In this document: piece by piece, positions 1 through 64,000 of the stretch
How positions within the stretch are numbered: the stretch's first letter is position 1
Layout: each line of letters starts with the position of its first letter
Position numbers and translations under genes: made by a program
NCBI GenBank assembly: GCA_030949985.1
Contig: JAUZRX010000023.1
Span: 62,001-126,000, forward strand
From: Acidobacteriota bacterium
GTDB lineage: Bacteria > Acidobacteriota > Polarisedimenticolia > J045
Length of the DNA: 64,000 nt
Reading direction: 5' to 3'
Notes under the pieces: model-generated
The model's input: the letters and a program-made list of their open reading frames with translations, nothing else
What the model was told of the DNA's origin: nothing
The model's database searches: none

Positions 1-936
1 AAGGTCATCCGCAAGCTGGACGAACTCCACCTCGCTGCGCGGGGCGGGATCGTGGCGACCATCGGCAACTTCGATGGACTCCACCTGGGCCACCAGGCGA
101 TCATGGCCCGGGTGACATCGCGGGCGGCCGACCTCTCCCTGGCCTCGGCGGTGGTGACCTTCCACCCCCATCCTCTGCGGGTGCTGCGCCCCGAGCGCGC
201 CCCCCGGCTGATGCTCACCGGGGCCCAGAAACAGGCGCTGGTGGAGCAGGCCGGCATCGACGTGCTGGTGGTGCTGCCCTTCCACCGGCGGCTGGCGGAC
301 ATGCCCGCGGAAGCCTTTGTCGAGCAGGTGCTGGTACGGGGCCTTGCAATCAGGGAACTCTACGTCGGTCCCGACTTCCGTTTCGGGCGCGACCGGGCGG
401 GAGACGTGGACCTGCTGGCGCGCCTGGGTAAAAGCCACGGCTTTCTGGCCCGGGGCGTCGAACCGGTGCTCGACGAGGGTCGGCGCATCTCGGCTTCCGG
501 TATTCGCCGGCTGCTGGCCGATGGTCACGTGGCGCAGGCCGGCCGCCTGCTGGGCCGTCCCTTCACCCTGGTCGGCACCATCGTTCACGGCGAAGGGCGG
601 GGCACCACGCTGCTGGTGCCCACCGCCAACCTGGCTCCCGAGAATCAGTTCCTGCCCGCCCGGGGGGTGTACATCACGCGCACCCGTTGGGGGGGGCGCA
701 GCCGGCTCGGCGTGACCAACGTCGGTATCCGGCCGACTTTCGGTTTTCGGCGGATCGTGGTGGAGACTTTCCTGGTGGATTTCGAGGGAGATCTCTACGG
801 CCAGCGGGTGGAACTGGAGTTGCTCGAACGGCTGCGCGAGGAGCGTAAGTTCGGTTCGGCGGCGGAACTGCGTGCGCAGATCCAGCGGGACATCGAGGCC
901 TTCAAGGCCTGGCGCGAGGAAAACGGCGCGTCATGA
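1..936 (+). CDS. ribF: Bifunctional riboflavin kinase/FAD synthetase (5' partial)
   Basis: Makes FMN from riboflavin (C-terminal kinase) and FAD from FMN (N-terminal adenylyltransferase) in the cytoplasm. The nucleotidyltransferase signature GNFDGLHLGHQ lies at about bases 63-95, and the kinase-domain PTAN motif near base 630. A GTG at 52 could be read as a start, but the frame is open to base 1 and encodes the usual residues just before the signature (KVIRKLDELHLAARGGIVA). The true start is therefore probably only a few codons left of the window. The 3' end overlaps the next gene by ATGA (933-936), implying coupled translation. Family assignment is firm; only the N-terminus is missing. Confidence 0.95.
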   Translation, partial: KVIRKLDELHLAARGGIVATIGNFDGLHLGHQAIMARVTSRAADLSLASAVVTFHPHPLRVLRPERAPRLMLTGAQKQALVEQAGIDVLVVLPFHRRLADMPAEAFVEQVLVRGLAIRELYVGPDFRFGRDRAGDVDLLARLGKSHGFLARGVEPVLDEGRRISASGIRRLLADGHVAQAGRLLGRPFTLVGTIVHGEGRGTTLLVPTANLAPENQFLPARGVYITRTRWGGRSRLGVTNVGIRPTFGFRRIVVETFLVDFEGDLYGQRVELELLERLREERKFGSAAELRAQIQRDIEAFKAWREENGAS

Positions 937-1562
937 ACGAGGTCCTCGCGGTCTTCTGCCGCTGGCCCGAACCGGGGAAGGTCAAGACTCGACTGATTCC
1001 CGCACTCGGCGCGGAAGGCGCGGCGGCGTTTCAGCGTCGCTGCATCGAGCGGGTCGTCGAACTCTGCCGCGGCCTGCGCCGGCCCGGCCTGGTCACGCAG
1101 CTCTGGATCACGCCGGATTCGGCGGTGGCAGAGGTTCCCGGCGACCTTGCCGGCGACTTTACGGTGCACCCCCAGGGCGAGGGGGACCTGGGGGCGCGGA
1201 TGGCGCGTGCGGTGGTCCGGGCCCGGGCCCGGGGCGCCCGCCGCGTCGTCGTGATCGGTACCGACTGTCCGGCTCTCGATCGCGCCGTCATCGACGCCGC
1301 CCTGGACGGGCTGCGCCGCTTCGACGCCGTCATCAACGAAGCGGAAGACGGGGGCTACTGCCTGATCGGTCTGGCCCGGGCGATTCCGTCGGTCTTCCAG
1401 GACATCGCCTGGGGCACCGAAGCGGTCGCCGCCCAGACCCTCGAGCGGCTGGAAGCCGCCGGTGCCGCGACCTTGCGCCTGCCGCCCCTGGGGGATGTCG
1501 ATCGCCCCGAGGATCTGCACGAGGTCCGGCGACGCTGGCCCCGACTGCTCGATGGCGTCTGA
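933..1562 (+). CDS. DUF2064 / TIGR04282-type glycosyltransferase-like protein
   Basis: A 209-residue protein of the DUF2064 family, which has a nucleotidyltransferase/GT-A-like fold related to CofC and GT2 enzymes. Visible signatures are PEPGKVKTRLIP near the N-terminus (nucleotide-binding loop), GTDCPALD at about residue 109 (the metal-binding acidic position) and EDGGYCLIGL at about residue 138. All are typical of active members, and the length is normal. The substrate is not known for most of the family; some members sit beside radical-SAM or selenium genes, but no such gene is here. It starts inside the ribF stop codon, so it should be made together with RibF. Confidence 0.85.
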   Translation: MNEVLAVFCRWPEPGKVKTRLIPALGAEGAAAFQRRCIERVVELCRGLRRPGLVTQLWITPDSAVAEVPGDLAGDFTVHPQGEGDLGARMARAVVRARARGARRVVVIGTDCPALDRAVIDAALDGLRRFDAVINEAEDGGYCLIGLARAIPSVFQDIAWGTEAVAAQTLERLEAAGAATLRLPPLGDVDRPEDLHEVRRRWPRLLDGV

Positions 1563-1635
1563 AAGGGGAACGACACGGCGACGACGTTCGCGCCCATCCT
1601 CCCGGGAGCCGACCCGCCGGGGCAGAGCCCGGGGC

Positions 1636-2823
1636 TCAAGGCTCTCGAGCCAGTTCCCGGATCAGGACCTCGGCCAGGTACCGATACTGCTCGAGCCGGT
1701 TGTAGAGCTGGGCCGACAGGCGCAGCAGGCGCCGGGGAGGATCGGGCCAGGAGAAGACCGGCACCTCGACACGGTGCGCGTGCCAGAGCCGGTCTTGGAG
1801 GGGATCCCAGCGCCCCTCGGCGGCGGCACCGGATCCCGGCGGCAGGGGGATCGAGGCCAGCGAGCCGATCATCGATGCGGGGGCGGGGGCGGCCGTCCCC
1901 AGGGCATCGAGCAGCAGCCGCCGGCCCGCCAGGGCCAAGTCCCGGTTGGCGCGGCGAATCGCCGGCCAGCCCCCGTCGACCGCGTTCTCGAAGAAGTCGA
2001 TGGCGAAAGGAACCGCCAGCCAGGCGCTGGGATCGCGGGTTCCCATCCAGTCGAACTCGGCGCGGAAACGGCGGCCTCCGGCGGGTGTCTCGGCGGCGCC
2101 GTGGGAGATGGTCAACGGCCGGGTGACAGCCTGCAGATCCTGCCGCACGTGCAGGAACGCCGCGCCCTTGGGGGCGCAGATCCACTTGTGGCAGTTACCC
2201 GTGTACCAGGCGGCCCCCAGGCGGTCGAGATCCAGGTCCAGCATGCCCGGCCCGTGGGCGCCGTCCACCAGGGTCTCGATGCCCCGGGCGGCCAGTTCTT
2301 CGACGATCTCCCCGATCGGCAGGACCAGGCCCGTCGGAGAGGTGACGTGGTCGATCAGGGCCAGACGGGTGGCCGGCGTGGCGGCGTCGAGAATCGCCTC
2401 CGTGACCCGCGACGGATCTTCGACGGGAAAGGGGATACGCGCGATCTGCAGGGTCAGGCCATGGCGTCGGGCCATCAGCCGGGCCGCTTGCAGGCAAGCG
2501 TTGTAGGCGTGGTCGACGAGCAGAATGCCGTCACCGGTGCGCCATGGGATCGAAGCGAGCACCGCACCCACCGCCGCGCTGGCGTTGGTGACGAAGGCCA
2601 GGTCGTCGGCCCGGGCACCCACGAATCGACCCAGCCGAAGGCGCGCTGCGGCCAGGCGCCCGGGAAGCTCTCGCGCGAGGAAGAGCACGGGCTCCCGCTC
2701 GAGTTGCTCGCGGATCGCCGCCTGGTGATCGAGGACCTGTCGGGGGCACGAGCCGAAGGAGCCATGGTTGAGGAAGGTGACCTGGGGATCGAGCAGCCAG
2801 GTGGGTGCCGTGCCGACTGTCAT
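1636..2823 (-). CDS. Class V PLP-dependent aminotransferase, isopenicillin N epimerase-like
   Basis: A 395-residue fold-type I PLP enzyme of the CefD-like branch. The Schiff-base lysine is in GNCHKWICAPKG (about residue 207), and the N-terminal FLNHGSFGSCP is typical of this group. Substrate cannot be told from sequence: relatives include isopenicillin N epimerase, cysteine desulfurase-like and ergothioneine C-S lyase enzymes, and no beta-lactam or ergothioneine genes are nearby. I chose the ATG at 2823 because it overlaps the rnhB stop as ATGA (2820-2823). A start ten codons upstream is possible but would lie deeper inside rnhB. Probably an operon with rnhB. Confidence 0.85.
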   Translation of the reverse strand: MTVGTAPTWLLDPQVTFLNHGSFGSCPRQVLDHQAAIREQLEREPVLFLARELPGRLAAARLRLGRFVGARADDLAFVTNASAAVGAVLASIPWRTGDGILLVDHAYNACLQAARLMARRHGLTLQIARIPFPVEDPSRVTEAILDAATPATRLALIDHVTSPTGLVLPIGEIVEELAARGIETLVDGAHGPGMLDLDLDRLGAAWYTGNCHKWICAPKGAAFLHVRQDLQAVTRPLTISHGAAETPAGGRRFRAEFDWMGTRDPSAWLAVPFAIDFFENAVDGGWPAIRRANRDLALAGRRLLLDALGTAAPAPASMIGSLASIPLPPGSGAAAEGRWDPLQDRLWHAHRVEVPVFSWPDPPRRLLRLSAQLYNRLEQYRYLAEVLIRELAREP

Positions 2824-3479
2824 GGAAAGAGCTTCGCCTGCTCCGGCAGGCATCGTCGCACCGGGGCGTAGCTCCGCCGATGGACGGGACAGGGACCGAG
2901 GCGGGCGAGAGCCTCGAGGTGGCCCGCACTGGGGTAGCCCTTGTGCCGGGCGAAGCCGTAACCGGGGTATCGGCGGTCCAGCTCGATCATCAGGGTGTCC
3001 CGGTGATGCTTGGCCAGAATGCTGGCCGCGGCGATTACCAGGTGGCGTCCATCACCGCGTATCACAGCGCGCTGCGGCACCCCGACCCGGGGCAGAGAGC
3101 GGGCGTCGGTGAGCAGAAAGTCCGGGGCCGGATCGAGGGCGCCCACCGCCCGGGTCATGCCTTCGATGGCGGCCTGAAGCGGGCCGATACGATCGATCTC
3201 CGCGGCGCTGACTTCCGCGACCGCCCAGCTCACCGCCGACTGCCGAATCCGCATCGACCAGCGCTCCCGGCGAGCGGGATCGAGGCGCTTGGAGTCGTCC
3301 ACGCCAGGCAGCCGTGCGCCGGCGGGCAGGATCACCGCGGCGGCCACCAGGGGCCCGGCCAGGGGACCGGCCCCGGCCTCGTCGGCCCCGGCGATCAGGC
3401 GATAGCCCGCCTTCCGCAACGCCGCCGCCCCGGCGCGCAGGGCGCGGCGGCGGGCCGGGCTGGGAGAGGGCGGGCTCAT
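2820..3479 (-). CDS. rnhB: Ribonuclease HII
   Basis: A 219-residue RNase HII, which nicks the RNA strand at single ribonucleotides in DNA and removes RNA from hybrids. Catalytic acidic residues are visible in ADEAGAGPLAG (Asp-Glu, about residue 29), LLTDARSLP (Asp, near 120) and the IELDRRYPGYG region. The GRG motif that normally follows DEA reads GAG here: the arginine contacting the RNA-DNA junction is replaced by alanine, confirmed on the nucleotide sequence. The start is the ATG at 3479 (MSPPSPSP). It has no Shine-Dalgarno but has TAGAAT 8 nt upstream. The stop overlaps the aminotransferase start by ATGA. Confidence 0.92.
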   Translation of the reverse strand: MSPPSPSPARRRALRAGAAALRKAGYRLIAGADEAGAGPLAGPLVAAAVILPAGARLPGVDDSKRLDPARRERWSMRIRQSAVSWAVAEVSAAEIDRIGPLQAAIEGMTRAVGALDPAPDFLLTDARSLPRVGVPQRAVIRGDGRHLVIAAASILAKHHRDTLMIELDRRYPGYGFARHKGYPSAGHLEALARLGPCPVHRRSYAPVRRCLPEQAKLFP

Positions 3480-3487
3480 GGAAGCGC

Positions 3488-3493
3488 ATTCTA
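3488..3493 (-). promoter_or_regulatory. -10-like TAGAAT immediately upstream of rnhB
   Basis: On the minus strand TAGAAT is followed by 8 nt and then the rnhB ATG, with no Shine-Dalgarno between. Initiation about 7 nt after the -10 would give a leaderless or nearly leaderless mRNA. No recognisable -35 at the right distance. Confidence 0.4.
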
Positions 3494-3520
3494 ACCCGAG
3501 CCCGGAGGGGGGGCGGCTCC

Positions 3521-3526
3521 TATAAT
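3521..3526 (+). promoter_or_regulatory. Perfect -10 hexamer upstream of tmk-holB
   Basis: TATAAT stands out in this GC-rich divergent gap, 67 nt before the tmk ATG. No TTGACA-like box is visible at 16-18 nt spacing, so only the -10 is supported. The leader would be about 60 nt and includes a GGGGAG ribosome-binding site. Confidence 0.4.
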
Positions 3527-3593
3527 GGGCGCCGCCGAGCGTCTCGGACCCACCCGACGGGGGTGACGGAAAGGCGCCGCGGGGAGCGCTGGG

Positions 3594-4262
3594 ATGAGCG
3601 ACGGTCGGGGATGGTTCATCACCCTCGAGGGCATCGAGGGGGCCGGCAAGACGACCCAGACCGAATGGCTGGTCCGGGCCCTGCGCGCCGCCGGCCGGCA
3701 GGTGGTCGCCACCCGCGAGCCGGGCGGCCGCGGTCCCGTGGCCGAGACCCTGCGCGCCCTGCTCAAGGAGCCCGCCGTGTGGAAGGAACTGGGCCTGGCC
3801 GAGATCTACCTCTACGCCGCCGCCCGGGCCCACCACCTGGAGTCGCTCGTCCTGCCGGCCCTCGACGAGGGGCGCGACGTGATCTGCGACCGCTATCTCG
3901 ACTCCACCCGGGCCTACCAGGGTTTCGGTCGCGGCCGACCCCGGCGACTGATCGAAGATCTCCACGCACTGCCGCCCCTCGACCTGCGGCCCGATTGCAC
4001 CCTGCTGCTGGATCTCCCGCCCCGCGTCGGGCTGGCCCGCGCCCGGGAGCGGGGTGAGGACGGCCCCGCGGGCTACGACGACGAGAGCCTCGCCTTTTTC
4101 GAGCGCGTCCGCGATGGCTTCCGGCACATCGCCGAAGACGAGCCCAGCCGGGTGCGGATGGTCGACGCCGACGCCTCGCCGCTGGAGGTCCATACCCGGA
4201 TCGTGGGCGCCCTGACCGACCTGGTGCCCGGCCTCGAGCCCGCCGCCGGGGGCTGGCCATGA
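3594..4262 (+). CDS. tmk: Thymidylate kinase
   Basis: Phosphorylates dTMP to dTDP with ATP in the dTTP pathway. At 222 residues it is of normal size. The P-loop EGIEGAGKTTQ is at about residues 12-22, the TREPGG motif at about 41-46, and the DRYLDSTRAYQGFGRG segment carrying the DRY/H-type motif at about 101-116. The start is supported by GGGGAG 8 nt upstream. It overlaps holB by ATGA (4259-4262). The tmk-holB pairing is common in bacteria and links nucleotide supply with the replisome clamp loader. Confidence 0.96.
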   Translation: MSDGRGWFITLEGIEGAGKTTQTEWLVRALRAAGRQVVATREPGGRGPVAETLRALLKEPAVWKELGLAEIYLYAAARAHHLESLVLPALDEGRDVICDRYLDSTRAYQGFGRGRPRRLIEDLHALPPLDLRPDCTLLLDLPPRVGLARARERGEDGPAGYDDESLAFFERVRDGFRHIAEDEPSRVRMVDADASPLEVHTRIVGALTDLVPGLEPAAGGWP

Positions 4263-5338
4263 GCGAGGAGCCGATCGTTCCCCTCGTCTCCATCGAAGGC
4301 CAGAAACGCGCGATCACGGCCCTGCTCGCCCTGGTCGCTTCCCGGGAGGCCCTCCCTCCCCTGCTCTTTTGCGGGCCGGAGGGCGTGGGCAAGCGCAGCG
4401 CGGCCCTGGGACTGGCCGCGGGGCTGGTCTGTCGCCGGGGGGGGATCGACCGGGCCTGTGGGCGCTGTCCGCCCTGCCAGCGGGTACTGCAGAGCCGCGG
4501 GGTGACCGCGCTGCGCCGCCGTTCGACCGCCCAGGACCGGGCCCAGGTCTACCCCGACATCGGTTTCGTGGGCATTCCCGAGGGCAAGACCCGCATCTCG
4601 GTGCTCCAGGCGCGGGACGTGGAACTTTCGCTGTCGATGCAGCCGTTCGAACTCCCGCGGCGGATCTACATCATCGAGCCCGCCGACTCGCTGACTCCCG
4701 CGGCCGCCAACAGCCTGCTCAAGGTGCTCGAGGAGCCCCCACCCTGGGGCCTGCTGATCCTGGTCACCGCCCACCCCTGGGCCCTGCCCGTCACCGTCCG
4801 CTCCCGGATGCAGACGGTACGCTTCGGCCTGCTCGACCGGCGGACTGTCGAGTCCTGGCTCGCCGGCAGGGGTTACCCGGCCGACGAGGCGGCCGAGCGG
4901 GCCCGCTGCTGTCGGGGGCGACTCTCCCTGGCCCTGGCGGCGGATCCGGCCGCCGAGGACGCGCTGCGGGAGACCTGGACGGGGGCCATCGAGAAACTCG
5001 CCGCGGGCGGCCCGGCGGCGGCCCTGGCCATCGCCGTGGCCGAGGCCTGGGGCAGCGACGCCGCGGCCGCCGAGAAGGCCTGCCAGGCTCTGCTGGAGCT
5101 GATGCGTGATGCCCAGGCGGTGGCCGCCGGCGCCGAGCCCCAGTGGCTCGACCGCGCCCAGGCCGAGCGACTGGCGGACTTCGTCGACGCCGCGGGCCCG
5201 GCCCTGTACGATCGCTTGCGAGTGGTGGAGTTGCTGCGCTCGGAAATCCGCGTCTTCCACCGCAATCCACGCCTGAGCGTCGAGGGCGCCCTGCTCGCCC
5301 TGGCGGGCAGGCTCGACCGGGCGGCCTTGGGCCGCTGA
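4259..5338 (+). CDS. holB: DNA polymerase III subunit delta prime (clamp loader)
   Basis: A 359-residue AAA+ clamp-loader subunit that acts with the gamma/tau and delta subunits to load the beta clamp. Visible: P-loop GPEGVGKRSAA (about 39-49), a zinc module CRRGGIDRACGRCPPC (about 59-74, four cysteines), the sensor-1 region EPADSLTPAAANSLLKVLEE (about 138-157) and the following PPPWGLLILVT strand. In E. coli delta' the P-loop is non-functional, but here the Walker lysine is present, as in many other phyla. The start overlaps tmk by ATGA. A DUF3467 gene follows after 21 nt and is probably in the same operon. Confidence 0.92.
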   Translation: MSEEPIVPLVSIEGQKRAITALLALVASREALPPLLFCGPEGVGKRSAALGLAAGLVCRRGGIDRACGRCPPCQRVLQSRGVTALRRRSTAQDRAQVYPDIGFVGIPEGKTRISVLQARDVELSLSMQPFELPRRIYIIEPADSLTPAAANSLLKVLEEPPPWGLLILVTAHPWALPVTVRSRMQTVRFGLLDRRTVESWLAGRGYPADEAAERARCCRGRLSLALAADPAAEDALRETWTGAIEKLAAGGPAAALAIAVAEAWGSDAAAAEKACQALLELMRDAQAVAAGAEPQWLDRAQAERLADFVDAAGPALYDRLRVVELLRSEIRVFHRNPRLSVEGALLALAGRLDRAALGR

Positions 5339-5359
5339 CGGGCGTCGAAGGGGAAACCA

Positions 5360-5659
5360 ATGGGTCAGGAGAACAAGGGCAAGCCCACCGCTCGCTCGGT
5401 CAACATCAGTATCTCCGAGCAGGCGCACAAGGGCGTCTACGCCAACAAGGTGATCGTGGCTCACAGCGCCGACGAGTTCATCCTCGACTTCGTCGCCGAT
5501 TTTCCGCCGGGTCCCCAGATCGTCTCCCGGGTGATCACCGCCCCGGCCCACGCCCGCGCCCTGCTGGCCACCCTCCGGGAAAACCTGGAGCGTTTCGAGC
5601 GGCAGCACGGTCCGATCCGTCGGCGTTCAGGTCCCGGCACGCCCCCCGCCGACGCCTGA
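5360..5659 (+). CDS. DUF3467 domain protein
   Basis: A small 99-residue protein matching the DUF3467 pattern: NISISEQAHKGVYANKVIV near the N-terminus, then EFILDFVADFPPGPQIVSRV and a C-terminal helix RALLATLRENLERFERQHG. The family is widespread, has no signal peptide or known catalytic residues, and its function is unknown. The start is well supported (AAGGGG 7 nt before ATG). It lies 21 nt after holB on the same strand, and converges with the retropepsin gene 43 nt downstream. Confidence 0.85.
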   Translation: MGQENKGKPTARSVNISISEQAHKGVYANKVIVAHSADEFILDFVADFPPGPQIVSRVITAPAHARALLATLRENLERFERQHGPIRRRSGPGTPPADA

Positions 5660-5702
5660 CTCCCGACCACCGGCGCCGCAGGGCACGCCACACCGGCAGC
5701 AC

Positions 5703-7247
5703 TCAGCGGCCTGGCCGTCGTTGTGCCTTCGCGCGCAGCACCAGGCGTCCCCGGCGAAGATCGACCTCCATCACATGCCGGGCCAGAAGGTCGAGACCGA
5801 CGAAACCGCAGACCCGCACCCCCGTGATGCGACTCCGGGCGGCCAGGTCGATGACGCCGACGTTTTTCAGCCTTCGCCGGTTGTCGCCCACCGCCAGACC
5901 CAGGCGCGGCACTTCGCCGGCGAGCGCCAGTCGGCCACCATAGGCGGACGCTTGACGGGAACCCCGACGAAAGGGCTGGCCCCGTTCCTCGAGCAGGCCG
6001 GCGCCGATCAGGGAGCGGCTGGCTCCGGTGTCGAAGAGCAGCAACGCCGGGCCGTCCCCGGCGGTGGTTTCCACCTCAGCCTCCAGCAGGAGCTGACCGG
6101 CAATCCGGTAGAGGGCGACTCCGGCCTGCCCCGCGGGCCACGGATCGACGGCCAGTGGGTCCTCCGCGGCCCCGCTCCCGCCATCGAGGAGCGCGAGGCG
6201 GACCTCCCCGGCGAAGGGATCGATGGTCACCCCGGCCCCCGCGGCAGCCAGCACGTCGAGGCCCACGATCGCCTGGTAGGCCCCGCGTCTTTCGAGGGAT
6301 CCGGCGGAGCGCACGGCCAGCGCCGAACTGAAGGTCAAGGGTCCGAGGCGCAACCGGTCGAGCAGCCCGCGAACGATGGCATGCGTGCCGCTGCCCCCAC
6401 CGCCGAAGAGGGTCCCCCGAGTCAGCGTCTCCATGGGGACCCGGCGCAGGGCGGTGGGCGCCAGGTGCAGACCGGACGCTCCGCTGTCCAGCAACGCCGG
6501 CACCCGGCGTCTTTCGTCCAGGGCGATCTCCACCAGCCAACCCCGCACATGCCCCGGCCTGCCCGCCAGGGGCTCGAGCGGAAGCGCGCCGGGCAGCGCC
6601 CGCTTCTCGACCACCCATACGGGCCGATCGCCCAGGGCCTCGATCAGCCGCAGGTTGTCCCGGGCGCCGGCGATACGCTCGGGAGGCTCGCGCTCGGCTG
6701 CGGCCACGTCCAGGTAGGCCGCCAGGGCCTCGCGTCGCCGCTGCCGGTCGGCCACCACGTTGGCCAGGGTGAACCATCCCGCGGCGCTTGTCGGCGCCAG
6801 CCGCACGACCCGTTCGGCGGCCTTCTCGGCGGCGGTGAAATGGAAACGAGCGGCGAGCACGCGGGCCAGCACCAGCCAACCGAGGGCGGCCTCGGGATCG
6901 TCCGCGATGGCGGCCAGGGCGTCGGCGTGGGCTCGGCGGGGTCGTCCGCAGCGCCACTCGAGGGCCGCGCGGAAAGCCGGCAGATCGACATCGGCGTCCC
7001 CCAGGCGTGCGGCGGCCGCGCACGCGCCGGCCCCGGGATCCAGGTCGAGAAAGTCCGCGAGGGCCAGGCCCGCGAGCACGCAGCGGGGGGCCCCGGACGC
7101 GGCCGCCAGGGCGGCATCCCTCTCGAGGCGTTGCCGCCGGCCCAGGCGCCGGGCCGCGCCGTCGGCGGGACAATCCGCCGCCCACGACGGAGCGAGGGCG
7201 ACCAGGGCCGCCATCACCAGCACCACCCGGCGCGCTGCCTTCCTCAT
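5703..7247 (-). CDS. Secreted TPR protein with two retropepsin-like aspartyl protease domains
   Basis: A 514-residue exported protein. A signal peptide (MRKAARRVVLVMAALVA, about residues 1-24) is followed by an alpha-helical TPR-like region to about residue 200. Two retropepsin-like folds come next: the first has the active-site motif LLDSGASG near residue 253, the second LLFDTGASRS near residue 405. Each is followed by the family's later ILG-like segment (AIVGLDVLA; GFVGLDLLA). Retropepsins normally work as homodimers, so two domains in one chain could form the complete site by themselves. Substrate unknown; bacterial relatives are periplasmic. The start ATG overlaps the stop of the upstream rlmD-like gene (7244-7247, ATGA). 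Confidence 0.8.
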   Translation of the reverse strand: MRKAARRVVLVMAALVALAPSWAADCPADGAARRLGRRQRLERDAALAAASGAPRCVLAGLALADFLDLDPGAGACAAAARLGDADVDLPAFRAALEWRCGRPRRAHADALAAIADDPEAALGWLVLARVLAARFHFTAAEKAAERVVRLAPTSAAGWFTLANVVADRQRRREALAAYLDVAAAEREPPERIAGARDNLRLIEALGDRPVWVVEKRALPGALPLEPLAGRPGHVRGWLVEIALDERRRVPALLDSGASGLHLAPTALRRVPMETLTRGTLFGGGGSGTHAIVRGLLDRLRLGPLTFSSALAVRSAGSLERRGAYQAIVGLDVLAAAGAGVTIDPFAGEVRLALLDGGSGAAEDPLAVDPWPAGQAGVALYRIAGQLLLEAEVETTAGDGPALLLFDTGASRSLIGAGLLEERGQPFRRGSRQASAYGGRLALAGEVPRLGLAVGDNRRRLKNVGVIDLAARSRITGVRVCGFVGLDLLARHVMEVDLRRGRLVLRAKAQRRPGR

Positions 7248-8611
7248 CCCCGAGGCTCGCTTTCCAGGGTGACCACCACTTCCAGGTGGGGCGTTTGGGG
7301 GAACATGTCCACCGCGGCGACGGCCACCGCCCGGTAACCGAAGTCGGCGAAGCGGGCCAGGTCCCGAGCGGCCGTCGCCGGGTGGCAGGAGACCATCACC
7401 ACCCGCCGCACTCCCAATCGCCGAGCGAGGGCCGGGATCGACTTTCCGATTCCGGCCCGCGGAGGATTGACCGCCAGCGCCTCGAAGCGCTTTCCGGCGT
7501 CGGCCAGCCCGGCGGCGGCGGCCTCGGCGTCGCCGGTGAGAAAGTCGGCGTCGGCAAACCCTTGGTCCCTGGCTGCACGTCGTGCGGCCCGCGCCCCGGC
7601 GGGGTCGAGCTCCACGCCCACCACCCGGCTCGCCGGCCCCGCCCCGTGGAGGGCGATCAGGCCCGCCCCGCAGTACAGGTCGAGCAAGGAGCGGGGGGCT
7701 TCTCCCGCCTCGTCGCGAAGGGCCCGGCCCGCCAGGCGGTAGAGCTTCCCCGCTGCTGCCGGGTTGACCTGCACGAACCCCTGGATGCCGAGGGGGAACT
7801 CCACCCCGCCGATGCGTTCGGTCAGCTCGCACCGCCCTTCCTGCCACACCACGCGCCCCTTGCCCCGGCCCGCCCCGTCGACCTGGGCGGCACCGGCCAG
7901 GGGCTCGCCGGCGGCGAGCGCCCTGCGGGACGCCCGGCGCAACTGCGGCGCGGCCGCCGGGGTCGAGTGCCAGACGGCCAGCCAGCGTCCGGCGGCCAGC
8001 GAACCCCGCAGCTCGAGATGGGTCGGCCCTTCCCCGGAAGCCGGATGCCGTTCGTCCATCCGGGCCAGCAGGCTCTCGACCACCTCCCACCCCCCCGGGG
8101 CCAGCAGGTGGCAACGGTCTACGGCCACCACGGCGGCGCCGCGTCCGCGGGGTCGGTAGCCGGCCCGCCAGCGGCCGCCCCGGCGGGCCAGGGCCAGGCG
8201 TACCCGGCTGCGGTATTCCAGCGGCGAGGGGCTCGCCACCACCGGGTCGATGGGCAGGTCGACCCCCGCCAGTCGGCGAAGTTGCCGGGCCAGGTGCTGG
8301 ACCTTCCAGTCCAGGCCTGTCTCCTCGTCCACCACCATCAGGGGACAGCCGCCGCACCGGCCCTGCTGCGCGCAGGATGCGGGCCGGCGCCGGGCCGAGG
8401 GCTCGATCACCTCCAGCGGCACCGCGTCCAGTCGGCGGCGGCGTTCCGCGACCACGCGGACGCGCACACGCTCACCGATCACCACCCCGGGGACGAAGAC
8501 CACCCGCCCCTCCCAGCGCCCCACCCCGGCGCCCTCGACGTTGAAATCGACGATCTGCAGCTCGATCGTGCGGCCGGGAAGCGAGCCTGATCCTTCGCCT
8601 GCTTCGTTCAA
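7244..8611 (-). CDS. rlmD: 23S rRNA (uracil-5-)-methyltransferase, RlmD/RumA family
   Basis: A SAM-dependent m5U methyltransferase of 455 residues. An N-terminal TRAM-like domain (IVDFNVEGAGVGRWEG) is followed by the iron-sulfur cysteines in CAQQGRCGGCPLM plus DRCHLL. The SAM motif LLDLYCGAGLIAL, the NPPRAGIG motif and the catalytic cysteine in MVSCHPATAARDL come later in the chain. Target choice (RlmD versus RlmC or TrmA type) is inferred; the four Fe-S cysteines favour RlmD/RlmC. I chose the TTG at 8611 because it gives the family length and has GGAAGG 7 nt upstream. ATGs further upstream would add an unrelated N-terminus. The gene is followed by the retropepsin gene with ATGA overlap. Confidence 0.85.
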   Translation of the reverse strand: MNEAGEGSGSLPGRTIELQIVDFNVEGAGVGRWEGRVVFVPGVVIGERVRVRVVAERRRRLDAVPLEVIEPSARRRPASCAQQGRCGGCPLMVVDEETGLDWKVQHLARQLRRLAGVDLPIDPVVASPSPLEYRSRVRLALARRGGRWRAGYRPRGRGAAVVAVDRCHLLAPGGWEVVESLLARMDERHPASGEGPTHLELRGSLAAGRWLAVWHSTPAAAPQLRRASRRALAAGEPLAGAAQVDGAGRGKGRVVWQEGRCELTERIGGVEFPLGIQGFVQVNPAAAGKLYRLAGRALRDEAGEAPRSLLDLYCGAGLIALHGAGPASRVVGVELDPAGARAARRAARDQGFADADFLTGDAEAAAAGLADAGKRFEALAVNPPRAGIGKSIPALARRLGVRRVVMVSCHPATAARDLARFADFGYRAVAVAAVDMFPQTPHLEVVVTLESEPRG

Positions 8612-8910
8612 CTGTCCGCCTTCCCCGGGCCCGGGCCGCCCGCCCGGGAGGGAGAATCTCCAAAACCCGCGCCGAATCTCAACTTTGACCTTGGCTCGGG
8701 GGGCAAAAAGTGGTATCGATAGGTTAATCGATCTCGCGTGCAAGGAAAGCGCCATGGGGGGCACATCATCCTTGACACGCACCCTGCGGGCGGGACCTTC
8801 GGGTTTCGCCCGCATGTCTTTTCTGCCTCCCGGGGCCCCGGGTCCCGCGTCATTTCTCCTGGGCCGTGGCAAACTTGAAGGCCACCCGCCCCATCCCAGG
8901 AGTCGCATCC
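8612..8910. other. Divergent intergenic region between rlmD and nnr
   Basis: About 300 bases with no convincing gene. It holds a palindromic hexamer repeated twice with a 6-nt gap (ATCGAT at 8715-8720 and 8727-8732), a possible operator. There are isolated -35-like boxes on the plus strand (TTGACC 8685, TTGACA 8772) without good -10 partners at 16-18 nt, and the nnr ribosome-binding site AGGAG (8899-8903). Open frames crossing it are upstream extensions of rlmD or nnr. Confidence 0.5.
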
Positions 8911-10469
8911 ATGGAAGTGCTCGACGCCCGCCGCATGGCCCAGGCCGATCGGATCACCATCGACGAGGTGGGGATCCCCGGCCTGGTGCTGATGGAAAAC
9001 GCCGGCCGACTCGTCGCCGAGGAGGTGGCCGAGCGCGTCGACCCTCCGGGCCCGGCGCTGGTGGTCTGCGGGCGTGGCAACAACGGCGGCGACGGCTACG
9101 TGGTCGCGCGCCATCTGGCCCGTCTCGGCTACCAGGTCCAGGTGGTGGCCCTCGGCGGGAGCGGGTCCGCGCTGCGCGGAGACGCGGCGGCGATGGCCCG
9201 CGCCTGGCGGGGGCTCGGAGGAGCCGTGGAGACGGTGGGCTCGGCCCGGACCCTCTCGCGGCTCGCCCCCCTCTTCGAGGGGGCGGCGGTTGTGGTCGAT
9301 GCCCTTTTCGGCACGGGTTTGAGCCGCCCCCTCGAGGGTCCGGCCGCGGCGCTGGTGGAGGCCATCAACTCCTGCCCGGCGCCGGTGGTGGCGGTGGATC
9401 TTCCCTCGGGCCTCGATGCCTCCAGCCCGGATGTGCCGGAGGTGGTGGTGGAGGCCACCCTGACCGTCACCTTCGCCCGTCCCAAGCCCGCGCAGCTCCT
9501 TCCGCCCGCCGAGATGGTCTGTGGAGAGGTGGTCGTGGTGGACATCGGCATTCCGGCCCAGGTGGTCCTGCGGACCCGTCCCGACCTGCACTGGATGGGT
9601 GCGGAGGACGCCGCGCTGCTGCTGCCCGAGCGGGAGCCGGCCGATCACAAGGGCCGCTTCGGCCACGTGCTGGTGGTGGGAGGCAGCCGGGGCAAGGCCG
9701 GCGCGGCGGCTCTGGCCGGCTGGGGCGCCCTGCGGGCCGGGGCGGGGCTGGTCACGGTGGCCGCTCCCGAACCCGTACGACCGGAGGTGGCGGCCCTGGC
9801 TCCCGAGTTGATGACGGCCTCCCTGCCCGCGGGGCGGGAGGGCACCCTCGCCCGCGACGCCCACCGGCAGGTACTCGACCGGCTCGGGAAGTGCACGGTG
9901 CTGGCCGTCGGCCCCGGCCTCGGTGCGGGGCCCGTCGTCTCCACCGAGGCACGCCGGCTGGTGCGCTCGAGTCCCTTGCCCGTGGTCCTCGATGCCGACG
10001 GCCTGGGAGCCTTCGTCGGGCGCCATGTCAAAACGCTGGCCCGGCACCGGGCCCCGCTGGTGATCACACCCCACCCCGGTGAGGCGGGCCGGCTCCTGGG
10101 CAGCAGCTCGGCGGCCGTGCAGGCCGATCGCCTGGGTGCCGCGCGGGCTCTGGCCTCCATGGCCGATGCGGTGTGCGTGCTCAAGGGCCATCGCACCCTG
10201 ACCGTGTCACCGGGGGGCACGGCCATCATCAATGCCACGGGCAACCCGGGCATGGCCAGTGGAGGCATGGGCGACCTGCTGACCGGCATCATCGCCGCCC
10301 TGCTCGCCCAGGGGCTCGAAGCCATGGAGGCCGCCGCTCTCGGGGCCTATCTCCATGGTCTCGCCGCCGACCTGAGCCTCGACCGGGGCGAGGCGCCGGC
10401 CAGCCTGGTGGCGACCACCGTCGCCCGCGCGTTGCCGGCGGCCCTGCGGCAGATCGGCGGAGACCCGGC

Positions 10470-10473
<4 letters not shown>
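8911..10473 (+). CDS. nnr: Bifunctional NAD(P)H-hydrate epimerase / ADP-dependent dehydratase
   Basis: Repairs damaged NAD(P)HX. The N-terminal YjeF_N-type domain (about residues 1-215, with ENAGRLVAEEV, VCGRGNNGGDGYVVARHL and DALFGTGLSRPL) epimerises the R form. The C-terminal carbohydrate-kinase-like domain (about 225-515, with HPGEAGRLLG and GNPGMASGGMGDLLTG) dehydrates the S form using ADP. At 520 residues it is the usual fusion size. The ATG at 8911 has AGGAG 8 nt upstream, so a longer start at 8866 is less likely. The stop overlaps the tsaE GTG start (10470-10473); the nnr-tsaE pair is conserved in many bacteria. Confidence 0.95.
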
Positions 10474-12435
<1,962 letters not shown>

Positions 12436-12459
12436 GCCCGACGGGCCCGCGGCCCGGCG

Positions 12460-13506
12460 TCACTCTCCGAGGCGGTGTCCGCAACGCGGACAGAATCGCG
12501 CGCCGGCCGGGTGAACGCCGCCACACCCGGAGCAGGTGCCGCCGGCCGTCTTCCGGCCGCAGTGCCGGCAGAATCGTGCGTCCGCTTCGATGGGCTTGCC
12601 GCAGGCCGGGCAGGCCGGCTCCCCGCTGACGGACGGTTCGGCAGCGACCACGGTTCCGCTCCGGTCGAGCGCCTCGCGGATCAGGCCCGGCATGGCCATG
12701 CCCAACCCGGCCCCCACGCCGAGACCCATGCCCTCCCCGGCACTCGATCCCCCGCCGCCGGCCGCCGCGTCCCCGAGGGCCCGGGCCGCCTTGAAGCCCA
12801 TGTACCGGCCGCCCATGCCCACTGCGGCCATGCCGGAGCGTTCGTCGATCACCCGGGCCACTTCCTCCGGAGGCGTGATGGCCGCGATCAGCAGTTTCTC
12901 GAGTTCCAGGCCGTAGCCCGCCAGGTCGTGCTCGACCCGCCGGGCAAGATCGGCGGCCACTTCATCGTAGTGGGCCGGGAGTTCGAGCAGGCCGATACCC
13001 GCCTCGCCCAGGGTGTCGTTGAGCCGGCCTACGATGATCTCGCGGAAATAGTCTTCCACCGCCGCCACCTGGTAGCTTGGGAGGGTTCCCACCAGGGTAT
13101 TGACGAGCTGCTTCGGATCCCGCACGCGCAACGCATAGCGCCCGTGGGCCCGAAGCCGCACCATGTCGAATTCGGGATCGCGGAAGACGACGGGGTCCCG
13201 CGTGCCCCAGCGCAGGTCGGTGAAGGTCTTCTTCGACACGAAATAGGTGTCGGCGCGGAAGGGCGTCTTCCCGCCGAAGGGAATCTTCAAGACCTCCACC
13301 AGCAGCGGAATATTCGCCGTGTCGAGGGTGTGGCGCCCGGTTTCGAAGACGTCCAGCGCATGGCCGTTGCGGAAGAACACGGCCCACTGGTTTTCCGTGA
13401 CGACGAGCTGGGCGCCGAACTTGATCTCGCCACCCGGCTCGAAGCGATGGACGATTTCCGTTCCGCTCTCTTCCCGCCATTCGATGACTTCGATGCTCAG
13501 ACCCAC
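12460..13506 (-). CDS. SPFH-domain protein with C-terminal double zinc ribbon
   Basis: A 348-residue cytoplasmic-type protein. An N-terminal SPFH/Band-7-like domain of the YdjI/virion-core-protein type (about residues 1-225) contains the characteristic FFRNGHALDVFETGRHTLDT and KKTFTDLRWGTRDPVVFRD segments. A glycine-rich linker (about 245-275) follows, then two zinc ribbons: CPAC...CRHC and CSGC...CPRC. Relatives are often linked to envelope or phage-shock-like stress, but the function is not established. The start is the GTG at 13506 (VGLSIEVIEW) because GAGAGGAG lies just upstream; longer starts lack such a site. It lies between secA and guaB on the same strand, with gaps of 147 and 89 nt. 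Confidence 0.8.
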   Translation of the reverse strand: MGLSIEVIEWREESGTEIVHRFEPGGEIKFGAQLVVTENQWAVFFRNGHALDVFETGRHTLDTANIPLLVEVLKIPFGGKTPFRADTYFVSKKTFTDLRWGTRDPVVFRDPEFDMVRLRAHGRYALRVRDPKQLVNTLVGTLPSYQVAAVEDYFREIIVGRLNDTLGEAGIGLLELPAHYDEVAADLARRVEHDLAGYGLELEKLLIAAITPPEEVARVIDERSGMAAVGMGGRYMGFKAARALGDAAAGGGGSSAGEGMGLGVGAGLGMAMPGLIREALDRSGTVVAAEPSVSGEPACPACGKPIEADARFCRHCGRKTAGGTCSGCGGVHPAGARFCPRCGHRLGE

Positions 13507-13653
13507 GGCGCTCTCCTCTCCCTGTCGGCAAGACTTCACCTGGATCAAGCTGGCGCCGGGCGGGACGGGCGGCAAGTTCCGGCAAGCGCCGAATGACCGC
13601 CACGGGAGGAACCGGAGAGAGGCGAACAGGGGGGAACGCGGCCGGTCAGCGCT

Positions 13654-16371
13654 TCAACCGCAACACTTCTTGTATTTCTTGCCCGAACCACAGGGGCATG
13701 GGTCATTGCGCCCCACCTTGGAGCCCGACCGGCGGACCGTCTGCGCCTGCCTGGCCTCCTCCCCGGCCTTCGACCGGGAGGCGGCGCGAAAGATCGCCTC
13801 CTGCTCCTGGCGCCGACGGGCTTCCTGCTGACGGCGTTCTTCTTCGCTCATCGGTTCGAGCAGCATCAGGTAGCGGATGATCTCGCCCTCGATGCGCTCT
13901 TTCATCGCCGCGAAGAGTTCGAAGGACTCGCGCTTGTATTCCACCAACGGGTCGCGCTGGGCGTAGGCCCGCAGGGAAATCCCTTCCTTGAGGTGATCGA
14001 GGGCCAGCAGGTGGTCTTTCCACTGGTTGTCGATGATCTGGAGGATCACGTAGGTCTCGTAGCGCCGCATCATCTCGGCACCGACCCGCCCCTCCTTTTC
14101 GGCATAGCGCTTTTCCACCAGCTCCCGCAGGCTGGCGACCATTGTCTCCCGGTCGTCGTTGAGTTCGAGGCCACCCGCCGCCGGATCGAAGCCGAAGTAG
14201 TGCAGGAACTGGGCGCTGAACTCGTCGAGCTGGGGCTCGCCGCCCCCCTTCTCGTCTTGAGCCAGGTACTGGTCGAAGAGGTATTCGATCAGATCACCGG
14301 CGCGGTCCATCACGTAGTCCCGCGGCGATCCGCTCTCGAGGATCTCGCGACGCAGGCCATAGACTTCCTGTCGCTGGAGATTCTGCACGTCGTCGTACTT
14401 GATCAGCTGCTTGCGGATCTCGAAGTTCTGCGCCTCGACTTGCCGTTGCGCCCGCTCGATCTGCTTGCTCACCAGCCGGGACTCGATGGGAGCGTCGTCG
14501 GCGCCCTCGAGAGCCTTTTCCATCAGCCAGCGCGCAAAGCGCCGCATCAGGTCGTCTTCCAGCGAGAGGTAGAAGCGCGAGGAACCGGGATCGCCCTGCC
14601 GTCCCGCACGCCCCCGGAGCTGATTGTCGATACGCCGGGCTTCGTGCCGCTCGGTTCCGATGATGTGCAGCCCGCCGAGGCGGATCACCTCTTCGTGCTC
14701 CCGGGCACAGGTCGTCTTGGCGTCTTCCATCGCCTTGGCACGGACGGCATCGTCCACGTCGTCCCAGCTCTGCCCCGTTCGTTCGGCGACCAGGGTCCGG
14801 GCCAGGTGCTCGGGGTTGCCGCCGAGGAGAATGTCCGTACCGCGACCGGCCATGTTGGTGGCAATGGTCACCGCCCCGAGACGTCCGGCCTGGGCCACGA
14901 TCTCGGCTTCCTGGGCATGATGCTTGGCGTTGAGCACCTTGTGGGGAATGCCGGCCCGCTTGAGCAGCTTGGAGAGATGCTCGGATTTCTCGATCGAGGT
15001 CGTACCGACCAGCACCGGCTGGCGCCGCTCGTGAGCCTCGGCGATATCTTCCACCACCGCCTGGAACTTGCCCTTCTCGGTGCGGAAAATAGCGTCCGGA
15101 TCATCGCGGCGGATCATCGGCTTGTTGGTCGGGATGACCATCACGTCGAGCTTGTAGATCTCGGCGAACTCGGCCGCCTCGGTCTCCGCGGTTCCCGTCA
15201 TTCCCGACAGCTTGTCGTACATCCGGAAGAGGTTCTGGAACGTGATCGTCGCCAGCGTCTGGTTTTCGCTGCGGATCTCGACCCCTTCCTTGGCCTCCAC
15301 CGCCTGGTGCAACCCGTCCGACCAGCGCCTTCCGGGCATCTTGCGGCCGGTGAACTCGTCGATGATGATGACTTCCTCATCTTCGACCAGGTAGTCCACG
15401 TCGCGCTGGTAGAGGGTATGGGCCCGCAGCGCCTGGCCGGCGGCGTGCAGGATCTCGATGTTCGACGGATCGTAGAGGTTCCCGACTCCCAGGAGTTTCT
15501 CCAGGTGGGCCACGCCCCGCTCCGTGAGCACCACGTTGCGACTCTTCTCGTCGACGATGTAATCGCCGCTCTGCTCGAGTTCCTCGCGCTGCTCGCGGGA
15601 CGCCTCGCCGGCGATCACCGCGCCGGGCACGAGCTTGGGGACCACCGCATCGACCTGGTAGTAGACGCTGGTGTCACCCTCGGACGGCCCCGAGATGATC
15701 AGCGGGGTGCGCGCCTCGTCGATCAAGATCGAATCGACTTCGTCGACGATGGCGTAGTGGTGCCCCTTCTGCTGCACCATCGACGAGTGCGTGAATTTCA
15801 TGTTGTCGCGCAGGTAGTCGAAACCGAACTCGTTGTTCGTCCCGTAGGTGATGTCCGCGCCGTAGGCCTCGCGACGCTGCTGGTCGTCGAGCTGGTGCTG
15901 GATGCAGCCGACACTCAGGCCCATGAAGCGATAGACGCGCCCCATCCATTCGGCGTCACGGCTGGCCAGGTAGTCGTTGACCGTCACCACGTGGACGCCG
16001 TTGCCGTCGAGGGCGTTGAGATAGGCCGGCAGGGTGGCCACCAGGGTCTTGCCCTCGCCGGTTCGCATCTCCGCGATGGCACCCCGGTGAAGGACGATGC
16101 CACCGATCAACTGCACGTCGAAATGCCGCATGCCGAGTACGCGCCGCGCCGCCTCGCGCACCGCGGCGAAGGCCTCGACCAGCAGGTCGTCGAGGGTCTC
16201 GCCCTGGTCGAGGCGCCGGCGGAACTCGACCGTCTTGGCCGCGAGTTGCTCGTCGCTCAGCGCCCGCATCTCCGGTTCGCGCTCGCCGATCGCGGCGACG
16301 ATCGGCTGCAGGCGCCGCAACTCGCGCTCGTTCTGCGTGCCGAAGATCTTTCCCAGTAGCTTGTTGATCAT
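13654..16371 (-). CDS. secA: Preprotein translocase ATPase SecA
   Basis: The ATP-driven motor that pushes secretory proteins through SecYEG. At 905 residues it is full length. Visible are the Walker A region [20 protein letters not shown] (about residue 102), [20 protein letters not shown] (about 206), the AGRGTDI motif of the second helicase domain, [20 protein letters not shown], and the C-terminal zinc-binding SEC-C motif [14 protein letters not shown] that binds SecB or phospholipid. The start [10 protein letters not shown] is the standard SecA N-terminus. It lies 64 nt after the M23 peptidase gene on the same strand. Confidence 0.98.
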
Positions 16372-16435
16372 ATTGTCATCCCCGAGGTGCGCAGCATAGC
16401 CCGGATCTCACGCCGCGCCCAGCCGCCGGGGAAGG

Positions 16436-17332
16436 TCAGTAGATCACGTCCTCGAGCACATACTTCATCGGATCGACCCGCTTGCCGCCCACGAGAACCT
16501 CGTAGTGCAGGTGCGGCGCGGTGGAGCGGCCGGTGTTGCCCACCAGGGCGATGACGTCTCCCCGGCGGACCTTTTGTCCCGGGCGCACCTTGTAGCCGTG
16601 GAGGTGTCCGTAGCGGGTCACCAGGCCGTTGCCGTGGCTGATGTAGAGCACCCGACCGTAGCCTCCGTTGCGCTCGGTCTTGACCACGATGCCGTCGGCG
16701 GGAGCGTAGACCGGCGTGCCTTCGGGGGCTGCGATGTCGAGTCCGTGGTGGAACTGCCGGCGGCCGGTGAAGGGATCCCGCCGCCAGGAAAAGCCCGACC
16801 CGATCAATCCGTGCACGGGGAGGATCGAAGGCGTGCGGGAGAGCATGTCGGTCTGTTCCCCGAGCACCTCCTCGACGGTATCGAGACGTCGCGAGAGCAG
16901 GCGGCTGCGGTCGAGGAGCTCGCCCGTCTCGCCCCGGGCCATCTCCGCCCGGCTCAACAAATCGAGAGCCTCGCCGGCGATGGCCTGTCCCTGGCCCTGC
17001 CCCGCCGTGGCCGGCAGGTCGAGTCCCGCGAGGGTCGCCAGCCGCGAGGTGCGCCGCTCGAAAGCATCGAGCCTCTGGCGCAGCTCACGCATCGAGGCAT
17101 CGATCTCGTCCGTCCGGGCCGCCAGGTCGTCCCGTTCGGCCTGCACGCTGGCCAGGGTCCGTGAAAGCCGGGCGCCGCGCAGCATCAGCAAGGGCGTCGC
17201 CGCCGCCAGCATCGCCACCACGGCCAGCACCGCGGCGCCCACGAGCAACTGCCGGCCACTGAGGTGGTAGCGCCGCAAGCCGCCGCGGGCATCGGGAACG
17301 ATCATCACGGTAAAGTTTCGGCGAAGGAACAC
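16436..17332 (-). CDS. Membrane-anchored M23 family metallopeptidase (LytM domain)
   Basis: A 298-residue envelope protein: a short cytoplasmic head, one transmembrane helix (about 30-52), a coiled-coil-like region (about 55-165) and a C-terminal LytM/M23 domain. Zinc-ligand motifs are intact (HHGLDIAAPEG with H and D; HLHYEV with HxH), so a catalytically active peptidoglycan endopeptidase is likely. The layout resembles the NlpD/EnvC/MepM-like group found next to secA in many bacteria. I chose the GTG at 17332 (VFLRRNFTVM) because GGAAAGG lies 6 nt upstream; an ATG at 17437 would add 35 residues with no supporting signal. A good promoter lies 52-81 nt upstream. Confidence 0.87.
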   Translation of the reverse strand: MFLRRNFTVMIVPDARGGLRRYHLSGRQLLVGAAVLAVVAMLAAATPLLMLRGARLSRTLASVQAERDDLAARTDEIDASMRELRQRLDAFERRTSRLATLAGLDLPATAGQGQGQAIAGEALDLLSRAEMARGETGELLDRSRLLSRRLDTVEEVLGEQTDMLSRTPSILPVHGLIGSGFSWRRDPFTGRRQFHHGLDIAAPEGTPVYAPADGIVVKTERNGGYGRVLYISHGNGLVTRYGHLHGYKVRPGQKVRRGDVIALVGNTGRSTAPHLHYEVLVGGKRVDPMKYVLEDVIY

Positions 17333-17383
17333 GACGCACCTTTCCGAGGGTCCCCGCTCGCCTACGGAGCGTGGAGGAGGCGC

Positions 17384-17413
17384 AATATAGCCTCCGCAAC
17401 GCCGAAGTGGCAA
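17384..17413 (-). promoter_or_regulatory. Candidate sigma70 promoter for the M23 peptidase gene
   Basis: Minus strand: TTGCCA (17413-17408), 18-nt spacer, TATATT (17389-17384). Each hexamer matches consensus at five of six positions. The -10 lies in the loop of a 6-bp inverted repeat (GGAGGC/GCCTCC, 17376-17395). It may also drive secA downstream. Confidence 0.55.
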
Positions 17414-17593
17414 ACGAATCGGAAAGAGCCGTTTCAAACTGCGTGCCGCCCGGCGCCGGATACCCGGAAACCATCGTGAGCGATTCCGAAAGAGTCGCCC
17501 CGCGGCGAATTACGAAATCGTGCCCAGGGGATCACCGACGGCACCCGGCCCCCCTCCCTACCATCGCGTCCCGTTCGGCGTCAGAATCCCCCC

Positions 17594-18646
17594 ATGAACC
17601 TGGAATCGCAGCTTTCACGAACTCTTTTCGCCGGCGTCGGCGGCCCCGATCTCACCACGGCCGAAATCGCCGCCCTCGGCGACCTCCGGCCCGGTGGCGT
17701 CACTCTCTTCGGCCGCAATCTCCGCTCCCTGGCCCAGTTGCGCGACCTGGTCTGCGCCCTCGAAGAATGCGCCGGGAGGCCGCTGGTGGTGGCCATCGAC
17801 CTCGAGGGCGGACGGGTCCACCGCCTGACCGCCATCGACCCCCGCCTCGCCGCCTTGCCCGCGGCCCGCGAGCAGGCCCGCTGGTCCCTCAACCGCCTCG
17901 AGCGGACCTGGGAGGCGGTCGGCGTCCTGCTGGCCAGCGTGGGGATCGACCTGGACTTCGCCCCGGTGGTCGACCTGGACGAGGGCCTGGCCGCCAACGG
18001 CATCGGCGACCGGGCCTTCGACTCCGACCCCGACCGGGTGGTGGTGCGGGCCCGGGCTGTGATCGAGGGACTCGCCAGGGCGGGCCGGGCCTCGTGTCTC
18101 AAGCATTTTCCCGGCCTGGGGGGCACGCGCACCGACACCCACCGGGCCCTGGCCGTCTCGCCCCATGACGCGGGGGAACTTTGGGAGCGGCACGTCCACC
18201 CCTACCGGGAACTGACCGCCCTGGCGCCGGCGGTGATGACGGCCCACGCCGCCTACCCCTGCCTCGAGGAACCCCGCCTTCCCGGCAGCCTTTCCGCCTC
18301 GATCGTCACCGGCTGGCTGCGCGAGCGCCTCGGTTACCAGGGCGTGGTCTTCAGCGATGACCTGGGTATGGGCGCGCTTGCCGGCTGCGGCGACGACGGC
18401 GACCGCGCCCTGGCCGTCCTGGCGGCCGGGGCCGATGTGGCTCTCTTCTGCCACGATCTCGACGCGCCGCGGCGGGCCCGGGATTGCCTCTTCCGGGCCA
18501 TCGCCCGCGGCGCCCTCGATCCATCGCGGCTGAGCCGCTCGGCGGCCCGCGTCGAGAAGCTGGCCGACCGCCCCCCGGCGACCGTCGGCGCGGAAGCGGC
18601 GCTCGAATCGCTCGTCGAGACCCTGCTCCACCCACTCGATCCCTAG
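17594..18646 (+). CDS. nagZ: Glycoside hydrolase family 3, beta-N-acetylhexosaminidase (NagZ-like)
   Basis: A 350-residue GH3 enzyme that removes GlcNAc from anhydromuropeptides in cell-wall recycling. Family signatures are VAIDLEGGRVHRL (about 74-86), KHFPGLGGTRTDTHRAL (about 161-177, holding the Asp-His acid/base dyad of NagZ-type enzymes) and VFSDDLGMGAL (about 253-263, with the nucleophile aspartate). No signal peptide, consistent with a cytoplasmic enzyme. The start ATG has no Shine-Dalgarno but has CAGAAT 6 nt upstream. Other recycling genes are not adjacent. Substrate is inferred from the motif set. Confidence 0.85.
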   Translation: MNLESQLSRTLFAGVGGPDLTTAEIAALGDLRPGGVTLFGRNLRSLAQLRDLVCALEECAGRPLVVAIDLEGGRVHRLTAIDPRLAALPAAREQARWSLNRLERTWEAVGVLLASVGIDLDFAPVVDLDEGLAANGIGDRAFDSDPDRVVVRARAVIEGLARAGRASCLKHFPGLGGTRTDTHRALAVSPHDAGELWERHVHPYRELTALAPAVMTAHAAYPCLEEPRLPGSLSASIVTGWLRERLGYQGVVFSDDLGMGALAGCGDDGDRALAVLAAGADVALFCHDLDAPRRARDCLFRAIARGALDPSRLSRSAARVEKLADRPPATVGAEAALESLVETLLHPLDP

Positions 18647-18743
18647 CCGCCCGTCGAAAGAGCCTTGTGCGAGCCAAGGGCCGAGATGGCAACCTCGGCC
18701 CCCGGCGTGGAAGGTTTGGGGGGGTGGACGGGATCGCCCGGAT

Positions 18744-19637
18744 CTACTCCGGCCAGAGTCCGGACCCGGTGAGAATCTCGAGAATCTCCAGGTACCGCTT
18801 GCGCGTGCCGCTGACGACTTCGTCGGGAAGATCGGGACCCGGAGGCGTCTTGTCCCAATCGAGAGTTTCGAGGTAGTCGCGTACGAACTGCTTGTCGAAG
18901 GAAGGCTGCGCCCGGCCGGGGGTGTAGGCGTCCCGGGGCCAGAAGCGGGAGGAATCCGGGGTGAGCATCTCGTCGCAGATCACGACCTTTCCATCGATCA
19001 TGCCGAACTCGAACTTGGTGTCGGCGATGATGATGCCCCGCTCGAGGGCGAAGGCCGCCGCCTTGCGGTAGAGCTCGAGGGTCAAGAATCGAAGCTGCTC
19101 GGCCCTCTCTCCGCCCACCAACGCGGCCATCGTGTCGAAGGAGATGTTCTCGTCGTGTCCGGTTTCCGCCTTGGTGGCCGGTGTGAAGATCGGCTCGGGA
19201 AGCTGTTCGGACTCCACCAGCCCTTCGGGCAGGGAGATGCCGCAGACCTTGTTCGTCGCGCAGTAGTCCTTCCAGCCGGAGCCCGAAAGGTAACCCCGCG
19301 CCACGCATTCCACCGGAAACATCTCGGCTCGCCGAACCAGCGCCGAGCGCCCGGCCAACTGGTCGGCCCAGCCCTGCAGCTCGGCCGGAAAATCGGCGAT
19401 TCGCTCGGCCACCAGGTGATTGCCCACCAGGTCTTTCGACCATTCGAACCAGAAGGACGACACCTGGTGCAGCACCTTCCCCTTGTCGGGAATGGGCTGG
19501 GGCAGGATGACGTCGAAGGCGGAAATGCGATCGGTGGCGATCAACAGCAGTTGATCACCGAATGCGTAGATATCCCGCACCTTGCCGCGGGAGAGAAGAT
19601 CCATGCCCGGAAGCCGGGTCTCGACCACCGCGTTCAT
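18744..19637 (-). CDS. purC: Phosphoribosylaminoimidazole-succinocarboxamide synthase
   Basis: Joins aspartate to CAIR with ATP in purine synthesis. At 297 residues it is the longer version of the family. Signatures include SRGKVRDIYAFGDQLLLIAT (about 16-35), DRISAFDVILPQPIPDKG (about 36-53), ARGYLSGSGWKDY and FEFGMIDGKVVICDEMLTPD (about 209-228, acidic metal site). A strong GGAGGAG site precedes the ATG. It follows the TPR gene by 22 nt on the same strand, so it is likely the last gene of the 22501-to-18744 operon. Confidence 0.96.
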   Translation of the reverse strand: MNAVVETRLPGMDLLSRGKVRDIYAFGDQLLLIATDRISAFDVILPQPIPDKGKVLHQVSSFWFEWSKDLVGNHLVAERIADFPAELQGWADQLAGRSALVRRAEMFPVECVARGYLSGSGWKDYCATNKVCGISLPEGLVESEQLPEPIFTPATKAETGHDENISFDTMAALVGGERAEQLRFLTLELYRKAAAFALERGIIIADTKFEFGMIDGKVVICDEMLTPDSSRFWPRDAYTPGRAQPSFDKQFVRDYLETLDWDKTPPGPDLPDEVVSGTRKRYLEILEILTGSGLWPE

Positions 19638-19659
19638 CGTACCGCTCCTCCGTGGGCTT

Positions 19660-20691
19660 TCAGCGCAACGCCTTGGCCCGGCTGCGGGCCTTGGCCCTCA
19701 GGTCTTTGTCACCGATTCGCATACGCGAAAAATTCTTGAGCAGGGTGACGGCCTCTTTCTTGCGCCCCGCCGCCAGCAGGGTTTCCGCGTAGTAGAACGG
19801 AGTGTTTTCGAAACGAAGATCGGGGACCCCCTCGAGGGGCGCCTTGGGCGGAGGCTTGGTATGGCCCTTCTTGGCCTTGGCGCGAATCTCCACCATTTTC
19901 GAGATGGGTTCGAGAATCTCGCGGGCGCGATCCATCTCGCCGGCTTCGATGAGCAGACGGCCCAGTTCGAAGGCCGCGTTTTCGCGCACGTAGCCGTAAC
20001 GCCCCTGGGGATAGGGCCAGCCCTCGGTAGGAGCCCAGAGCCCGACATTGCGGATCGCCTTTTCGAGCCACTCCCGCGCCGCCGCCGGGTCCTCCTCCGC
20101 GATCGCGATCAACCCCATTTCGTAAGTCGCGTAGGCGTGCTGGGGCTCCCGCCCGATCACCTGGGTCAGCAGGGCCTTGGCGGTTTCCAGGTCGCCCTCT
20201 TCTTCGGCCACCAGCGCGCGATTGAAACGCGCCAGGTGTACAGCGGCGGCACGGGGAGGGTCATCCTTGCCCGGACCCATGTCGATCAATCTCTGGTAGG
20301 TCTGCTTGGCCTTCTCACGACTCGCAGCGCCACTGACCTCGTAAGCCTTGGCCAGGAGAAACAGACCGATGGGATCGTCGGGCTCGACGGTGGTGGCGCG
20401 TTCGAGGTATTGCCGGGCCCGCACCACGTCTCCACCCGGACGCCTCAATTCCACCAGCCCGAGCTGTCGCAGTGCCCCCGCATGGTCGGGGTGCGCCTTG
20501 ACGAAGTCGTAGAACCACGACTCCGCCTTGTCCCACTGGCGCTTGGCGACCAGTTTCTGGCCGGGGGCCAATTCGGGGTCGACCGCCACCGCGCCGGCCG
20601 CCTCCACCGGCAGGGCCAGCAGCAACAGCAGGCCGGCCGGCAAGAGCCACCGCAGCGCGGCGAGCCCGTCAGGGCGAGAAAGCTGTCTCAT
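19660..20691 (-). CDS. Exported tetratricopeptide-repeat protein
   Basis: A 343-residue protein with an N-terminal signal or anchor (WLLPAGLLLLLALPVEAAG, about residues 15-33), so probably periplasmic. The rest is TPR-like helical pairs, for example AESWFYDFVKAHPDHAGALR, ARQYLERATTVEPDDPIGLF, AKALLTQVIGREPQHAYATY and AREWLEKAIRNVG. These scaffolds mediate protein contacts; no enzymatic motif is seen. The start overlaps the 3' end of the phosphatase-fold gene by 23 bp, implying coupling. Partner unknown; the preceding membrane protein is the natural candidate. Confidence 0.8.
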   Translation of the reverse strand: MRQLSRPDGLAALRWLLPAGLLLLLALPVEAAGAVAVDPELAPGQKLVAKRQWDKAESWFYDFVKAHPDHAGALRQLGLVELRRPGGDVVRARQYLERATTVEPDDPIGLFLLAKAYEVSGAASREKAKQTYQRLIDMGPGKDDPPRAAAVHLARFNRALVAEEEGDLETAKALLTQVIGREPQHAYATYEMGLIAIAEEDPAAAREWLEKAIRNVGLWAPTEGWPYPQGRYGYVRENAAFELGRLLIEAGEMDRAREILEPISKMVEIRAKAKKGHTKPPPKAPLEGVPDLRFENTPFYYAETLLAAGRKKEAVTLLKNFSRMRIGDKDLRAKARSRAKALR

Positions 20692-22501
20692 CTCGTCGAT
20701 CTCCTGGAGCCCTCCCCCGGTGCCGTGACCAGGGGAAGGGGACTATCCCCATTTCTTCGATCCTAGCATCGAGCCCGGCGTCTCGCTGCCCTCGTCCGCG
20801 GGTCCCCTTTCCCCCTGCCAGGGCGGCCGGAGCCCCGTCGGCCGGCAGGCCGATCGCCTCGAGCAGGGCCGGCAGCACGCTGGCCACGCTCGCCGGGTCC
20901 CCGCCCCCCCGAACCGGGTCCCCGGTCCCGGCCAGCAGCAAAACTCCCGGCGGCCCTCCCGCGTGGGTCGCGGTGGGCCCCTCGAAGCCCGCCAGGATGC
21001 CCGCGACGCGGCCCAGATCGTAGCGCGGCACGAGCCCCACCGGTGAGACCAGCGCCACCACGAAAGGCCGGTCGGAGCTTCGAACCTCGGCGAGAAGTCG
21101 CCGGAAGCCGGGCTCGAGCAGGCGGAAATAGCGCGCCAGCGCCTTGCCGTAGACGGAGATCTCGTCGCTTCCCACACCGAACGCGGGGGATTCGGCCCGG
21201 TAGCCTCCCAGTTGAAAGGCCAGGCTCTCGTAGCCCGCCAGCCTCAGGTGCACCATCGCCCATCCGGTGTCGGCCAGGACCCGCTTTCCGATTTCGAGGG
21301 CGCAAAGATCCGCGGCCAGGGCCTGCCGGGCCCGGTCCGCCTGCTGCTCGAGGCGCTGCCGGGGTTCCGCCCCCTCGTCGAACAGGAGCCCAACCATCTC
21401 CCCGGGGTCCGGGCAGACTACGCCATCGCGCCCCCAACCGACCCGGGTTCCGGGACCCAGGGCCTGGGCCGGCACCTGTCCCGGCCAGCCCAGGGGATCG
21501 CCCACGAGCAGCCCTTCGAGCCCGGCGGCGGCCAGGATCTCCGGCCATCCGTGGGCTCGCAACGCCGCCACGCTCACCGGCAGGCGGCGCCACAGGCGGG
21601 TGTGCACCAGGGGCCGCAGGAAAAGTCCCCGGGGGAAGACCGCGAAGGAACGTGAATCGTTCGCCGGCTGGTAGCGAACGGCTCCGAAGATCCCGTGGCG
21701 CCGGGGTGGCTGACCGGTGATCAGGGTGGCGTGCAGAGCGATGGGATCGGGCAGCGGGCCCGGTTCGACCGGTCGCAAGGGATGGTCGGCGGCCAGGCGC
21801 TCCAGACTGGGCGCCAATCCTGCCTGCAGGTAGCGGGAGAGATCCTCCGGACCGAGAGCCGGGATCTCGACCAGCAGCACGCGGTTTCGGGGATGCAGGG
21901 TCTCCCGCGCTTCCACCGGCGGGCGCCCCGGGTGCCGCACCCGGCGAATCTGCGCCGCCACCGCCAGGCCGATACACAGCCCCAGGGCCACTGCGACCAC
22001 CCATGGAGCCGTCACACCGCCCGGAACCCGCAGATCGACCAGAACCAAAAGCGCCAGCAGGACGGCGGCGGCTCCCAGCAGGGCGAGGGTCAGCCCCAGG
22101 GCCACCTGCGCCCGACCGGGCAGCACCTCCCCCAGGGCCAGCCACTGCCGCCAGGCGGCCAGCAGCAGCAGGACCGCATCGAGCAGGGCGATGCGCAGAA
22201 TGTAACGGGTGGAGAGACCGGCCCGGGTGGACCGGCCGAAAGAGAGGAAAAGGCCGACCAGTACCAGGGCCGGGCCCGTCAGTACGAAGACCACGAGGAT
22301 CTGGGGCAACAGGGCGAAGGCCGCGGCGAGAAAGCCCCCGCCGGTCAGCGGCCGGTCCGGGCTGAGGATGAAAAGCAGCAGGACCTCGATGGCCCCGGCG
22401 AACCACGCGGCGACCGCGGCGTCCGCAAGCAGCCACACCACGGGCCGGATGACCCGGGGAGCGGGGTCGGCGGAGGAGGCGGAAGCGGGGGGATCACTCA
22501 T
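20669..22501 (-). CDS. Polytopic membrane protein with a degenerate alkaline-phosphatase-superfamily domain
   Basis: A 610-residue protein. The N-terminal ~190 residues contain about five hydrophobic helices (WLLADAAVAAWFAGAIEVLL, the region around residue 65, ALLDAVLLLLAAW, ALLGAAAVLLALLVLV, WVVAVALGLCIGLAVAA). The rest resembles type I phosphodiesterase/nucleotide pyrophosphatase domains: LLVEIPALGPEDL, HATLITGQPPRRHGIFGAVR and FVVALVSPVGLVPR. The usual metal-binding Asp of the first strand, the Thr/Ser nucleophile, and the Asp-His of the SDHG motif (here SPVG) are all replaced, so it is probably not a phosphatase. Start ATG at 22501; heads a likely operon with the TPR gene and purC. Role unknown. 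Confidence 0.7.
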   Translation of the reverse strand: MSDPPASASSADPAPRVIRPVVWLLADAAVAAWFAGAIEVLLLFILSPDRPLTGGGFLAAAFALLPQILVVFVLTGPALVLVGLFLSFGRSTRAGLSTRYILRIALLDAVLLLLAAWRQWLALGEVLPGRAQVALGLTLALLGAAAVLLALLVLVDLRVPGGVTAPWVVAVALGLCIGLAVAAQIRRVRHPGRPPVEARETLHPRNRVLLVEIPALGPEDLSRYLQAGLAPSLERLAADHPLRPVEPGPLPDPIALHATLITGQPPRRHGIFGAVRYQPANDSRSFAVFPRGLFLRPLVHTRLWRRLPVSVAALRAHGWPEILAAAGLEGLLVGDPLGWPGQVPAQALGPGTRVGWGRDGVVCPDPGEMVGLLFDEGAEPRQRLEQQADRARQALAADLCALEIGKRVLADTGWAMVHLRLAGYESLAFQLGGYRAESPAFGVGSDEISVYGKALARYFRLLEPGFRRLLAEVRSSDRPFVVALVSPVGLVPRYDLGRVAGILAGFEGPTATHAGGPPGVLLLAGTGDPVRGGGDPASVASVLPALLEAIGLPADGAPAALAGGKGTRGRGQRDAGLDARIEEMGIVPFPWSRHRGRAPGDRRDETAFSP

Positions 22502-22663
22502 CGCATCGGGCACCCGGGCGGGTCGAGGCGCGACCCGGACCCTTCCATCATGCCACGGAGATTTTCTTCCCATCGAGTTGCCCTTCCCCGCGGTGTAGAA
22601 TCCCCGCGCCCCGACACCGTTCGCCCGCGAGACATCCCGCGGCCAAGGAGAGCCACGCCCGAC

Positions 22664-23476
22664 ATGCCCGAAAACATCACAGCGCGGGTGCAACAGCAGC
22701 AGGATCTCGGCCAGGACTACTTCCTGCTCCGGATCGCCGGCGCCCGGATCGCCGCGGCGGCCAAGGCGGGGCAGTTCGTCATGCTGGGCCTGGGGGATCC
22801 CGGCGAGATGCTGATTCGTCGCCCCTTCTCCGTGGCCCGCCTGGCCGACACGGCGGAACCGCCGGCCTTCGACATCGTCTACAAGGTGGTCGGCCGTTGC
22901 ACTCTGGCTTTCAGTCGCCTGGGGGAAGGCGCGGAGCTGAACGTGCTCGGCCCCCTCGGACGCGGCTTCTGGCGGCCCGGCGCCGACGCTCCCTGTCGGC
23001 CGGTGATGGTGGCCGGCGGTATCGGCATCGCTCCTTTTCCCCTGCTGGTTCAGCAACTCGGCGAGGCGGCCGGACGGGCGGAACTGATCTACGGCGGTCG
23101 GAGCGCCGGCGATCTCCCCCTGGCCGAATGGTTCGAGCCCCGCTGCCGGAAAGTCACCCTGGCGACCGAGGACGGCAGCGTGGGCCTTCGGGGCAGGGTC
23201 ACCACTCCCCTCGAAAGCGCCCTCGAAGGAGTCGTGGAACAGGACGGCACCTGCGTTTTCGCCTGCGGCCCTCACCCGATGCTCAAGGCGGTGGCCGAAA
23301 TCTGTCTGGCGCGGAAGATTCCCTGCCAACTGGCCCTCGAGGAAACCATGGCCTGCGGATTCGGTGTCTGCCTGGGCTGCGTGGTCCCCCGCCGGCATCC
23401 GGCAGACGCCTTCGACAGCTTCGTCAGGGTCTGCACCGAAGGCCCCGTCTTCGACGCCCGGGAGATTCTGCTGTGA
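22664..23476 (+). CDS. pyrK: Dihydroorotate dehydrogenase electron transfer subunit PyrK
   Basis: A 270-residue FAD/[2Fe-2S] protein that passes electrons from PyrD to NAD+. It has a ferredoxin-reductase-type FAD domain (RRPFSVAR, about 48-55), an NAD domain (MVAGGIGIAPFPLLVQQLG, about 112-130; FACGPHPML) and a C-terminal cluster CGFGVCLGCVVP plus VRVCTEG giving four cysteine ligands. The ATG at 22664 is preceded by AAGGAG; longer frames upstream are antisense to the phosphatase-fold gene. TAGAAT at 22596-22601 may be its -10. The stop overlaps pyrD as GTGA. Confidence 0.95.
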   Translation: MPENITARVQQQQDLGQDYFLLRIAGARIAAAAKAGQFVMLGLGDPGEMLIRRPFSVARLADTAEPPAFDIVYKVVGRCTLAFSRLGEGAELNVLGPLGRGFWRPGADAPCRPVMVAGGIGIAPFPLLVQQLGEAAGRAELIYGGRSAGDLPLAEWFEPRCRKVTLATEDGSVGLRGRVTTPLESALEGVVEQDGTCVFACGPHPMLKAVAEICLARKIPCQLALEETMACGFGVCLGCVVPRRHPADAFDSFVRVCTEGPVFDAREILL

Positions 23477-24402
23477 GCGTTCCCGTGAACCTCGAGGTAG
23501 GTGTGGGTGCGGGTCTGCGCCTGCGCAACCCGGTGATGACCGCATCGGGCACCTTCGGCTACGGCCTGGAATTCGAACCCTTCGTCGATCTGCGCCGGCT
23601 CGGGGGGATCGTCGTCAAGGGGATCTCACCCCGACCCCGGTCCGGCAATCCGCCACCGCGACTGGTGGAAACGCCCGCCGGCATGCTCAACGCCATCGGC
23701 CTGCAAAACGTGGGAGTCGAGCGCTTCATCGAAGAAAAACTCCCCCTGCTGCGGGAGCGCGACGCGACCGTGGTGGTCAACGTTTTCGGTCAGCGTGTCG
23801 AGGACTACGTCAAGGTGGCCGAGACCCTGGACGGCGAACCGGGCGTGGCGGCCCTGGAACTCAACCTCTCCTGCCCCAACGTGGCCCACGGCGGCTACCT
23901 GATCGGCAAGAGTCCCAGCACCGTGGCCGAGGTCACCCGGGCGGTCCGCCGGGCCAGCCAGCTTCCCCTGTGGGTCAAGCTGACTCCCAACGTGTCGGAC
24001 ATCGTCGGCATCGCCAGGGCCGCGGCGGATGCCGGTGCCGACGCCCTGTCGCTGGTCAACACCTACCAGGGCATGGTAGTCGACGTGGAAACCCGCCGGC
24101 CGGCCCTGGCCAACGTCACCGGCGGGCTTTCCGGACCCGCCATCCGGCCGCTGGCCGTCGCGGCGGTCTTCCATGTGGCCCGCTCCCTCGACATCCCGGT
24201 GATCGGCATGGGCGGCATCGTCTGCGCCCGCGATATCGTCGAATTTCTCCTGGTCGGCGCCACCGCGGTACAGGTCGGCACCGCCAGTTTCAACGAACCG
24301 GGAATCGCGGCCCGGCTGGTGGGCGAGTTGGCCCAGTGGTGCGTGGAGCATGGGGTCAGCGACGTCCGCGAGCTGGTGGGAGCGATCGAGATGCCCCGGT
24401 GA
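23473..24402 (+). CDS. pyrD: Dihydroorotate dehydrogenase B catalytic subunit
   Basis: Oxidises dihydroorotate to orotate in pyrimidine synthesis. A 309-residue FMN TIM barrel of class 1B: the catalytic base is cysteine in LNLSCPNVAHGG (about residue 133), and the FMN-phosphate region is GMGGIVCARDIVEFLLVGAT. Its electron-transfer partner PyrK is directly upstream. The start is the GTG in the pyrK stop (GTGA overlap). The end overlaps the next gene in the same way, so the three genes form one translationally coupled unit. Confidence 0.96.
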   Translation: MSVPVNLEVGVGAGLRLRNPVMTASGTFGYGLEFEPFVDLRRLGGIVVKGISPRPRSGNPPPRLVETPAGMLNAIGLQNVGVERFIEEKLPLLRERDATVVVNVFGQRVEDYVKVAETLDGEPGVAALELNLSCPNVAHGGYLIGKSPSTVAEVTRAVRRASQLPLWVKLTPNVSDIVGIARAAADAGADALSLVNTYQGMVVDVETRRPALANVTGGLSGPAIRPLAVAAVFHVARSLDIPVIGMGGIVCARDIVEFLLVGATAVQVGTASFNEPGIAARLVGELAQWCVEHGVSDVRELVGAIEMPR

Positions 24403-25490
24403 AGGCGGTTTTTCAACTCCCCCCCCCTCCCGGCCCCACCCGTGCCGCCGCCCTGCCTCGCCTTCCAGCCACCGATCCCCGCACCCCCTCCGACCCCACC
24501 CGCCGCTCTCTCTGGCGCTGGGCCGGCGCCCTGGAGTGGCCTCCCGATATCCCGCCGCTCAGCCTGGGCGAGGGGCTGGTGCCGCTGGAGCGACTCGAGG
24601 TGCCCGGCCTGGAGCGGCCGGTGAGCGTGCTGCGCGAGGATCTCGAGCCGACGGGCTCGTGGAAAGACCGCGGTTCGAGTTTGCTGGTCTCCGCTCTCCG
24701 GGCCCGCGGCATCCGGCGGACGGTGGAGGACTCCTCGGGCAACGCGGCTCTCTCGCTGGCCGCTTTCTGCCGGGCGGCGGGCATCGAGCTGACCGCCTGC
24801 GTCCCCGCCGCCGCGCCGGCCGTGAAGAAGGAACTGGTCCGGGAGGCCGGCGCTCGCCTCGAAGAGGTGACCGGGCCCCGGGAACGGGCCTCGGCGCGGG
24901 CACGGGAACTTTCCCGCTCCGGGGGCCTCTACCACGCTTCACACGCCTTCCACGCCCTGCATGCCCTGGGAGCCGCCACCGCGGCGTTCAACATCGTCGA
25001 AGGGCTCGGCGGCCTGCCCTCGGTGGTCATCGCCGCCACCGGGCACGGCGGCCTGCTCGCCGGGCTCTACGCGGGCCTCGAGGCGAGCGCCCGGGGTCTG
25101 GGGCTGCCGATGCCCACGGTCGTGGGTGTGCAGTCCGCGCTCTGCGCGCCCCTCGCCCGCGCCTTCGCGGAAGGGAGCCGGACGGCCGCCGGAGGCGACT
25201 GGCCGGCGGGCAGCCTGGCCGACGGCGTGGCGATTCGTGATCCGGCGCGGGGAAGCGAGATCCTGGAACTGACCCGCCGTCACGACGGGAGCCTGGTGGC
25301 CGTCGACGAGTTGGCCCTGGACAGGGCCCTCCGGGTCCTGTGGCTGGCGGGCCTGAAGGTGGAGCCCACCGCGGCGCTGCCGCTGGCCTGGCTGCTTTCC
25401 CGGCCCGCCCTGCCGGAAGAGGGGGAAATCGTCCTCCTGCTCTCCGGCAGCGGCCTCCGCTCCGGGCGGCTGCTCTTCTCCGCGCCCTGA
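24399..25490 (+). CDS. Threonine-synthase-like PLP-dependent enzyme (fold type II)
   Basis: A 363-residue fold-type II PLP enzyme of the threonine synthase/threonine dehydratase superfamily. The PLP lysine is in GSWKDRGS (about residue 88), a substrate-binding DSSGNAALSLAAF follows (about 111), and the phosphate loop is ATGHGGLLAGLYAG (about 211). A proline-rich N-terminus (KAVFQLPPPPGPTRAA) precedes the catalytic part. Reaction not certain: threonine synthase is the best guess, but it is shorter than the classical long form and no other threonine genes are nearby. The GTG start overlaps the pyrD stop (GTGA). Confidence 0.75.
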   Translation: MKAVFQLPPPPGPTRAAALPRLPATDPRTPSDPTRRSLWRWAGALEWPPDIPPLSLGEGLVPLERLEVPGLERPVSVLREDLEPTGSWKDRGSSLLVSALRARGIRRTVEDSSGNAALSLAAFCRAAGIELTACVPAAAPAVKKELVREAGARLEEVTGPRERASARARELSRSGGLYHASHAFHALHALGAATAAFNIVEGLGGLPSVVIAATGHGGLLAGLYAGLEASARGLGLPMPTVVGVQSALCAPLARAFAEGSRTAAGGDWPAGSLADGVAIRDPARGSEILELTRRHDGSLVAVDELALDRALRVLWLAGLKVEPTAALPLAWLLSRPALPEEGEIVLLLSGSGLRSGRLLFSAP

Positions 25491-25510
25491 GGCCCCTCAT
25501 CCTTCCAGCC

Positions 25511-25539
25511 TTGTCATCGGGCGCCCGGCTAACGATATT
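25511..25539 (+). promoter_or_regulatory. Candidate sigma70 promoter for the HDOD gene
   Basis: TTGTCA (25511-25516, five of six consensus), 17-nt spacer, GATATT (25534-25539, four of six). Predicted start near 25546 gives a leader of about 38 nt with AAAGGA at 25566-25571 before the ATG. Confidence 0.55.
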
Positions 25540-25583
25540 GCCCGGGTAACTTCATTTCTCGTTCGAAAGGATCTCGCGCCCCG

Positions 25584-26441
25584 ATGAGCAAGAGTCCCAT
25601 CGACATCGAGCTACTGATCCGCCAGGCCCAGTCCCTGCATCCGCTGCCCCAGTCGGTCACCCGCCTGGCGCAGATGATGTCCGGTGAGGGGTGGACCATG
25701 ACCGAGGTGGTGGAGGCCATCTCCTACGATCAGACCCTGACCGTCCGACTGCTGGCCATGGCCAACTCCGCAGCCTTCGCCGCCCAGAACGAGATTCGCA
25801 CCGTTCGGGATGCCGTGGTGCGGCTCGGTGCCGGCGCCGTGCTCTCCCTGGCCATGGCGGCCACCGTGCAGTCCCACCTCGACCGGGGAGTGCCCCAGTA
25901 CGGCCTGGGGGAGGGCGACCTCTGGGATCACTCCGTGGCGGCGGCCGTCAGTGTCCAGGCGCTGGCCACCCGTGCCAAGGCCGACCTTCCCGCCGAGTCC
26001 TTCACCGCCGCCGTACTCCACGACATCGGCAAGCTCCTGATCAGCCGTCACCTGGACGCGAACCTCCTCGAGCGGCTCGCCCGGGCGCGGGACGAAGAGG
26101 GCCGCTGCGGTTTCCTCGCGGAAGTCGAGGTGCTCGGCATTCATCACGGCCAGCTCGGCGCCATGATGGCACGGTCCTGGGGTTTGCCCGCGGAAATCGT
26201 TCGGGGCATCGAATACCACCACGATCCTCTGGCAGGCGGTGGTGGTGTGTGCCACGTGGTTCACGTGGCCAATGGCCTGGCGCACATGGTGATCGACACC
26301 GGGCCCTGTTCTGGGCACGAACCGACTCCCGAGCCGGGCAGTCTCGAAGCGCTGGGTCTCACCCGGGAGGACATGACCCAGCTGGTCACGACGGTCGGGG
26401 ACCAACTCGACGAGGTTCTCCAGCGCTACGCCGTCCACTGA
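25584..26441 (+). CDS. HDOD domain protein
   Basis: A 285-residue cytoplasmic protein that is almost entirely one HDOD domain. LHPLPQSVTRLAQMMSGEG is at about 16-34, SYDQTLTVRLLAMANSAAF at about 50-68, and AVLHDIGKLLIS at about 145. The region GIHHGQLGAMMARSWGLP and EYHHDP follows. HDOD proteins are signalling or regulatory proteins related to HD phosphohydrolases. Here the His-Asp of HDIGK and the later histidines survive, so weak catalysis cannot be excluded. No other domain is attached. It has its own promoter and converges with the methyltransferase-fold gene 4 nt downstream. Confidence 0.88.
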   Translation: MSKSPIDIELLIRQAQSLHPLPQSVTRLAQMMSGEGWTMTEVVEAISYDQTLTVRLLAMANSAAFAAQNEIRTVRDAVVRLGAGAVLSLAMAATVQSHLDRGVPQYGLGEGDLWDHSVAAAVSVQALATRAKADLPAESFTAAVLHDIGKLLISRHLDANLLERLARARDEEGRCGFLAEVEVLGIHHGQLGAMMARSWGLPAEIVRGIEYHHDPLAGGGGVCHVVHVANGLAHMVIDTGPCSGHEPTPEPGSLEALGLTREDMTQLVTTVGDQLDEVLQRYAVH

Positions 26442-26445
26442 GTGC

Positions 26446-27144
26446 TCAGCCCCAACTGCGGCTGCGCACCGTCAAGCGCTCCGCCTGGGCCGAGCCGATC
26501 GCCCGCAGCAGCGTACGCATCCGCCGGGAAGCCTCCCGTGCGGTGGGCAGGCCGCCGCCCCGCAGCAGCAGGCGGTTCTCCCAATCTTCGAATTCCACGA
26601 CCAGGCCCCGACGGTCGGGCACGGCCAGCCGTCCGAGAACTTCGTCACGGCTCATGCCCTCCACGGGCAATACATTGGTCACCGCGATACCGCCGGGAGC
26701 CAGGTGGGCGCGGATCTTCGCGGGCAGGGCTCCGAGGCTGAGACCGGGCTTGGTGGTGGTCTTCCCCTCGGTCACCGACAGGTCTTCGAGAATCCCGTCG
26801 AAGCGGATCCGCGGGCGCCGACGCAGCCAGTCCAGGGCATCACCCTGCTCGACGCGGACCTCGCCGCACCACTGGCCGCAAAGCTCACGGAACAGGCTTT
26901 CACCTCTCAGGTCCAGGTCCACGGCCCGCAGGGGGTGGGACCAGCCCATGGCGCGCAAGGGAGCGACCAGGCCGCCCGCCGCGAAGCCGAGGATCAGCAA
27001 CCGCCGTCCCCCGGCGAGGGCCGCGAGGCTGGCGGCCAGAACGTCGAACAGGCAGCCCGCCGCCTCCGGGCGCCGGAGGACCACGCTGAGTACGGCGTCC
27101 CGTTCCACCAGCATCGCTCCGCGGGCGGAGCGCACGACTCGCAT
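26446..27144 (-). CDS. Class I SAM-fold protein, spermidine-synthase-like
   Basis: A 232-residue protein with a methyltransferase or polyamine-synthase Rossmann fold: motif I LLILGFAAGGLVAPLRAMG (about 48-66), the acidic residue RAVDLDLRG (about 72-80), then VRVEQGDALDWLRRR and FDGILEDLSVTEG. The glycine-rich loop is weaker than in true spermidine synthases and no substrate motif is clear, so the reaction is open. The start ATG overlaps the stop of the upstream degenerate nucleotidyltransferase gene (TGATG), so the two are likely made together and may act as a pair. Confidence 0.65.
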   Translation of the reverse strand: MRVVRSARGAMLVERDAVLSVVLRRPEAAGCLFDVLAASLAALAGGRRLLILGFAAGGLVAPLRAMGWSHPLRAVDLDLRGESLFRELCGQWCGEVRVEQGDALDWLRRRPRIRFDGILEDLSVTEGKTTTKPGLSLGALPAKIRAHLAPGGIAVTNVLPVEGMSRDEVLGRLAVPDRRGLVVEFEDWENRLLLRGGGLPTAREASRRMRTLLRAIGSAQAERLTVRSRSWG

Positions 27145-27497
27145 CAGCGCTTTCCCAGCAGACGGATGCCGCCGCGGGCGGCGGCGAGCACCGGGCCGGG
27201 CACGCCTGCGGCGCGGGAGAACTCGCCCGGAGTCAGGCACAGGGGACGCACCGGCGTGACCCCCGCCAGCCCGGCGCGCACCTGCGCGACGCGCTCGGCC
27301 ACGGGCACCGACTCGAAGCCGTGAGCGATGATCAGGACCCCCGGCGCGGACCGATCCAGGGCAGCGGTCCTGCCGGGAGGATCGAAGACGATCACTTCCT
27401 CCGGTGCCCACCGCTCGACGATCAGGGGCAACACTTCCCGGCGGATCCAGAGGACCACCGGATGTTCCGCGGACAGTGGTGACGACGACTCGATCAT
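27144..27497 (-). CDS. Small protein resembling a degenerate nucleotidyltransferase domain
   Basis: A 117-residue protein. Its layout follows the minimal nucleotidyltransferase (MNT) fold: an N-terminal helix, the strand EEVIVFDPPGRTAALD where active members have FGSxARG, the strand APGVLIIA where active members have DxDLLVV, and PLCLTPGEF resembling the family's later TPEEF. All catalytic Gly-Ser and Asp-x-Asp residues are missing, so it is probably a binding protein or regulator. The resemblance is by eye. I chose the ATG at 27497 because GGGAG lies 6 nt upstream; a GTG at 27575 has no such site. The preceding 240 bases hold no other gene I can support. Confidence 0.5.
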   Translation of the reverse strand: MIESSSPLSAEHPVVLWIRREVLPLIVERWAPEEVIVFDPPGRTAALDRSAPGVLIIAHGFESVPVAERVAQVRAGLAGVTPVRPLCLTPGEFSRAAGVPGPVLAAARGGIRLLGKR

Positions 27498-27737
27498 CAA
27501 AGCTCCCACCTCGAACTGCCACGCGGCCCCGACGGGTTCGCCCCACCCCGGCGCCGAGCCCGCAGCGACCGGCACGTCCGCCGGATCGAAGTCGTAGTAT
27601 GCCCCAAAAGACTCGGCCCCGTCGGGAGCCCCGGAACCTGGAAACCCGGCCCTTCCAACCGGGCCGGGTGCGCGGCGGGACCAGGCGGCTCGCGGTGATC
27701 CGCTCCCGCCTGCCTCCCCGCCAGGGTGCCGATGCGC

Positions 27738-29276
27738 TTATTCCTGGTAGTCGACCACCCGCACACTCAGGCTGGCGATCTCGGCCGGGTTGCCCGACAG
27801 CGCGATCTCGAAAGCCCCGGATTGCCCCGGCACCAGCCGCTCGGGGCTGACGGTGGAGGTGCCGGTGGCCACCAGCACTTCACCGCCGTCGAAACCTTCC
27901 GCGCTGACGAGGATCTGCTCGATCGGCACCGGGCCGCGGTTGCGCACCACTCCCCGGACGATCCGCCGGCCGTCTTCTTCCCGCGCCCGGTAGGAGACGA
28001 TTTCGAGCAGTCGCGGCAGTCCCCGCTCCCGCAGCGCGGCGACCACCAGCGGGTCCCACCGGGCGGCTTCCAGGGCCGCCAGGGCGGCGGCGTCGGCGGC
28101 CTCTTCCCGGCCGGAGGCCTGGAGCAAGAACGCCCGCAGGGCGTGGTAGTCGGGCAAAGCGGCGATGGCGCCGTCCTCGAGGGCCAGCTCCACATGGTCG
28201 AGAGCGGCCGCCACATCTCCCTTTCGGCCGAGGCATTCGGCCAGTACGGCATGAGCCTCGGCCCGCGCCGTCTCACCCAGGTCGCCGGCCAGGGCCCGCT
28301 CGGCCTCGCCGATCGCCGCGGGGCACTCGCCGTTCTGGGCCAGGTAGGCGGCGCGCAACTGGTGAGCGGGGGCATAGTCAGGGTCGATGGTCTCGATACG
28401 ATCGATCAGGGCCCGCACCTCGTCGTAATTTCCCCGGGCCCAGGCCACCTCCGCCGCCTCGCCGAGAAGACCCGGATCCCGCGGATAGACCGGCAGGGCA
28501 CGCCGCACCAGTTCGGTGGCGCGGGTCAGATCCCCTTCCAGCCGGTACGCGCGCACCATCCGGGCGAGCTGGCGGGGGGGCAGGGCCGTGGGATCCTCGT
28601 CGGCCAGCGCCGCCTCGATGCGCAACGCCCGGTCGAGCACCGGGCCGACCTCCCGGGCCGGAACGGCGAAATTGATATTCTGGCCCTCCGTCAAGGTCAG
28701 TGAGCAAACCCCCACGACCCGGCCTTCCATGTTCACCAGGGGCCCCCCCGAAGAGCCCGGTGAGATGGGCGCCGTGGTCTGGATCAGTTCCACGCCTTTC
28801 TCGTCCAGCCGCCGCACCGCCGAGACGATCCCGTCGGAGACGGTGAACTCGTAACCCCGGGGATGGCCGATGGCCAGAACTCTCTCTCCCACCGGCGGCA
28901 GCGAGGACGCGGCCAGGTCCAGGGGCTCGAGCTTCAGACCGGTGACCCGCAGCACAGCCAGGTCGACTTTTTCATCCACGTGCAGCACTTCGACCGAGGC
29001 CAGCAGCGCTCCCTCCCAGGTGCGAACCATCACCTGGGCGACGCCCCGGATCACGTGGGCATTGGTCACCACCAGGCTCGGCTCCCGCAGCACGAAGCCG
29101 GTGCCGTAGGAGGTATCGCCACTGCTCTCGATGGTGCCGAGGATCTCGACGACGGACGGCCGCAGGCGCCTCGAGAGCGCCTCGAGTTCCATGGTCCCGT
29201 CCTCCAGGCCGTAACCCGGGGCGGCCAGCAGGAACAGCAGGGCCAGGACACGACTCGCGCGTGAGAGACTCATCAT
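27738..29276 (-). CDS. HtrA-like trypsin-fold serine protease with C-terminal TPR region
   Basis: A 512-residue exported protease. After a signal peptide (about 1-24) comes a trypsin-fold domain (about 30-215) with an intact catalytic triad: His in TNAHVIRG, Asp in VDLAVLRV and Ser in ISPGSSGGPLV. Instead of PDZ domains it carries TPR-like helices (about 225-425) and a C-terminal beta-rich FxLYD-like module (about 430-512). It is probably periplasmic, in quality control or signalling; the missing PDZ means a different way of choosing substrates from DegP. The start codons ATG-ATG (29276) have no Shine-Dalgarno but have TATATT 6 nt upstream. Confidence 0.85.
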   Translation of the reverse strand: MMSLSRASRVLALLFLLAAPGYGLEDGTMELEALSRRLRPSVVEILGTIESSGDTSYGTGFVLREPSLVVTNAHVIRGVAQVMVRTWEGALLASVEVLHVDEKVDLAVLRVTGLKLEPLDLAASSLPPVGERVLAIGHPRGYEFTVSDGIVSAVRRLDEKGVELIQTTAPISPGSSGGPLVNMEGRVVGVCSLTLTEGQNINFAVPAREVGPVLDRALRIEAALADEDPTALPPRQLARMVRAYRLEGDLTRATELVRRALPVYPRDPGLLGEAAEVAWARGNYDEVRALIDRIETIDPDYAPAHQLRAAYLAQNGECPAAIGEAERALAGDLGETARAEAHAVLAECLGRKGDVAAALDHVELALEDGAIAALPDYHALRAFLLQASGREEAADAAALAALEAARWDPLVVAALRERGLPRLLEIVSYRAREEDGRRIVRGVVRNRGPVPIEQILVSAEGFDGGEVLVATGTSTVSPERLVPGQSGAFEIALSGNPAEIASLSVRVVDYQE

Positions 29277-29282
29277 CGGAGG

Positions 29283-29288
29283 AATATA
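29283..29288 (-). promoter_or_regulatory. -10-like TATATT 6 nt before the HtrA-like gene
   Basis: Minus strand: TATATT, six bases, then ATG. There is no Shine-Dalgarno, so transcription from this box would give a leaderless mRNA. No good -35 at standard spacing. Confidence 0.4.
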
Positions 29289-29334
29289 GGCGCCCGGAAG
29301 CCGCGCGCCCGCCCTTACGAACCTGCCGAAGCGG

Positions 29335-30639
29335 TCAGCCGAGCCACCAGCGGCAGGCCAGCACGGCACCGAGTACGCCGAAGAGATCGCCGACCAGGCA
29401 GGCCGGTATCGCGTGCCGGGTCCTGCGCAGTCCCACCTCGCCGCCATAGACCGCCAGCACGTAGAAAGTCGTTTCGGTGCTGCCCTGCATGGTCGACACC
29501 AGGTACCCGATGGCGCTGTCCGCGCCATGGGTCTTCATGATTTCGGCCATCACCGCGTAGGCTCCCGACCCGGACAGGGGGCGCAGCAGGGCCATCGGCA
29601 GGGCTTCGGCGGGCAGGGCAAGGGCCCGGGTCAGGGGGTCGATCAGGCCGACCAGCGCGTCGAGGGCGCCCGACGCACGAAACATCCCCACGCCAACGAG
29701 GATCGCCACCATGTAGGGGATGATCCGCAAGGCCACCTGGAAACCCTCTCGTCCCCCCTCCACCACGGCCGCATAGACATCGACCCTCCGCGACCACCCG
29801 GCGAGCACCACGACCAGGATGATCCCGGGCAGCACCGTCGCCGACAGGGCCACACGGAACTCGTGAGGAGCGAGCCCGGAACGGGCCAGGGAGGCAAAAC
29901 CCCAGGCCCCGCACGCGATGGCCACCAGCAGCACCGCCGCCGCGATCACCAGGCGCGGGAAGGACCACTTCGCCGGTGGAGCGCTCACGATGCCCTCATC
30001 GTCCGCCTCCCCGGCCGCCGGGTCATCCCCCCCACCCTGCACGAGGGGCGGACGGCTGGCACTGAAGAAAGGCAGGCGTGCGAGCAGCAGGCAGGCCACG
30101 ACCGCCGCCAGGGTGGACAGCGCGGTGGCGAGGAGGGTCGTGATCACGATGCCCGCGGGATCCTTCGAACCCAGGGCGGCCCGGGCCGCGATCACACCCG
30201 TGGGAAAAACCGCGACCGCCGAGGTGTTGATGGCCAGAAACAGGCACATCGGGTCGGTGGCGGTACCCTTTCGCGTGTTGAGCCGGTCGAGTTGACGCAT
30301 CGCCGCAATGCCGAAGGGGGTCGCCGCATTGACCAGTCCCATCATGTTCGCGGCGATGTTCATCGTGATCGCCGCCAGGGCCGGATGTCCGTCGGGAATC
30401 TCGGGAAAAAGCCGGCGAAACAGGGGACGCAGGCTGCGCGCGAGTCCACCGAGCAAACCGGCGCGGGAGAGGACTTCCACCATCCCCAGCCAGAAACTCA
30501 TCATGCCGACCAGGCCGATCGCCAGGGTCACGGCGGACTGGGCGCTTTCCACGGACGCTCGACTGACCGCCTCGATCCGCCCGGTCAACAGGCCCACGCA
30601 AACGGCGACGAGGAGCAGGAGAATGAAGACCGGTCCCAT
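29335..30639 (-). CDS. SpmA-SpmB fusion, nucleoside recognition (Gate) domain membrane protein
   Basis: A 434-residue polytopic membrane protein joining two Gate-type domains, the SpmA-like half (about 1-195) and the SpmB-like half (about 225-434). Diagnostic segments are ITMNIAANMMGLVNAATPFG, AINTSAVAVFPTG, GSGAYAVMAEIMKTHG and GYLVSTMQGSTETTFYVLAV. In Bacillus SpmA and SpmB act in spore-core dehydration, but fused relatives are widespread in non-spore-formers where the transported substrate is unknown. No sporulation genes are present here. The ATG has no Shine-Dalgarno and TAACCT 6 nt upstream. Divergent from the pseudopilin gene. Confidence 0.88.
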   Translation of the reverse strand: MGPVFILLLLVAVCVGLLTGRIEAVSRASVESAQSAVTLAIGLVGMMSFWLGMVEVLSRAGLLGGLARSLRPLFRRLFPEIPDGHPALAAITMNIAANMMGLVNAATPFGIAAMRQLDRLNTRKGTATDPMCLFLAINTSAVAVFPTGVIAARAALGSKDPAGIVITTLLATALSTLAAVVACLLLARLPFFSASRPPLVQGGGDDPAAGEADDEGIVSAPPAKWSFPRLVIAAAVLLVAIACGAWGFASLARSGLAPHEFRVALSATVLPGIILVVVLAGWSRRVDVYAAVVEGGREGFQVALRIIPYMVAILVGVGMFRASGALDALVGLIDPLTRALALPAEALPMALLRPLSGSGAYAVMAEIMKTHGADSAIGYLVSTMQGSTETTFYVLAVYGGEVGLRRTRHAIPACLVGDLFGVLGAVLACRWWLG

Positions 30640-30769
30640 CGCGGCAGGTTAGCACGAACGCCGGCGGACGGACGCCGACTTTCCCGAGGCAAGCGGCTCC
30701 TTGCCTCCGGCCGCCGGGGCCACCAGATTGGATCCATAGAGTCGAGAGCCGTCGGCAGGCGGCAGGGAG

Positions 30770-31360
30770 TTGCCCTTGTCCACAAGTGCCGGGAACGGGA
30801 GGCCGGGATCGACCGCGGGCTTGACCCTGCTCGAGACCCTGGTGGCCCTCGCCCTGGTGGCCATCCTGACCAGCCTGGCCGTACCCACCTTCGGCCGCGC
30901 CCTGGTCGCCGCCCGCCAGCAGCGCCTGGCAGCGGCGGCGGGACAGATCTTCACCGCCGTCCGCCGTTACCAGGCGGATCACGGGCACCCTCCGGCACCC
31001 GGCTCGCTTCGCCCCGATGGCTTCAATCTCCGCACCCTGACTCCCCTGGCCGATCGGGGTTATCTCGCGGGCCCCGAAGCGATCCTCACCCAGCTCAAGG
31101 ATCGTCGCGTCACCGCCTACGACACCTCGGGGCCGGACGGGTCGAGTGGTTTCTGGCTGCTGCTGATCGACGCCGACAGTCCCGAACTGCAGATTCTCGC
31201 CGCCAGCACGGACGACTTTCCCCTGGCCCCGGGCCGGTGGCTCGAGGGGATCTACCTGCTGCGCGGCGAGCAACTCGAGAAGCTGCGCGGGGCCCCGTCC
31301 CTGGCGCCGACCCGCAGGACCAGGGCGGCGGGCGGTCCCGGAGAACCTCCCCGTGGCTGA
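30770..31360 (+). CDS. Type II secretion/type IV pilin-like pseudopilin
   Basis: A 196-residue protein with a class III prepilin signal. After a short basic leader comes AGLTLLETLVALALVAILTS, with cleavage expected after Gly17 and the conserved Glu at +5, then the hydrophobic helix and the GspG-like VPTFGRALVAARQQRLAAAA. The C-terminal part (RRYQADHGHPPAPGSL) fits the GspG/minor-pseudopilin group. The start is uncertain: TTG at 30770, or TTG at 30776, which is better spaced from AGGGAG. No other secretion genes are in the window, so this is an orphan pseudopilin. It overlaps the next gene by 8 bp. Confidence 0.75.
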   Translation: MPLSTSAGNGRPGSTAGLTLLETLVALALVAILTSLAVPTFGRALVAARQQRLAAAAGQIFTAVRRYQADHGHPPAPGSLRPDGFNLRTLTPLADRGYLAGPEAILTQLKDRRVTAYDTSGPDGSSGFWLLLIDADSPELQILAASTDDFPLAPGRWLEGIYLLRGEQLEKLRGAPSLAPTRRTRAAGGPGEPPRG

Positions 31361-32885
31361 TTCCAGGCGATACTGGAAGGAGTCGATCGGCGTGATTCCG
31401 GGCCGGGGGAAGAAGCGGAGCCGCTCTCCCGCCGCAAAGGGGCCTTCGGCGGCCCCGCAACGCGTGGCGGCGGCCCTGGACGACGCGCGGCAGGAACTGG
31501 CCGCGCGAGGGAACGCAGACACGCTCACAGGTGTCCAGAAGTCGGGCCACGCGGTCGCGCTGGCCAACGTGTGCCGGACCCTCGAATCCCTTCCGGCGGG
31601 CAGCATGGATTTCGCCCGCCAGGTCACGCGCCATTTGTGGCCGGCCTCCCCCGCGGACATCCGGCGCCTGGACACCATCGTGGAGGCCTATCCCCTGCTC
31701 TCCCCTCCGGCGCGGAACGCGGTCGGCAACGCGGTGCTCGTCCGGGCGCAGGGCGAACGGCTCCTCGAACGCGCGCCGGAACCGACGGTTTCCGCCCTGC
31801 TGACCCGTGCCTCCCACTGGCGTCGCCTGGAAGAACTGGCGGGGCGGACCCGGCAGCTCCTCTCCGGCGGCGACGACGACAAGGTGCTGCGGGCCGCCCT
31901 CGAACTGGTGCCCGAAAGCGTGGACCTCGTCACCAACGCCCATCTCGCCGAGTCCATGGCGGAGGTCGTCGACGCCCTCGCCGGAAACGTTCCACGGGGC
32001 GCGGCCCTTTCCCTCCCCGCCCTGGGGAGCGCCGCGCCGGCCATCGCCGACTCCCTGAAGGGTGAAAAGCCCTCGCTGCTCACCCTCGAGGTAGGTAGCG
32101 CGATATGCAGGGCCCTGGTCGCTCTCGACCAGTCCCGCAGGGACGAACTCGCCCCCCTGCGCCGGCTCCTCGGCCGAGTCTCCGAACGCCTGGAGGGGCA
32201 AATCAACGAAGTGCTGCGGGCCCATCGCCGGGACCCGGAAGCCACCGCTTCCCTCGCCGCCCTGCGGCGTCACCTGCGAGACGTACGGTCGCGGCTCGAC
32301 GAGGCGATGCTCGACTCCGCCGTCACGGCTCCCGTCGCCTCCGGTGCCCGTCCCGAGCCGACCGACGGCGACCAGCAGATTCTCGACCACCTGGCGCAGG
32401 TCGAGGAACAGGCGGAGGGGTCCGACGAGGAGAAAAACCGCTGGAAGCGCTGGATCGGCTGGAGCTTGATGGGCGGGGCCCTGCTGCTCGTGGGGACGAT
32501 CCGCAGCCTGCTGCCCTCCCCCCTGCCCCCGGTTCCCGACGTGGTTCCGGCGGATTTCGCCCCGGCCACCGTCCTGACCCGGGTCGATCCGGCGGGGGCC
32601 CTGCTGGTGGCCACCGCCGATCCGGCATGGGACGCGGCGGACGCCTGGTCGCGTCGTCAGCAGGCCGTGCGGTTGATGAGCCTGGCCGAGAAGAAAGGCT
32701 TTCGCGCTGGTTTGCTCATCGCCGTCGATGGCCGCCCCCTGGCGTCCTGGTCGCCCGGTCGCCCGCCCCTGCTCAGGGAGGGCCCGGGCCGTGCGGCGAT
32801 GACGCCGCAATCACCGGTGGCGCGCAGGCTCCGCGCCACTATGTTTGAAAGAGATGGCCAAGGTGGAATCCAGCATGCGCCCTGA
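31353..32885 (+). CDS. Unrecognised single-pass membrane protein
   Basis: A 510-residue protein of unknown function. A basic N-terminus (KKRSRSPAAKG) is followed by a long alanine/leucine-rich helical region (about 30-330) that may form HEAT-like or coiled-coil helices. One transmembrane helix (WIGWSLMGGALLLVGTI, about 369-385), a proline-rich stretch and a C-terminal domain of about 110 residues follow (RRQQAVRLMSLAEKKGFRAG, LLIAVDGRPLASW). No catalytic motif recognised. The GTG start overlaps the pseudopilin stop by 8 bp and its 3' end overlaps the PilZ gene, so the three genes are coupled. Confidence 0.65.
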   Translation: MADSRRYWKESIGVIPGRGKKRSRSPAAKGPSAAPQRVAAALDDARQELAARGNADTLTGVQKSGHAVALANVCRTLESLPAGSMDFARQVTRHLWPASPADIRRLDTIVEAYPLLSPPARNAVGNAVLVRAQGERLLERAPEPTVSALLTRASHWRRLEELAGRTRQLLSGGDDDKVLRAALELVPESVDLVTNAHLAESMAEVVDALAGNVPRGAALSLPALGSAAPAIADSLKGEKPSLLTLEVGSAICRALVALDQSRRDELAPLRRLLGRVSERLEGQINEVLRAHRRDPEATASLAALRRHLRDVRSRLDEAMLDSAVTAPVASGARPEPTDGDQQILDHLAQVEEQAEGSDEEKNRWKRWIGWSLMGGALLLVGTIRSLLPSPLPPVPDVVPADFAPATVLTRVDPAGALLVATADPAWDAADAWSRRQQAVRLMSLAEKKGFRAGLLIAVDGRPLASWSPGRPPLLREGPGRAAMTPQSPVARRLRATMFERDGQGGIQHAP

Positions 32886-33216
32886 TCGTCGCGCCGGCGA
32901 GCGTGGGGCCGTCAAGTGCCCGGTGGAAGTGCGGGTGGGCGACAAGCCGCCCCTGCGGGGGCATACCCAGAACGTCTCGGCAACCGGATCCCTGCTGGTG
33001 CTGCCCTGCGATATCCCGCTGGGTGTCGAGTTCCGCCTGAGCCTCGAGTTGCCCGATGACCAGCCCCCCCTCGAGCTCTGGGCCATGGCGATTCGCCACG
33101 CTGCGGGCAGCGATGCCCATTCCCGTCCCGTCCGCCTGGGGGTGACCTTCATCCTGCCCCCCCTCGAAGCCGTCCGTCGTATTCGCAGCCTGATCTACGA
33201 ATCCGCTCCGAACTGA
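32854..33216 (+). CDS. PilZ domain protein (likely c-di-GMP receptor)
   Basis: A 120-residue single-domain PilZ protein. The c-di-GMP-binding RxxxR motif is in RPDRRAGERGAVK and the D/NxSxxG motif in NVSATGSLLV; both are intact, so it should bind c-di-GMP. The start is uncertain: ATG at 32854, which overlaps the previous gene, or ATG at 32875 with AAGGTGG upstream; both keep the whole domain. Coupled to an orphan pseudopilin and a membrane protein, which suggests c-di-GMP control of a pilus-like or secretion structure (inference). Confidence 0.82.
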   Translation: MAKVESSMRPDRRAGERGAVKCPVEVRVGDKPPLRGHTQNVSATGSLLVLPCDIPLGVEFRLSLELPDDQPPLELWAMAIRHAAGSDAHSRPVRLGVTFILPPLEAVRRIRSLIYESAPN

Positions 33217-33311
33217 TCTCCCCGGAAATCCCACCCGCACTCTCTTCGTTGGCGGCATAATCGAACGCCGTCGGTCCTTGCCTCGAGCAGGACCCGGGAG
33301 AGGAGATTCCC

Positions 33312-34283
33312 ATGCCCCGACGCGAGTTGTCCGTCGGCCTGGCCGGTCTGGGCCTGCACGGCGAACGCTACGCCAACCACCTGTTGCAGGGCCATGTTCC
33401 CGGCGCCCGCCTGGTGGCCGTCTGCCGGCGCCGACCGGATCTCTCCCGGGCCTGGGCGCGGGAGCACTCCCTGCGCCTGTACGGCTCCTTCGAAGAGCTG
33501 GCCGAGGCCCCGGGACTCGACGCCCTCGTGGCCGTGCTGCCTCCCTCCCAGCACGCCCCCGCCATTGCCACGGCGGCGGCGGCGGGGCGGCCCCTGCTGG
33601 TGGAGAAACCCGCGGCGGCCGGCGCCGACGCGGCGCGGCAGGCCCTGACCGCCGCCCGCCGGGCGGGCATCCCGGTGATGGTGGCCCAGACCTTGCGCTT
33701 CGACGCCACCATCACCGCCCTCGCCGAGGCCTTGCCCTCCATCGGCACGATCCAAACTCTCGCCATCAACCAGCGCTTCGAGCCGACCACGCGGGATTGG
33801 ATCGACCGCCCCGGAGAAGGCGGCCTGGTCTTCAACACGGGTGTTCACGGCATCGACCTGATGCAGTACTTCACCGGCTGCCGGATCACCGAAGCGCGGG
33901 CCCTGGCCGGGCGCATCCATACCCGGAACACGGAAGACCTCTTCGTCGCTGCGCTTCGTCTCGAGCCGGGAGGCATTCTCGCCACCCTGGACAACTCCCG
34001 GGCCTGCGGCGCCCGCAGCGGCCGGGTGGAAATCGCCGGTACCCAGGGCCAGTTGGTGGCCGACCATGTGCACGGTATCTTGTGGCGCCTGCGGGGGCGC
34101 AGCCGGGAAGCGCTCCCGGTGGGACCGCCGGTGGCGACGTGCCGCGCGGTCCTCGCCGCCTTCGCCGACGCCCTGCGGGACGGTCGACCGATGCCGGTCC
34201 CCCTGGCCGAGGGGGTCGCGGCGGTGGAAGGCGCTCAGCTCGTCCAACAGGCTCTCGATCAAGAGGAGCAGGCAAACCCATGA
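33312..34283 (+). CDS. Gfo/Idh/MocA family NAD(P)-dependent oxidoreductase
   Basis: A 323-residue Rossmann-fold oxidoreductase. The nucleotide-binding start is GLAGLGLHGERYANHLLQG, the family signature is in LLVEKPAAAGA (EKP, about residues 98-100), and GVHGIDLMQYFTG (about residue 180) carries the usual catalytic-region histidine and aspartate. These enzymes act on sugars, inositols or related alcohols; the substrate is not told by sequence. AGGAG lies 8 nt before the ATG. It overlaps ftcD by ATGA. Confidence 0.88.
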   Translation: MPRRELSVGLAGLGLHGERYANHLLQGHVPGARLVAVCRRRPDLSRAWAREHSLRLYGSFEELAEAPGLDALVAVLPPSQHAPAIATAAAAGRPLLVEKPAAAGADAARQALTAARRAGIPVMVAQTLRFDATITALAEALPSIGTIQTLAINQRFEPTTRDWIDRPGEGGLVFNTGVHGIDLMQYFTGCRITEARALAGRIHTRNTEDLFVAALRLEPGGILATLDNSRACGARSGRVEIAGTQGQLVADHVHGILWRLRGRSREALPVGPPVATCRAVLAAFADALRDGRPMPVPLAEGVAAVEGAQLVQQALDQEEQANP

Positions 34284-35968
34284 CCAAGATCATCGAGTGT
34301 GTTCCGAACGTCTCCGAGGGCCGTGACCAGGCTGTGCTCGAGCAGATCGCCGAGACGGTGCGCGGTGTCGAAGGCGTGGTACTGCTGGACGTGGATCCGG
34401 GAGCCGAGACCCATCGCACGGTCTTCACGTTCGTCGGCGATCCCGAAGCCGTGGCCGAGGCGGCGTTTCGCTTTGCCCGGACGGCCCTGCGCCTGATCGA
34501 CATGACCCAGCATCGGGGAGCCCATGCGCGGATGGGTGCGGTGGACGTGATGCCCTTCGTGCCCGCCGGAGGCGGCGCCACCATGGACGACTGTGTCGCA
34601 CTGGCCCGCCGGGTGGGCCGACGCATCGGGGAAGAACTCGAGATCCCGGTCTTCCTCTACGAGCGCGCCGCCACCCGGCCCCAGCGGCAAAGCCTGGCCG
34701 AAGTGCGCCGGGGCGAGTACGAAGGGCTGGCCGCCCGCCTCGCCACCGAGGAAGGACGCCCCGACTTCGGGCCCGCCGCTTTCGTTCCCCGTTCGGGCGC
34801 CACCGCCGTCGGCGCCCGCCCCTTCCTGATTGCCTACAACGTGGACCTCAATACCTCCGACCGGAAGCTGGCCCACGACATCGCCCTCGACATCCGCGAA
34901 CAGGGGCGTTTGAGACGAGATGCCGACGGCAAGATCGTCCGCGACGCGGAGGGCAACAAGCTCCGCAAGCCCGGAATCCACCGCAACGTCCGCGCCGTCG
35001 GCTGGTACATCCCCGAGTTCGGCCGGGCCCAGGTCTCCATCAACCTCACCGATTTCAACGTCACCGCGCCTCACGAGGTCTTCGAGACGATCCGCAAGCT
35101 GGCCCGCGAGCGGGGCCTGCGGGTGACGGGCTCGGAGATCGTCGGCCTGGTCCCCCTCGAGGCGATGCTGATGGCCGGCCGCCACTACCTGGGCTTGCAG
35201 GGCCGCAGCGCCGCCCTGCCCGAACCCGACCTGGTCGCCCAGGCCATCGCCAGCCTGGGCCTCGACGACGTCAAACCCTTCGATCCGGCCCAGGCCATCA
35301 TCGACTACCGCCTCGCCCCGCGGCAGCAGGGCCTGCGCGCGATGAGCCTGACCGATTTCGCCGACGAACTCTCCCGCCCCACCCCGGCTCCCGGCGGCGG
35401 CAGCGTGGCCGCCCTCGCCGGAGCCCTGGCCGCCTCGCTGGTTTCGATGGTCGCTTCGTTGACCCACGCCTCTTCGCGCACCTCGCCCGAGGCGCGCGAA
35501 GAACTCGAGGCCTGGGGCGTCCGGGCCCAGGCGCTCAAGGATGTGCTGCTCAAGGCCATCGACGACGATACCGCGGCCTTCGAAGCCATCGGAGCCGCCC
35601 GACGTCTGCCGCGCAAGACCGACGAGCAGAAAGCCGCCCGGGCCCAGGCGATGGTCGAGGCCACACGCCGCGCCATCGAGGTGCCCCTGACCGTCGTCGA
35701 GCAGGCGGCCGACGCCGCCGATCTGGCGCTGAAACTGGCCTCGAACGGCATGGAGGCCGCTGTCTCCGACGCCGGCGTCGCGGCCTGGTGCGCCCGCGCC
35801 GCGGCGGAGTCGGCGGCTCTCAACGTGCGGATCAATCTCCCCGGCTTGCCGTTGGAGGCCGAACGTTCGGCCCTGGCCGAGCGCCTCGAAAAGGCGTTGT
35901 CCCGGGCCCGCGACCTGGCCGCCCAGGCGGCCCGCAAAGCCGAGGAGCGAATCGCCTCCGGAAGCTGA
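34280..35968 (+). CDS. ftcD: Glutamate formimidoyltransferase / formimidoyl-THF cyclodeaminase fusion
   Basis: A 562-residue fusion of both FTCD activities of histidine breakdown. The N-terminal transferase (about 1-330; ECVPNVSEGRD, QHRGAHARMGAVDVMPFVP, NVRAVGWYIPEFGRAQVS) moves the formimino group to tetrahydrofolate. The C-terminal cyclodeaminase (about 355-560; RPTPAPGGGSVAALAGALA) releases ammonia. The fused form is the one seen in animals and some bacteria; many bacteria have separate genes. Histidine-utilisation genes are not in the window. The start overlaps the oxidoreductase stop by ATGA. Confidence 0.95.
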   Translation: MTKIIECVPNVSEGRDQAVLEQIAETVRGVEGVVLLDVDPGAETHRTVFTFVGDPEAVAEAAFRFARTALRLIDMTQHRGAHARMGAVDVMPFVPAGGGATMDDCVALARRVGRRIGEELEIPVFLYERAATRPQRQSLAEVRRGEYEGLAARLATEEGRPDFGPAAFVPRSGATAVGARPFLIAYNVDLNTSDRKLAHDIALDIREQGRLRRDADGKIVRDAEGNKLRKPGIHRNVRAVGWYIPEFGRAQVSINLTDFNVTAPHEVFETIRKLARERGLRVTGSEIVGLVPLEAMLMAGRHYLGLQGRSAALPEPDLVAQAIASLGLDDVKPFDPAQAIIDYRLAPRQQGLRAMSLTDFADELSRPTPAPGGGSVAALAGALAASLVSMVASLTHASSRTSPEAREELEAWGVRAQALKDVLLKAIDDDTAAFEAIGAARRLPRKTDEQKAARAQAMVEATRRAIEVPLTVVEQAADAADLALKLASNGMEAAVSDAGVAAWCARAAAESAALNVRINLPGLPLEAERSALAERLEKALSRARDLAAQAARKAEERIASGS

Positions 35969-35974
35969 GCGCAG

Positions 35975-37231
35975 CTATGCCGACTCGCCGGGAAACCGTT
36001 GGGAGGGGTCGATGCCGCGCAGTTCGAGAAGGCGGCAGATCACCGCGCCGATCTCCCGGTCGGGGGTGGAAGCACCGGCGGTGATGCCCACTTCCAGGTC
36101 TTTCTCCGGCAGCCATCCCCGGGAGAGGGCCATTTTCCCCGTGTCCGGCAGCCTGTGCCGAATTTCCCCGGCGCTGAGCAGCTCCCCCGCGCCTTCCACG
36201 TGATAGGTCGGCACCTTCTGGGCGCAGATCTCCGCCAGGTGGCCGGTATTCGACGAGTTGTAACCGCCGATGATGATCATCAGCTCCGGGGGCGACTCCA
36301 TCATCTCCAGCACCGCCTGCTGCCGGTCTTCAGTGGCGGAACAGATGGTGTCGAAAGCCCGGAAATGCTCGTCGATGGCATCGCTCCCCCAGCGATCCTC
36401 GAGGGCCTGGCGGATCACCCGGGCCACCTCGAGGCTTTCCGAAGAGAGCATCGTGGTCTGATTGGCCATGCCGACCCGCTGCAAGTCGCGGCGGGGGTCG
36501 AAACTCTCGGAGACCGACTGCGCGAAACGGCGGAGGAAGGCCTCGCCGTCGGCCCCCTCGCCGGCCCGGATGAAACCCGCCACCTCATGCGTCTCTTCGA
36601 GGTTGCGCACCACCAGCACCTTGCCGCCCGGATATTGCAGGGCGCGGGAGGCGGTGGCCCGGGTCTCCTCGTGGTCCCACTTGCCGTGAATCAGGCAGGT
36701 GTACCCCTCTCGCGCAAAACGCTCGACGTTCTTCCAGACGTTGAGAACACTGCCGCAGGTGGTATCCACCAGGAGCGCGCCGGTTTCACGCAGCCGGGTC
36801 AGCAGATCGACGGTCACCCCGAACGCGGGAATCAGAACGACGTCCTCCGGGCCCACGTCTTCGAAAGCCACCGTCGAACCGTGACCTCCGTCGAGAAACT
36901 CGTAGCCCAGTTCCCGCAGGCGGGTGTTGACACCGGGGTTGTGGATGATCTCCCCGGTGATCAGCAGCCGCCGGCCGGGAAAATGCCGCCGGGTCTCGTA
37001 GGCGTAGTCCACCGCCCGCTCGACCCCGTAGCAAAAGCCGAACTCCTTGGCGATGCGGACCTTCAGTCCCGGCCAGGCCAAGGCGTGGCCGGCCAGGCGG
37101 GCCTGGCTGACCAGTTCGGACTCGTAGTCACGGGCCAGTTCTCCGGCGACCTCGCGGCGGAGCCCGAAACCCTTGCGGACGATATCTGGAAAATGGCTCA
37201 ACGCTCTGTTCTCCGGGCTCTGCTCTGGCAA
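35975..37231 (-). CDS. ispH: 4-hydroxy-3-methylbut-2-enyl diphosphate reductase, long type
   Basis: The final MEP-pathway enzyme, making IPP and DMAPP. At 418 residues it belongs to the long cyanobacterial/plastid-like group rather than the ~310-residue E. coli type. Its three iron-sulfur cysteines are in EFGFCYGVERA (about 66), VDTTCGSVLNVW (about 157) and TICSATEDRQQAV (about 293); GGYNSSNT is also present. The N-terminal RKGFG segment is a hallmark of this group. The TTG at 37231 is chosen because it places RKGFG at residue 19, as I recall for cyanobacterial homologues. No Shine-Dalgarno; TAGGGT 5 nt upstream. Confidence 0.93.
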   Translation of the reverse strand: MPEQSPENRALSHFPDIVRKGFGLRREVAGELARDYESELVSQARLAGHALAWPGLKVRIAKEFGFCYGVERAVDYAYETRRHFPGRRLLITGEIIHNPGVNTRLRELGYEFLDGGHGSTVAFEDVGPEDVVLIPAFGVTVDLLTRLRETGALLVDTTCGSVLNVWKNVERFAREGYTCLIHGKWDHEETRATASRALQYPGGKVLVVRNLEETHEVAGFIRAGEGADGEAFLRRFAQSVSESFDPRRDLQRVGMANQTTMLSSESLEVARVIRQALEDRWGSDAIDEHFRAFDTICSATEDRQQAVLEMMESPPELMIIIGGYNSSNTGHLAEICAQKVPTYHVEGAGELLSAGEIRHRLPDTGKMALSRGWLPEKDLEVGITAGASTPDREIGAVICRLLELRGIDPSQRFPGESA

Positions 37232-37296
37232 ACCAGACCCTAACCCGAATTATGCACGAGCGCCCCCGGTGACGCCTTCACCCCGGAACGAAATTT

Positions 37297-37337
37297 GACC
37301 CTTCGGCGCTATGGGGGGAGGGGCGCGCCGAAGGGTC
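37297..37337. repeat. 13-bp perfect inverted repeat (hairpin)
   Basis: GACCCTTCGGCGC (37297-37309) pairs with GCGCCGAAGGGTC (37325-37337) around a 15-nt G-rich loop. No T-run follows on either strand, so it is not a classical intrinsic terminator. It could be an operator, an attenuator ahead of ispH or part of a small RNA. Confidence 0.6.
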
Positions 37338-37378
37338 GGATGCCACGAAACGGTGGGTCACATCGGGAGCTTTTTTCT

Positions 37379-37410
37379 CCTGCCGGGCCGGGGGGAGAGT
37401 GCCCGGCAGG
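37379..37410. repeat. 10-bp perfect inverted repeat (hairpin)
   Basis: CCTGCCGGGC (37379-37388) pairs with GCCCGGCAGG (37401-37410) around a 12-nt purine-rich loop, next to the T6 run at 37371-37376. The T-run is on the wrong side for plus-strand termination. Confidence 0.55.
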
Positions 37411-37546
37411 TCCGCTCCCAGTCAGGAGGATCTTGAGCCGGATATTAGGGCGAAGCGGGGCCGGCGAGGGGGCGGAGGGGGCCACTTTTGCTGCATATTC
37501 ACCGCAAAAAAAGCACAGGGTCGATCCGCAAGCCCCCCGGCGGCGC

Positions 37547-37810
37547 CTATCCTTGCCCGGATTCCGCTTCTTTCAGGCCCAGGAAGACCTCCATCTGCTC
37601 CCGTACCGCCTGACTGTGCTCCGGGTGCAGCACGTTGAGGCGATACTCGTTGATCATTTTTGTCTGCATCTCGATCCACTGCCGGTAGCAGGGATCGCAG
37701 ACAGACGCGCGAATCTCCCGGCCGAGGTCTCCGGGCCAGGGCTCGTAGTCGAGCCGCGGCCCTTCACCTCCACAACGTCGGCACTTCCACTGCTGATCGG
37801 GTGAGGTCAT
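37547..37810 (-). CDS. YggX-like Fe(2+)-trafficking protein with zinc-finger cysteines
   Basis: An 87-residue protein matching the Iron_traffic/YggX family through YEPWPGDLGREI (about 26-37), QWIEMQTKMINEYRLNVLHP and EHSQAVREQMEVFLG. E. coli YggX protects iron-sulfur enzymes from oxidative damage. Here the single N-terminal YggX cysteine is replaced by CRRC (about 10-13), and a second pair CDPC is inserted before the long helix (about 38-41). Together they would make a four-cysteine metal site absent in YggX. AAGGAG 8 nt before the ATG fixes the start. It may bind zinc or iron and help the Fe-S enzyme IspH downstream (inference). Confidence 0.8.
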   Translation of the reverse strand: MTSPDQQWKCRRCGGEGPRLDYEPWPGDLGREIRASVCDPCYRQWIEMQTKMINEYRLNVLHPEHSQAVREQMEVFLGLKEAESGQG

Positions 37811-37974
37811 AACGCTTTCTCCTTGAGCGCGACAGTTTAGCCGCCCCGCCCCGGGGGGGCGAACACTCCCGGCCCGCGGGTTGGCCGAAGCTGGGGATCG
37901 CCCACCGGGGAAGGTGCCCCGTTGGGCGGGCACGCCCGTGGGCCGTTGCGGGTCGAGGGGCTGCCTGTCGCGGG

Positions 37975-39048
37975 TCAGGAAGGGTCCCGCCGAGCCTGGA
38001 TGCTGGCCTCCTCGAGCTTCTGCCGGCAGGGGTCCGCCTCGTCGCCATGCCGCGGCAGAGCCAGGATGCGCGGAGTCCACGGATCCTCGCGACGGTAAGC
38101 CTCACCGCGCACCGGGCAGGGCTCCACGCGGCATCCGGCACAGAGGCTCGGCGAACAGGGGTCCGGATGGACCAGCACTTCCCCCGGCGCCGCCAGGCCT
38201 TCGATCAGGGCCGCGGAAAGTTCCTGTTGCGCCTCGTGTACCCGCTCCAGTTCCCAGTAGCGCGGCAGGGTCAGATGGAAGTCGATATGGACGAAATCGC
38301 CCGAACTCCAGGCCCGCAGCAGGTGAACATCGATCCACTCGTCCCGGCGCAGCCGCCGGAGGACTTCGGCGATGCGCGCGATCAGTCGCGGGTCCTGCCG
38401 GTCCATCAGCCGCCCCCCCGCCTCCCGCAGAAGCTGGACCCCGTTGAGGGTGATGATCGAGGCCACCAGGCAGGCGGCCAGGGGATCGAGAATCACGAAA
38501 CCGGTCAGCTTCACCAGCAGGAGGCCGACGATCACACCCGCGGTGGTCACCGTATCGGCCAGCAGGTGCCGCCCCTCGCCGACCAGGGTCAGGCTACCGC
38601 ACCGTTTTCCGCGGAGGACGAGGAACGAGCCGATCAGCAGGTTGGCCAGCGCCGCCGCTACGGCCAGGGTCAGTCCGGTGCCCAGGTCGCTGAGGGGACG
38701 GGGATCGAGCAGCGCGGGAATCGCCTCCCGCGCGATGCCCGCCGCGGCCAGGAGAATCATCACTCCCGCAAGCCCGGCGGAAAAGAACTCGATGCGCCCG
38801 TGTCCGTAGGGATGGGAGCTGTCCGCCGGTCGGGAAGCGTAGACGACACTGAAGAGTCCGAAAGCCCCGGTGAGCACGTTGACCAGCGATTCGACCGCGT
38901 CGGAGAGCAGGGCCTGGCTGGAGGTCAGCCACCAGGCCACCACTTTCAGCCCGCCGATCAGCACCGCCAGCACCAGCACTGCGGACATCACGACGACGGT
39001 ACGGCCCTGGCCCGAGATGCTGTCGCGTACCTTCTCGCCTCGCTCCAT
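37975..39048 (-). CDS. Cation diffusion facilitator (CDF) metal transporter
   Basis: A 357-residue CDF protein exporting divalent metals (Zn, Fe, Co or Mn) by proton antiport. There are six transmembrane helices in the first ~205 residues, with metal-site residues in LLSDAVESLVNVL (helix 2) and GRHLLADTVTTAG (helix 5, HxxxD). A cytoplasmic domain (about 210-300) includes HIDFHLTLPRYWELERVHE. An unusual tail (about 305-357) has CSPSLCAGCRVEPC, four cysteines that could bind metal. The ATG at 39048 has no Shine-Dalgarno but TAGACT 7 nt upstream. Divergent from the UPF0104-type gene. Confidence 0.9.
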   Translation of the reverse strand: MERGEKVRDSISGQGRTVVVMSAVLVLAVLIGGLKVVAWWLTSSQALLSDAVESLVNVLTGAFGLFSVVYASRPADSSHPYGHGRIEFFSAGLAGVMILLAAAGIAREAIPALLDPRPLSDLGTGLTLAVAAALANLLIGSFLVLRGKRCGSLTLVGEGRHLLADTVTTAGVIVGLLLVKLTGFVILDPLAACLVASIITLNGVQLLREAGGRLMDRQDPRLIARIAEVLRRLRRDEWIDVHLLRAWSSGDFVHIDFHLTLPRYWELERVHEAQQELSAALIEGLAAPGEVLVHPDPCSPSLCAGCRVEPCPVRGEAYRREDPWTPRILALPRHGDEADPCRQKLEEASIQARRDPS

Positions 39049-39185
39049 CGAGCCCAGTCTACCCGGATCTTTCCCGTCCCTCGAAACGACGTCGCGGCCG
39101 AGCGCTGCAGGCCGGAACCCCCAGCGCCCGCCCCCTTCCGCAGGGAGCCGACCGGACCAGGCGCCGGAGCAAGCCGTCGAGCGGT

Positions 39186-39214
39186 TTGGCAGACGGGTTC
39201 GGGGGCCCCAGAAT
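39186..39214 (+). promoter_or_regulatory. Candidate sigma70 promoter with leaderless start
   Basis: TTGGCA (39186-39191), 17-nt spacer, CAGAAT (39209-39214), then six bases and the ATG at 39221. Both boxes match consensus at five or four of six positions. The predicted start falls on or next to the A of the ATG, so the mRNA would have essentially no leader. The best-formed example of this arrangement in the window. Confidence 0.6.
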
Positions 39215-39220
39215 CGACCC

Positions 39221-40312
39221 ATGCATGCCGCCCCCATCGAGCCCGCCGATCGCCGCGTCCGGAAACGCGGACCGGTCGGTCGCCGCGTACTGGCCCTGAC
39301 CTTGCTCCTGCTGGCTGTCGGTTTTCTCGCCTGGCAGGTCCAGCGCGCCGGCCCACGAGAGATCGCCTCACGCCTGGTCGAGGTGAGCTGGCCCTGGCTG
39401 GGGGTGATCGCAGCGCTGACCCTCGCCCGCTACCTGGTGGCGTCCATGAAACTGGCAGCCATCAGCCGGCGCCTGATGCGGGTGCGATTCGCGGCCTACG
39501 TGCCGATCTTCCTCGCCTCGCAGATTCTCACCCTGGTGATCCCGGGCCTCCGGGTCGGAGGCACCATCCTGCGGGCCCACCTGGCCAACCGACGCTTCGG
39601 AGGCGGCTTCGCCCGTCACCTGGGGCCCAATATCCTCGACCAGCTCACCCTCTTCGCGGCCTGGCTGATCGCCGCCGGCGTTCTGCTGCCCGTGGCCGCG
39701 GCGGAAACCGCCGGCCCCGTGCCCTATCGTCCCTTTCTCCTGCTGGCGGGATTGACCGGAGCCTTCGTCGGAGGCTTTTTCCTCTTCCGGCGCCACTGGC
39801 CGGCCATCCACCGCTGGCTGAGGTTCGAGCGCCGCGGCCTGAAAGCCCGGGTGGCCCAGGCCCTGGCCCAGGCCCTGGAAGGCACGGGCACCCTGGTCAC
39901 CGATCCGACCGCCATCTTCCTCGGCCTGGGCGGCGGCCTGCTCTTCGTGCTGCTGGCCGGGCTCTGCCAGCACGCCGCCCTGCACGCCCTGGGCGAGCCG
40001 GTGGCCTGGTGGACCTCCCTGCTCGCGGTGGTCGTGGGAACCACGGCCGGCACCGCTTCGGGCACCCCGGGAGGCCTGGGAGTCGCCGAGGCGGCCCAGG
40101 TGGTCTACCTCCAGGGGCAAGGCATCCCCCCGGGGATGGCGACGGCGGCCGTGCTGCTGGCCCGGGGCGCGTACTACATTTCGATCCTGGCTACCGGCGG
40201 CCTGTCCTTCGCCTGGGAAGCCCGACAAGGACACCTGGCGGGGTTGATGGGAGGCCGGTTACCAGCCGCTGCCCACGATCCAGTGAGCCGTCCCCAGGAC
40301 ATGACCTCTTAG
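39221..40312 (+). CDS. UPF0104 / LPG-synthase-TM family integral membrane protein
   Basis: A 363-residue polytopic membrane protein with about eight hydrophobic helices, of the lysylphosphatidylglycerol-synthase transmembrane (UPF0104) type. Typical segments are ASMKLAAISRRLM, LTLVIPGLRVGG and VGTTAGTASGTPGGLGVAEA (about 274-293). Relatives act as lipid flippases or as membrane parts of lipid-modifying enzymes. The aminoacyl-transferase domain of MprF is absent. Substrate unknown. The start is at 39221, with no Shine-Dalgarno and a promoter placed for leaderless translation. The last 54 bp overlap the convergent PEBP gene. Confidence 0.82.
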   Translation: MHAAPIEPADRRVRKRGPVGRRVLALTLLLLAVGFLAWQVQRAGPREIASRLVEVSWPWLGVIAALTLARYLVASMKLAAISRRLMRVRFAAYVPIFLASQILTLVIPGLRVGGTILRAHLANRRFGGGFARHLGPNILDQLTLFAAWLIAAGVLLPVAAAETAGPVPYRPFLLLAGLTGAFVGGFFLFRRHWPAIHRWLRFERRGLKARVAQALAQALEGTGTLVTDPTAIFLGLGGGLLFVLLAGLCQHAALHALGEPVAWWTSLLAVVVGTTAGTASGTPGGLGVAEAAQVVYLQGQGIPPGMATAAVLLARGAYYISILATGGLSFAWEARQGHLAGLMGGRLPAAAHDPVSRPQDMTS

Positions 40313-40804
40313 CTCGCCCTCCATCCGGTCGGCATCCGCTCCGGGCTCGAGAGAGACCGGGCGGTCGAGGGCGTAGAGGGTGAAGCGCAGGCGTCGCCCC
40401 CCCCCCATTTCGAGGGGCGGTGCGGCAAAGCCCGGCAGCCCATCGCCCACCCGGGCCTGGGACAGGCCGGCGACCCGGGCCTCCCGGGGCAGGCCCGGGG
40501 GCAGGCCCCGGCGATCGGGCGTGATGTTCCACACGGCCCAGAAGATCCGGCCGCGGCCGATCGCGGAATCGTCACGGGCCACCAGCGCGAGACTCGCCGT
40601 ACCCGGCGGGACCGCCTGCCAGTTCAGCTCGGGGCTCCCGCCGAAACGTCCCATCATGGTGATCGCGGTCCAGCCGCCGGCAGCCGGTCCTGCCGGTTGC
40701 AGGTGGAATCCCGGACTCTCGTTACGCAAAGCGCTGTCCACGCCGGCGGCCAGGGAAACCGCGGCGACGAGGAGCAGGATGGGCAGGCTGAGTCTGAGGT
40801 CCAT
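40259..40804 (-). CDS. Exported YbhB/YbcL-type PEBP-like protein
   Basis: A 181-residue protein with a signal peptide (about 1-21, LPILLLVAAVSLAAG) and a phosphatidylethanolamine-binding-protein-like domain: RFGGSPELNWQAVPPGTASL (about 52-71), ALVARDDSAIGRGRIFWAVW (DxD-like and HW-like positions) and RLRFTLYALDRPV. The classic DPD ligand motif and the conserved histidine are altered (RDDSA; IFWAVWNI), so the anion-binding pocket may differ. Function in bacteria is poorly known. The ATG at 40804 has TACATT 8 nt upstream and no Shine-Dalgarno. Confidence 0.75.
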   Translation of the reverse strand: MDLRLSLPILLLVAAVSLAAGVDSALRNESPGFHLQPAGPAAGGWTAITMMGRFGGSPELNWQAVPPGTASLALVARDDSAIGRGRIFWAVWNITPDRRGLPPGLPREARVAGLSQARVGDGLPGFAAPPLEMGGGRRLRFTLYALDRPVSLEPGADADRMEGELRGHVLGTAHWIVGSGW

Positions 40805-40864
40805 GGACCCGGAATGTACCGCGAAACCCGGCTCCGGCAGGGAGAGCCGGGGAATCGGGCGAAA

Positions 40865-40894
40865 TTGGAGGAGGACGGAGCCAGGCGGTATCCT
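40865..40894 (+). promoter_or_regulatory. Candidate promoter for the 757-residue protein gene
   Basis: TTGGAG (40865-40870), 18-nt spacer, TATCCT (40889-40894), then 7 nt and the ATG at 40902, with no Shine-Dalgarno. Another leaderless-type arrangement. Confidence 0.45.
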
Positions 40895-40901
40895 GCTGGC
40901 C

Positions 40902-43175
40902 ATGGACTCGGCTGGAGGGCAACCCGACCCGCAGGCGTTTGCGCTGCGGCGGGAGTTGAGGGACTTGATCGACCACCTGGTCGAAGGGGGATGCGGACAC
41001 CGGCGCCGCTTCGAGGAAGTCCTCGAACGCCTCGGACGCTCCCGCCGCCTGGCGCTCCGGCAGATGATCGCCATCCTCCGCCATCACCCCGTGGGCGACC
41101 AGGTGTCCGCCCTGGAGATCCTCGGCCGTCTGGCCCGCCCCTCCGATGCGCGACAACTCGCCGCCATCGCTTCCAACAGTGACGAGCCGGAGACCTGCCG
41201 CGTGCTCTGCGCGATGGTCGTACTGGGACTCGACCAGGGCGAACGCCTGGACGGCGCGGAGATCTCCGGCCTGGTGCTGCGCTGGCAGGCGCGACACCTG
41301 GCCGAGGAACCGGGACTGCGCGAGCCGCTGCTCCGACTCTATGCCTCGGCTCCTCCGGACGAGCGGCGACGCTGGCTGGCCCTGCAGGACGACCAGCTCG
41401 ACGAGGTGGAAGGCCGCGCAGCGGTGTTCGAAATGCTGCTGGAAGCCGAGAACGATCCCTCCTTGCGGGAAATGGCCCTCGAGGCCCTGATTCGCATCCC
41501 CCACCCCACCGTGCGGGCGGCCCTGCGCCGGATTCGACCGCAGGGGCCCTACGAGCGGGACTTCGTCACCGGCGCCCTGGCAGCCCTGGCGGCAAGCGCC
41601 GACCCCGTGGCCGTGCCGGAGGGCTGGAGCGCCCGGATCGGCTTCTGCGATGGATCGGGTGCCTTTCCCCTGCGCTTCGACTTCCTCCGTGAAGGCCAAC
41701 GCCCGCGCTGCGCCCTGTTCATCATCGATCTCGAACGAGGCCCCACCGAGGCGCTGGCGCTGGTGGGCAACGAGGTCGCCCGCTACGACGGGCTGGACGG
41801 CGATCTTCCCGGAGAAAACGGGGGCGCTGGCGAACCCGAGCTCTACCCCATCGCGATCAACCGGGCCCTGGCCCTGCTCGAAGAGGCCCGACGCCAAGCG
41901 GGGCCGGGCCGGATCCCCGCCTGTCCCGACTTCGAGGATGCTTGCCGGCTGCTCGATCCGCTCGCCGACGTGATGCCCGTCGCTGCCGAGGCCTTGCCCC
42001 TGCCGGAGGTGCCCGACGCCCTGCGACGTTCGGCCCTGCTGGTGGATCTCCCAGGATATGCGGGGTGGTTCTACGATGGGGGCGACCGTTTCCTCGACGA
42101 TCTCCGCCTGCAGCACCTCGAGGCCCCTCGCCCCCTGGCGCCTCCCGCGGCCCGGCTGGTCAACGCGGCGGTCGACCGCCTGATCGAGCGCGGCGAGCCG
42201 GCCCGCCTCGCCCGCCGCCTGCGACACAACGCCCTGGTCCATCGCCTGGCCAGCCAACTGGAGTTCGGGGCGATCGCCATGGCCGCGGCCGCGGCCTGTC
42301 AGACGCGGGAGTTCCGGAGGCTGCCCCTGGTGCGACGCATCGTCACCCGCTCTCTCCACCCCGGGCACATGTTCTTCTCCCCGACTCCCGACGCCACCCG
42401 GCGCGGCGACCTGGCGGAACTGCTGATCGACACCTCGGCCCCCGATCGCCACCAGGTCTTCACGGTGGATCTGGCCTGGATCCTGACCCGGGCGATGGAA
42501 GTCTGGCAGGCGCGGATCCCGGTCGGCGATCGTCCCTCCGGAGAACAGGCCCGGTTGGCCGTGCTGACCCTGGCCCCGATCGTCGCCCGCTGGATCGAGA
42601 GCTTTCTCGATCGTGCAGCCATGCCTCCCGCCGCGGCCTGGGAAGCGGCCGGGGACGATCTCCGGGCGGTCATCGGCGGCCACCTGGAAGATCGCGGTTT
42701 CGCCCGGCCGGCGGTGGACCCCCGGTGGCAAGAACTCCTCACCCTGCTGGCCTCCGCGGCCCGCGTCCTGGTTTTCGAGATCTGTCTCGACCAGTGCCAC
42801 ATGCACTGCCCGGCTCACCCCCGCCTGCCCGCCGGCGACGCCCTGGATCACGGCGTCTTTCCCGCCGGCCGCCAGGCGGAAGTCCGCATTCGCTCCTGGC
42901 CCGGAACACTGCGCTGCGAGACCCCGCCCCACCACCGTTCGATTCTCTACCGCTTGCTCGACAAGGCCCGTCGACGCCGGCTCCGCACCCCCTTTCTCTG
43001 CGCTCTGTGCCGCGAGCCGCGCCCGGGCACGACCCGCTCCCGCTCCCGGGCCCGGGACGCGGAGGGTCGGCAGCACCTCGTCTGCCGCCGCTGCCAGGGT
43101 CGCTACGGTCGGGATGCGGCCTTTCGTCGGGAGATCGAAGCCCGTGGCCTGAGGCTCGAAGCGCCGCGTTCCTAG
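40902..43175 (+). CDS. Unrecognised HEAT-like repeat protein with C-terminal zinc ribbon
   Basis: A 757-residue cytoplasmic-type protein without a family I can name. The N-terminal ~230 residues look like HEAT/ARM repeats (LEILGRLARPSDARQLAAIA, ALEALIRIPHPTVRAALRRI). A middle region has RFDFLREGQRPRCALFIIDL, resembling a substrate- or RNA-binding module, and many alpha helices. The C-terminus has CLDQCHMHC (about 629-637) and a zinc ribbon CALC...CRRC (about 705-735) with a basic loop. No catalytic triad or P-loop seen. A nucleic-acid or protein scaffold is possible, but this is a guess. It converges with the RND/ABC operon 9 nt downstream. Confidence 0.6.
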   Translation: MDSAGGQPDPQAFALRRELRDLIDHLVEGGCGHRRRFEEVLERLGRSRRLALRQMIAILRHHPVGDQVSALEILGRLARPSDARQLAAIASNSDEPETCRVLCAMVVLGLDQGERLDGAEISGLVLRWQARHLAEEPGLREPLLRLYASAPPDERRRWLALQDDQLDEVEGRAAVFEMLLEAENDPSLREMALEALIRIPHPTVRAALRRIRPQGPYERDFVTGALAALAASADPVAVPEGWSARIGFCDGSGAFPLRFDFLREGQRPRCALFIIDLERGPTEALALVGNEVARYDGLDGDLPGENGGAGEPELYPIAINRALALLEEARRQAGPGRIPACPDFEDACRLLDPLADVMPVAAEALPLPEVPDALRRSALLVDLPGYAGWFYDGGDRFLDDLRLQHLEAPRPLAPPAARLVNAAVDRLIERGEPARLARRLRHNALVHRLASQLEFGAIAMAAAAACQTREFRRLPLVRRIVTRSLHPGHMFFSPTPDATRRGDLAELLIDTSAPDRHQVFTVDLAWILTRAMEVWQARIPVGDRPSGEQARLAVLTLAPIVARWIESFLDRAAMPPAAAWEAAGDDLRAVIGGHLEDRGFARPAVDPRWQELLTLLASAARVLVFEICLDQCHMHCPAHPRLPAGDALDHGVFPAGRQAEVRIRSWPGTLRCETPPHHRSILYRLLDKARRRRLRTPFLCALCREPRPGTTRSRSRARDAEGRQHLVCRRCQGRYGRDAAFRREIEARGLRLEAPRS

Positions 43176-43184
43176 CCGCCGGTC

Positions 43185-43901
43185 TCATCCCCCGTCCAGC
43201 ATGCGCTCGCGCCGTTCCGCCCGGGAGTAGGCCAGGGCGAGGCATGCGGCGCCCAGCAACAGGTAGCCCAGGCGATTGCGCAACCACAGGGCCTGGACTT
43301 CGCCGGGATCCTGCCCCGAGACGGTCAGGGGCGACCAGAAAGGCGAATAGGCCGAACCGGCGAAGAGCAGGGCCACCGCCAGCACCACCACCGCGGCGAG
43401 CGCGCCGCTGATGGCCCCCCGGAACAGAGCACCGGTGCCCGTGGCCACCACCAGGAAGAACAACCCCACCTGCAACGAGGCGACCAGGGCCTCGAAGGGG
43501 AAATCGGTCAGCAGGAGAAACACCGCAGCCGCCAGGGTCAGCTCGGCTGCCACCATCAGCAGGGCCGCGGCGATCAGTTTGGCGGTCCAGATGCGCCCGG
43601 CCCCGCCCGGCACGGTATAGGCGATCTCCAGGGTGCGCTGATCGATCTCCGCGGCGATCACCCGTACGCCGAGAAAGATTCCCAGGGCCGCCAGGGGCAG
43701 GCCGATCAGCAGGCCCTGCACCGAACGTTCCGTGTACCCTCCCCCGCCATCGCCCACGAAAAGCAGGGCGTAGAGCAGCAACGGCCAGGCCAGTGGCACC
43801 ACCGCCACCAGACCATAGCGGCGGGAGGCCATTTGCCGCGCGGAAGGGGGCAAGGTCGCCAGCAGGGCTCCCAGGGCGGCCAGGCGGCGGCTCGGCATCA
43901 T
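43185..43901 (-). CDS. ABC-2 type transporter permease subunit
   Basis: A 238-residue membrane protein with about six hydrophobic helices (WPLLLYALLFVG, LLIGLPLAALGIFLGVRVIA, LLMVAAELTLAAAVFLLL, VGLFFLVVATGTGALF, LAAVVVLAVALLFAG, LGYLLLGAACLALA). The cytoplasmic-loop motif AAEIDQRTLEIAYTVPGGAGRIWTAK, split across about residues 83-108, is typical of ABC-2 export permeases, where it contacts the ATPase. The start overlaps the stop of the RND-ABC fusion gene (ATGA), so the fused ATPase is its natural partner. Last gene of the six-gene operon. Confidence 0.8.
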   Translation of the reverse strand: MMPSRRLAALGALLATLPPSARQMASRRYGLVAVVPLAWPLLLYALLFVGDGGGGYTERSVQGLLIGLPLAALGIFLGVRVIAAEIDQRTLEIAYTVPGGAGRIWTAKLIAAALLMVAAELTLAAAVFLLLTDFPFEALVASLQVGLFFLVVATGTGALFRGAISGALAAVVVLAVALLFAGSAYSPFWSPLTVSGQDPGEVQALWLRNRLGYLLLGAACLALAYSRAERRERMLDGG

Positions 43902-46900
43902 GACGGACTTCCCACGAGCAGCATGTAGCCATCCTCCAGGCTGGGTTCGGCAGGGCGGGCCTGGTCGGCGGGGGCCCGGGCACAGAGCACGCGCAGGCGG
44001 CGCGAGCCATCACCGACGGGCGCTTCATCGACGATTCGGGCTCCGGCAGGCAGTTCGACCGGCCGTTCCGGCGGCACCCTCACCTCCCACACCCGGCCGG
44101 CAGCCCGCCGCGCCAGTCCCGCGGGGCTGCCGTCGTAGACCAGGCGACCGCCGGCCAGGACCAGTACCCGCTCACAGGAAACCTCGACGTCTTCCACCAC
44201 GTGGGTCGAAAACAGGACGATGCGTCCGCGAGCCAGGCGCGCCAGGAGGTTGCGGAAGCGAATGCGTTCCCGCGGATCGAGGCCGACGGTGGGTTCGTCG
44301 ACGATGATCACCGGCGGCAGGCGCAGCAAGGTCCGGGCGATGGCGACCCGCTGGCGCATGCCCCCGGAGTACTCGGCGATGCGCCGATCGGCCTTTTCCG
44401 CCAGCCCGACTTCTTCCAGCAGACGGTCGACCCGTTCGCGACGCTCGGCGGCCGGGACGATGTCGTAGAGCAGGGCGTAGTAGAGCAGGTACTCCCGCCC
44501 GGTCATGTTGTCGGGGAGGCCGAAGTCCTGGGGCAGGTAGCCCAGCCAGCGGGCCAGGCGGGGACGGAGTCCGTCGAGGGGCTCGCCCCCGAGGCGGATC
44601 ACCCCGGTCACCGGATCGAGGATGCCGGCCAGCAGCCGCAGCAGGGTGGTCTTCCCCGCGCCGTTGGGGCCCAGAATCCCGATCATGCCCCGTTCGGCGT
44701 CGAATTCCACGTGATCGAGGGCGCGCACCTCGTCGGCGGAAGCGGCGGGAGCGAGCCACCGCCGGGCCAGGCCTTCGAGCGCCGGGGGGGAGCGTCTCCG
44801 GCCCGATCCGCGCGCCGGCGATTCCCGGGTCGCCAGGTGACGACCGTATTGGAAAATCGCGAGGGTCAGGGCCAGGAGCACGGCTCCCGCCAGGCGCCAC
44901 CCCAGGCCCGCGCGGCCTTCGAGCCAGGGAGCGAGCACGTCCCTGAAGAGGACGATCTCCCAGGCGGCCCAGGGCAGGGCCAGGGCCAGCGCCCCCTCCG
45001 CCCCGCCGGGCGTCTCCCGCCCCAGGGCGTCGACCTTGCCCCGCCAGCGGCGCAGGTGTTTCAGCCAGGCCCCCAGCCAGCCGGCGGTGACGAAGAGGAA
45101 CACGATCTTCCACAGCCCGGCCGAGGCGGCGTGGGCCAGGTAGCCCGTGGCGCCGGCCAGCAGGGCGTAGCGAGCCAGGGGCTCGACGGCGTCTTTCGGC
45201 AGCCAGGCGCGGGCCCCGCGGGCCTCGACGCGCTCGAGAAATTCCCGCCGGGCGCCGAGAGCCGCCCGCAGCGGGCCGGGCAAACCATAGAGCTTGGTCA
45301 GGGCCCGCACTTCCAGGCGCGGGGGAGCGCCCGGCTCGATCTTCGGCTCGGGGGGAGGCTCGCGTCGCCAGGAGAGGGCGATCGACAGCAGCCAGCAGGC
45401 GGCGACCAGCACCGTGGTGACGATCTGCCAGGTCAGTGAGCTGACGGCTCCACTCCTGAAAAGCGGTCCGACGACCGCGGTGGTCAGGCCGAGCCAGGCG
45501 AGCACGACCCACGGCCCCAGCCGCCCGAAGAGGGTGTCCAGCCGACGCAGGAGCACGTAGGCCAGCGGGATCACCACCAGCGTCAACACGGTGGATGCCG
45601 CCAGGCCTCCCATCACCACCGTGGCGAAGGGGGGCCAGATCTCGTTCTCCCGCCCCGTCGCCAGGGCCAGGGGCCACAGGCCCGCCAGGGTCGTGACGGT
45701 GGTCATCAGCACCGGCCGCGCCCGTTCCCGGACAGCGGCCAGGGCGGCGGCTCCCGGCCCCCAGGTGCCCGAGCGGCTTCTCTGCTGCATCCGGTCCACC
45801 AGCAGAATGGCCGGATTGACCGTCAGGCCCAGCAGCGCCAGGGTGCCGACCAGCGCCATCAGGTCGGCGGGCATCCCCGCCGCGATCAGCGACCAGGCGG
45901 CCCCGATCAGGGTCAGCGGCAAGGCGAGCAGCACCAGGAAAGGCATGGAGAACGATTCGAAAGTCAGGGCCAGCACCGCGAAGAGCAACAGGACGACGGG
46001 GACGAGGATCTTCCTGAACCACCCCGTCGCCGCTTCGCGGGTCTCCGTCTCCAGTGTGTAGCCCCGGGGAAGGGCCAGGCTGCGCACGGTGGCCTGGAGC
46101 TGGCGTTCGATTTCCAGCCGCCGGGGACCCACCTCCGGCAGATGCCGCGAAAGGCGGTAGAGCACGCTGATCTCCCGGCGGCCGTTGCGATGGCGGATCA
46201 CGGGGGCGGCCGGCAGCACGCGCACATCGCTCAGCACCCCCAGGGTCGTGACCCCGGCCGGTGTGCCGACCGGCAAGGTCTCGAGGGCGCGGCGATCGAG
46301 ACGCCGGCCCTCGCGGAAGAGCGTTACGGGGGTTTCCCTGCCGTCGCGTCCCACCATCCCCACCGGCAGGACCATGCCTTCGCGGCGGAAGGCGGACAGG
46401 GCGGGCAGAATCGACTCGGGAGCCAGGCCGAGGGCCGCGAGCCACTCCCGCCGGGGCTCGATGTTCAGCTCCGGCGGGTTCCCGCCGCCGGCCACCCAGG
46501 CGTTTTCCACCTCTTCGAGGGCTTCCAGCCGAGCCGCCAGTTCCCGCCCCAGCCTCGTCAATCGTTCGGCATCCGGGCCGGACAGGCGGACGCGGGCCGG
46601 TCCGTTCCCCAGCAGGTCCGTCGTCTGCGCCTCGCCCCCCCCACCCTGGTCGTCTCCCGGACGCAAGACCTCGGTGCCCGGCAGCTCGCGCGCGGCGATC
46701 CGCTCGACCCTGGCCACCAGGCTTGCCGCCGAAGTCTGCGGCGGACGCTTGTCGGCCTCGACGAGCTTGATCGTCAGGGAGCCCGAGCCTTCCTGGATGA
46801 AACTCGACACGCCGGCCACGCCGGCCGTGGCCAGCAGCCGCCTTTCGACTTGTCCGAAGATCGCGCTGCTGCGCTCGAGAGTGCTGCCCGGGGGCAGGCG

Positions 46901-48628
46901 CAGGGACAAGCGCACCTCGTCGGCCTCCCGGCCGCCTCCCGTGGCGGTGTTGACCCCCAGCCACACCGTGGCCACGACGGCGGTGATCAGCACCGCTCCC
47001 CCAATGCCCGCCAGCCACGCGCCGGGGCGCCGCAGCGCACTGGCCAGCAGGCCGCCGAAGACTTCCCGGCCGATGTCCGGCGGGGAAAGCCCGCCGCGCT
47101 CGGCCCGTCTCCGGCGCCGGGCCGCGATGGCCCGCAGCGCGGCCGGGGCCGCGAGTCGGCGGGAGAGCAAGGGCACCAGTCCCAGGGCCACGATCAGCGA
47201 GCCGGCCAGGGGCAACAAGTAGGCCAGGGCGAGAATGCCGACCAGGGTCTGCATGGCCCGGTCACCGAAATCCACGATCAGCAACGGAAAGAAGACGACG
47301 GCGTTGGTGGCGGTGGCGGCGACGATGGCCCGCACGGTGCGCCGGCTGCCGGTGAGCGTCGCCCGGCCGGCATCCTCGCCCCGTTCGAGCTGCCTCTGGA
47401 TGGCTTCGTAGACGACGATGGCGTTGTCGACGAGCATGCCCAGCCCTACCGCCAGGCCGAAGAGGGTGACCAGGTTCAGGCTCTGGCCGGCCAGGTAGAG
47501 CAGCGCCAGGGCGATCAGCAGGCTGGTCGGCACGGCCAGGGCGACGACCAGCACCGCCCGCAGCCGACGCAGGAAGAGCATCAGCGCGGCGAGCGCGATC
47601 AGAAAACCCGTCGCCGTGAGTTTTTCCAGTCGGAAGATTTGCTTTTCGACAACGTCGGCAGCGTCGAAGTGGATCGAAAAACCGACGCCCCGCTCCTGGA
47701 ACTCCCGCCGCAGGCGCTCGAGCCGCTCCCGCAGGGCGCGCCCCATGCGCACCAGGTTGGCGCTCTCGTTCTTGAAGATCACCAGGCCCACGGCGTTCTG
47801 ACCGTCGACCCGGAAGAGGGTCGTCTCACGCCCGCCCGCCTGGTCGATGGCGGCCACGTGTCGCAGGCGGACCGGAGAGTCCGCAGCGAGCTGCACCTCC
47901 GCCAGGCTGACCACGGACGGCGGCCGCCCATCGACCAGTACCAACCGGCGCCCCCCGAAGCCATCGATGCGGCCCGCCGAACGCGGCGCCGCCAGCACGT
48001 CGGCCAGCCGCCGGGCCACCGCCTCGGGAGGCATCCCCCATGCCGCCAGTCGGGCCGGGGAGAGGTCGATGCGGATGCCATGGCGGGCGCCGCCGAAGAT
48101 CAGCACCCGACTGACGCCGCCGACGCCGCTCAGCCGCGGCTCGATCTCCTCCTCGACCAGGCTGCGCAGGGCGTGGCGATCCACCGGCGCCGTCACCTGG
48201 ACGACCATCACGAAGCGGCTCATGGCGGAGAAGTCGTTGGCGGCGCCCACGTCGATCGTGGTGCCCGGCGGCTGGCCGTGTCCGAGATCCGCCGCCAGTT
48301 GCCGCAACTCGAGTTCCCGCACCTTGATGTCGGTCCCCTTTTCGAAGCGCACCCGCAAGAAACCGGAGGCGCCGCGAATCTCCCCCTCGGTCTCCTGCAC
48401 CCCATCGATGGAGCCGACCCGGGCCTCGAGGGGCATCAGGATCTCCCGCTCGACGACCTCCGGCGGCGAACCGGGGCGCACGAAGCTCAGGTCGAGGGTG
48501 TCGCCGCTGACCGGCGGAAAAAGCTCCACGGGAATCTTCCACCCGGCCAGCAGCCCGAGCAGGACCAGGGCGGTGAAGAACATGGCCGTGGCCACCGGTC
48601 GGCCAGCGGGCAGGGCCAGCCAGCTCAT
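43898..48628 (-). CDS. RND efflux permease fused to an ABC transporter ATPase domain
   Basis: A 1576-residue chimera. Residues ~1-1030 form a complete HAE-type RND permease with 12-helix layout: LPAGRPVATAMFF at helix 1, GMLVDNAIVVYEAI (about 394-407) with the helix-4 aspartate, and LTVNPAILLVDRM (about 935) at helix 10. Two more helices follow (~1032-1085). An ABC nucleotide-binding domain occupies ~1101-1576: first strand LEVRALTKLYG, Walker A GPNGAGKTT (~1319), Q-loop YLPQDFG, signature YSGGMRQR (~1419), Walker B IIVDEPTVGLD (~1442) and H-switch FSTHVVED. A ~185-residue membrane segment interrupts the ABC domain between its first strand and Walker A. The frame is uninterrupted. It overlaps RND and ABC-2 neighbours by ATGA. 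Confidence 0.85.
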   Translation of the reverse strand: MSWLALPAGRPVATAMFFTALVLLGLLAGWKIPVELFPPVSGDTLDLSFVRPGSPPEVVEREILMPLEARVGSIDGVQETEGEIRGASGFLRVRFEKGTDIKVRELELRQLAADLGHGQPPGTTIDVGAANDFSAMSRFVMVVQVTAPVDRHALRSLVEEEIEPRLSGVGGVSRVLIFGGARHGIRIDLSPARLAAWGMPPEAVARRLADVLAAPRSAGRIDGFGGRRLVLVDGRPPSVVSLAEVQLAADSPVRLRHVAAIDQAGGRETTLFRVDGQNAVGLVIFKNESANLVRMGRALRERLERLRREFQERGVGFSIHFDAADVVEKQIFRLEKLTATGFLIALAALMLFLRRLRAVLVVALAVPTSLLIALALLYLAGQSLNLVTLFGLAVGLGMLVDNAIVVYEAIQRQLERGEDAGRATLTGSRRTVRAIVAATATNAVVFFPLLIVDFGDRAMQTLVGILALAYLLPLAGSLIVALGLVPLLSRRLAAPAALRAIAARRRRRAERGGLSPPDIGREVFGGLLASALRRPGAWLAGIGGAVLITAVVATVWLGVNTATGGGREADEVRLSLRLPPGSTLERSSAIFGQVERRLLATAGVAGVSSFIQEGSGSLTIKLVEADKRPPQTSAASLVARVERIAARELPGTEVLRPGDDQGGGGEAQTTDLLGNGPARVRLSGPDAERLTRLGRELAARLEALEEVENAWVAGGGNPPELNIEPRREWLAALGLAPESILPALSAFRREGMVLPVGMVGRDGRETPVTLFREGRRLDRRALETLPVGTPAGVTTLGVLSDVRVLPAAPVIRHRNGRREISVLYRLSRHLPEVGPRRLEIERQLQATVRSLALPRGYTLETETREAATGWFRKILVPVVLLLFAVLALTFESFSMPFLVLLALPLTLIGAAWSLIAAGMPADLMALVGTLALLGLTVNPAILLVDRMQQRSRSGTWGPGAAALAAVRERARPVLMTTVTTLAGLWPLALATGRENEIWPPFATVVMGGLAASTVLTLVVIPLAYVLLRRLDTLFGRLGPWVVLAWLGLTTAVVGPLFRSGAVSSLTWQIVTTVLVAACWLLSIALSWRREPPPEPKIEPGAPPRLEVRALTKLYGLPGPLRAALGARREFLERVEARGARAWLPKDAVEPLARYALLAGATGYLAHAASAGLWKIVFLFVTAGWLGAWLKHLRRWRGKVDALGRETPGGAEGALALALPWAAWEIVLFRDVLAPWLEGRAGLGWRLAGAVLLALTLAIFQYGRHLATRESPARGSGRRRSPPALEGLARRWLAPAASADEVRALDHVEFDAERGMIGILGPNGAGKTTLLRLLAGILDPVTGVIRLGGEPLDGLRPRLARWLGYLPQDFGLPDNMTGREYLLYYALLYDIVPAAERRERVDRLLEEVGLAEKADRRIAEYSGGMRQRVAIARTLLRLPPVIIVDEPTVGLDPRERIRFRNLLARLARGRIVLFSTHVVEDVEVSCERVLVLAGGRLVYDGSPAGLARRAAGRVWEVRVPPERPVELPAGARIVDEAPVGDGSRRLRVLCARAPADQARPAEPSLEDGYMLLVGSPS

Positions 48629-51600
48629 GGGACCCGGCGCCGGAAGCGCAGGCGATGCAGGAGCAGGTAGAGAGAGGGAATCACGAAGAGCGACGCGACG
48701 GTCGAGGCGAGCAGTCCGCCGATCACCGTCAGCGCGAGAGGAGCCCGCAGTCGAGCCGCCTCGTCCCAGCCGAAGGCCAGGGGCGCCAGGGCCAGCACCG
48801 TGGTCAGGGTGGTCATCAGGATCGGCCGCCAGCGAAGACCCGCCGCCCTTGCGATGGCCGGGGCGGCCTCCAGCCCCTCGACCCGGCGCCACCGCTCGGC
48901 GGTGTCCACCAGCAGGATCGCGTCGTTGACCGCCACCCCCGCCAACAGGATCAGCCCCAGCAGGGCCATCACTCCCAGGGGCCAGCCCAGGGGAACCATG
49001 ACGCAGGCCACACCCACCAGGGCCAGGGGCACCGAGGCGAGAACCGTGAAGGGATGGAGCAGCGACTCGAACTTGCCCGCCAGCACCATGAAGACCAACA
49101 GCAGGGCCATCGCCAGCGCTCCGAGCAACTCCCCCAGGGCCGCCACACGCTCTTCCTCCTCACCCGCCAGGCGGAGTCGCAGGCCCGGGGGCGGCTCGAA
49201 GCCGGCGACCACTTCCTCGAGGGCCCGCACGGCCTGGGGATAGCTCACCCCCGGTGCCACCCGGGCGGTGACGCGCGCCACCCGTCGCTGGTTGCGGCGC
49301 AAAATCTCCCGCGCGCCCTCGACCTCTTCGAAGCGGGCCACGTCACCGAGGGCCAGGCGCTTGCCGCCGGTGGTGAAAAGGGGCAGCCGCTCGAGCTGAT
49401 CCCGCCGGATGCGCGGGGTGTGCAGGGTGACCTCCAGCTCCTCGTCACCCCGCACCAGGCGGGTGACATCGAAGCCTTCGAGGGCCGCCTGGAGGCTGCG
49501 GGCCACCAGCTGCGGGGTGACGCCCAGGGCGTCGGCCAGGTTGCGGTCGATGACCACGTGCAACTCGGGCGGGCCACCTTCCAGCGAGGAGCGCACGTTC
49601 CACAGCTCCGCACGGGCCGCGGCCCGACGGCGCAGGGCCACGGAGGCCTCCCTCAGGTCGGCCAGGGAACGACCGCCGATCTCCACCGCCAGGGGCGCTC
49701 CCATGTGCCCCAGGGACCGGGCCAGGGCCGACCCGCCCAGTTCCCACTCCACCGAAAGTCCCGCCAGGGACGCCACCGCGTCCCGGGCGGCGGCCACGAC
49801 CTCCCGCGCACCGGGCCCCTCCCCCGAAAGGGAGACGGTGATCCGAGCGGTGTTCTCCTCGAACTGCTCTTCCCGCACCTGGCGGTCGTCTTCGGGCAGC
49901 CGGCCGACCTCCGAGAGAATCGCCTGCGCGGTGCCATGACTCGCTTCCCGCAGGATATCCTCCACCCGGCCCGCCACCTCGGCGGTGGCCTCCACCGGCA
50001 TGCCCGCTTTGGCCACCAGTCGCAGGGAGAAGCTCTGCGGATCCGCAGGCGGCAGCAATTCCGTCCCCAGGCGACCGAGCCCCCATCCGCTCCCCGCCAC
50101 CGCCGCCGTCGCCGCCAGCAGGACGAGCCAGGGGTGCTCGACGGCGCGGCCGGTCAGCCTCTCGACCGCCCTTCGACCGGGATCGAAAGCCCGGACCCGC
50201 TCGCGGGGCAACAGCCATGTCGACAGGGCCGGAATCAGGAAAACCGCGGCCAGCAGCGAGACCAGCAGCGCCGCCATCACCGCCAGCGACAGCCCCTCCA
50301 CCAGCCGCGCGGCCAGCCCCTGGACGAAGAGCACCGGCAGGAAGACGATGCAGGTGGTCAGGGTGCTCGCCCCGATGGCCCCGGCCACCTCTCCGGTCCC
50401 CTGGACGATGGCCTCCAGGCGTCCGCCCCCCGCATCCAGGCGGCGGTAGATCGCCTCCACCACCACGATGGCGTTGTCGACGAGCATCCCCGCGCCGAGG
50501 GCCAGGCCGGCGAGGGTCATCACGTTCAGGGAACGGTCGGCCAGGCGCATCACGAACAGGGTGGCGAAGAGCGAGACCGGGATCACCGCCGCGACCACCA
50601 CGGTCGGACCGGCGGCGCGCAGGAAGAGCGCCAGCACTCCCACCGCCAACAACACTCCCAGCAGGGCGGCCCGCCGCACCTCCCGAATCGAAGACTCCAC
50701 CACCCGGGCCTGGTCGACGATCACGCCGACCTCGACTCCCGGCAGGTCTTCCGCCAGCGGCGCGAGGGCCGCGCGCAACCGGCGCGAGACGTCCACCGTA
50801 TTGGCTCCCGCCTCCTTGAAAATGGACAGGCTCACCCCTTCCCGCCCATCGATCCGTACCAGGTGCGTGATCTGTCGATCGGCCTCGTAGACCCGCGCCA
50901 CGTCGCCCAGGTGGATCGGCCGCGCGCTCGGCTGCCCACTCGAGGGGTAGACCAGCACGACCCGGGCCACGTCCTCGCTGCTCTCGAAGCGCTGGCGGCT
51001 GCGCACCAGGTAGACCCGGCCTCCCTCCTCCAGGGTGCCCGCCTCGATATCCACGTTGGCCGCCTGCAGCCGCGCGGCGAGCTGCTCGAGGGACAGTCCG
51101 AGGGAGCCGAGAACCAGGGGGTCCACGTCGATCCGGATCTCCCGTTCCCGGCCGCCGAGCACCCGGGCCTCGGCCACGCCCTCGATGCGCTCGAGAGCGG
51201 GAGCCAGCCGTCGTCGCGCGATCCGCCGCAACTCGGCGAGGGCCCGCGGCCCTCCCGCGCCCACCAGGCCGAGGGTCATCACCGGGGATTGGCGGGGGTC
51301 GAAGCGACGAACCAGCACCTCGTCCACGTTCGGATCGGCCCCCATCGGTGCCATCGCCTTCTGCACCTCGATCAGCGCCAGGTCCATGTCGGCATCCCAG
51401 GCGAAGACCACCGTGGCGAGCAGCCGACCGGTCCGCGCCACCTGGGCGATCGAGCGGATACCGCGCACCGTGAACAGCCGTTGTTCGACCTGCTGGCCGT
51501 AGAGCTGCTCCATCTCCAGCGGCGGCCGGTTACCGGAGCGTATCGAGACGACGACGGTGGGCGACTCCAGGTCCGGCAGCAGATCGACGGGCAGAAGCCG

Positions 51601-51690
51601 GAAGGCCCGGTAACCGACGAGTACCGCCGCCAGCGCGATGACCACCATCGCCACGGGCCGGCGGGCGGCGATCCGGATCCAGCGTTCCAC
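48625..51690 (-). CDS. RND family efflux permease
   Basis: A 1021-residue inner-membrane proton-driven permease of the HAE type, normal full length. It has helix 1 (ARRPVAMVVIALAAVLVG) followed by the LPVDLLPDLESP start of the porter domain, GMLVDNAIVVVEAIYRRLD at helix 4 with the proton-relay aspartate, and VAVNDAILLVDTAERW at helix 10. It starts at a GTG 3 nt after the adaptor stop and ends in an ATGA overlap with the second, ABC-fused RND protein. The two may assemble as a mixed trimer, as MdtB and MdtC do (inference). Confidence 0.92.
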   Translation of the reverse strand: MERWIRIAARRPVAMVVIALAAVLVGYRAFRLLPVDLLPDLESPTVVVSIRSGNRPPLEMEQLYGQQVEQRLFTVRGIRSIAQVARTGRLLATVVFAWDADMDLALIEVQKAMAPMGADPNVDEVLVRRFDPRQSPVMTLGLVGAGGPRALAELRRIARRRLAPALERIEGVAEARVLGGREREIRIDVDPLVLGSLGLSLEQLAARLQAANVDIEAGTLEEGGRVYLVRSRQRFESSEDVARVVLVYPSSGQPSARPIHLGDVARVYEADRQITHLVRIDGREGVSLSIFKEAGANTVDVSRRLRAALAPLAEDLPGVEVGVIVDQARVVESSIREVRRAALLGVLLAVGVLALFLRAAGPTVVVAAVIPVSLFATLFVMRLADRSLNVMTLAGLALGAGMLVDNAIVVVEAIYRRLDAGGGRLEAIVQGTGEVAGAIGASTLTTCIVFLPVLFVQGLAARLVEGLSLAVMAALLVSLLAAVFLIPALSTWLLPRERVRAFDPGRRAVERLTGRAVEHPWLVLLAATAAVAGSGWGLGRLGTELLPPADPQSFSLRLVAKAGMPVEATAEVAGRVEDILREASHGTAQAILSEVGRLPEDDRQVREEQFEENTARITVSLSGEGPGAREVVAAARDAVASLAGLSVEWELGGSALARSLGHMGAPLAVEIGGRSLADLREASVALRRRAAARAELWNVRSSLEGGPPELHVVIDRNLADALGVTPQLVARSLQAALEGFDVTRLVRGDEELEVTLHTPRIRRDQLERLPLFTTGGKRLALGDVARFEEVEGAREILRRNQRRVARVTARVAPGVSYPQAVRALEEVVAGFEPPPGLRLRLAGEEEERVAALGELLGALAMALLLVFMVLAGKFESLLHPFTVLASVPLALVGVACVMVPLGWPLGVMALLGLILLAGVAVNDAILLVDTAERWRRVEGLEAAPAIARAAGLRWRPILMTTLTTVLALAPLAFGWDEAARLRAPLALTVIGGLLASTVASLFVIPSLYLLLHRLRFRRRVP

Positions 51691-51693
51691 CGC

Positions 51694-52773
51694 TCAAGAC
51701 CCCGTCACGCGCACTCGGCTCTCGTCGGCCAGGGTTTCGAGGCCCTTGACGACGATCTTCTCACCGGGTTCGACCCCGCTGAGCACTTCCACCACGTCAT
51801 CGTCGCCCAGGCCGAGCCGCACCTCCCGCTCGGCCACTCTCTGGCCACGCAGCACGAAGACCACCTTGCGTCCCGAGCGTTCGGTGACCGCTTCGCGGGG
51901 CACCACCGTCACTCCCTCGCGGGTCTCGGCGATCAGCGTCGCCTCGACGAACATGCCGGGCCGGAGCACCAGGTCGGGGTTGGCGACTTCCACCTCGACC
52001 CGCAGGGAGCGGGTCTTGGGATCGAGGGTCGGCGCCAGGCGCAGCACGTGACCGGGAAAGGTGTGATCGGGCCAGCCGTGATGCCGCACCCGGGCCGGGA
52101 GTCCCACCCTCACCCGCGCGATGTCCGGACCGAGAATATCCACGTCGGCCACCACGGGGTCGAGAGGGGCGATGCGCGCGACGGTGAAACCCGCCGTCAC
52201 CCGCTGGCCATCGGCCAGGGGCTGTCCGGTGGCGTCGCGCGCCAGTTCGAGGATGACTCCCGCGATGGGCGAGACGAGACGGGTCTGCTTTTCCGTGTAG
52301 CGGCTTCGCTCGACCTCGAGGCGGGCGTCGGCCAAAGCGGCCTCGGCCGCGATCAGTTCTTGCTCGGCGATCAGTCCGGCCTCGAAGAGCTTCTTCTTCG
52401 AGTCGTAGTCGCGCAGCGCCGTCAGGTAGCGCCGTTCGGTCGACTCGGTACGTGCCGCCAGGCGGACTTCCTCGCCGCGAATCGCGGCGATCGCCTGCCC
52501 CCGGGTCACCAGGTCACCTTCCGCCAGTCGCCGACCACCCTCCTTCAGACGGGCGATCTCCAGCAAACCGGGCGATTCCACCGTCAAGGCGACGACCTCG
52601 CTGGCCCGCACGCTGCCGGTGGCCACGATCCCGTCTTCCACGTCAGCGGTGCCCACCGCCTGCACCCGCACCGGGACACGGAACTCGATCTTTTCCTCGC
52701 GCGCCTGGGGCGAGCAGGCCGCCAGGCCCGCTCCCGCCAGGAGGAGCGGCATCCGGCTCCACCGCCTCCTCAT
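51694..52773 (-). CDS. RND periplasmic adaptor (membrane fusion) lipoprotein
   Basis: A 359-residue membrane-fusion protein. A lipoprotein signal peptide ends in the lipobox LAAC (Cys about residue 19), so it is probably anchored in the inner membrane. Barrel-sandwich and hairpin parts (VTRGQAIAAIRGEEVRLAA; a coiled coil about 95-150 around EQELIAAEAALADARLEVER; RLVSPIAGVILE) are followed by the beta-barrel (DILGPDIARVRVGLPARVR) and membrane-proximal domains (VEATLIAETREGVTVVPREA). Fits HAE-type RND adaptors. It overlaps the ABC permease/M1-like gene by ATGA. No TolC-type outer membrane channel gene is in the window. Confidence 0.92.
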   Translation of the reverse strand: MRRRWSRMPLLLAGAGLAACSPQAREEKIEFRVPVRVQAVGTADVEDGIVATGSVRASEVVALTVESPGLLEIARLKEGGRRLAEGDLVTRGQAIAAIRGEEVRLAARTESTERRYLTALRDYDSKKKLFEAGLIAEQELIAAEAALADARLEVERSRYTEKQTRLVSPIAGVILELARDATGQPLADGQRVTAGFTVARIAPLDPVVADVDILGPDIARVRVGLPARVRHHGWPDHTFPGHVLRLAPTLDPKTRSLRVEVEVANPDLVLRPGMFVEATLIAETREGVTVVPREAVTERSGRKVVFVLRGQRVAEREVRLGLGDDDVVEVLSGVEPGEKIVVKGLETLADESRVRVTGS

Positions 52774-55700
52774 TCGCGAACCTCCCCTCCACCTCCCGGC
52801 GGCCGAGTGCGCCTCCAGCGGAGCGCGTCGAAGAAAAGCAACCGCGTGTTCTCGTCCGCCGTTATGGAAACCTCCACGTCTCCCTCCAGCAGATCCATGG
52901 TCTCCACCGGATACCAACCCGGCTCGTCGAACTCCAGCTTCCAGGAGAACTCTCTTCCCTCCGAGGCCTCTTCGACGCCGAAGTGCCAGCTTCCCGTGGG
53001 GGCCGCGGCTCCCGGCGTCCCAGCATAGTGCACTTCGAGCGTCCATTCTCCCGCCTCGGGCAGTCGCGCGGGCACCACCACCCGGTGTTCGCCCGGCTCG
53101 GCCCGCACAGCGGCCAGGGTGTGGCGATAGCGCCCCGCGGCGCTGAGACGCTCGACCCTGGCCCAGTTCCGCAGACCGCTGCCGGAAAAGGCCCGGGCCG
53201 GCAGCCCGTGGTCGAGTTCTTCCCGGCGGCCGACGCTCCGGCGAAACCAGCCGCCCGCCTCGGGCGCGATGAAGCGGATGTCCGGATCGAGATCGTCGAC
53301 GAAGACGAGATCCCCGTCCGGCGGAGGCGGGGACCAGGGCCGGGTCCCGTCGAACGGCGCCACGGCGCGCACCCGCTCCGCTTCGGCGGTGTCGAGGGGC
53401 ACCTCGAAGGCACCGCGGTTCTCGGCCAGGTAGGGCTCGATCTTCACCGCGGCCGGCGGCACGCTGCTGAGCATGCCGATCTCCACCCCGACGCCTGCAT
53501 CGAGGCGAATCGGATCGCTCAGCCGGCTGGCGGCCGCCTGGCCCTCGCCCTCGAGGTCGGCCCGGACGCGCAGCAGGCCGGGGGCCGCGCCGTCGTTGGC
53601 CACACGCACCAGCAACTGGTAGCGGGGTGTCCCGTCGGCCGCGTCCTCGAGGCGATAGACTTCCGCCGGGGCCCCGCGGAACGCCGGCAGCTCCGTCGTC
53701 TCCATCCCCAGGCGCAACCACTCCGCCAGGTCGGGGTCGATCCCGCCGGCCAGGTCCAGGTAGTCTTCGAGACCGTAGCCGGCCGTACCACCGTCCTGCA
53801 CCAGGCCGGCGAGCAAGGCTCCGCTCCGCTCCCGTCCCAGCGCATCGATCAGCGAACGACTCAACGCGCCGCCCTTGAGCGTGAGCACATCGATCGCCTT
53901 CTGCGGGTCCCTGTCGGGATCCAGGTCCACGAGGCTGGTGGAAAGAGCCGCCTCCCACACGGAAGGCCGGCTGGTCATCAATGTCGCCAGCGCGGCGGCG
54001 AACCCTTCGTCCCGGTTCTTCATGTAGCGGGCTATCGCCTGGCCGATGACCCGGGAGCCTCGACGACCCATGAAGACCCGGGTCGAGAAATAGGATGCCT
54101 CGCCGGTCAGCAGCCGGGAGGCGAGCACCTCGTTGACGAAAGCCAGCGCCTCTCCACCCGGTCCCCGCGGCGCGGTGCGGAAATCCACCAGCGTGCGGGC
54201 CGCGTTGACCAGCGGGTTGCCACCGACCGTATCGCCCCGGACGAAAAGCAGCGTCCGATCGAAGATCGCCCGGGCCTTGCCCCCCTCGTACGTGGCCGGG
54301 TCGGCATCGTCCAGTTTTTCGAAAGCCACGTCGAAGCGGGCCGTGGGGAGTCCCGACTCCCGCATCAGCACGACCCCCGGCTGGGCCTGGACCGAATCCC
54401 GGCGCCAACCGCCGCCATAGCCCCTGAGCGCATGGGGCACCTCGACCAGCGTCAACACCTTTCCGGGAACCGGCAGACCCAGTTCCCGGGCATCGCGCAC
54501 CAGCCCGGCCAGGTACTCGCGCAGCTCCCCCTCCGCCAGCGCCAGCACCGCCAGACGCTCGAGGTGTCCCGGTTCGACAAGAGCCCGGAAGGTCACGCCT
54601 TCCACCTCGAGGCTGCGCTCGGCGTAAGGCCCGGCGAAAAGCCCGATGGGGGGCAGAGGAACCTCCCCGTCGATGCGCCACACCTCGCCCCCGCCGGCGC
54701 CCGGGGCGACGGGCGCCGTCACACCGGGGCCGGCGAGTTTCCACCCGGCGGGAGCCTCCACGTCGATCCGCACGCGGTGCAGGTCCCGGGGATGGACCCG
54801 CGGAGAGCCCCGCCCCACCTCGGCGCCCATCGCCGGCAACCAGCGGCAGCCGGCCGGCAAGGCCACCAGCCCCCGCTCGTAGATCGCGTTTTCGAAACCG
54901 AAGAGAAAGACGTTCCCCTCATCGGTCTTGGCCTCGAGGGGATGGTAGGCGTGGTCGATGTACGCGAAGAGCGGATCGGGCAGACCGCCCGCCTCCAGGT
55001 CGAAACTCAGGCTGTCTCCGGCTTCCAGGACCCCGGGCAGATCGAATTCGAGCAGGCCGTCGCCCTGGGAGAACTCCAGTTCGTGACCGCCGACCGCAAG
55101 ACGCTCGACCACCAGGCCGGGGTTGAGGGAAAGCAGCAGGTGATCGAGGGACGTGTCGCCGGCGGCGGCCACCGTCAGGCGCAGATCCAGGTCCAGCCGC
55201 CGGCCCGGATCGAGCTTGACCCGCCCCTCGATGAGCTGCAGGTCGGCCACCGCCTCCGAGGCCCGTGCGGCGTGAACCCGCTCCCAGTGATGCAGGCGCC
55301 GGATATCCGCCCCGTTGGACCAGGAGAGCATCACCACCAGCAGCGCCCCCGCCGCGGTGCAGACCGCGGCGGCGGTCACCCGGCCCGGGGATCGACTGTC
55401 GTCCCGACGGGGATGGACCAGCGCCGCCAGGAGCAGCAGGCCCAGGGTCAACGACAGGTATCCGACCCGCTGGGCCACCACCGGCCATCCGGGAAGCCAC
55501 GTGGACAGATCGGAGGGGAAGTTCAGCGAATAGGCCCCGGTGATGTCGATCGCCTGGACGAGGAAGAAGGGGACGGGGATCCATCCCGAGAGTACCGAGA
55601 AAAGCAGGCCCCAGGCGACCAGCAGGACCAGGGCTGCCGCCAGCCGGTGGCGCAGACCCAGGGACACCAGGTAGACCAGGGCAATGACCAGGCCGAGGGC

Positions 55701-56177
55701 CGGCAGGGCACCCGCACTGACCATGAGCACCGCCGAGACCGTCTCCGGAGCCTCGCCGAAGATGCCCCCGACCCCCACCATGAAGCCGAAGATCAGCAGC
55801 ATGGGAATCCAGGAGGCGATCAGCAGTCCCAGCCAGCGGCCCGCCAGCATTTCCAGGTTGCCGGCGGGCTTGGCGTCGAGAACCTCGTGGATGCGCTCCC
55901 TTACGTCTCGTGCGCGGACGTCGAAGGCGAGAAAGATCACACCCAGCAGGTAGAGCAGGATGAAGTTGGCCCCGTAGCTGCCGGCGAAATAGCGTGGATT
56001 GATCAGGGCGAAGCTGGCCGCGTGGGTCGAGGCGAAGTAGTGAATCGAGGCGTGATAGGTGAACAGGGCCAGCGAGAAGACCACGGCCACGAAAAGGAAG
56101 ATCCAGTAGCGCACCAGGCGACGGGTGAGCCGCATTTCCATCGCCGCCATCGCCCACAGCCTGCTGAAACCGGCCAT
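52770..56177 (-). CDS. ABC permease fused to a catalytically degenerate M1-peptidase-like domain
   Basis: A 1135-residue protein. The N-terminal ~270 residues form an ABC-2-type membrane domain with about seven helices, including the ATPase-contact segment DVRERIHEVLDAKPAGNLEM. A further helix (~285-305) leads to a large periplasmic part resembling the M1 aminopeptidase region of known ABC-permease/M1 fusions. No HExxH motif occurs anywhere in the chain, so zinc peptidase activity is not expected. The last ~300 residues are beta-rich (VEIGMLSSVPPAAVKIEPY; GEWTLEVHYAGTPGA; WYPVETMDLLEGDVEVSI), like carbohydrate- or protein-binding modules. The start overlaps the ATPase gene stop as TGATG, with AGGAGGT upstream. 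Confidence 0.8.
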   Translation of the reverse strand: MAGFSRLWAMAAMEMRLTRRLVRYWIFLFVAVVFSLALFTYHASIHYFASTHAASFALINPRYFAGSYGANFILLYLLGVIFLAFDVRARDVRERIHEVLDAKPAGNLEMLAGRWLGLLIASWIPMLLIFGFMVGVGGIFGEAPETVSAVLMVSAGALPALGLVIALVYLVSLGLRHRLAAALVLLVAWGLLFSVLSGWIPVPFFLVQAIDITGAYSLNFPSDLSTWLPGWPVVAQRVGYLSLTLGLLLLAALVHPRRDDSRSPGRVTAAAVCTAAGALLVVMLSWSNGADIRRLHHWERVHAARASEAVADLQLIEGRVKLDPGRRLDLDLRLTVAAAGDTSLDHLLLSLNPGLVVERLAVGGHELEFSQGDGLLEFDLPGVLEAGDSLSFDLEAGGLPDPLFAYIDHAYHPLEAKTDEGNVFLFGFENAIYERGLVALPAGCRWLPAMGAEVGRGSPRVHPRDLHRVRIDVEAPAGWKLAGPGVTAPVAPGAGGGEVWRIDGEVPLPPIGLFAGPYAERSLEVEGVTFRALVEPGHLERLAVLALAEGELREYLAGLVRDARELGLPVPGKVLTLVEVPHALRGYGGGWRRDSVQAQPGVVLMRESGLPTARFDVAFEKLDDADPATYEGGKARAIFDRTLLFVRGDTVGGNPLVNAARTLVDFRTAPRGPGGEALAFVNEVLASRLLTGEASYFSTRVFMGRRGSRVIGQAIARYMKNRDEGFAAALATLMTSRPSVWEAALSTSLVDLDPDRDPQKAIDVLTLKGGALSRSLIDALGRERSGALLAGLVQDGGTAGYGLEDYLDLAGGIDPDLAEWLRLGMETTELPAFRGAPAEVYRLEDAADGTPRYQLLVRVANDGAAPGLLRVRADLEGEGQAAASRLSDPIRLDAGVGVEIGMLSSVPPAAVKIEPYLAENRGAFEVPLDTAEAERVRAVAPFDGTRPWSPPPPDGDLVFVDDLDPDIRFIAPEAGGWFRRSVGRREELDHGLPARAFSGSGLRNWARVERLSAAGRYRHTLAAVRAEPGEHRVVVPARLPEAGEWTLEVHYAGTPGAAAPTGSWHFGVEEASEGREFSWKLEFDEPGWYPVETMDLLEGDVEVSITADENTRLLFFDALRWRRTRPPGGGGEVRE

Positions 56178-57079
56178 CAGGACACCTCCGGGAGAATCGA
56201 ACCGTGCCCGCCACGCCGGGCCATGAACGCCAGGTAGGCTTCCTCGAGGGTCGGCTCGCGCACTTCCCGGGCTCCCGCCGGCGGGGCAGCGCCGACCAGC
56301 ACGACCCGGGCCGCTGACGCCGTGCGGGAAACCTCTTCCACGCCTTCCGCCGCGGCCTGCCCCGGCTCCACCTCGAAAACCCGACCCCTGGCCGCAGCCA
56401 CCAGGCGCGCCGGAGAACCGTGGAAGACGATCTCGCCCCGATCGAGCAGGGCCACCCGGGCGCAGCCCGCGCCCAGGTCCGCAACGATGTGGGTGGAGAG
56501 CAGAACCACCCGTTCCCGGCCGAGTCCGGCCATCAGTTGCCGAAAGCGGATTCTCTCCTCGGGGTCGAGACCGACGGTGGGCTCGTCCACCACCAGGACG
56601 GGGGGATCCGCCAGCAGCGCCTGGGCCACCCCCAGGCGCCTGAGCATGCCCCCCGAGAGCTTCTTGACCTTGCGCGAAGCCACCGGCTCGAGCCCGACCG
56701 CCGCCAGCACTTCCCCCACGCGCCTCCGGCGGAGGGCGCGATCGTCGAGCCCCGCAAGCCGGGCCAGCGTGTCGAGCACCTCCTCCACCCGCTGCAAGCG
56801 CCAGGCGCCCCACTCCTGGGGCAGGTAGCCGATCACGCGCCGCACCTGGAGCCGCTGGCGGACCGTGTCGAAGCCGCAAACCTGGACCCGCCCCTCGCTG
56901 GGCTCGAGCAGCGTGCAGACGATCCGCATCAGCGTGCTCTTGCCCGCGCCGTTGGGACCAAGCAGGCCGAAGAGCCCCGGTCCGATGTCGAGACTCACGG
57001 CGTTGAGAGCCTGGGTTCCCCCCGGATAGAATTTGCTGACGGACTCGATGCGGATCGAAGCCTGGATGCCATCGCTCAT
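56177..57079 (-). CDS. ABC transporter ATP-binding protein
   Basis: A 300-residue ABC ATPase that should power the adjacent permease. It has Walker A GPNGAGKST (about 42-50), Q-loop GYLPQEWGAW, signature LSGGMLRRLG (about 140), Walker B LVVDEPTVGLD (about 163) and H-switch LSTHIV, all intact. The C-terminal ~80 residues form a variable domain ending PTLEEAYLAFM. It is clearly paralogous to the ATPase domain fused to the second RND protein, sharing EPTVGLDP, ERIRFR and STH in the same spacing. The ATG at 57079 is preceded by GGAGGT. First gene of the six-gene operon, with a -10-like TATAAA at 57107-57102 (minus). Confidence 0.92.
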   Translation of the reverse strand: MSDGIQASIRIESVSKFYPGGTQALNAVSLDIGPGLFGLLGPNGAGKSTLMRIVCTLLEPSEGRVQVCGFDTVRQRLQVRRVIGYLPQEWGAWRLQRVEEVLDTLARLAGLDDRALRRRRVGEVLAAVGLEPVASRKVKKLSGGMLRRLGVAQALLADPPVLVVDEPTVGLDPEERIRFRQLMAGLGRERVVLLSTHIVADLGAGCARVALLDRGEIVFHGSPARLVAAARGRVFEVEPGQAAAEGVEEVSRTASAARVVLVGAAPPAGAREVREPTLEEAYLAFMARRGGHGSILPEVS

Positions 57080-57389
57080 GTCCACCTCCAGCCGGGCGCC
57101 CTTTATACGTCTTCCCGCCTGAATCGTTGACGCGATCTTCCCCTCGAGCGGCCCGTGTTCGGCCGAGCGGTTGTCGGCACGCGGTCAGCGGAGGGTGTCA
57201 CGAGACCGACGCCGGGCGGTGGGAACGCCGACGGAAAGTCGACGCTCGAGTGGCCGCCGGCCCACCACCGCGCCCTCCTCCTCCCCTCCGGGGCGCGCTT
57301 TCCGGTCAGCCGGATCTACGCCCGAGCCGCGGCATGAATCTTGAATACATCCGGGAGCCGCCCCTCTGAGCGGCAAGGGAGCCTTTTTC
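57080..57389. other. Divergent regulatory gap between the ABC/RND operon and the DUF115-like gene
   Basis: About 310 bases with no supportable gene; the short frames in it lack ribosome-binding sites and family features. On the minus strand TATAAA (57107-57102) sits 22 nt before the operon start, with no clear -35. On the plus strand TTGACG (57127-57132) has no matching -10. The ribosome-binding site AAGGGAG (57375-57381) for the plus-strand gene is at the right end. Confidence 0.5.
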
Positions 57390-59624
57390 ATGAACGATCA
57401 GCGAGAAGCCTGCCCCGCGGCGGGCACCAGCCCCCTCGGCGGACCTCTGAGCATCGAGTTGCTGCCGGCCGACGAGAGTCGCGGACATTGCCCAACCCTC
57501 CAGGTCGACGGGACCGTCTGGCACGACCCGGTCCAGCCCTACGCCGAGGTCCTGCCCCTCGAGGGCCGAAGGCCCCAGGTGGTGGCCCTGCTGGGGGTGG
57601 GCCTGGGTTATCCCGTCGCCGGCCTGCTGGCCCTCGACCCCGCCTGCCGCATCGTCGCCTGGGAACCCGTCCCCGGCCTCGCCGAGTCGTCTCGCCGCTG
57701 GCTCGAGGAAGAGTGGGAGTTGGGCGACGCCGCTGAAGTCTGGGTCGAAGAAGACCCCGCCGACTTCCAGGCCCGGCTTCTCGAGGCCTGCCGCCATGCG
57801 GACAGCCTGGCGGTCGTCCGTCTCGCCGCCATCGAAAAGGCGCATCCCGAATGGGTGGAGCGTTTCGACCAGATCGTCGGTGAGGTGGTCGATGCCGGGA
57901 CCCTGACTCTCCTGCCCCGGGCCACGGACTCCGAGCGCTGGGCCCGGCTGGCCGAAGGCGTCGAGGGCGCCCGGGGCAAGGCCCTGCTGCGCGAGGTGGC
58001 GGGGTGCTGGAAGGGAGCGACGGCCGTTCTCGTAGCCGCTCCGCCGTCCGCCGTGGTCGTCGAGCGCTGGCGCGAGAACCGGGAGGCGTGGGCCCTGGTC
58101 GCCACCCCGGAAAGCGCCCTCGCCCTGAGCGAGGCGGGGCTGAGCGCCGACCTGGTCGTGGTGGGCAAGAGCCAGGCGCCCCCCGAGTCGATGGCCCGCG
58201 CCCTCGCGCCGTCGGTGCTGGCGATCACCCCCGACAGTCACCCCCAGTGGTGGAACACGCCCGCGGCAGGACACCTGGTCCTTCCGCACACCGGCTGCGG
58301 CTGGCTCGTGGAGGCGGGGGATCCGGGCCGCATCACCACCTTCCGCTTCGGCGCCGAGATCCCCATGGCCATGGCGGCGATGGTGCTCGGCGCCACGCGG
58401 GTCCGAACCTGGGGTTTCACCGATTCCGCCGATGCCGGGTGGAACCTGGTCGCCGCCTCCCGGCGACGGGACCTGGTGCTCTCGCGGATCGCCGCCAGCA
58501 GTGGCGTCGATCTGGCGTCCTGGCAGGAGGATCCGGCCCCGTCCCCCTCTTCGCCCGTACGCAGTCTGGCCCGAACCCTCGCCGGTCTGACGGCTACCGG
58601 CCTCGACCTCGAGGCGGCCGTCGGCCGCGCCAGCCTCGAGATCGAGCCGCTGCGGGCCGACCTGCTGCGTTATCGTCCCGTGGCCGCCGGGGACGCCCTG
58701 CAGGCCTTCCTCTACCGCCGCGCCGCCACCAGCCCGTTCGCCCGGACCTTCCTCTGCGAGAGTCCCCTGCCCCAAGCCGAGCACCCTCTCGACGCCTGGC
58801 ACCGACAGATCGACCAGGCCGGCCGTTACCTGGCCCGCCTCGCCCCGGAGGGCGCCCCGGTGAGCCCCGGTGGAACCAGGCCGGGCCTCGAGAGCCGACC
58901 CGGGCCGCTGCGCGTTTTCATCGGGGCCCGGACGGACGAAGAGGTCCCGGTCCTCGTGCTCCAGCACCAGCTTCAGCGGCTGGCCGGCGGCATCCAGGTG
59001 CGGCGCCTGGACGATGCCCTCGCGGAAATCCTCGGGCCCGCCGCGCGCAGCCTTTCCCTGCTCGCCCAGCGCCTGCTGATTCCCGCCCTGTGCGGCCACG
59101 AAGGCCACGCCATCTTCGTCGAGCCCTCGGTGATCTTCCTCGATTCACCGACTCGGCTCTGGGAGTTGCCCATGGGCGACCATGCGGCCCTCGTGCCCAC
59201 CACCGGCGCGCCCGCCCTGATGCTGATCGACAATGCCCGTTGCCGCTGGGATCCCCGGGAAGTCCTCGCCGCCGCCGAAGGTGACGGCAGCGTCCTGCTC
59301 GAGCGGCTCCGCCCCGGCGCCTCCACCGGCATCGGCCACCTCCCCGCCGCCTGGTCGGCCCGGGACGAGATCACGCCCACCACCTCCGCGGTCCGCGTGA
59401 CCTGTCAGCCCTGGCTGCCCTGGAAGAACGACCTGCATCCCATCTCGTGGAGCTGGCGTTTCCTGCTGCACCTGTCCATCCGGGAAGGACGCCTCGATCG
59501 CGCCCGCCTCGAAAGGGCGCGGGAGCGGGGCGAATTCGGCCTGAAGGTGGACGACAGCTGGTTCCCGCGGCTGGCGCCCAGCGCCCTGGAGCCGGAACTC
59601 GCCCGGTCGTGGCTGCGGGAGTGA
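57390..59624 (+). CDS. DUF115/Maf-like protein with glycosyltransferase-like C-terminal region
   Basis: A 744-residue protein. The N-terminal half resembles the DUF115/Maf motility-accessory family: a first Rossmann-like unit VVALLGVGLGYPVAGLLAL (about 64-82) with VAWEPVPGL, then LVVVGKSQAPPESM and GAEIPMAMAAMVLGATRVRT (about 326-345), the usual second DUF115 segment. The C-terminal part (about 505-744) is glycosyltransferase-like (VFIGARTDEEVPVLVLQHQL; FVEPSVIFLDSPTRLWEL; ALMLIDNARCRWDP, as in GT8 enzymes), but the metal-binding DxD is replaced by EPS. It may glycosylate a surface or flagellar protein, though no flagellar genes are near. Start supported by AAGGGAG. Confidence 0.65.
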   Translation: MNDQREACPAAGTSPLGGPLSIELLPADESRGHCPTLQVDGTVWHDPVQPYAEVLPLEGRRPQVVALLGVGLGYPVAGLLALDPACRIVAWEPVPGLAESSRRWLEEEWELGDAAEVWVEEDPADFQARLLEACRHADSLAVVRLAAIEKAHPEWVERFDQIVGEVVDAGTLTLLPRATDSERWARLAEGVEGARGKALLREVAGCWKGATAVLVAAPPSAVVVERWRENREAWALVATPESALALSEAGLSADLVVVGKSQAPPESMARALAPSVLAITPDSHPQWWNTPAAGHLVLPHTGCGWLVEAGDPGRITTFRFGAEIPMAMAAMVLGATRVRTWGFTDSADAGWNLVAASRRRDLVLSRIAASSGVDLASWQEDPAPSPSSPVRSLARTLAGLTATGLDLEAAVGRASLEIEPLRADLLRYRPVAAGDALQAFLYRRAATSPFARTFLCESPLPQAEHPLDAWHRQIDQAGRYLARLAPEGAPVSPGGTRPGLESRPGPLRVFIGARTDEEVPVLVLQHQLQRLAGGIQVRRLDDALAEILGPAARSLSLLAQRLLIPALCGHEGHAIFVEPSVIFLDSPTRLWELPMGDHAALVPTTGAPALMLIDNARCRWDPREVLAAAEGDGSVLLERLRPGASTGIGHLPAAWSARDEITPTTSAVRVTCQPWLPWKNDLHPISWSWRFLLHLSIREGRLDRARLERARERGEFGLKVDDSWFPRLAPSALEPELARSWLRE

Positions 59625-59676
59625 GAGCCACTGGCGGCCGGCCCGGCGGAGCGCGTCGCTGAAGTCCGGGCCGGCC

Positions 59677-60987
59677 TCAAGGCCCCGTACGGTAGCGAAG
59701 AGGAGGCGCCCAGCCACCGGGTGGCGGTGGAAGGGCGCGGCTCAAACGCAGCGCCACCCCACCATCGGGCAAAACGGTGGGAATCCAGCGCTCACCGGGG
59801 CAGGCCTCCGAGTCTCCCGCCGGCGGCAGACGCAGCGGCCCTGAGCCGGCCTCCCGCCGCAGCTCGTCCAGCGCCAACCACTGGCGGGTCAACTCCAGGT
59901 CGAGTTGGACGTGCAGCAGCCGCCGGCTGGCGGAGAAGCCGGCCTGCAGACTGTCCTCCAGGCGATTCCACCAGGGAGGGGCGGCCACCCGCCAGTCCAG
60001 GGTGTCGCGCCCGACGGGTGGGCAAAGACTGTCCCGCGCCTCCAGGCCATCGAGTGCCTGTTGCCAGCGCCCCAGGGCATCGGCATGGGAAATCCGCAGG
60101 TAGGGCGCCGCCAGGGCCCCGAACAGCCGTTCGGGAAGGGAGAGATCACCCGTCAGTCGCGTGGGATCGATCTTCGACAGGGCCGCGACTTCATGCCGCA
60201 AGGCGTCGAGGAAAAGGCGCCGCCCGCCGACCGACGCGAGTCGCCGCCGCCACCGATCCGGCGCGGGTGCAAGACGTCGCAGAACGCCGGCCTGGAAGTG
60301 AAGCACCACCATCGAGCCCCACTGCTCGATCAGCACCGGGTCCTCTCGCAAAGAGGTGCCCAACCACCAGGATGCCTCCAGGTCTGCCTCGGCACGCGCC
60401 CGGTCCCCCCGGCGGATCGCCTCGAGCGCATCGAGGGTCAGCACCTGCTGCAGGCCGATCTGTCCCGGCAGGTTGGGCAGGCGCGCCCGGGGACCCCGTT
60501 CCAGCTCCCGCCGCCAGAGAGGGGCGACGGGGCCGGCCAGCAGCGCCCGGAGTCGGGCCAGCGCGCCCGCCTGCCGGTCGAGATAGGCCGCCACTTCCCG
60601 GGGCAGCGGATCGATACGCGGATGATCCCGTTGCAGGGTGGCCGCCAGGGCATCGCCCAGGAGTTCCCGGACCGACGCCCACCCCGCGGCGGCCGGCGCT
60701 GCGGGAACGACGCCCCCCTGCTCCCAGTTCGGTCGCAGCCGAAGGCCCATCCCGGCGGCGACGGCCTCGACCTGGCCGGCCAGCGCATTGGTCTCCCTCG
60801 AAGGGTAGCGCCGCACCAGTTCCTCGAGGCTGCCCCCAGCCGCCACCCACCGCCGGCGCGCCTGCTCGTCGACCCGGTGGGACACCACGACCAGCAGGCC
60901 GTAAGCCACGATCAGCAGACCCGCCAGCCCGAGGGTCAACCCCGGACGCGGGCGTCTCGAACGCGGTGCCTGGCGCGGAAGGGGCAT
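59677..60987 (-). CDS. Unrecognised single-pass membrane protein
   Basis: A 436-residue protein with a basic N-terminus, one transmembrane helix (GLAGLLIVAYGLLVVVSH, about 19-36) and a large alpha-helical domain outside the membrane. No known motif. Segments such as RGDRARAEADLEASWWLGTSL and QWGSMVVLHFQAGVLRRL repeat a helix pattern reminiscent of DUF-type planctomycete/acidobacterial proteins. It starts 14 nt after the stop of the large upstream gene, so the two are likely co-expressed and may act together. No Shine-Dalgarno is visible. Confidence 0.6.
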   Translation of the reverse strand: MPLPRQAPRSRRPRPGLTLGLAGLLIVAYGLLVVVSHRVDEQARRRWVAAGGSLEELVRRYPSRETNALAGQVEAVAAGMGLRLRPNWEQGGVVPAAPAAAGWASVRELLGDALAATLQRDHPRIDPLPREVAAYLDRQAGALARLRALLAGPVAPLWRRELERGPRARLPNLPGQIGLQQVLTLDALEAIRRGDRARAEADLEASWWLGTSLREDPVLIEQWGSMVVLHFQAGVLRRLAPAPDRWRRRLASVGGRRLFLDALRHEVAALSKIDPTRLTGDLSLPERLFGALAAPYLRISHADALGRWQQALDGLEARDSLCPPVGRDTLDWRVAAPPWWNRLEDSLQAGFSASRRLLHVQLDLELTRQWLALDELRREAGSGPLRLPPAGDSEACPGERWIPTVLPDGGVALRLSRALPPPPGGWAPPLRYRTGP

Positions 60988-61001
60988 CCCGGGCGGACCG
61001 G

Positions 61002-64000
61002 CTAGTAGAGCCAGGTGAACGGCCCACCGGCCCCCTCGGGCGGCCCGCCCTCACCGGTGGACAGAGCCCGCGCCCAGTCCAGCAACTCGTCGATCAGCAT
61101 CGCCTCGTCGCCGGGCTGCCGGGAGGCCACGCCGAGGCCGGCCAGAGAGCCGGCCTGCACCACCCGGGGCGCCACGCCGGGGGCGCTGGCCCCGGAAAGG
61201 GTGAGTACGGCCAGCGCCCGCCCCTTCATGGACCGTTGGCGGGCGATCGCCTGGACCTGCTCCCATGCCCTTCCGGGCGGATCGGCGCTGACGAAGAGCA
61301 CTACCGGCTCCACCTTCGCCGGCAGGCCGCCCCTGTGGACCGGCCCCTCCCAGGCGCCGGCCAGGCGTTCACCGAACGCGGCGGCCGGCCCCACCAGCCC
61401 CTCGGCCGGCAACAGGAGAGCCGGGAGGGATCCCGTGGCTCGAAGCGCCTGCCGCCGGGCCAGGCCGTTTTTTCCGCGGACGAGCACGGCGACGGAGGAA
61501 CCGGTGCCGGCCCACCAGCGGGACAGGGCCGGCGCCACACGCAGCGGATCGAGGACCGGCGGCAGGGGCGCCGCGCCGGGGCCCAGAGGATCGAGCAGTC
61601 GCGGCGGCAGCTCCAGCAGCAGGGAGCGCAAGCCTGCCAGGGGGCCTCCCGGCGGCACCAGGGACGGAACCCCGGTGCCAGGCGGGGCGAGGTCCACTTC
61701 CGGACCCAGCAGCAGGCGCCGGGCCGATGCCGGCCCCAGTTCCACCCACCCCGGCTCTTCGCCCGGCCGGGGGATTTCCAGGCGCAGGCCTCCCGGCCGC
61801 GGCGCCGGCTGGAGACGGCCCACGACAACGCCGGGGCCCGGGGCGCTGAGCGCCGGTCCCCACCGGGGGCCGGCCGGCCAGGGAAGTTGGCGCGCCGAAA
61901 GCTTCCCCCGCAGGCGGGCGAGACGGTAGTGCAGGCTGCGCCCGCTCTCGATGCGGAGAATGGCCCCCAGCCGGCCGCCGGCTTCCAGTTCCAGGCGCCG
62001 CAAGTGCCGCCAGGGACTCGAGGGCAGCAGATCCACCTCGCTCAGCCCCCGCCGGGCCTCCACAGCGGCCTGACGCCGCGACCGGAAGCGAGAGCTTCCG
62101 GGGACCCCGGCACCGTGGGCCGGCATCACGGGCGCCTCGAGAGCGTCGGGCAGGTCGAGCCAGCTTCGCTGCTCCGCCTTCTCCGCCGGCGGCGGGCGGC
62201 CGGCGGGTCCTCGAGCCACGGCCGGCGACGGAGTCGGGCGCGCGACGGCCCGGCCCAGGCCCATGGAAACCGAACGAGCCGTGGCCAGGGCCCTCGAGAA
62301 GTCCAGGTCCAGTCCGCCGATGCTCAGGCTGAAGACCCGCAGTTTCTCCCCCGCCTGGTCTCGCGCCAGCAGGCGCTGCCGGGCCGTCTCCCCGACGGTG
62401 GCCAGGGAAAGCCGGTGCAGGCGCACCCGCTCGGCTTCGAAGACCAGGCGGTCGAGGGCTTCCTCCCCGTTCGCACCGGCCCCCTGCCGACCGAGCGCCT
62501 CGAGCATCCGGGCCTCGCCGCGGTGTCGCCTGTCGAGCACGCCCTGGATCCGCCGGAGCCGGAGCGCCGCGGGCAGACGCTCCCCGGCCCGGGGCAGCAG
62601 GTTGTCCATGGCTCGCACCACCGGCAGGCGGGGAAAGAGATCGATCGCGCCGGGGCCCGAAGCGGGGATCGCCGGCACCACCACCATCTGCGGGAAGGTC
62701 CGCGGCGTGGGGAAGGCCGGCAACGGCACGGCCAGCAGCAGATCCAGGTCGCCGGTCGCCTGTCCCGCATCCCGCAGGTGACGCAGCCAGGTGAAGAGGG
62801 AGAGCAGGCGGGAGAGCTGGTCGAGACCCTCGAGTTCGGGAAAGACCCGGGCCAGTCGGTCGTAGGAGGCGTTGATCTCCCGGGTCAGGGCCCGGGTCCA
62901 GGGCGCCACCGACCGGGGACGTCCCGCATCATCGAGGCTCCCCACCTTCTCCGCCGCGGCGGCCATGCGCACCCGCCGCAGGGCCAGCAGGTCTCCCTGG
63001 GAAGAGAGGGTCAGGTCCACCTCGTCGGGATAGAACCACAGCCGGGTCTGCTGCCCCGACGAGCCCACGCTCCGGGGGTCCCGGGCGAAACGCTCCACGT
63101 GGGTCAGAAATCCCGGTACGTGCTGGTGTATCGCCGCCCGGCGGTCGAGCCAGGAGCGCGGACCGAAACCCGTGCTGAAGGTCTTGAAGCGGGCATCGCA
63201 GAGCAGGCTGATCCAGCCCAGGCGGGTATCGGCCAGGCGTCCGCCGAAGTTCACCACCAGGCGATGGGGCCAGGCCGAGCGGTCGAGGCTCATGTAGGGC
63301 GGCGCCAGGGAGCCGTGGAAGACGGCTCGATAGGCCACCGCCACGTCGGCGAGGGTCAGGGGGCCACCGGGAATCGGCTTCGGCTCCGGGGGGCGGCTGC
63401 CCGTCAATACCAGCTCACCCTCACGCAGGCGCGCCCCCTCGATCTGCCAGCCCCCGGCGCCGAGAAAAGGCTCGAAGATCCCCAGGTCCACCTCCGCGGC
63501 CGGCGCGGGGGTCTGGGTGTCCAGAGTCCGGCCATGGGGCACCGTGCCGAGGAAGAAGCGGGAGTGAGCCAGGTCGTGACGGTAGGGATAGACCTCGACT
63601 TTCAGCTGCGGGGGGCGTTTCCCCGCCGCCTGCAACCGCCGCCACTCCGCCGCCAGCGGATGGCGCAATCCCGGCCAGGCTCGCTCGAAGGCCCGCCGGG
63701 CGGCCAGGGCGGAAGGAATACCGTTTTCCGGTGCCGGGAGGAAGACCCGCACGAAGCCCTCCCCGTCGCTTTCGAGCAGCCATTTCCGCGCACGAAGCAA
63801 CTCGACCCATGCGGGAGCCGCCTCACCGGGCTCCCACAGCCAGCCCAACTCCACCAGCTCCCGCCCCGGAACCCCCTGGAGGGTGTCCAGCGCATCGGGC
63901 AGGACGAAGGCCATCGGTTCGAGCAGAGGGTCGAGCAGTGGCAGCGCCAGTTCCCGGGTCCCGCTGTTTCCCGGTTCGGCCGCCAGCCGGTCGAGCCATT
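61002..64000 (-). CDS. Large unrecognised protein (5' end beyond the window)
   Basis: The frame is open from the stop at 61002 to the right edge (about 999 codons), so the start lies outside. An ATG at 63914 is internal: in-frame sequence upstream of it (LPLLDPLLEP and earlier) continues without a stop. A region near 63.2 kb (LGWISLLCDARFKTFSTG) resembles the DUF1598-like pattern of large exported proteins, but only weakly. A proline/glycine-rich linker (near 62.2 kb) separates two large parts; the C-terminal ~230 residues contain alternating hydrophobic strands (VVLFVSADPPGRAW, LAVLTLSGASAPGV). Transmembrane helices and catalytic motifs are not seen in this part. Function unknown. Confidence 0.6.
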   Translation of the reverse strand, partial: WLDRLAAEPGNSGTRELALPLLDPLLEPMAFVLPDALDTLQGVPGRELVELGWLWEPGEAAPAWVELLRARKWLLESDGEGFVRVFLPAPENGIPSALAARRAFERAWPGLRHPLAAEWRRLQAAGKRPPQLKVEVYPYRHDLAHSRFFLGTVPHGRTLDTQTPAPAAEVDLGIFEPFLGAGGWQIEGARLREGELVLTGSRPPEPKPIPGGPLTLADVAVAYRAVFHGSLAPPYMSLDRSAWPHRLVVNFGGRLADTRLGWISLLCDARFKTFSTGFGPRSWLDRRAAIHQHVPGFLTHVERFARDPRSVGSSGQQTRLWFYPDEVDLTLSSQGDLLALRRVRMAAAAEKVGSLDDAGRPRSVAPWTRALTREINASYDRLARVFPELEGLDQLSRLLSLFTWLRHLRDAGQATGDLDLLLAVPLPAFPTPRTFPQMVVVPAIPASGPGAIDLFPRLPVVRAMDNLLPRAGERLPAALRLRRIQGVLDRRHRGEARMLEALGRQGAGANGEEALDRLVFEAERVRLHRLSLATVGETARQRLLARDQAGEKLRVFSLSIGGLDLDFSRALATARSVSMGLGRAVARPTPSPAVARGPAGRPPPAEKAEQRSWLDLPDALEAPVMPAHGAGVPGSSRFRSRRQAAVEARRGLSEVDLLPSSPWRHLRRLELEAGGRLGAILRIESGRSLHYRLARLRGKLSARQLPWPAGPRWGPALSAPGPGVVVGRLQPAPRPGGLRLEIPRPGEEPGWVELGPASARRLLLGPEVDLAPPGTGVPSLVPPGGPLAGLRSLLLELPPRLLDPLGPGAAPLPPVLDPLRVAPALSRWWAGTGSSVAVLVRGKNGLARRQALRATGSLPALLLPAEGLVGPAAAFGERLAGAWEGPVHRGGLPAKVEPVVLFVSADPPGRAWEQVQAIARQRSMKGRALAVLTLSGASAPGVAPRVVQAGSLAGLGVASRQPGDEAMLIDELLDWARALSTGEGGPPEGAGGPFTWLY

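Follow-up and report, generated by a model that had tools for sequence, protein, structure and literature searches.

A single gene in the window (the whole 64,000-nucleotide stretch of Acidobacteriota DNA analysed here) encodes an RND permease and an ABC ATPase in one polypeptide, and probably specifies a two-engine export machine. The gene lies on the minus strand (48628-43898), where it forms a single frame with an ATG start (MSWLALPAG...) and zero internal stops (Table 1). An HAE-type RND permease is followed by two extra TM helices and an ABC-2-type ATPase domain with a four-TM interruption, so that the protein combines two known kinds, an RND permease and an ABC-2-type nucleotide-binding domain (NBD), with ~280 residues between the RND domain and the Pfam ABC_tran match. 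The stop-to-stop frame extends further upstream than the ATG at 48628; this ATG shares bases with the stop of the preceding RND gene in the sequence ATGA, which makes 1576 residues the sensible length for the fusion. The stop of the fusion in turn overlaps the ATG of the downstream six-TM permease (ATGA). The original prediction, made from the sequence, described an uninterrupted 1576-codon frame at 43898-48628 and a neighbouring ABC-2 permease overlapping its stop; both were found, and its description of the fusion was correct in all details that could be checked, with the strand alone missing. A plus-strand reading of the same interval is ruled out by stops. A hidden stop between the RND and ABC parts, which the prediction had raised as a concern, was looked for and none was present in the frame; homologues are likewise fused.

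Table 1. Features of the fusion gene and its operon (coordinates are those of the window).
Feature	Coordinates	Strand	Evidence
Six-TM ABC-2-type permease, 238 aa	43185..43901	minus	Weak Pfam ABC2_membrane; model pLDDT 92
RND-ABC fusion gene, 1576 aa	43898..48628	minus	Open frame; Pfam ACR_tran and ABC_tran
Remaining ABC ATPase domain, residues 1301-1573, all catalytic motifs	43910..44728	minus	Pfam ABC_tran; 48/48 invariance; Foldseek folds
Four-TM insertion in ABC domain, ~residues 1144-1268	44825..45199	minus	Four long model helices; hydropathy
First ABC-domain β-strand LEVRALTKLYG, residues 1105-1114	45287..45316	minus	Model strand; invariant columns
Extra TM helices 13-14, ~residues 1039-1086	45371..45514	minus	AlphaFold2 helices, pLDDT 90; hydropathy conserved in homologues
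RND permease domain, residues 10-1027, 12 TM and periplasmic domains	45548..48601	minus	Pfam ACR_tran, full length
Partner RND permease (RND1), 1021 aa	48625..51690	minus	Pfam ACR_tran, E 1e-202
Periplasmic adaptor (MFP, HlyD_D23/HlyD_3), 359 aa	51694..52773	minus	Pfam; RND_mfp TIGR01730 above cut-off
ABC-2 permease with large periplasmic M1-peptidase-like domain, 1135 aa	52770..56177	minus	Homology to L063:1413-4757
Stand-alone ABC ATPase (ABC1), GldA/DrrA-like	56177..57085	minus	Pfam ABC_tran

The RND half has the make-up of a full-length AcrB-type permease (12 TM helices, two large periplasmic parts). Pfam ACR_tran matched residues 10-1027 (E 4e-142, positions 8-1020 of the 1021 in the profile), and the best sequence match in the PDB was MdtB (9-1030). 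It scored below the cut-offs of the NCBIfam HAE models (366.8 bits for NF033617, where 1250 are needed, and 272 for TIGR00915, where 940 are needed). The helix-4 aspartate that had been predicted along with the full-length permease is present, as D401, equivalent to AcrB D407. Across 48 fusion sequences the D407 and R971 equivalents are invariant and the neighbouring Thr residues are kept. The equivalents of D408 and K940 are Asn (N402, next to D401 in TM4, and N938 in TM10), with one Ser and one Thr as the only exceptions at the D408 position in the 48 sequences. In AcrB, D407, D408, K940 and R971 are all reported to be essential (PMC10924465). The partner permease RND1 shows the same pattern, with Asn at both the D408 and K940 positions. 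As these two residues are replaced in both RNDs, proton coupling is not certain. Thus, of the claim that one chain holds both energy modules, the intact RND and ABC domains stand, while we infer the proton coupling. Asn at the K940 position is also found in unfused RND relatives; most of these comparison loci were selected with a motif, VN[PN], that contains this very Asn and are therefore biased, but three other RNDs of the window's own genome are an unbiased sample. Because unfused relatives share the D408/K940 pattern, we do not conclude that the RND half of the fusion is inactive.

We examined the ABC half with an AlphaFold2 model of fusion residues 1028-1576 (47 sequences, mean pLDDT 90) and compared the hydropathy of the inter-domain region in nine relatives. 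Pfam ABC_tran matched residues 1305-1447 (E 2e-29), and the Walker A (GPNGAGKTT), Q-loop (YLPQ), signature (YSGGM), Walker B (VIIVDEPT), D-loop and switch (STH) motifs are all present. Every NBD position tested, including the catalytic Glu and the switch His, was invariant in 48/48 fusion sequences, which bears out the complete NBD with intact catalytic motifs of the original prediction. That prediction needs one correction: the NBD is itself interrupted, between its first β-strand and Walker A, by four TM helices, as shown by both the model and hydropathy. The fusion thus lacks the contiguous NBD, free of TM insertions, by which an ABC-2 exporter is recognized, and no Pfam family covers the insertion. 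K1112 and Y1114 in the first strand are invariant across 47 sequences (columns K85 and Y87 of alignment A4). In the model this strand would pack on the NBD sheet, since it is the sole strand assigned before model residue 274 and needs a partner. Foldseek neighbours of the NBD were TM_1403 (4yer), NosF, LptB, FtsE and similar NBDs. Apart from the insertion, this half is an ordinary NBD of the ABC-2 type, and the fusion supplies a new variant of the ABC domain in which four TM helices interrupt the NBD.

The architecture is not confined to the window. A profile built on the RND C-terminus and linker was run against a GTDB-based genome collection, and the best 80 loci were kept. The RND and ABC parts lie in one ORF in 47 of these best 80, so that the same domain order, for which a search had been suggested, does recur in other genomes; nor are all homologues split, as nearly all profile matches are fused and one is clearly split. 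The carriers comprise Acidobacteriota, Gammaproteobacteria (Pseudomonadota), a deltaproteobacterial MAG, Bacteroidota isolates and MAGs, Latescibacterota and a KSB1 MAG, and stop-free full-length fusions also occur in relatives of the window's genome. The genome counts that follow are lower bounds, because only a few candidates per genome were scored in the large sets: with linker profile A5 the fusion appeared unusually common in Latescibacterota (any match in 36/64 genomes, ~30 substantial), and there were substantial matches in 5/6 genomes of the phylum of the KSB1 MAG, in 6 of 395 Bacteroidota genomes (7 with any match), in 3/247 genomes of the phylum of the deltaproteobacterial MAG and in 1/274 Gammaproteobacteria, while profile A2 gave strong matches in 25/297 genomes of the window's phylum.

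This distribution makes it extremely improbable that an assembly or sequencing error has joined two genes. Such an error might be suspected from the window's genome, which is a 133-contig assembly, and from a relative (L175) with a frame change inside the insertion. However, the same architecture occurs in many independent assemblies, which refutes an artefact; several carriers are single large contigs, such as the 6 Mb genome G020 (CP011806, L049), and others are isolates, for example Prolixibacter, Mariniphaga and Sunxiuqinia. The L175 homologue (L175:3999-8734) changes frame within the four-TM insert, possibly through a sequencing error, and its ORFs overlap by ~97 bases.

In a FastTree phylogeny the RND domains of the fusions formed one clade (99), which also holds the contig-truncated L037 and the split L089. 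The RND1 proteins likewise formed one clade (100), with a topology broadly matching that of the fusions. Pairwise distances within the two families were closely related over 26 operons (r = 0.98, compared to at most 0.29 in 1000 permutations), a co-divergence for which shared descent is as good an explanation as physical contact. Among a small number of sampled ABC domains, the NBD of the fusion and ABC1 were closest to each other. In the one clear split homologue (L089, a MAG), the reading frame of the RND half stops after TM14, and the NBD has an ORF of its own that begins just 5′ of its first strand. The break right before this strand leaves the NBD and its TM insert together as one module. 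A roughly palindromic, repeat-like stretch lies between the two ORFs (L089:5504-5717).

The fusion belongs to a set of six or more genes that are conserved together, and this set includes another RND (RND1), the adaptor, another ABC ATPase (ABC1) and another ABC-2 permease. The operon runs in the order ABC ATPase, ABC-2/M1-like permease, TolC-type OMF (in Bacteroidota), adaptor, RND, RND-ABC fusion and six-TM ABC-2 permease. Among the 47 fusion loci, where the fetched DNA had room for the gene, RND1 was present in 40/43, the adaptor in 40/41, the ABC-2/M1-like gene in 31/38 and the stand-alone ATPase ABC1 in 18/18; a six-TM-like ORF lay directly 3′ of the fusion in 45/45. The model of the six-TM permease resembles ABC-2/type V exporters, judging by its Foldseek matches to NosY, KpsM, ABCG and CcmB (prob ~1, TM 0.5-0.6, each E >0.01). 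The ABC-2/M1 protein of the window is 24% identical over its whole length to a homologue (L063:1413-4757) that has ABC2_membrane_2, Peptidase_M1 (below its cut-off) and Golvesin_C matches; in Bacteroidota the protein has a Golvesin C-terminal domain at its end. The HExxH...E zinc motif is absent from the M1-like domain of the window protein and from all of 29 homologues (0/29).

A TolC-type OMF gene sits within the operon in 22 Bacteroidota loci. None lies beside the operon of the window, whose genome has 17 OEP matches elsewhere. At one locus where the operon is not of the Bacteroidota type, a TolC-type OMF-like gene is found directly 3′ of the ABC-2 permease (L038:12830-14554). Genes near the operon in the window, encoding LytB/IspH, cation efflux (CDF) and PEBP-like proteins (35975-37231, 37975-39237 and 40259-41074, minus strand), have no evident link to it. 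The flanks offered no clue to a substrate, as neighbours differ between genomes and those listed share no common theme. PADLOC gave generic ATPase matches only, and thus no link to anti-phage defence, and the search for plasmid spread gave no match to the fusion linker.

What kind of machine could these genes encode? We consider it somewhat better than an even chance that the fusion acts as coupling subunit in a hybrid export machine of ABC and RND parts, handing substrate from an ABC-2 exporter to an RND conduit. The RND half and RND1 would form a heterotrimer, for which MdtB2C is a precedent (PMC4338810, PMC10924465), and this trimer would dock the adaptor and a TolC-like channel. The fusion NBD, paired with ABC1, would power both ABC-2 permeases, and this ABC exporter would be kept next to the RND trimer by the extra helices TM13-14 together with the four-TM insert. 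With ATP hydrolysis as the driving force, the substrate would be moved or extracted from either the cytoplasm or the inner membrane; it would then pass to the RND/adaptor/channel conduit to be expelled across the outer membrane by the proton motive force. One fusion protomer per RND trimer would supply exactly one extra NBD for ABC1, although this stoichiometry is a guess. Gene order and homology are our only grounds for proposing that a complex forms, that the NBDs pair and in what stoichiometry; the energetics are likewise deduced. The ABC-RND machine is suggested by the fusion in one ORF, its conserved operon partners and NBD motifs intact in 48/48 sequences, by the kinship of the NBD and ABC1, the co-divergence of the fusion and RND1 and the start/stop overlaps at both ends of the fusion, and by the ABC-2-like permease model and the split homologue that keeps NBD and insert as a module. 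It is weakened by the lack of an OMF gene beside the operon of the window, by the relay Asn residues and by possible co-inheritance of the two RNDs.

Other readings of the same genes are less probable. The fusion might be only a tether between an independent RND pump and an ABC-2 exporter, joined for stoichiometry or co-localisation with no direct hand-over of substrate and no exchange of energy. Both halves do look complete separately, and the split homologue implies that covalent linkage is not essential everywhere. We nevertheless think a mere tether unlikely, since the parts of the operon are co-conserved across phyla and the fusion is kept in nearly all members, which suggests functional coupling, and since the six conserved extra TM helices resemble an interface more than a loose link. 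It is less likely again, and in our view improbable, that the fused NBD directly powers or gates the RND half and so offsets its reduced proton relay. Two residues essential to the AcrB relay are indeed Asn in both RNDs, and TM helices wire the NBD to the RND half, but the D407, R971 and Thr equivalents are kept and the NBD has dedicated ABC-2 permease partners. Nor did we accept the loss of D408 and K940 as proof of an ATP-driven RND, given that similar substitutions occur in unfused RNDs (at the K940 position in the three from the window's genome, most of the other loci being biased by the VN[PN] motif).

It seems very improbable that the NBD is no motor and serves instead to sense ATP for regulation or to assist assembly. 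Some ABC-family systems work by mechanotransmission and not transport, and an M1-like domain that lacks its zinc motif allows a structural role for parts of the system; against this, none of the residues tested for hydrolysis varies in the fusion sequences, the catalytic Glu and switch His included.

The proposed ABC-RND machine shares parts with several known systems. Like the fusion operon, the heteromeric HAE-1 systems MdtABC and MuxABC-OpmB have two adjacent, different RND genes and one adaptor (PMC4338810), but they have neither an ABC domain nor ABC-2 permeases, and the relay is DD...K in MdtB compared to DN...N in the fusion. The ABC-2 (type V) exporters (NosFY, DrrAB, GldA-containing, KpsMT and CcmAB) share its NBD family, its predicted permease fold and an ATPase gene that adjoins a permease gene; in the fusion system, in contrast, the NBD stands behind a whole RND permease and is interrupted by four TM helices, and the operon has two non-identical ATPases and permeases. 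SecDF with SecYEG-SecA offers another parallel, as a proton-driven part of the RND superfamily cooperates with an ATP-driven motor, although there the polypeptides are separate, the process is protein translocation and SecA is not an ABC ATPase. MacAB-TolC is also an ATP-driven exporter with an adaptor and a TolC-type channel, but MacB has its own NBD and periplasmic core domain, is of a different ABC type and works without an RND (PMC8277102 and general background). We found no report of an RND-ABC fusion in the open-access literature searched; a blank in that part of the literature is weak evidence of novelty.

The usual view places RND pumps and ABC exporters in two distinct classes, each with an energy source of its own. 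A chain that holds both, conserved and set in an operon with partners for each, offers a direct way to study how ABC transport at the inner membrane can be linked to an RND-driven step across the outer membrane, and the machine is open to experiment, as cultured hosts exist (Prolixibacter, Mariniphaga and Sunxiuqinia). We tentatively put at just short of an even chance the larger claim of a dual-energised class, in which two covalently linked engines, an RND driven by the proton motive force and an ABC exporter driven by ATP, would work in series on a common substrate across both membranes; the fusion would then be the coupling part and the four-TM insert in its NBD the interface. If both engines do act in series on one substrate, the fusion machine would deserve a class of its own.
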